Source of the DNA: a virus
Direction: 5' to 3' (one strand)
Length of the DNA stretch: 21,654 nucleotides
Virus record (IMG/VR): IMGVR_UViG_3300043602_000031
Span: 1-21,654 of that record
A model generated the notes under the pieces. The model ran no database searches, was not told the DNA's origin, and saw nothing but the letters and a program-made list of their open reading frames with translations. A program made the position numbers and the translations under genes. Below, piece by piece: positions 1-21,654 of the stretch. The stretch's first letter is position 1; each line of letters starts with the position of its first letter.

Positions 1-2325
1 GAACCTGCCGTCGGCGGCGATGGCCTGGTCGGCGCGAGTCGGGTCGACTGCGGCGAGGATGCGGGTGCCTCGGAAGCGCACACCGGAATGGCAGACGATG
101 GGCCAGCTGGCAATGTCCTGCGGCAGGAACTGCGGCAGTCGAGCGACCTCAAAGAACCCCGGTTGGGAATCAATCGGGCCATCCCAGAAGACGCCGAAGC
201 CGCTCATGTAGGTCCAGCATTGCCCGCCAATGAGCGCGGCCACGGTCAAGGCGCAGAGCAATTCCGGATCGTTGACGCGACCGACGGAGACGCCCGCGCC
301 CGGCCCCACTGGCTCCGTGTTGAAGGCGGGCTTGCTCGTCTTCCGCAGCGTGTCGTCGTAGCCATAGGCGTAGTAGTGCTCGACGATGTGTTCCCACGCG
401 CCACGGTTGCCGTGGATGGTCAACGTGGTCGCCGGGTCCGCCGCCCAGTTCACGAACGAGCACGGCGCTTCCGGTTCCCAGCTGGTCATCGGCGGCGAGC
501 ACTGCGAGAGGCGCAACGGGTCGGAGTCGCCGCCAGGTGCGGACAAGCCGCGCAGCGCAGGCAGCCAGCCGGCGCCAGCGGCAAACGCTTTCAGCATGTC
601 CTGACACAGCTCGATGCTGTTGCCGCCGTTCTGCCAGCCCTCGTTCGCCGACCAGACGCCCGCCAGCAGCTCGCGCCCGAAGGGCAGGCGGGCGTAGAGT
701 TCGCCATTGCGCCGCATGTGTTCGAGCTTCTGCGACCGCGTCCACGAATTCATATCGCCACGGTCGTCCATCACCTTCAAGCCCAACGACTGCAGCATCG
801 CGAGGAAGTCGGCCTTGCGCTCGTAGTAGTTCGGCGTGGCGGCGACGTGGCCGCCACTGTGGTTGATGAAGGCGACCGGCGTCACCTCGCGTCCGAGCCA
901 TGCAACGTCCCAGTAGCCGAGCACGTCGAGGACGCGGATGCCCGCGTAGACCTGCGCAATCGATTCGCATTGTTCGGTGACTTCGCGCTCGCGTCCGTGG
1001 CACCACGCCGAGAACAGTTCCATCGCGTGGCAGAACATCAGCAGGCGTGGCCGCGGAATCACTGCCTGCCGCCCCTTGACGACGGTCCGCAGGCCGCTCG
1101 CATCGCTGACGACACGCGCCTGCCGCGTCAGTTCGCCTTGCAGGCGGTTGAAGTTCGGCGGCGTGGGCGGCTTTGTCCACCAGTCGGGCGGGTCACTCGT
1201 CCACGCCTCCCACGGGCCGATGGTGTCGGCGCGCGCCGCCACCTGGCCGGCGACTTCGGCCGTGAGGAAGCGCCCGTGCGCGGACTGGAAGGCGAGCCGC
1301 CCGTCGACGAGCGGCATCATCGTCCACGTCTCCCACGGACCGACCTCGACGGCACGGGCATGGACCGAGGTGTCGAGTTCGGCGGTCAGGTAGTGCCACT
1401 GCCATGACCGAAGCGCCACCTGATCGCCATCGAGGCGTTCGACCTGAAAGCGTTCCCAGTCGCCGGCGAGCTCGCGGTCGGCGATGGCGGTCTGGTTTGT
1501 CGGCACCGAGAGGAAGCGAGCGTGGTCGCTCGTCAGGGAAATGATGAGCCCTTCAAGCGGCGGGAACTGTGTGCCGGGAAAGGCAAACGCCACCGGCTTC
1601 CAGCTGCCATTGGCGCGGCGGAAGCCGTAGTGGGACTCCGGTCCGGCCTCCGGTCCGTCGTTGATCTGGTAGCCGACGACGACTTCGAACCCGTGACCGG
1701 CGAAAAATGCCCGCTCCCATGCCATGTTGTCGGCCACGTCAGCCTCCGTCCAGCCCTCGGCGCTGTCGTGATAGCCGACCTCGGTGCATGCGAGCGGACG
1801 AGCGCCCACGATGGCGCGCAACGTGGCGACTTCCTCGTCGCGAGACGCGGAGCCGTCGTGCGGGTTATGCGGCGAGTCGCCGTCGGGGTAGCGATGAATC
1901 GAGCAGCAGATTTCCGGCGGCCAGGTTGACCACGGCAGCTGCCGCAGGAAGTTGAAGCCGCGAGGGTTCAGGTTCGACACCACGCCGACATAGAGGCGGC
2001 GTCCGTGCTCGAGGGCGAGCGCCACGCAGTCGTTGGCGAACTCGCGATAGGTGTCGACGGTCCAGCCGAAGTGCTCTAAATCGGGTTCGTTGCCCGCCTC
2101 GATGAGCGCGCCTTCGGGCAGGACGAGAATCTGCTCCGGTCGGCGGATGATGCACAGCGGCTGCAGCCCGGCGTCGAGCACTTCCTGCGCGAGCGCGGTC
2201 GTCTTCGCCTGATCGCAGTCCTGCAGGTCGAGGCGGATGATGCTGAAGCCGAGGGCGCGCAGTTCGTCGAGCACCGGGCCGATGGGATTGCCGAAGCCGA
2301 CTTGAAGACCTGCTGCTGCTGTCAT
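1..2325 (-). CDS. Tail-associated glycoside hydrolase-like protein, two barrels plus fascin-like trefoil (partial, runs off left edge)
   Basis: I translated the minus strand from ATG 2325 to position 1: 775 codons with no stop, so the C-terminus lies outside the window. Residues about 5-230 look like a clan GH-A TIM barrel: AGNEP (77-81) supplies the usual Asn-Glu acid/base (E80) and TEVGY (181-185) the usual nucleophile (E182). Residues about 260-376 hold three repeats of a beta-trefoil resembling fascin, with signatures ARFLSV, HYLTAE and GRFLTAE, each followed by a W-E-x-[FW] element (GDWERF, GPWETW, GPWEAW). From about 418 a second barrel-like region begins, with SANEGW (E562) and FNTEP (E671) as a possible second Glu pair. 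The ATG follows a strong AGAGGGGG ribosome site that overlaps the stop of the preceding small gene. Position at the end of the tail operon suggests a receptor-binding or depolymerase role. Catalysis and substrate are inferred; the open frame and motifs are direct. Confidence 0.85.
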   Translation of the reverse strand, partial: MTAAAGLQVGFGNPIGPVLDELRALGFSIIRLDLQDCDQAKTTALAQEVLDAGLQPLCIIRRPEQILVLPEGALIEAGNEPDLEHFGWTVDTYREFANDCVALALEHGRRLYVGVVSNLNPRGFNFLRQLPWSTWPPEICCSIHRYPDGDSPHNPHDGSASRDEEVATLRAIVGARPLACTEVGYHDSAEGWTEADVADNMAWERAFFAGHGFEVVVGYQINDGPEAGPESHYGFRRANGSWKPVAFAFPGTQFPPLEGLIISLTSDHARFLSVPTNQTAIADRELAGDWERFQVERLDGDQVALRSWQWHYLTAELDTSVHARAVEVGPWETWTMMPLVDGRLAFQSAHGRFLTAEVAGQVAARADTIGPWEAWTSDPPDWWTKPPTPPNFNRLQGELTRQARVVSDASGLRTVVKGRQAVIPRPRLLMFCHAMELFSAWCHGREREVTEQCESIAQVYAGIRVLDVLGYWDVAWLGREVTPVAFINHSGGHVAATPNYYERKADFLAMLQSLGLKVMDDRGDMNSWTRSQKLEHMRRNGELYARLPFGRELLAGVWSANEGWQNGGNSIELCQDMLKAFAAGAGWLPALRGLSAPGGDSDPLRLSQCSPPMTSWEPEAPCSFVNWAADPATTLTIHGNRGAWEHIVEHYYAYGYDDTLRKTSKPAFNTEPVGPGAGVSVGRVNDPELLCALTVAALIGGQCWTYMSGFGVFWDGPIDSQPGFFEVARLPQFLPQDIASWPIVCHSGVRFRGTRILAAVDPTRADQAIAADGRF

Positions 2326-2335
2326 CGTTCCCCCT

Positions 2336-2560
2336 CTATGGCCGTGCCACATGCGTCACCGTGAGGCAGCGCGTCGGCAAGGTCAGAATCGTTTCGCTCG
2401 CCGTCACCACCTCAACGCGACAGTCCTGCCCGGCGCGATAGATGCGGACGCGGGCGGTGACGTAGTCATCAATCGCCAACGGTCGTCCGACCCAGACTCC
2501 GGCGGCGCAGCCACTCGCGAGCGCGGCGAACAGCGCGACGCGGAGTAGGCGCGCCGTCAT
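2336..2560 (-). CDS. Small putative lipoprotein between tail hub and glycosidase genes
   Basis: The protein has 74 residues. The N-terminus has Arg residues, a hydrophobic stretch (VALFAALASG) and Cys18 in an ASGC setting, which resembles a lipobox for signal peptidase II. The remaining 56 residues are a short, probably beta-rich domain with two further Cys. Its ATG overlaps the TGA of the hub gene by four bases (ATGA), so translation is probably coupled. Its TAG stop is fused to the ribosome site of the next gene (TAGAGGGGG). Function is unknown. Phage-borne lipoproteins can be spanins or superinfection-exclusion factors, but nothing here identifies either, and no partner spanin is adjacent. 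Confidence 0.65.
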   Translation of the reverse strand: MTARLLRVALFAALASGCAAGVWVGRPLAIDDYVTARVRIYRAGQDCRVEVVTASETILTLPTRCLTVTHVARP

Positions 2561-5500
2561 CCGCTGCCGACCAGTCGGCGCAGCGTGTCCTCAAGCGAGA
2601 AGCGGACGCTCGATGCCGTCACGCTGAACTTGGGGCGCAGTCCGTCGGCAATGTCGATCTCGGTGATGGTCACATCCTGAATCGTCAGGACCGCCTGAAT
2701 GGGCGGCACCGGCAGATTGATGCTCACGCGCTTGCCGCTCTTGGTCTTGGTGTCGCGAGTGGCGTACTGGACCGTGATGATCGGGCGTGAGAACAGCGCC
2801 AGGTCGGCATCGCAGCGGGTGATGAGCGACGGCTCCGACCGGCGCGCATCGACGAGCAGGAATTCCACGATGCCGTCGCTGCCATCGCGAGTGGCTTGCT
2901 CCGACTGCGCCAGCAGGTCATCGCGTTGAATCCAGATATGCACCGCCGCGCCGCGTTGCATCGCCTTCGACAGGCCGGTCACGGCGATGAGCGTCGGGGC
3001 AGGCGTGGCCTGCTGCCCATAGAGGATGGTGGTGACAATCGCCCCGGCGCCAGTCGCCGGAATGCCAGTAAGCAGCTGCCCGCTGACGCCGTAGTAGCGC
3101 AGCACCTGGCCGCCGCCGGTGACGACCCAACCGCCAGCCGGATCGAAGGGCGCAGGACTGGCGACGATGAGCGTCGGCGAACCGGGGTTGACCTGCCCAG
3201 TGGGTTGCGTCAAGCCCGAGGTGTCCGCCGAGGGCGGCGTCGGCTGGCCGGCCAGCGTGGCATCGCTGACGTTGAGCATCGCGTCGCGGGTGGTGTTGTC
3301 GGCGATCGCCATCGCGAGCCGTAACGTGCCGCCGCCAGTCAGGGTCATGTAGATCTCGCGGCTCGTGACCTGACTGCCGCCGGTCGGGATCTGCGACATG
3401 GAAATCTGGTTGCCGGTCGCGGTGTTCGTCGAGGGCGGCGCGGCCCCCAGTCCGCTGTTCGGCGTTCCGTCGGTGTAGGTGGTCTGGTTGGCGCTCGTCA
3501 GCTCCGTGAGGAACCGCCACGCGCCTGCGCTGAAGCGATAGAGCCGTCGACCGCCCGACGGACTGAGCGGGATGTTCGTGACCGGCACTCGCTGCTGGGC
3601 GGTGCCGGTGGTGTTACTCGTCGGCGCATCCTGCCCGAGCGAACTGTTCGCCTTCGTGTCGAGGTACGTGGTGGTGCTGTTGTCGTTGAACGTCGCGCTC
3701 AGTTTGAACGTGCTGAAGCCAGTGGCCGCGCTGTAGAAGCGGCGATACAGTTTGCGTCCGGTCACGCCTGCCGGGCCGGTGTAGAAGGTGAGCGGCAAGT
3801 TCTGCGCGGCCCGGCCCGTGCCATTCGTCGACGGCGGGTTCGCGCCGAGCTGCTGGTTCGGCTTCGTGTCCGTGTAGACCGTGGCGGTGTTGTTGGGGAT
3901 GGTGTCGAGCAATCGCCAGCCGCCGCCCGCGCTGTTGCGATACAGCTTCCGTTGCGTGACGGTGCCGCTGCCGGTCGGAATGTTCGTCAGCGGAATCTGG
4001 TGCGCCGCCTGGCCGGTGCTGTTGACCGTGGGCGGCACGGTGCCTTCACTCGCGGGCGCGATGTTGTCGATGTATTGCGTCGTGCTGTTGTCGGTGATGG
4101 TGGTGATGAGGCGATACGCCGACGACTGCGCAAACGGGTCGGTGTGCCGATAGAGCTTCCGCGCCGTGGTGCCTGCTGGCCCGGTCGGAATGCCATAGAC
4201 CCGCGCCTGCCAGCCTGGTGGGGTGCCGCGTGGCCCGTCTGGACTGCCGAACCCGCGTTCGTAGTAGGCATTCGAGGTGTTGATTGACGAGTCGTTCAGC
4301 GTGTCCTTGTAGTACTTCGTGACGTTGTCGTTAATCGTGGCGATGAGATAGCCCATGCGACCGGACGGGAGATTGCCGGCCTTCGTCCGATAGAGATTGC
4401 GCTTCACCACACGCGGATCGGCAGACACTTCCAGTTTGGTGAACTCCACGGCGGTGCCCGTCGACAGCTGCACGATGGTGCTGTACTGCGCGATGTCCGT
4501 TTCGTAGCCGCTCGCCGTGACGCCGGAGAGGTGATAGGTGTACTGGCCCGGTCCCATGCTGCCGCCGCTGACCGAGCTGCCATTCCAGATACCGGGCGGG
4601 CCGACGGGCAGCGGTGGGGAATCCGCACCCGTGGACCGTGCGCCCGGCGTGGTTTCCCCGACGGCGGTGACGAAGGTGCAGAGGTAGTAATAATCGTTCG
4701 CGTCGTTGAGATTTCCGGCGACGACGGGCGACACCGGGTCATCAGCGGGCTGGCCTGGTGCCGCCAGTTCCCCCGCATTCTCGACGGTGCTGACGCTCGC
4801 ACTCTGCGAGCCGAGCGTCGTCTCGCCCTCTGCGGTGACGAAGGTCACGGCATAGGTGTGCGCGCCAATGTCGACGCCTGCGCCAATCTGCGGCGTGTTG
4901 ACTGTGGGCGCACCTGGCGGGTTGACGCCGCCGACAATGTTGCCGTTGTAGACCTGATTGCCGATTTGACTGGGCGTCGTCTCGCCCTGCGCGTTGACGA
5001 ACGTCTGGACGTAGTCGTGGTAGCCGACGTCGACGCCTGAACCATCGACCGGAGTGCCGATGATCACCACGCCATCTGCGGGGATTTGCCCGAAGGCGGC
5101 ACTCGTATGCACCACGTTGCTCGCCGGTCCCAACGTCGTCTCGCCGCCGATGGCGAGGTTCGTGATGGCGTATTGGTGGTCGCCTTCATCCGGTCCGGTG
5201 CCGCTCGTCGCCGCGCCTGCGACCGGGGCTGCCGTCGGCGGCGCGACCGGACCAATCGTGATTGCGCCTCTCGGCCCGGCGAGCGACTTGCCATTCGCCG
5301 TGACATGCACCACCGCGACCTCGTGCAACCCATTGGCGACGACGCCGCCGGCGGCGAGCGCGAGGGCCGGCGCGTTGGCGGGCGCGGCACCTGGCCCGAC
5401 GAGGGTGCCGCCGAGCGGCTTGTTGACGCCGCCATAGGTGATGAGCTGTGACTGCGCGCTGTCCGCCGTGGTCCCGGCGATGGCCTTGCCGCCCGTCTGC

Positions 5501-6588
5501 GTGAACTGCGTCCCGTCCGTGATCGGGATCAGCGTCTCGCCCGCGTTGACCGCCGCTGGCACGTTCTCGCCGTAGCCCTTGCCATACACGCGGGTGCGGA
5601 GCTGGCTGACGTCGGTCGTCAGGCGGATGGGCGGATCGTCGAGGGGCGGGTGCGCGAGGTCGACCGGATCGGGCGGGTCGGTGGTGTCCTCGATGAACAG
5701 GTGCAGCGCCTTGTTTTCGATCTTCGCGTAGCCGCCGACCATGTTCGCCAGGCGCACGAAGGCGGCAATCATCGTCTCGCTGCCATCGCAGACAAACGTG
5801 ACCGGCGGCAGTCCGGCTTGAATCCTCGTCGTGAAGCCCGGCGGCGCGTAGGTCGCAATGGCGGCGGCGACCGTCGACGCGCTCACGTCGACCCAGCTGC
5901 CGAAGGGGCGACGACGGTTCGCCGCCTGCGTGTCGTCGATGGCGCTCGTCGGCCAGTGCTGGATCGAGGGCTTGCTGCCCTCGTAGCTGCGGTCGACGGT
6001 CTGCAACGTGCCCGAGAACAACACCTGCGCCGGATGACTGAGGCGAATCTCGAGCGGCAGTCCGACCTGCGGCACGGCGGTGCCGCCGAAGGTGAGCGAC
6101 GCGGTGTTCGGCGCATCGTTCAGGACGTCACGAATGCTCACGCCGTCTTTACGGACCTTGCCGCTGACGTTGATGCCGCCGAGCCAGAACTCGCCGCCAT
6201 AGAGCCGGGCGAGCTGCGCGCCGGCGTCGAACTCGATCAGCGCATTGAGGGCGCGTAGGAAGATTTGCGTGGTGAGCTGCGCGGTGGCCGTGACGGGGAT
6301 CGTCGCGTCGGCATTGAGGCGAGACAGCGCACCGAGCCGGGCAGGCTCGACGCCGACGCGGATAGTGATCGCCGCCGCCAGGCGCGAGGTGCCGGTGACG
6401 GTGCCTGCATACGGGACACCGCCGAAGGGGGTGCCGCCATAGGTGGCGGAGTAGGCGGCCAGTCCCGCATGCGCGTCGCTGAACTGCGCGGTGGCCGTGA
6501 CGCTGACCGACGGGCTCGCGAATAGTCCCGCAACGGCGGCGACGACTCCCGCAAACGGTGCGCCGCCGAAGGTCAGGCCGCCGAACAT
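2557..6588 (-). CDS. Tail hub/baseplate-like protein with long internal repeat array
   Basis: The protein has 1343 residues, much longer than a usual tail hub. Residues about 1-110 are Gly/Ala-rich with two similar short motifs (FGGAPFAGV, FGGVPYAGT). Residues about 130-340 resemble the first part of a gp27/Tal-type hub (Val- and Asp-rich beta segments ending near VYGKGYGE). The C-terminal 160 residues (from about 1186) read like the remaining hub part. Between them lie two similar flank segments (about 346-375 and 1133-1182, the latter ending LTGIP) and about a dozen repeats of two classes. The gene follows the S74 fibre gene by three bases and overlaps the lipoprotein gene. A role at the tail tip, with repeats as spacer or surface-display domains, is inferred from position and composition. 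It could instead be a long central fibre. Confidence 0.75.
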   Translation of the reverse strand: MFGGLTFGGAPFAGVVAAVAGLFASPSVSVTATAQFSDAHAGLAAYSATYGGTPFGGVPYAGTVTGTSRLAAAITIRVGVEPARLGALSRLNADATIPVTATAQLTTQIFLRALNALIEFDAGAQLARLYGGEFWLGGINVSGKVRKDGVSIRDVLNDAPNTASLTFGGTAVPQVGLPLEIRLSHPAQVLFSGTLQTVDRSYEGSKPSIQHWPTSAIDDTQAANRRRPFGSWVDVSASTVAAAIATYAPPGFTTRIQAGLPPVTFVCDGSETMIAAFVRLANMVGGYAKIENKALHLFIEDTTDPPDPVDLAHPPLDDPPIRLTTDVSQLRTRVYGKGYGENVPAAVNAGETLIPITDGTQFTQTGGKAIAGTTADSAQSQLITYGGVNKPLGGTLVGPGAAPANAPALALAAGGVVANGLHEVAVVHVTANGKSLAGPRGAITIGPVAPPTAAPVAGAATSGTGPDEGDHQYAITNLAIGGETTLGPASNVVHTSAAFGQIPADGVVIIGTPVDGSGVDVGYHDYVQTFVNAQGETTPSQIGNQVYNGNIVGGVNPPGAPTVNTPQIGAGVDIGAHTYAVTFVTAEGETTLGSQSASVSTVENAGELAAPGQPADDPVSPVVAGNLNDANDYYYLCTFVTAVGETTPGARSTGADSPPLPVGPPGIWNGSSVSGGSMGPGQYTYHLSGVTASGYETDIAQYSTIVQLSTGTAVEFTKLEVSADPRVVKRNLYRTKAGNLPSGRMGYLIATINDNVTKYYKDTLNDSSINTSNAYYERGFGSPDGPRGTPPGWQARVYGIPTGPAGTTARKLYRHTDPFAQSSAYRLITTITDNSTTQYIDNIAPASEGTVPPTVNSTGQAAHQIPLTNIPTGSGTVTQRKLYRNSAGGGWRLLDTIPNNTATVYTDTKPNQQLGANPPSTNGTGRAAQNLPLTFYTGPAGVTGRKLYRRFYSAATGFSTFKLSATFNDNSTTTYLDTKANSSLGQDAPTSNTTGTAQQRVPVTNIPLSPSGGRRLYRFSAGAWRFLTELTSANQTTYTDGTPNSGLGAAPPSTNTATGNQISMSQIPTGGSQVTSREIYMTLTGGGTLRLAMAIADNTTRDAMLNVSDATLAGQPTPPSADTSGLTQPTGQVNPGSPTLIVASPAPFDPAGGWVVTGGGQVLRYYGVSGQLLTGIPATGAGAIVTTILYGQQATPAPTLIAVTGLSKAMQRGAAVHIWIQRDDLLAQSEQATRDGSDGIVEFLLVDARRSEPSLITRCDADLALFSRPIITVQYATRDTKTKSGKRVSINLPVPPIQAVLTIQDVTITEIDIADGLRPKFSVTASSVRFSLEDTLRRLVGSG
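3300..4420 (-). repeat. Class B protein repeats (R-K-L-Y-R units) in the hub-like gene
   Basis: Six units with anchors near residues 728, 810, 880, 945, 1013 and 1077 carry R-[KR]-[LI]-Y-R/M, then about 12 residues later L-x-[TA]-x-x-[DN]-N-x-T, then Y-x-D. Examples are RKLYRNSAG with TIPNNTATVYTD, and RKLYRRFYS with TFNDNSTTTYLD. Linkers are Pro/Ser/Thr/Asn-rich, often PP-[ST]-x-N-x-T-G. Spacing is about 64-82 residues. The last unit (REIYMTL) is the most diverged. Confidence 0.8.
4490..5320 (-). repeat. Class A protein repeats in the hub-like gene (about six units)
   Basis: Six units at residues about 425-695, spaced roughly 48-53 residues, share the pattern Tyr/His-x-Y-x-x-x-F-V-x-A-x-G-E-T-T-x-G. 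Clear cores are FVNAQGETTP, FVTAEGETTLG and FVTAVGETTPG; NLAIGGETTLG, HVTANGKSLAG and GVTASGYETD are diverged. The length and the edge-strand motif suggest small beta-sandwich domains, as in fibronectin type III-like phage tail repeats; the fold is inferred. Confidence 0.75.
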
Positions 6589-6591
6589 CCG

Positions 6592-8151
6592 TTATGCCTT
6601 CACGGGCAGCAGGGGTGGCAGACGAGCGAGCCAGCCGCGCAGGCGGTCGACGACGATGGCGAACAGCGACGGCCCGTCGACGGCAGGCCGACGAGCAAGC
6701 GCCGTCTCCAGTGCCTCGATGCGAGCGGTCAGCGCCTCGACCTGGCCGTCGTGCTGCTGCCAGCCGACGATGAGGTCGGGCACGTACTTGCTGTAGTCGG
6801 TCATCCACGGATGGCGCGGCAGACCGGCGTCGTCGAGGGCATCGGTGCCGACCATGATCGCCGCCGGGAGCACCGTCGCCGCTTCCTGCGCGAAGACACC
6901 ACGCGCCCGGATGCCATCGGTGAGCCAGTCGAAGTCGTGCACCCGAGTGCGGCGCAGCACGTCTGTCTCGGTCACGAGGCCGCGATCACGTTTGAGCCGT
7001 TGGTCAGAGGAGGTGTTGTACGCCGTGGTGGTCGGCGTCGGTGAGGCGATGCTGCCTTGGATGTTGGTGGCCGCATTGTGGAACAGCAGATACGACCCGC
7101 CCGACGCGTCGACGGTCGGCGCGATCGCGATCCCCGGCCCGGTCGCGGGCGCGAACGTCATCGCCAGTGGCGCGGGATAGACGATGTTGCTGGAGCGACC
7201 CATGAAGGTCTGCCCGTTGACGGCCCAGTTCCCGGGGCCGGGGTCGGTCACGCTCGCCCATGAGAACCCGCCGCTGCGGTGCATCCGACCGCGTTCTAGT
7301 GCCGGCCCTGTATAGAATTCAATTTGCCCGCCGGCCACATCTCCCGCCCACAGTCGCGCCACGCCGGGTGCGCCGGCAAATTCATTCCCGAATAAGTCGA
7401 TGTTCGCGCCGCGTGACAGATGCCCGCTGCCGCCGCCGCCGATGGAGAGGTACGTGTTATCCGCGCCGTCGGTCGTGTTCGTCGTGATCGACGACGCCGC
7501 CCCAAGCACGATCTTTCCCGTCACGGAGAAATTCCCCACGCCGGGGTCAACGATGCCGCCCCATGAGAACCCGCCCGACGCATGGATACGACCGCGTTCG
7601 ACCGTGTTGCAGAGAAATGCCAGTGCCCCTTTGGTATCAATACTCAGCCCGATCGGCGCCGTGCTGCCCACGACCGAGGCCGAGCCGACATATGCGTCAA
7701 CCGTCGCGGCCCGCTTAAACGTGAGAAAGCCGCCGCCGGGTGCGGTGCTTTCAAAGATGATCTGCGGTGTGGCCGCGACACCCGCGCCCACGTTCACGTT
7801 TCCCGGCGTCGTGATTTGCGGGAAGTTCACGCCGCTCTCCACGTCGGTGAGCGCCTTGACCGTGATGGTCGCTGCGAACAAATCCCCGACCACGATGGCG
7901 CGAGCGACAGTGCCTTCCTGTGCGCGGGTCATCGCGGTGATTGCATCGCCGGTCATCGCGGTGACGCGCACAATCTCGGCGCTCACGGGTGTCGGCAACG
8001 TCGACGCGGGCCAGACGGTGGCATTGAACGGCACGGCTGGCATCCGTGCGCCTTCGCCGGTCGCCAGCGTCAGCGTCAGGCCCGAGGTCGCGGGACTCGG
8101 CGCCGTGGCGACCGTGGAGATCGCAAGGTTACGATGGTTATCGAACGGCAT
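6592..8151 (-). CDS. Tail fibre with C-terminal S74 intramolecular chaperone
   Basis: The protein has 519 residues. An N-terminal segment (about 1-110) resembles tail-fibre attachment regions. A Gly-rich beta region (110-380) follows, then a Peptidase_S74-type intramolecular chaperone from about residue 380. The signature SSDQRLK gives a candidate Ser382/Lys387 dyad with the five-residue spacing typical of the endosialidase family. FDW, GVFAQEA and VLP motifs follow, then a Tyr-containing stretch and a coiled coil ([18 protein letters not shown], about 467-485). In this family the domain trimerises the fibre and cuts itself off at the Ser, which would leave a mature fibre of about 381 residues. 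The start lies 11 bases after AGAGGAAG. An internal duplication is listed separately. The adsorption role is inferred from family and position. Confidence 0.88.
7200..7605 (-). repeat. Internal duplication in the S74 fibre
   Basis: Two segments share ERGR[IM]H-x-SGGFSW, then a DPG-x-GN[FW]-[AS]-V-x-G stretch. The matching DNA (CATGAGAACCCGCC on the plus strand) starts at 7259 and 7562, exactly 303 bases or 101 codons apart. They look like repeated beta modules of the shaft. Confidence 0.75.
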
Positions 8152-8180
8152 TAGACGCCCACTTCCTCTATAGTTGCGAC

Positions 8181-8831
8181 ATGCGATTGATTGACCTCAC
8201 GGGCCGCCAGTTCGCGCGCTTGACAGTCCTGCACCGTGACGGTGTCATCAGCCGCAAACCCGCTTGGTTGTGCCGTTGTCAATGCGGTGAGATCCGACGG
8301 GTCTTGGGGTCCAACCTTGTTAGTGGTAATTCCAGTAGTTGCGGATGCTTGCAACTGGATCGAGTCACCAAGCACGGACACGTCAGCGGGCATCGATCTG
8401 GTCATCGTCGGTCGCGTGAGTACGACACGTGGTCCAGCATGATCGACCGTTGCGAAAATCCACGCGCCAAGTACTACCGCCACTACGGCGGTCGCGGGAT
8501 TCGCATCTGCGACCAGTGGCGACATGACTACTCGGCCTTCTACGCCGACATGGGGCCACGCCCGACTGAAAAGCACACCCTCGAGCGCATCGACAACGCG
8601 CGCGGCTATTCGCCTGACAACTGCCGATGGGCCACCCGATGGGAACAGGCGCAGAACCGCCGCTCCATCAAAGGCGACCGGCATGGTCACGCCAAACTGA
8701 CGGAGGACACGATTAGGGCCATCCGAGGCGCCGATGGAACACAACGCGAGATCGCTCGGCGGTTCGGCATCAGTCAGGGGCACGTCAGCGATATTCGCCA
8801 CAGGAAAAGATGGGGCCATGTCCAGCCTTAG
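8181..8831 (+). CDS. HNH/AP2-type homing endonuclease-like protein on the opposite strand
   Basis: The protein has 216 residues and is the only gene on the plus strand. The N-terminus has the [11 protein letters not shown] motif common to phage-borne free-standing HNH endonucleases. A Cys cluster follows (CRCQCG at 31-36, SCGC at 53-56) that probably binds zinc. The nuclease-like core has YGGRGIRIC (102-110), DQW, and [18 protein letters not shown] (135-152). Residues about 170-210 form a helix-turn-helix ([25 protein letters not shown]), as in homing enzymes with target-recognition repeats. I chose ATG 8181; the frame stays open upstream to 8046, but that part lies over the fibre gene and is non-homologous in appearance. 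No ribosome site precedes 8181. It is probably a mobile gene dispensable for virion assembly. Confidence 0.88.
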
Positions 8832-8905
8832 CCTCCGCCGATGCTCGTGAGCCGCCCAGCCGTGAAGCGACGTCCTCGATCGATCCAACCGTAACGGCTG
8901 CGCAT
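8828..8905 (-). CDS. Possible micro-gene or remnant interrupted by the HNH gene
   Basis: A 25-residue minus-strand frame ([19 protein letters not shown] then TSIGGG) ends in TAA overlapping the TAG of the plus-strand HNH gene. A second frame starts at ATG 8915 with a better-placed ribosome site (GAGGA, six bases upstream) and reads [12 protein letters not shown]. Removing 8181-8831 would extend the first frame to a TAG at 8168-8170 (adding SQL), and would extend the second to a TAA touching the fibre ATG. One of these may be the original short gene. Neither is recognised. Confidence 0.3.
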
Positions 8906-8924
8906 CAAAGGGCATGGTCGTTCC

Positions 8925-9359
8925 TCAAGCGATGGTGACGGTGAGCGCATCGACGCCGAAGGTCGGCGCAGGATCGCCATTGATGATTTGTCGCGACGCC
9001 GCGAGCGGTGCCCAGACGAGGAGATTGCCCGTCGTCGGCGCATCGAAGATGCCGATCGCCACGACGGTGCCCCAGTTCCCGGTCGGCACGGGATAGGCGA
9101 CGCCGACGGCATTCGACGTCACGCCGCCGCTGCCCGAGCTCGCGCCCGACGTGCCGCCCTGCGTGGCTTTCCAGTTCGCATCCGTCGGAGCCAGGGCGAC
9201 GCGGGCATAGCCGCCGCCGGCCACTTCGGTGCCGCCGCCGGGGTCACTCGGCGCGGCGGTGAACAACCCGATGTAGAGGGCGGGCGGCTTCGCGAAGGAC
9301 GTCCCGCGAAACAGGTGGTCAATTAATTTGTTTTCGAGGTAGTCGCTGGCTTGGCTCAT
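8925..9359 (-). CDS. Phage tail fibre-type protein (small, after tape measure)
   Basis: The protein has 144 residues. It begins MSQASDYLENKLIDHLFRGT and continues LYIGLFTAAPSDPGGGTEV then GGGYARV. This matches a widespread phage family often annotated as tail fibre protein, in which a short N-terminal helix is followed by a beta domain with the GLFTAAP and GGGYAR motifs. The later W-G-T-V and IGIFDAPTTGNLL stretches also fit. The ATG at 9359 sits just after the tape-measure stop, whose TAG is fused to the ribosome site (TAGAGG). The frame is open upstream within the tape-measure gene, but the family N-terminus fixes this start. Exact placement in the virion is not known. Confidence 0.8.
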   Translation of the reverse strand: MSQASDYLENKLIDHLFRGTSFAKPPALYIGLFTAAPSDPGGGTEVAGGGYARVALAPTDANWKATQGGTSGASSGSGGVTSNAVGVAYPVPTGNWGTVVAIGIFDAPTTGNLLVWAPLAASRQIINGDPAPTFGVDALTVTIA

Positions 9360-9366
9360 GGTGCCT

Positions 9367-11319
9367 CTATGTGGTGGCGAGCTGAGTGCCCGCCCGGACC
9401 GAGCGCATGATGTGCTCGCTGACGCGCCGCGCCAGGTTCGATTCGGTGTCGACGAGATGGAAGACGTTGGTGATGCTCGCGCCGCCGCCATTCGGGGCAA
9501 TCGTGCCGCTGACTCCGGGCAGGAACAGTTCCGGTCCGGCCTCGCCGACGACATAGGCGGAGCCTGCGGCCACGGGTCCGCCGCCCGCTCGCGGTTGGAT
9601 GCCGGTGAACGCCGAGCCCATGCGGGCGATGGCATCGTATTGACTGCCCGAGGTAAACAGCCCGTTCTGACTGAGGATGGCATTGGCGGCAGCGGTGTAC
9701 TGCTGCAGTTCGATCCATTCCTTCACGTTGCCGATGGTGAGGTTGATCTGCGTGTTCAGCTGCGCCTGCGCATGGGCGGCTTGCGTCGCGCCGTCGACCG
9801 CCTGGCTGCCTGCCTCCGACGAGGCCGCGCCCGCTTCGCCCCATGACTTGATGAGCGCCTGATTTTCCTTCTCGATCTCGGTCTGCTGCTTGAGCGTTTC
9901 GGCGTCGAATTCTCGGGCGGTTTTGTTGACCTTGGCAATTTCGCTCATCTGCTCGACGTAGGCTTTGCCCGCCGCCATTTTGCCTTTGTGAATTTCCGCT
10001 TCCTCTTTGTCGAACTTGGCGCGGTCCGCCATCAGGGCGGCATCGCGGGTCATCAGGTCAATGCCCTTCTGGTTGTTCTCGTTGCGTTCCTTCTGGTCGG
10101 CGATGTGTTGCGTCCACGCGGCGCGCTGCGCCTTGAGCGCGTCGTTCTGCGCGAAGATTGCGTCCGCGTTCCGCCGACCGGCAGTGGCGTCTTGGTCGGT
10201 CGCCGTCGCGTTGTCGATCTTCGCCTGCGTGTCGATGCCGAGTGAGAGGGCGAGGTCGTCGAAGTAGTGCTTTTCCTTGCCCATCGCTTCGAGCAGCGCG
10301 TCCTTGACTCGCGCCCATCCGGCTTCGGCGGCGGCCCCCTTCTCGATGACGGCGAGGAAATCGTTGAGCCCTTTGGTGATCGGTCCGAGCACATTCGTCG
10401 CCGCCCAGACGGTGATTTTCTGTGAGAGGCGATCCCAGTTCTCACCGGCGGCATCGAGGGCGGCGACGGTTTCCTCGCTCATGACGCCGTTCAGCTCGCG
10501 CCAGCGGTCGATGGCTGCCTGCGTCCCCTCGGCTGCGCCGCCGAGGGCGCTCGCCATCTTCGTGCCATACAGCTCGATGGCGGCGGTATCACGGGCAGTG
10601 CCGTTCAAGGTCGCCAGCCCGTTCTGCAGGGTGGTGAACAGTTCCTCGCCCTTCATGCGGCGCACCTCGTCGAGCGAGAGGCCCATCGACTTGAGCGCCG
10701 CCACCACGCCCGCATCGCCGCCGGCAATCGCCTGGCTGGCCTTGAACAGCGCCCGGCCCATCGCATCGCCTTCGATGCCGAACTCGCGCATCGCGCCTTG
10801 CATCGTCTGCAGGTCTTCGACGGCGATGCGCGTCGAGGCCGAGAGGTCGGAGAGCGCACCCGCCTGATCGATGGTGTCCTTGATGAAGTTCATTGCCCCG
10901 CGACCGGCGGCCATGATGCCTTGGAACGTGAGGTACTGCAGCGCGAGCTTCTTGACGTTGTCGGTCCACGATTCGGTGCTCGTCGCCGCGCCCTTGGTTT
11001 CATCGGCGAGCTTGCGGATGCCGTCGGGCACGTCCTTGCCGAGGGCTTCTAATTTCTTGACCGCCTCTTCGGCGGTGACGCTCATGCGCGCCAGTTCCTT
11101 CTGCGTGAACGCCGCCGCGCCGCCCATGTCTTCGAAGACCTTCGCCATCAGCGTGGCGTCTTGGACAACCTTTTGCCCGGAGAAGGCATTGCCCATGCGC
11201 GACAGCGCGCTCTCCACCTTGGCCGCGCCGCCTTCGAATTGGCGCAGCTTGATTTCCGCGGCGTCGACCGCGTCGGTGAACTTGCTGAAATCCGCGCCCA
11301 TGACGCCGGTCAGCGCCAT
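9367..11319 (-). CDS. Tail tape measure protein
   Basis: The protein has 650 residues, Ala-rich and mostly helical. It sits directly after the frameshifted chaperone gene, the standard position. Central segments such as LSDLSASTRIAVEDLQTMQG and FGIEGDAMGRALFKA match the conserved core of siphovirus tape measures. One hydrophobic stretch lies near residues 127-145. A charged coiled-coil region follows (about 390-480, with KFDKEEAEIHKGKM and ETLKQQTEIEKENQALIKSW). The C-terminus carries GGGPVAAGSAYVVGEAGPELF then LPG, the typical tape-measure tail motif. The start ATG lies inside the last codons of the chaperone extension. By family precedent it sets tail length and helps DNA delivery; its small size suggests a fairly short tail, which is an inference. 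Confidence 0.92.
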   Translation of the reverse strand: MALTGVMGADFSKFTDAVDAAEIKLRQFEGGAAKVESALSRMGNAFSGQKVVQDATLMAKVFEDMGGAAAFTQKELARMSVTAEEAVKKLEALGKDVPDGIRKLADETKGAATSTESWTDNVKKLALQYLTFQGIMAAGRGAMNFIKDTIDQAGALSDLSASTRIAVEDLQTMQGAMREFGIEGDAMGRALFKASQAIAGGDAGVVAALKSMGLSLDEVRRMKGEELFTTLQNGLATLNGTARDTAAIELYGTKMASALGGAAEGTQAAIDRWRELNGVMSEETVAALDAAGENWDRLSQKITVWAATNVLGPITKGLNDFLAVIEKGAAAEAGWARVKDALLEAMGKEKHYFDDLALSLGIDTQAKIDNATATDQDATAGRRNADAIFAQNDALKAQRAAWTQHIADQKERNENNQKGIDLMTRDAALMADRAKFDKEEAEIHKGKMAAGKAYVEQMSEIAKVNKTAREFDAETLKQQTEIEKENQALIKSWGEAGAASSEAGSQAVDGATQAAHAQAQLNTQINLTIGNVKEWIELQQYTAAANAILSQNGLFTSGSQYDAIARMGSAFTGIQPRAGGGPVAAGSAYVVGEAGPELFLPGVSGTIAPNGGGASITNVFHLVDTESNLARRVSEHIMRSVRAGTQLATT

Positions 11320-11872
11320 GTCATCTCCGGTTCATCCTCAGGCTCCAGTGTCGCGGCACGAGCGGCGGTGACTTTAGCTTCCGCCGCCTGCAGCATCTCG
11401 AGCAGTACGCCATGCACGTCGGCATCTAGGTCGCGGACCCACTCGTAGCGCCAACCAAATCGGCAGGCGAGCGCGAGGTCGCTGGCGACGCCGTGTCGCC
11501 AGCCGGGCTTTTTTTTTCGGCACTGCGGAACGCTTCCATCGCTTCGCTGTGCGCGTCGATGGCGGTCGCAATCTCGCGGAAGTCTTCCGGCGTCAGCGTG
11601 TCGAGCACGATGGCGACGTCCTCGGGCGGCAGGCCACGAATCGGCACGGGCCGCCCGTCGTCGTCGGCGAGCGACCAGTCGACCAGGTAGGCGAGCATCG
11701 TCGCGAGGCTGATCTGAAAGCGGTCCACCGTCAGCCCGTCGGCGTTGCACATGCGAGCGAACATCGCTCGCTGTTCGCCAGCGGTCAGGCGGCGCTTAAC
11801 GGTGAGCGTGTCGCCATTCGCCAGCCGCAGGGTGCTGACCTCAGGTCGTCCGAAGCGTGAGCGTTTCTCCAT
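11310..11872 (-). CDS. Tail assembly chaperone, -1 frameshift fusion (GT-like)
   Basis: Slipping one base back at GAA-AAA-AAA joins codons 1-121 of the short form to a second frame, giving a fusion of about 187 residues. The added part reads KPGWRHGVASDLALACRFGW, then YEWVRDLDADVHGVLLEMLQ and an acidic C-terminus ending EPEDEPEMTWR. This looks like a real protein segment. The frame change is -1 (codon starts at 11513, then 11510). The fused frame ends at 11310, overlapping the tape-measure start by 10 bases. By lambda G/GT precedent, G coats the tape measure and the T part recruits tail tube subunits. Confidence 0.85.
11426..11872 (-). CDS. Tail assembly chaperone, short form (G-like)
   Basis: The unshifted product has 148 residues and lies immediately upstream of the tape measure. 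It starts at ATG 11872 after GAGG. The first 121 residues form a compact helical domain (RRLTAGEQRAMFARM, LATMLAYLVDWSL, LTPEDFREIATAID) like the tape-measure chaperones that follow tail tube genes in lambda-like and HK97-like phages. After the slippery run the zero frame continues for 27 low-complexity Ser/Ala-rich residues. The translated tail after the slip is unlike a folded domain, consistent with a by-product of a frameshift gene. Confidence 0.85.
   Translation of the reverse strand: MEKRSRFGRPEVSTLRLANGDTLTVKRRLTAGEQRAMFARMCNADGLTVDRFQISLATMLAYLVDWSLADDDGRPVPIRGLPPEDVAIVLDTLTPEDFREIATAIDAHSEAMEAFRSAEKKSPAGDTASPATSRSPADLVGATSGSAT
11481..11503 (-). promoter_or_regulatory. Frameshift-stimulating hairpin
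   Basis: A perfect 9-bp stem, GCTGGCGAC with GTCGCCAGC, and a 5-base loop lie five bases downstream of the A run on the mRNA. Spacing and stability fit a stimulatory stem-loop for -1 frameshifting. Confidence 0.8.
11509..11517 (-). promoter_or_regulatory. Slippery run for -1 programmed frameshift
   Basis: Nine consecutive A on the minus strand. In the zero frame they read GCC GAA AAA AAA AGC, so the heptamer A-AAA-AAA fits the X-XXY-YYZ rule. Such a run is conspicuous in this GC-rich sequence. Confidence 0.88.
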
Positions 11873-11878
11873 GCGTCC

Positions 11879-12151
11879 TCAATGCACCGGTGGTTCGACG
11901 CGAGCGACGAACGTGCCCGGCCCGACCTGCAGGTCGACGACCGGAAACGCCCAGAAGCCGCCCGCTCGCGGGGCGGTGAACAGCAGCGGCTTTTGCCGCG
12001 CCGAGAACGGGTCGACGCGGGTCAGTCGTCCGCGCAGCACCATCTGCCCTTCGACTTTCGCAATCGACCACGGCCCGACCACGACGGCGGGGCGATAGCC
12101 CCAGACGATGCTGCCCGCGTTGCCAATGAGCCGCAGTCGACCGCGAAACAT
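11879..12151 (-). CDS. Hypothetical tail protein between tail tube and chaperone genes
   Basis: The protein has 90 residues. Its ATG directly follows the TAA of the tail tube gene (TAAATG), and its stop lies six bases before the chaperone ATG, so it belongs to the same operon. It is basic at the N-terminus (MFRGRLRLIGNAGSIVWGYR) and otherwise rich in Val, Phe, Pro and aromatic residues, suggesting a small beta domain. I see no signal peptide, metal site or family motif. Position suggests a tail or tail-assembly role, but I do not recognise the family. Confidence 0.7.
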   Translation of the reverse strand: MFRGRLRLIGNAGSIVWGYRPAVVVGPWSIAKVEGQMVLRGRLTRVDPFSARQKPLLFTAPRAGGFWAFPVVDLQVGPGTFVARVEPPVH

Positions 12152-12550
12152 TTACGGGGCGACTCCCATCACCCACGGCCCGGCGGCCATGAACGTACCT
12201 TGGACGGACGGCGCGCCCTCGACGGCGGTGTCGATGCTCGCGTCCATGTAGGCGAGGCCCGACCACTTGAACTCTGGCTCGGTGGAGTTCGGCTGCAGTT
12301 CCAGCTTGCCCGGCGTCTCGGCGTCGGCGGCTTCGAACAGCGTGACCTCGTCGGAGTTCCAGAACCCGCTGATGGTGCCGTTCAGGTCTTTCATCCCTGG
12401 CACGTAGACCTTGTTCACGTCACCGAAGCAAGTGACGTTAATTTTCTCGGTCTTGAGATCGAGCTTCCATTGGTTGAGCGACACGATCTCGACGGGCGTG
12501 ACACCCGTGGGGTCGTAGAGCACCTTGCCGAAGCGTCCTGCTTTAATCAC
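12152..12550 (-). CDS. Major tail (tube) protein
   Basis: The protein has 132 residues and starts with GTG at 12550, preceded by a near-perfect ribosome site (AAGGGAGG) at ideal distance. The sequence INVTCFGDVNKVYVPGMKDL then NGTISGFWNSDE matches siphovirus tail tube subunits, in which C-F-G-D-x-N-K-x-Y-V-P-G and G-T-[IF]-S-G-x-x lie on the tube-forming beta sheet. Its place between the terminator and chaperone genes is standard. It is smaller than lambda gpV, without an added Ig domain, and is probably the most abundant tail protein, which fits the strong ribosome site. Confidence 0.87.
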   Translation of the reverse strand: MIKAGRFGKVLYDPTGVTPVEIVSLNQWKLDLKTEKINVTCFGDVNKVYVPGMKDLNGTISGFWNSDEVTLFEAADAETPGKLELQPNSTEPEFKWSGLAYMDASIDTAVEGAPSVQGTFMAAGPWVMGVAP

Positions 12551-12571
12551 CGGAACCTCCCTTGAAACCCT

Positions 12572-13006
12572 CTATGCCGCCGTGGCAATCGGCGCGACCA
12601 TGACCTCGTAGCGTCCGCCGCGGTGCTGCCACATCGCGTCGTTGTCGACTTCATCCGGCTCGGTATCCCGTGCGCGGCCCGTGCGACTGGTCAGCCCGTG
12701 GTCGTAGCCGACAATCGTCAGCGGCTGGTGTTGCAGCAGCTCGTGAATGCGCGCCGCCGCTCGACCGGCATTGGTGCCATCGATGTGCCGCTCGACGGCC
12801 TTGACCAGATAGATGGTGCGTTCGAAGGCGCAGCCGCCGAAGACGTAGGTGTCTTCGTGGAATTCCATCGCCACCACGACGTAGCGGGTGCGACCTGGCG
12901 GCGGCACATCGAAGTAGACGCCGTCCGGCATGAGCGTCCGCAGCTCGGCGTCGGCGCGCAGCACGGCGAGGATGGCGGCATCGACGTTAGAGGGGTCCGA
13001 CACCAT
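12572..13006 (-). CDS. Tail terminator-like protein (DUF3168-type)
   Basis: The product is about 144 residues from ATG 13006. GTG 13003 is equally possible and is better spaced from GGAGG; an in-frame ATG at 13033 would add nine residues but lacks a clear ribosome site. The protein reads DAAILAVLRADAELRTLMPD then GVYFDVPPPGRTRYVVVAME and ends with a beta strand, RYEVMVAPI. This arrangement of an N-terminal helix and R-[TR]-Y-V-V-V strand is that of tail terminator or tail completion proteins of the DUF3168 type. It overlaps the gp10-like gene by about 20 bases. Members of this family form a ring that ends tail tube growth and joins it to the head. Confidence 0.72.
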   Translation of the reverse strand: MVSDPSNVDAAILAVLRADAELRTLMPDGVYFDVPPPGRTRYVVVAMEFHEDTYVFGGCAFERTIYLVKAVERHIDGTNAGRAAARIHELLQHQPLTIVGYDHGLTSRTGRARDTEPDEVDNDAMWQHRGGRYEVMVAPIATAA

Positions 13007-13427
13007 GCACCTCCACGACGTCCATGCCTGCACTGCGCAGCAAGTCGGCCAGGTCCCGCTCGAGGTCGCGGCGCTGTTCCATCATGATGGGAATGAAAAT
13101 CTTGGCGCCGGGCATCGGGCCGCGGTTGTAGCCAAGGTCGGTCTGCCGCGACGCGGTGCCCGTCTCGTAGATGAAGGCATGCGGTGCCGAGGACACCACG
13201 CGCCCGATCGATCCATACCGCGACGACTTCATCGACCACTTGACGCCCTCTTTGAGATTGCCCGTCACGACGGGGTAGGCGTCCTTGACGGCATCGGCGG
13301 CGGCTTTGGTGTGCGCCTCGACGAGCGCGTTGCCCTCGTCGGCCAGCCACTGCGGGAGCTTTCTCAATTCCATCAGCAGGTCGGCCAGCCCGGTGAAATG
13401 AAACGTGGTGTTGGGATTGGTCTGCAT
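12987..13427 (-). CDS. HK97 gp10-like tail/neck protein
   Basis: The protein has 146 residues from ATG 13427; GTG 13430 would add one residue, and both overlap the previous stop (GTGATG). The core AYPVVTGNLKEGVKWSMKSS, then VVSSAPHAFIYETGT, matches the HK97-gp10 family signature P-x-x-T-G-x-L-[KR]-x-[GS] and H-[AP]-x-x-x-E-x-G-T. The C-terminal half (IFIPIMMEQRRDLERDLADLL) is amphipathic. In the order connector, head closure, gp10, terminator it occupies the expected slot. Its exact role in joining head and tail is known only by family analogy. Confidence 0.87.
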   Translation of the reverse strand: MQTNPNTTFHFTGLADLLMELRKLPQWLADEGNALVEAHTKAAADAVKDAYPVVTGNLKEGVKWSMKSSRYGSIGRVVSSAPHAFIYETGTASRQTDLGYNRGPMPGAKIFIPIMMEQRRDLERDLADLLRSAGMDVVEVHGVGPL

Positions 13428-13777
13428 CACTCCACCACTTCGGTGCAGGCGATGATCGATTGGGCCTTGCGCTCGTCGTCGTTCGCCACGCCGGTGACGG
13501 TGAAGGTGCGCCCGTCGAACATGATGCGGACCTTCGTGGTCATCGCGGCATGGAAGGGCATCTTCACCACATGCGACGCGGACGAGATGATCGCGCCGTC
13601 CGAGAACACGCGCTCCATGTCGACGGCGCTCGCCGGTTCGATTTTCGAAAACATGCGCGGCGGCACCAGGTCAATCCACGACTGCTCCCAGCCGCCATCG
13701 TCGGTCGGCACGGGCGGACCGGGCTTCTGCAGCCAGACACGATGCGGACGCGGCGCGACTTGCGGCGGCGCAATCAC
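13427..13777 (-). CDS. Head closure protein (head-tail adaptor, SPP1 gp16-like)
   Basis: The protein has 116 residues and uses a GTG start whose GTGA overlaps the connector stop. The C-terminal motif KVRIMFDGRTFTVTGVANDD followed by ERK and a final CTEVVE is typical of head closure proteins, which have R-x-x-x-x-[FY]-[DN]-G-R-x-[FY]-x-[IV]-x-G-V-x-N-x-D-E-R. The middle (FSKIEPASAVDMERVFSDGA) also fits the small beta-barrel with its helical loop. The family plugs the connector after DNA filling and forms the docking site for the tail. Confidence 0.82.
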   Translation of the reverse strand: MIAPPQVAPRPHRVWLQKPGPPVPTDDGGWEQSWIDLVPPRMFSKIEPASAVDMERVFSDGAIISSASHVVKMPFHAAMTTKVRIMFDGRTFTVTGVANDDERKAQSIIACTEVVE

Positions 13778-14613
13778 GGCAGCACCAGTTCAAGGAACGG
13801 CGTGATGGCTTCGTCGTACCCATAGGGCGTCGTGCTGGCAATGGTGCCGACTGTGGCCAGGTCGCGGCCGGCGGTCGCGTAGTGCGCGGTCAGCAGGCCG
13901 ACGGCTTGCAGGAGCAGCGGCGGGATCGCCGCCGGTTCCGGCCAGCCGCTCACGATGCGCACCCGATACGGCTGAAAGTTCCGCACCCCGGTCGGCCACA
14001 CCGCGCCGCTGATGCCGCTGATGCGCGCGCCAATGTGGTCGACGATGTAACTGGTCGCGGGCACGATCTGCTCGATGCCGGCGCTATCCGTCCAGTTCAG
14101 CGACACGACTTCGATGAGCGGGCGCGCACTCGGCGGCAGCGTGATCACGGACGGATCGACCAGGGCGTCATAGAACACGTCGCGCACCTGCGAGAGCAGC
14201 GACACGCCCACGTCCTTTTCCACCTTCTGCCGCGCGGCCGAGATGAACGCCTGCATCAGCGCATCGCGCTCGTCGCCATCGACCCATTCGAGGCCGGCGC
14301 GCAGCTTGCCTTCGTTCAGCGTCAACGGTTCGCGCGGCCGGGTGCGAGTCACCGTGCCGGCGGCGCCGCCGGCCGCGGCCGTGGTCACCGGGATGGAGAA
14401 GCTGGTCGCGTCGATGCGGGTGATGACGTGCGCGCCATTCAGCGCCGAATCAGCGCCGGCAATCGTGACCATGTCGCCGGTCACCAGATAGTGCGGCGTG
14501 GCGGTGGTGACGATCGTCCGCGGCGCCGGTGTGCCGACCGCGGTCGCGGCAATCGACACCGCCGGCTGCACCAGCTGCGACAACACGTGGCGCGCGACGT
14601 AGGCGAGGCTCAT
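13774..14613 (-). CDS. Head-tail connector (HK97 gp6-like) with extra N-terminal domain
   Basis: The protein has 279 residues, about 80-100 more than a plain gp6-like connector. Residues about 98-279 are the connector part: EPLTLNEGKLRAGLEWVDGD then ERDALMQAFISAARQKVEKD, and a C-terminal YRVRIVSGWPE plus PPLLLQAVGLLTAHYATAGR. The N-terminal residues about 20-92 form a separate beta-rich domain (TTATPHYLVTGDMVTIAGAD, then NGAHVITRIDATSFSIP) like the small phage Ig-like or adhesion-type modules with a V-T-G-D-x-V-T-I-x-G core. It overlaps the preceding small gene by four bases (ATGA). The family docks under the portal. Confidence 0.82.
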   Translation of the reverse strand: MSLAYVARHVLSQLVQPAVSIAATAVGTPAPRTIVTTATPHYLVTGDMVTIAGADSALNGAHVITRIDATSFSIPVTTAAAGGAAGTVTRTRPREPLTLNEGKLRAGLEWVDGDERDALMQAFISAARQKVEKDVGVSLLSQVRDVFYDALVDPSVITLPPSARPLIEVVSLNWTDSAGIEQIVPATSYIVDHIGARISGISGAVWPTGVRNFQPYRVRIVSGWPEPAAIPPLLLQAVGLLTAHYATAGRDLATVGTIASTTPYGYDEAITPFLELVLP

Positions 14614-14867
14614 CGGCGCAGGTGTCCCCGCTTGCGGCGATAGGTGCCCGTCTCAAACGTGGGGTTCGCCGGCTTGGGTGCCGGCGGCGCCGTGTGCAGC
14701 TGGCCGCGCGGGTCGGCCGGCAAGGCCAGAGCGGGCATCGGCGCCTGATCGCGGGCGGGCAGCTGCACCACGGCCGGCGGGCCGCTCGGCGCCGTGCAGC
14801 TGGTGTGCGGCGCGCCGCAGACCGGACACGGGCCGGGGTCGCCACGGTGCAGTTGGTAAATGATCAT
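14610..14867 (-). CDS. Small CxxC zinc-knuckle-like head-region protein
   Basis: The product is about 85 residues starting at ATG 14867, chosen because GGAG lies six bases upstream. An earlier ATG at 14888 would add MFHVEHR, but that stretch lies on a palindrome and lacks a ribosome site. The N-terminus MIIYQLHRGDPGPCPVCGAP continues HTSC, giving three Cys and a His that could bind zinc. The rest is Pro/Ala-rich and ends in basic residues (TYRRKRGHLRR). It lies between capsid and connector genes and is coupled to the latter. I know small phage proteins with this CPxCGAxHT pattern in this position, but their function is unknown to me. Confidence 0.7.
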   Translation of the reverse strand: MIIYQLHRGDPGPCPVCGAPHTSCTAPSGPPAVVQLPARDQAPMPALALPADPRGQLHTAPPAPKPANPTFETGTYRRKRGHLRR

Positions 14868-14870
14868 CCG

Positions 14871-14888
14871 GTGCTCCACGTGGAACAC
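14871..14888. promoter_or_regulatory. parS-like palindrome
   Basis: GTGCTCCACGTGGAACAC is an 18-bp palindrome with one mismatched pair, centred on CACGTG. The inner 16 bases match the chromosomal ParB site consensus TGTTTCACGTGAAACA at 13 of 16 positions when read on the minus strand (TGTTCCACGTGGAGCA). It lies in the capsid-to-connector gap. No parA or parB is in the window, so function is open. Confidence 0.4.
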
Positions 14889-14890
14889 GC

Positions 14891-14911
14891 GACCGGCCGC
14901 GGTGGCCGGCC
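14891..14911 (-). terminator. GC-rich hairpin after the capsid gene
   Basis: CCGGCC and GGCCGG (14893-14898 and 14904-14909) flank a five-base loop, 12 bases after the capsid stop. No T-run follows, so this could be an attenuator or an RNA-stabilising hairpin rather than a classical terminator. Confidence 0.3.
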
Positions 14912-14922
14912 GCGCGAGGTTG

Positions 14923-16203
14923 TTAGTTCAGCGCCGTGCATTCGCCAAACGCGGACGGTCGATACACCGCCAGCGCGAGACGTTCTTCCGCGCGGATCGC
15001 AACCAAGTTCTTCACGAAGAAGTCCTGATGGCTGTTGCTGGCCTCGACCCGGATGCCGCCCTTGTCGAAGATCTGCGACTGCGAGCCGAAGGCGCCGCTC
15101 AGCGAGATGCCGGCCGGGATCGAGGGGGTCACGCTCACCGGCAGACCCCAGAGGGTCGGTGCCAGCGCGCCGGCAAACGGGCCGTTGCCGTAGTACTGGC
15201 CGGTCGTGTCTTTCGACAGCGCGATCTTCGTCCAGTTCGCCGGGTTGACCACGTGCCCGTCGGGCATGATGAGTGACGCCGCGAAGATCGCCATCGTCTG
15301 GATGAAGATCGCGTCGATGTTCGTCTCGGGGTCCACGCGGACATGCGCCGCGGTGAGGCCCACGCGATCCCGAACGCCGCTGATGTTTGGCGGTGTGCCG
15401 TTGCCATTCAGGAGTTGATCTTCCTCGGTCAGCCCGATGCCGACCCGCAGGCGCGCATCGATGTAGGACGCAATCTGCGCGACGTCCTCCAACATCTCCT
15501 CGGTGACCGGCAACCAGTGCGCGATCTTCTGCACCAGGTCGGTCACCTGCTCGAAGATGAGCGTCGATTCCGGTTTGGCTGCGCCTTCCGCCACGGCGGC
15601 GGCGGCATTGGTGAAGGTCTTTTCCACCATGTAGACGACGGCGTTGCTGTCCGTGGTGCCGGGTGCCATCAGGTCGCGCACCGTCAACCGCTTGGTCGGC
15701 AGCGGCAGGATGCCCGGTCGATAGTCCGGGATGACGAGCTTGCCGCCGCTGGCCGGGTCGGACGTGATCGTCGCGGCCTTGAGCCAATCGCGGTTTAGTT
15801 CGGCCGAGGGCGCCGCCCAGTTCCGCGAGCCGTGGTGCCGCTTGTCGCGGAAGAACTGGCCGGCGGCGCTGGCAATGAACTGCTGGCCGAGGGACCGCGG
15901 CGTGGCGATCTGATCGGGGGTGGTCGCCGCCGGCGCCATGCCGTCCGTCAACCGGGAGAGTTCCGCTTGCAGGTTGCCGGCCGCTTCGGCCTGCGCAATC
16001 CGGTCGCGCAGCTGCCGCGCATCCGCGGCCAGCGCCTCACACGCCTGATATTCCTCGGGCGTCATCGCGCGGCCTTTGCCGGTGACCTTGCCGTCGGCGT
16101 CCTTGTTCTCGTGCGCTTCGCAGGTCGCCATTGTCTTAGCGAGCAGCGACGCGGCCGCCGCGGTCTTGGCGGTGAGGTCGCGTTTCATAGCGTCAATGTT
16201 CAT
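14923..16203 (-). CDS. Major capsid protein (HK97 fold)
   Basis: The protein has 426 residues from ATG 16203, which follows AGGGG by eight bases; an in-frame ATG at 16278 lacks a ribosome site and lies inside the protease gene. Residues about 1-105 are charged and helical (delta/scaffold-like: MKRDLTAKTAAAASLLAKTM, ARQLRDRIAQAEAAGNLQAE) and are normally removed by the prohead protease. From about 115 the HK97 fold begins. Family signatures are LPLPTKRLTVRDLM, AHWLPVTEEMLEDVAQIASY, LGLTEEDQLLNG-like GIGLTEEDQLLNGNG, NPANWTKIALSKD, and FFVKNLVAIRAEERLALAVY near the end. The order portal, protease, capsid is standard. The exact cleavage site cannot be read with certainty. Confidence 0.93.
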   Translation of the reverse strand: MNIDAMKRDLTAKTAAAASLLAKTMATCEAHENKDADGKVTGKGRAMTPEEYQACEALAADARQLRDRIAQAEAAGNLQAELSRLTDGMAPAATTPDQIATPRSLGQQFIASAAGQFFRDKRHHGSRNWAAPSAELNRDWLKAATITSDPASGGKLVIPDYRPGILPLPTKRLTVRDLMAPGTTDSNAVVYMVEKTFTNAAAAVAEGAAKPESTLIFEQVTDLVQKIAHWLPVTEEMLEDVAQIASYIDARLRVGIGLTEEDQLLNGNGTPPNISGVRDRVGLTAAHVRVDPETNIDAIFIQTMAIFAASLIMPDGHVVNPANWTKIALSKDTTGQYYGNGPFAGALAPTLWGLPVSVTPSIPAGISLSGAFGSQSQIFDKGGIRVEASNSHQDFFVKNLVAIRAEERLALAVYRPSAFGECTALN

Positions 16204-16226
16204 AGCCGTATCCCCTATCGCTGTCG

Positions 16227-17210
16227 TTACAGTGAAAGCTCCAACAGCTGCCGTTGAAGCTCGGCTGGCGACGGGCAATCCTGGGATGTGGCCGACGTGC
16301 CCGCCGGCTCCTGATCCGTGTTACCTGCCGACAGGTGTGTCGTGGCCTCGCGGTCCACGGCCTCCGGTGACGCGGCCAGTAGCCGCGCAAGCGTTTCTTC
16401 GAGCGTGACGACCTTGTCGATCATGCCGAGGGCGAGCGCATCGGCGGCGCCGTAGAGATGCGCCTGCCATTCGTTCCTGACCTTCGCCGCCGTGGTGCCG
16501 GCGCCGCGCCCGCGGACCACGTTGTCCACGAATTGCGCGTACGCCTCATCGACCATCGCGGTCAGGCGCGCCGTGCCGGCGTCATCGAGCGGCACCGACG
16601 GATTGCCCAGCAGCTTGCCCTTCCCTGCCGAAATGAACGTGCGCTTGATGCCCATCGCATCGAGGGCGGCGGTAATGTCGTCGTGCATCATGTAGGTGCC
16701 GATCGATCCGACCAGCGCCGAGGGCGCCGCGTAGATCGCGGTCGCGGCGCTGGCAATGTGGTACGCCGCCGACCCGGCAAGGAACTGCACCTGCGCGACC
16801 ACCGGCTTGACCGCGCGCGCTTTCATCACCTGCGTCGCAAACTCCGCATTGCCCGCGACGCTGCCGCCGGGACTGTCAATGTCGAGGATGATGGTCTTGA
16901 TCGCGGGCAGGCTCATCGCCTCGGTCAGTTGCTGCCCGAGCTGCTGGTAGGTGCTGCCGCCGAAGATTTCTGTGAACCAGTTCGGCCGCGGTGCGATCAC
17001 CCCGTGCACCGGAATGATCGCGAGGCTGCCCGCCTTCGGCTGCTGCAGCGTCTTGCGGTTGACCAGCGCCACGCGCTCCATCTCCGAGTCTGTGCCGAGC
17101 GCGAACCCGCGCGCCATCACGCCGGCCACGACGGTCATCGCCTCCGGGGTCAGCGACCACGGATGCGCCAGCGCGAAGTCCATCAGCGCGTCAGAGGAAT
17201 GGTTACGCAT
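16227..17210 (-). CDS. Prohead protease, S49/SppA-like
   Basis: The protein has 327 residues. It matches the S49 serine-lysine protease family used as capsid maturation protease by many phages. LAIIPVHGVIAPRP leads the fold; ILDIDSPGGSVAG (109-120) is the oxyanion region. FLAGSAAYHIASAA gives the catalytic Ser147, and FISAGKGKLLGNP gives the Lys (K199 by alignment to the K-x-K pattern). The usual S-G-G-Y around the Ser is here S-A-A-Y. After about residue 275 a Pro/Ser/Thr/Glu-rich tail follows, a common feature that may act as internal scaffold. The start overlaps the portal stop by eight bases. It probably cleaves the capsid delta domain and itself. Confidence 0.9.
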   Translation of the reverse strand: MRNHSSDALMDFALAHPWSLTPEAMTVVAGVMARGFALGTDSEMERVALVNRKTLQQPKAGSLAIIPVHGVIAPRPNWFTEIFGGSTYQQLGQQLTEAMSLPAIKTIILDIDSPGGSVAGNAEFATQVMKARAVKPVVAQVQFLAGSAAYHIASAATAIYAAPSALVGSIGTYMMHDDITAALDAMGIKRTFISAGKGKLLGNPSVPLDDAGTARLTAMVDEAYAQFVDNVVRGRGAGTTAAKVRNEWQAHLYGAADALALGMIDKVVTLEETLARLLAASPEAVDREATTHLSAGNTDQEPAGTSATSQDCPSPAELQRQLLELSL

Positions 17211-18708
17211 AGACGGCGCCTTTCAACTGTTGGTGTTTCAGGAAGGTGATGCGCGCGGCCAGCGCCTGCGCCTGGTCGGCGCCAATGAGCGGCGTCAAGT
17301 CCTCCGCGAGCTCGAGACCCCACCGCACCGTATCGAACGTGGCGGCGCGGTCGCCGGCTGAGACTTTGTTCAGCCGCTGCGTCAGGCGCGCTTGCCACGT
17401 GTGCAGCGCATCGGCCACACTGGGATCGCCGTCCTCGACCGGCACCACGGCGGCAATCCCATCGGCACCAGCGGTATCCACATGCGCGCCGCTCGCGGCC
17501 GGCCCGCCCTGCTGCGCAGCCAACTGGTCGGCGCTGGGGTCGTTCTTGATCGCCGGCAGGTTGATGCGGGCGCGCCCTTCGTTGGCCGTCATGATCGGCC
17601 GGCCGACCGACGATTGCAGTGAGGCGGCTTGTTCCTCGAAGCTGCCCTTCAGCTTGTCCGCGATGTTGAACTCGAGGTACACGCGCGCGGTGTCCTCGCA
17701 CTCGGGCAGCAGCTGCGCTTCGAACTCCTGCTGCAACATTTCGAGCCACGGCCCGAGGGAATCCTGATACAGCTGCTTGTGCTGTTCCTTGATGTTGCTG
17801 AATGTCGCGTGTTCCAGAATGCCGACCATCGGCAGCGGGATGTGGTACGCCGCGGCGCATTCCTCGCGCGTCAGCTTGCGCGCCGACAGGTACTCCGAAT
17901 CGCGCGCGCTGAACGCCGTGTCCTTGAAGCTCAGGCCGCGCGGGATGATCGCGGTCATGCCGGCTCTGTTGCCGCCGAGGGAGAACTCCGACCATTGTTC
18001 GCGGAACCGTTGCAGCTGCTCGTCGCTGTACTTCGGCGCGTCCTTCTGGATTTCGATCACGCCGTCCTTACGACTGTGATTGCGCCAGTAAATCTCCCGG
18101 CTTTCGCCGGCGGCGGCTTCCTCGGCCAGAATGCGCCGCAAGGTTTCCAGCGGCGATAGGCCCATGCGGTGATTCAGCGGGTTGTAGCCGGCGAAGTGCA
18201 TGACCTCACTGAGCGCGAAGGTCTTGCGCTGGCCGTTCGCCGTCCATACGAATTCGGTCGGGAGCAGCCCGCCGGCCACGAACATTTCCTCCGGGGGCAA
18301 CCGCACCAATCCGATCTGCGGCCGGCCGGCGATATCCTGATAGCGCACCTTCAACAGATAGGCGTTGAAGTAGATTCCCATGTCGCCCATCAGCGATTGA
18401 AACAAGCGATAGCTCGTGGTCGATGGGTTCGGAAACTTGAGCCAGGTGGCCAGCTGGTGATCGCTGAGCCGCATCCGATCGGTGTCACTCACCCGCCGGT
18501 ACACGTGCAAGGCCAGCTGCGCGATGTTGCGCGCGAGAAAGTCGACGCAGGTGCGGACGTTCGGTTGCCGCGCGTAGAGTTCCGCGTAGGCGGCTGAGTC
18601 GCCGTAGAGGCTCAGGCCATTCGAGGATGACCAGCCGGCGGCGCCGCTCTGGGCCGCGGGCGTCGGCGTGAACGACTGCACCACACCGAAGCTCTGGACA
18701 ATCGGCAT
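17203..18708 (-). CDS. Portal protein (HK97 family)
   Basis: The protein has 501 residues. Family landmarks appear in order: ARQPNVRTCVDFLARNIAQL near residue 46, LVRLPPEEMFVAG, VMHFAGYNPLNHRMGLSPLE (about 168-187), YWRNHSRKDGVI, and ECAAAYHIPLPMVGI then ATFSNIKEQHKQLYQDSLGP (about 285-325), all typical of HK97-type portals. A flexible Ala/Gly-rich stretch lies near 430-450, and the C-terminal segment is helical. The start ATG lies four bases after the preceding stop. Twelve copies form the ring at the special vertex through which terminase packs DNA. Confidence 0.94.
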   Translation of the reverse strand: MPIVQSFGVVQSFTPTPAAQSGAAGWSSSNGLSLYGDSAAYAELYARQPNVRTCVDFLARNIAQLALHVYRRVSDTDRMRLSDHQLATWLKFPNPSTTSYRLFQSLMGDMGIYFNAYLLKVRYQDIAGRPQIGLVRLPPEEMFVAGGLLPTEFVWTANGQRKTFALSEVMHFAGYNPLNHRMGLSPLETLRRILAEEAAAGESREIYWRNHSRKDGVIEIQKDAPKYSDEQLQRFREQWSEFSLGGNRAGMTAIIPRGLSFKDTAFSARDSEYLSARKLTREECAAAYHIPLPMVGILEHATFSNIKEQHKQLYQDSLGPWLEMLQQEFEAQLLPECEDTARVYLEFNIADKLKGSFEEQAASLQSSVGRPIMTANEGRARINLPAIKNDPSADQLAAQQGGPAASGAHVDTAGADGIAAVVPVEDGDPSVADALHTWQARLTQRLNKVSAGDRAATFDTVRWGLELAEDLTPLIGADQAQALAARITFLKHQQLKGAVYA

Positions 18709-18712
18709 TGAC

Positions 18713-18907
18713 TTAGGATGAAAACAGCGGCGGTTCTGGGCGCGGTCCCGGCATCAGGTCGGGCGGCGGTGCCGGCGGCGTGACTTCGGCGGCGGGCGCT
18801 GGTAGCCGCTGGTCCTCAAGAAACGCCGCGTCACTGTCAGGGATGGTGATGGTGCTGACGGTGATGCGGACGGCGCGCGCATTGGAGGCGCCGGGTTCAT
18901 CGTGCAT
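18713..18907 (-). CDS. Small hypothetical protein, proline-rich C-terminus
   Basis: The product has 64 residues from ATG 18907. This start is chosen because GGAGG lies six bases upstream; ATG 18913, adding two residues, sits too close to it. The first half contains a possible beta strand (RAVRITVSTITIPDSD); the second is Pro-rich (PAPAAEVTPPAPPPDLMPGP) and probably disordered. It overlaps the upstream gene and ends four bases before the portal ATG, so it is probably co-translated with portal. No family recognised. Confidence 0.6.
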   Translation of the reverse strand: MHDEPGASNARAVRITVSTITIPDSDAAFLEDQRLPAPAAEVTPPAPPPDLMPGPRPEPPLFSS

Positions 18908-19157
18908 GGTCATCCTCCGCCTGCGGCACCGTGGCGGTCAGGCGCTGCACGAAGGCGACGGTTGATGCGTGAATCAGCACGTCGCCGTCGATGTGACCGG
19001 GCGGCTTGCCGGTAACGAGGACCGTGCAGTCCCGCATCACCCACCAGCTGCCGCGGGTGCGCCACAGCAGGCCACGGATCGCCATCTCTTTGTCATGCTT
19101 GAAGTTGACCACGCAGACATCGAGCAGCGCCGGGTGCTGCCACCATCGCCACGTCAA
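18897..19157 (-). CDS. Small phage protein with beta-rich fold
   Basis: The product is up to 86 residues if TTG 19157 is the start; no ATG or clear ribosome site gives a better N-terminus, and the first ATG (19085) would remove 24 residues that look genuine (WWQHPALLDVCVVNFKHDKE). The central GLLWRTRGSWWVMRDCTVLV then TGKPPGHIDGDVLIHASTVAF resembles small phage proteins found between terminase and portal, with D-G-[DE]-V-[LV]-I-H near the end. Function unknown. It follows an 87-base gap, the longest true spacer in the late operon. Confidence 0.6.
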   Translation of the reverse strand: MTWRWWQHPALLDVCVVNFKHDKEMAIRGLLWRTRGSWWVMRDCTVLVTGKPPGHIDGDVLIHASTVAFVQRLTATVPQAEDDHAR

Positions 19158-19244
19158 GGCGATAGTCTGAGCGGCTGACCTCAGCCCGTCGAGTAGACAA
19201 AAGTTGACAGGGCTAAGACCCTGCTCATCGTCGTTTCCCTCCTG
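19158..19244 (-). terminator. Spacer with two short inverted repeats
   Basis: CAGGG-CTAAGA-CCCTG (19208-19223) can form a 5-bp hairpin; on the minus strand it is followed by TCAACTTTTG, a weak terminator-like shape. GCTGA-CC-TCAGC (19174-19185) is a second palindrome that could be a protein-binding site, perhaps for the neighbouring HTH protein. Both are short, and either may be chance. Confidence 0.25.
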
Positions 19245-19451
19245 TCAGTCATCCTCGTCGTCTGGCGGTTCCAATCGGATGCCGCCGCCGACCCGATGCA
19301 CGCCGACCTGGCGTTGTTCGCGGACCCGGCGCCACACGCTCTGCGGGTGTAGCCGCGCGACGGCCGCGTATTCCTTCACCGTCATCAGGCGGGCGCGTCG
19401 GCGCGCCAACTTCGCTTCGTCCTCGTCGGTGCGGTCACGTTTGTTGGTCAT
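19245..19451 (-). CDS. Small HTH DNA-binding protein (excisionase/MerR-like)
   Basis: The protein has 68 residues. After a charged N-terminal helix (residues 1-22), LMTVKEYAAVARLHPQSVWR then RVREQRQVGVHRVGGGIRLE is the winged helix-turn-helix used by excisionase-type proteins (V-K-E-[YA]-A... S-[VT]-[WY]-R-x-[VI]-x-x-x... G-x-x-[RW]). It ends with an acidic tail (EPPDDEDD). Its ATG overlaps the large terminase stop (ATATGA), so it is expressed with the packaging genes. It may regulate late genes or take part in packaging. The position argues against a classical Xis, since no integrase is nearby. Confidence 0.75.
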   Translation of the reverse strand: MTNKRDRTDEDEAKLARRRARLMTVKEYAAVARLHPQSVWRRVREQRQVGVHRVGGGIRLEPPDDEDD

Positions 19452-21124
19452 ATGGTCACCAGTACCGGATCATCGGCCGGCCCATCGTCCCCGACCGCGG
19501 CCAGCTTGCGCGCGATGAGCGCGGCGACGACCGGGTCGATGCGACCGCGGCTCCGCTTCTTGGTCGGGTAGATGTTGTCCTTGTTGTCGCGCTGGACGAC
19601 GGCGTTGCTGATACACCACCCCATGAGCGGGTGCCCACCGGCGTCAACCAGGGCGTCGAGGACGTCGGCCTCAAAGTCCTTGGAGGGCGCGCTCATCTGC
19701 GCGAGGGTCTGCGGGACTTCGATGACGGGATAGCCGTCCGTCTCGCCGAGATCCTTCATGAGGTTCCCCGCGTTCCAGGGGTCGACACCGATCTGCTGGA
19801 CGTCGTAGCGGTCGGCGGCGAGCTGCACGAGCTCGCGCACGGCGTCCTGGTCGATGCGGTTGCCGGGATTGGTGCGGAGGAAGCCCTGCCGCACCCACGT
19901 CTCGTAGGGGGCGCGGTCGCGGTGCGCCCGCTCGACGAGCGAGTCCTCGGGCGTCAAACACCACGGAATGATCCGCCAGGTCACGTCGTCGGTGGTCTCG
20001 TCCGGTGGAAACAGCAGCACGACGGCGGTCAGGTCGATCTTGCTCGACAGGTCGATGCCGATGAAACAGGCGCGGCCGCGCAGGTCGTCTTCGGACCAGA
20101 TCGTCTGCCCGCGGCGCCAGCCGTCCAGCGACAGCCAGGGCGCATCGGCATTCACCCACAGGTTCAGACGCTTCTGCTTAAAGGTGGCGGCCGCGGCTGG
20201 CATGTTCTTCGCCTTCGTCGCCAGCGCGCGCATGTCGTCGACTTTCACGGAGACGCCGTAGTTCGGATTGGCTTTCGCCCAAGTCTTCTCGTCCAGCCAG
20301 TCGTCCTCGGGATCGGCGTGCGCGATGAACGCGAAGTAGGTGTCGTCCGCAATGACGCCGTCGAGGATCTTGCAGGCGTAGTCGTGTTCGTCGCCGCACG
20401 GCGACACCGGATCGTTCCCGGCAGTCGTGATCTTCAGCATCAACGGCTGTCGGCGCGCCGCCATCGCCGTTTCGAGGACGTCGACCAGGCCGCGGGTCGT
20501 ATGCGCGTGGTACTCATCGATCAGCACGAAATGCACGTTGAGGCCGTCCGTGGAATCGTAGTCAGCCCCCAGTGGCTCGAGCTTGGATTCCGTGTCGGCC
20601 CGGTGGAGGTTGCCGACGCGCACCTGAATGCGCGACTTCAAACCGGAGGACTGCACCAGCTTTTTCGCATCGTTGAACGCGATCTTGGCCTGATCGCGTT
20701 TGACGGCCCCGCAGTAGCCTTCCGCACCGGGCTCGTTGTCGAGAAACGTGAAATAGTTGGCGTTGCCGCCGCCGATCAAGGTCTTCCCGTTCTTCCGCGG
20801 CACCTCGACGTACGCCTGCCGAATCCGGCGCAGCCCGGTGAGCGGGTCTACCCAGCCGGCCAGCGATCCCTCAATGAACTGCTGCCACGCGGCGAGCGCA
20901 ATCGGCTGCCCGGCCCATTCGCCCTTGTAGTGCTTCAGCCGAGAGAAATACGTGATGATGCGGTCGATGCTGGGCTCGTGGAACGTCCACGCAAAGGTGC
21001 CCGCCTGTTCACGATCACGATCCTCGAGATGCCGGAGGCAGGCGCGCCGGTGATACTTGCCCGCGGGGATGTCGCCGTCCACGACGGCGCGCGCGTAGCC
21101 GTCGATCGACTCGATGTTCGTCAC
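19448..21124 (-). CDS. Terminase large subunit (HK97-type)
   Basis: The product has 558 residues from GTG 21124, whose GTGA overlaps the small terminase stop. The frame is open further upstream to 21523, but that part overlaps the small terminase and does not resemble the family. The N-terminal ATPase has the HK97-type Walker A VPRKNGKT (108-115) and Walker B VLIDE (200-204, catalytic E204). Coupling motif TTAGN is at 233-237. The nuclease domain carries FIGIDLSSK (D358), IGVDPWNAG (D448) and RIDPVVAALIA (D530), the expected metal-binding Asp residues. It is the motor and nuclease that packs and cuts DNA at the portal. Confidence 0.95.
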   Translation of the reverse strand: MTNIESIDGYARAVVDGDIPAGKYHRRACLRHLEDRDREQAGTFAWTFHEPSIDRIITYFSRLKHYKGEWAGQPIALAAWQQFIEGSLAGWVDPLTGLRRIRQAYVEVPRKNGKTLIGGGNANYFTFLDNEPGAEGYCGAVKRDQAKIAFNDAKKLVQSSGLKSRIQVRVGNLHRADTESKLEPLGADYDSTDGLNVHFVLIDEYHAHTTRGLVDVLETAMAARRQPLMLKITTAGNDPVSPCGDEHDYACKILDGVIADDTYFAFIAHADPEDDWLDEKTWAKANPNYGVSVKVDDMRALATKAKNMPAAAATFKQKRLNLWVNADAPWLSLDGWRRGQTIWSEDDLRGRACFIGIDLSSKIDLTAVVLLFPPDETTDDVTWRIIPWCLTPEDSLVERAHRDRAPYETWVRQGFLRTNPGNRIDQDAVRELVQLAADRYDVQQIGVDPWNAGNLMKDLGETDGYPVIEVPQTLAQMSAPSKDFEADVLDALVDAGGHPLMGWCISNAVVQRDNKDNIYPTKKRSRGRIDPVVAALIARKLAAVGDDGPADDPVLVTI

Positions 21125-21597
21125 ACTTTGTGTCCACGAATCACCGACAGCGGGGCGTCGAAGTCGCTCCATTCGTCCTGCGGCCGCTCGTCGGCGACCA
21201 CCGGCCGTCCGTCCGGCATCAGCCGGAACCGCGACCAGCCCATTTCCACACGCTGCAGCATGCCGCGGTGATCCGGACCGGCACAGGTCAGCGGCGCCGC
21301 CTCGAGCTTTCGAAGAATCACAATGTTCCGGCAGAGGCAGGCAAACGCCATCGCCGTCGCCGGCGTCAACGTCTGCTCGGCCAGGGCGAACGGCGCCAGC
21401 GCCTTCCAGATGGTGAGGGCATCGGCCGGCAAGTCGGTCGGCGGCTTCACACGCGCGTGCGCGCGGCTCGATGCTGGCGCTCGCGGCACCGGCCTCGGGC
21501 CGGACGTCGCGCCCGACAACCAATTTGCCTGTGGGTCCCGACGCTTGCGTCCGGCGCCAGGACGGGCGCCACCGCTGCGGCCCTTCACCCCCGCCAT
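21121..21597 (-). CDS. Terminase small subunit
   Basis: The protein has 158 residues, ATG 21597 with AGAGGG nine bases upstream. The N-terminus MAGVKGRSGGARPGAGRKRR is the basic tail typical of P27-type small terminases. A helical core follows: LPADALTIWKALAPFALAEQ then TLTPATAMAFACLCRNIVIL and a C-terminal segment with RFRLMPDGRP. The subunit recognises the packaging site and activates the large terminase. The gene directly precedes, and overlaps by four bases, the large subunit. The basic tail is probably flexible and binds DNA, by family precedent. Confidence 0.87.
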   Translation of the reverse strand: MAGVKGRSGGARPGAGRKRRDPQANWLSGATSGPRPVPRAPASSRAHARVKPPTDLPADALTIWKALAPFALAEQTLTPATAMAFACLCRNIVILRKLEAAPLTCAGPDHRGMLQRVEMGWSRFRLMPDGRPVVADERPQDEWSDFDAPLSVIRGHKV

Positions 21598-21618
21598 ATG
21601 AATAGCCCTCTCATTGGA

Positions 21619-21654
21619 TTACGCCTTTCGAATGGCCCCGTGCACGAGCGAAGG
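21619..21654 (-). CDS. C-terminal end of an upstream gene (partial)
   Basis: Eleven codons open to the right edge (PSLVHGAIRKA) end in TAA at 21619-21621, 21 bases before the small terminase ATG. The spacing fits the end of the previous operon gene. Too short to identify; an HNH nuclease often occupies this slot in related phages. Confidence 0.3.
   Translation of the reverse strand, partial: PSLVHGAIRKA

Follow-up and report, generated by a model that had tools for sequence, protein, structure and literature searches.

The DNA analysed in this study (hereafter the window) is an entire IMG/VR record (21,654 bases). It comes from an HK97-type phage whose tail block resembles that of a siphophage; PHROGs identified its terminase, portal, head protease, major head protein and a tape-measure-type protein. 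At its left end the minus strand is open for 775 codons, from the ATG at position 2325 to the window edge, as the first-pass annotation had stated in describing a tail protein with two glycosidase-like barrels around a fascin-like trefoil. The features of this region are as follows.

2557..6588, minus strand: tail-hub-like gene with repeats (1343 aa), its tail role being suggested by its position
2336..2560, minus strand: lipoprotein-like ORF (74 aa; lipobox by eye) in the interval between the hub-like gene and the gene studied here
2330..2337, minus strand: ribosome-binding site AGAGGGGG, 5-12 bases ahead of the ATG at 2325
1..2325, minus strand: the gene studied here, residues 1-775 of an 834-aa protein, its 3' end lying beyond the window
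1561..2325, minus strand: barrel 1, residues 1-255, GH-A-like, without a family match (stand-alone homologue in contig L039)
2086..2088, minus strand: E80, candidate acid/base of barrel 1 (AGNEP)
1780..1782, minus strand: E182, candidate nucleophile of barrel 1 (TEVGY)
1171..1560, minus strand: CBM92-like beta-trefoil, residues 256-385 (Pfam and PDB matches; PMC11039641)
1453..1458, minus strand: W290-E291, first Trp-Glu dyad (WERF)
1330..1335, minus strand: W331-E332, second Trp-Glu dyad (WETW)
1207..1212, minus strand: W372-E373, third Trp-Glu dyad (WEAW)
1..1152, minus strand: barrel 2 followed by the first part of its C-terminal beta domain, residues 392-775
640..642, minus strand: E562, candidate acid/base of barrel 2 (SANEGW), after strand 4
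313..315, minus strand: E671, candidate nucleophile of barrel 2 (FNTEP), after strand 7

The sequence AGAGGGGG was rated a strong ribosome-binding site. The part of the gene to the left of position 1, whose recovery had been proposed, was obtained from contig L003 (39,877 bases), which represents practically the same phage (98% identical); there the complete gene encodes 834 amino acids, the last 59 codons being absent from the window. Over the shared frame the two versions differ by 113 nucleotides and 18 amino acids (dN 0.014 versus dS 0.178), and the low dN/dS ratio of about 0.08 indicates a real gene under purifying selection. The motifs with the putative catalytic residues are located exactly where they had been placed (AGNEP with E80, TEVGY with E182, SANEGW with E562 and FNTEP with E671). 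The borders given for the second barrel (residues 410-735) required correction, since barrel 2 together with its C-terminal beta domain spans approximately residues 392-834.

The integrase gene detected on L003 suggests that the phage is probably temperate; no tRNA that would hint at an attachment site was found in this phage, and a gene for a retropepsin-like aspartyl protease is located near the integrase gene (L003 11562-12011, minus strand). Near the left end of the sister phage (L063 2686-4494, plus strand), an ORF of 602 aa opens with a Walker-type ATPase sequence; the HerA/DUF87 match probably stems from it. The window itself encodes a second candidate host-recognition protein (6592-8151, minus strand), namely a tail fibre whose end is a peptidase S74 chaperone domain. 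A plus-strand ORF (8046-8831) with HNH-endonuclease-like residues (recognised by eye) lies opposite a minus-strand ORF (8151-8915) and within a G+C dip (0.62); it is possibly an inserted homing-type endonuclease.

Apart from the trefoil, no part of the window protein was matched by Pfam or PHROG. Among cultured phages and plasmids there was no convincing match to the whole protein or to barrel 1 (a single match of 47 residues, E 0.8), and the same was true of the relatives of the window protein, of which one (L013) matched through its B-lectin part only. The trefoil had no match in INPHARED. This domain passed the Pfam cut-offs of both Fascin and FRG1, while its best full-domain match in the PDB was the CBM92 pair 7ZOI/7ZOH (for 7ZOI, E 6.6e-4 with the window sequence, 2.8e-9 with its homologue in L009 and 7e-15 with the profile), i.e. 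the crystal structures of CpCBM92A and CpCBM92B (PMC11039641). Fascin or FRG1 was rejected as the best name, given that CBM92 scored 58 bits per copy over nearly the whole domain, versus 31 bits for the best fascin copy. The two CpCBM92 proteins have three binding sites for beta-1,6- and beta-1,2-linked glucose, with a Trp-Glu dyad in each (PMC11039641). All three dyads are present in the window trefoil, and in the 13 proteins compared 38 of 39 dyads are Trp-Glu, the remaining one being Tyr-Glu. The stronger per-copy match and the three dyads, which are the CBM92 signature, led us to prefer a CBM92-like assignment on grounds of sequence similarity. Thus, the earlier description of a fascin-type trefoil serving as a glycan binder is supported with respect to the fold and the binding role, but not the name.

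The domain resembles CpCBM92A/B, which are fascin-like domains of bacteria, in being a beta-trefoil of the same length, matched over its full extent, with three dyads and joined to glycosidase-type domains. It differs in that it resides in a phage and in that two of its three motifs end in Trp instead of Phe (WExW, compared with the WExF that closes each of the three subdomains in CBM92); no report of a CBM92 in a phage was found in the literature, the text of which was partially covered. By analogy with the CBM92 family, the ligand of the trefoil would be a beta-glucan, although what a CBM92 binds is not necessarily what its attached enzyme cuts (PMC11039641).

For residues 392-834 no sequence match was found in Pfam, PHROG, NCBIfam or the PDB. 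Relatives of barrel 2 are encoded on 18 IMG/VR contigs, and an AlphaFold model built from 12 sequences (mean pLDDT 65, pTM 0.73) displayed a (beta/alpha)8 barrel with its eight strands in the expected order, with low confidence across strands 5-7. In this model E562, preceded by Asn (N561), follows strand 4 and E671 follows strand 7. Both residues are invariant in all relatives covering these positions, down to an identity of 28%: the corresponding motifs are NEPW and SREP in L013, and NEAW and SSEP in L039, a distant relative (28% identity). In a Foldseek comparison with the PDB, the leading hits were GH-A enzymes (best E 1e-8): a putative glycoside hydrolase of Bacteroides came first, followed by GH79, GH140, GH5 and GH30 enzymes. 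The assignment of the second barrel as a GH-A-type TIM barrel, with its Glu pair at strands 4 and 7, is therefore borne out by the model, the fold comparison and conservation, and we regard a clan GH-A-type domain as well supported at the level of the predicted structure. Barrel 2 shares its fold, the strand-4/7 Glu residues and the C-terminal beta domain with GH140 apiosidase, GH79 enzymes, GH5 mannanase and GH30 enzymes, but is only ~8-13% identical to them, with TM-scores mostly of 0.3-0.55 and no match to a Pfam or NCBIfam family.

Among viral proteins the two closest folds were unnamed or uncharacterised phage proteins (16-17% identity), followed by GH5-type phage proteins. Those of Pseudomonas phage POR1, Klebsiella phage SopranoGao and Erwinia phage phiEaP8 are likewise phage-borne GH-A-type barrels, but their identity to barrel 2 is only about 10-11%. 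Enzymatic activity has been demonstrated for a viral GH5 endomannanase (PMC6786970) and for a viral chitosanase (PMC9485262).

Barrel 1 starts at the N-terminus of the protein. Its one distant relative in the data searched is a 268-aa protein encoded on its own in L039 (49% identity); it retains both Glu residues. A degenerate scan with EAGNEPD returned 27 stretches, of which only those of L039 and of the phage already known were true relatives, and two more pattern scans of viral sequences gave no further relative of barrel 1. With so few sequences (three), the model was poor (pLDDT 53, pTM 0.57); in it E80 follows strand 4 and E182 follows strand 7. The strand order and the Glu positions agree with the earlier reading of this region as a GH-A barrel, but, the model being of low confidence, they are suggestive only. 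The top four PDB folds for this model were GH128 beta-1,3-glucanases (best E 9e-4), which are also similar in length (about 250 aa). PF11790, which we take to be the Pfam family associated with GH128, did not match barrel 1 at E <= 10. Membership of GH128 was thus not accepted, the fold likeness having come from a low-confidence model, and the resemblance is a lead only. A duplication as the origin of the two barrels was also discarded, as a comparison of their profiles revealed no homology.

The trefoil occurs together with barrel 2 in 15 contigs. Other domains precede barrel 2 elsewhere (L013 5518-7227 and L039 3689-5191): B-lectin in L013, and an unnamed domain of ~90 residues common to L015 and L039. 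No phage species other than this one was seen to carry the chain of barrel 1, CBM92 and barrel 2. This three-part architecture is unusual, but GH5-like barrels as such were already known in phages. In L039 the barrel-1 gene ends 10 bases before a barrel-2-type gene; a PF07486 cell-wall hydrolase is encoded ahead of this pair, and a small membrane protein and then a lipoprotein-like ORF come after it. In the window protein, two neighbouring enzymes thus appear to have been fused around a glucan binder, and, by the logic of gene fusion, barrels that are adjacent in one phage and fused in another may be expected to act together.

The exchange of binding modules around a constant barrel 2 could also be read in another way, namely that one or both barrels are inactive and form a binding scaffold, the protein being a receptor-binding protein without catalysis. 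The poor model and single distant relative of barrel 1 point in the same direction. Such a scaffold would not need its Glu residues, which are invariant in the covered relatives of barrel 2 and kept in both versions of barrel 1, and we consider this explanation improbable.

None of the 84,980 bacterial and archaeal genomes analysed contained a relative confirmed by the pattern scan, hence no host can be named from these genomes. The nearest terminases of cultured phages are only weakly similar (36-41% identity) and come from mixed hosts, and thus do not provide a host name either. One of the contigs with the trefoil and barrel 2, 3300014326_000005 (24,671 bases; L014 and L022), carries an exact 123-base repeat at both ends, and its trefoil-barrel-2 gene is intact across the end join. 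This contig is therefore likely to represent an entire circular genome of about 24.5 kb.

The description of the product as a tail protein finds its support in the location of the gene, within the tail block and directly behind the hub-like gene. A hub-like homologue is present directly or nearly directly upstream of the family gene in 16 contigs (none was found upstream of it in L013 and L015), and homologues of the 74-aa lipoprotein-like ORF are found near the family gene in several relatives; a PDB sequence search with the hub-like protein gave no match. The slot behind the hub gene is the usual place of tail fibres and depolymerases. From the gene position we infer attachment to the tail, although neither a tail-attachment nor a trimerisation domain was recognised in the window protein with Pfam or PHROG. 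Since no tail-anchor domain was found, the main rival explanation is a glycosidase that is soluble and not part of the virion, set free at lysis or made in lysogeny. It would break down biofilm or environmental glucan and be encoded by an auxiliary gene late in the tail operon. CBM92 domains are normally carried by bacterial enzymes scavenging glucans in soil and sea (PMC11039641), and activity on environmental polymers has been confirmed for viral glycosidases (PMC6786970); the small membrane proteins encoded downstream of the gene and the integrase on L003 would also be in line with such an enzyme. The position behind the hub-like gene, fixed in the 16 contigs, and the lack of a secretion signal at the N-terminus (as judged by eye) argue against it, and we regard a soluble enzyme as rather unlikely.

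The membrane-protein ORFs directly after the gene, together with the location of the L039 barrels between the PF07486 hydrolase and a small membrane protein, raise the question of whether the protein is an endolysin, or part of one, acting on the cell envelope late in infection. Scans of the genes outside the head-tail block of the L003 phage revealed no known endolysin among the matches listed (25 families per library), which would leave room for such a role, although one beyond this list may exist. To our knowledge, no GH-A family cuts peptidoglycan, and in L039 both barrels stand next to a separate PF07486 hydrolase. Moreover, the ligands of CBM92 are glucans and not peptidoglycan (PMC11039641). 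A lysis enzyme therefore appears highly improbable.

We propose instead that the window protein is a polysaccharide-degrading phage enzyme made from the tail block, which grips its substrate with the CBM92-like domain, cuts it with two GH-A-type domains and is most likely borne on the tail tip; we consider the chances of this reading to be about even. The CBM92-like trefoil would have up to three sites for holding a glucose-containing polysaccharide, which barrel 2 would cut as a retaining GH-A-type glycosidase (E562 the acid/base, E671 the nucleophile). Barrel 1 (E80/E182) might make a second cut, in another linkage or another chain. Riding most likely on the tail tip, the protein would clear host exopolysaccharide or capsule before DNA injection. 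The proposal is supported by (i) the gene and its domain order, (ii) the fold of barrel 2, (iii) the Glu pairs, (iv) the Trp-Glu dyads, (v) the position beside the hub-like gene and (vi) the separate neighbouring barrel genes found elsewhere. Catalysis by either barrel, with the presumed action of barrel 1, as well as a beta-glucan ligand, virion attachment and a host-surface target, are what we infer beyond this. A more far-reaching version, according to which two new GH-A families confined to uncultivated phages act as a pair on one beta-glucan and, fused to CBM92, form a tail device that strips the glucan coat of the host, seems to us unlikely.

Most phage proteins known to strip surface polysaccharide are beta-helix spikes. 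Phage glycosidases and depolymerases, including GH5-like barrels, are already known; what is apparently new are the two unnamed GH-A-like families, the CBM92-like domain in phages and the joining of all these in a single chain. Both families lack a database name and would be candidates for new CAZy families. The interest of the finding lies in a modular family with a testable ligand rather than in a new category: a family of uncultivated phages pairs GH-A-type barrels with exchangeable sugar-binding modules (B-lectin, a CBM92-like trefoil or an unnamed domain), and in one phage two enzyme genes have apparently been joined to form a single protein. The CBM92 assignment provides a concrete ligand for testing, a beta-1,6- or beta-1,2-linked glucan, and this predicted ligand could point to the surface glycan of the hosts.
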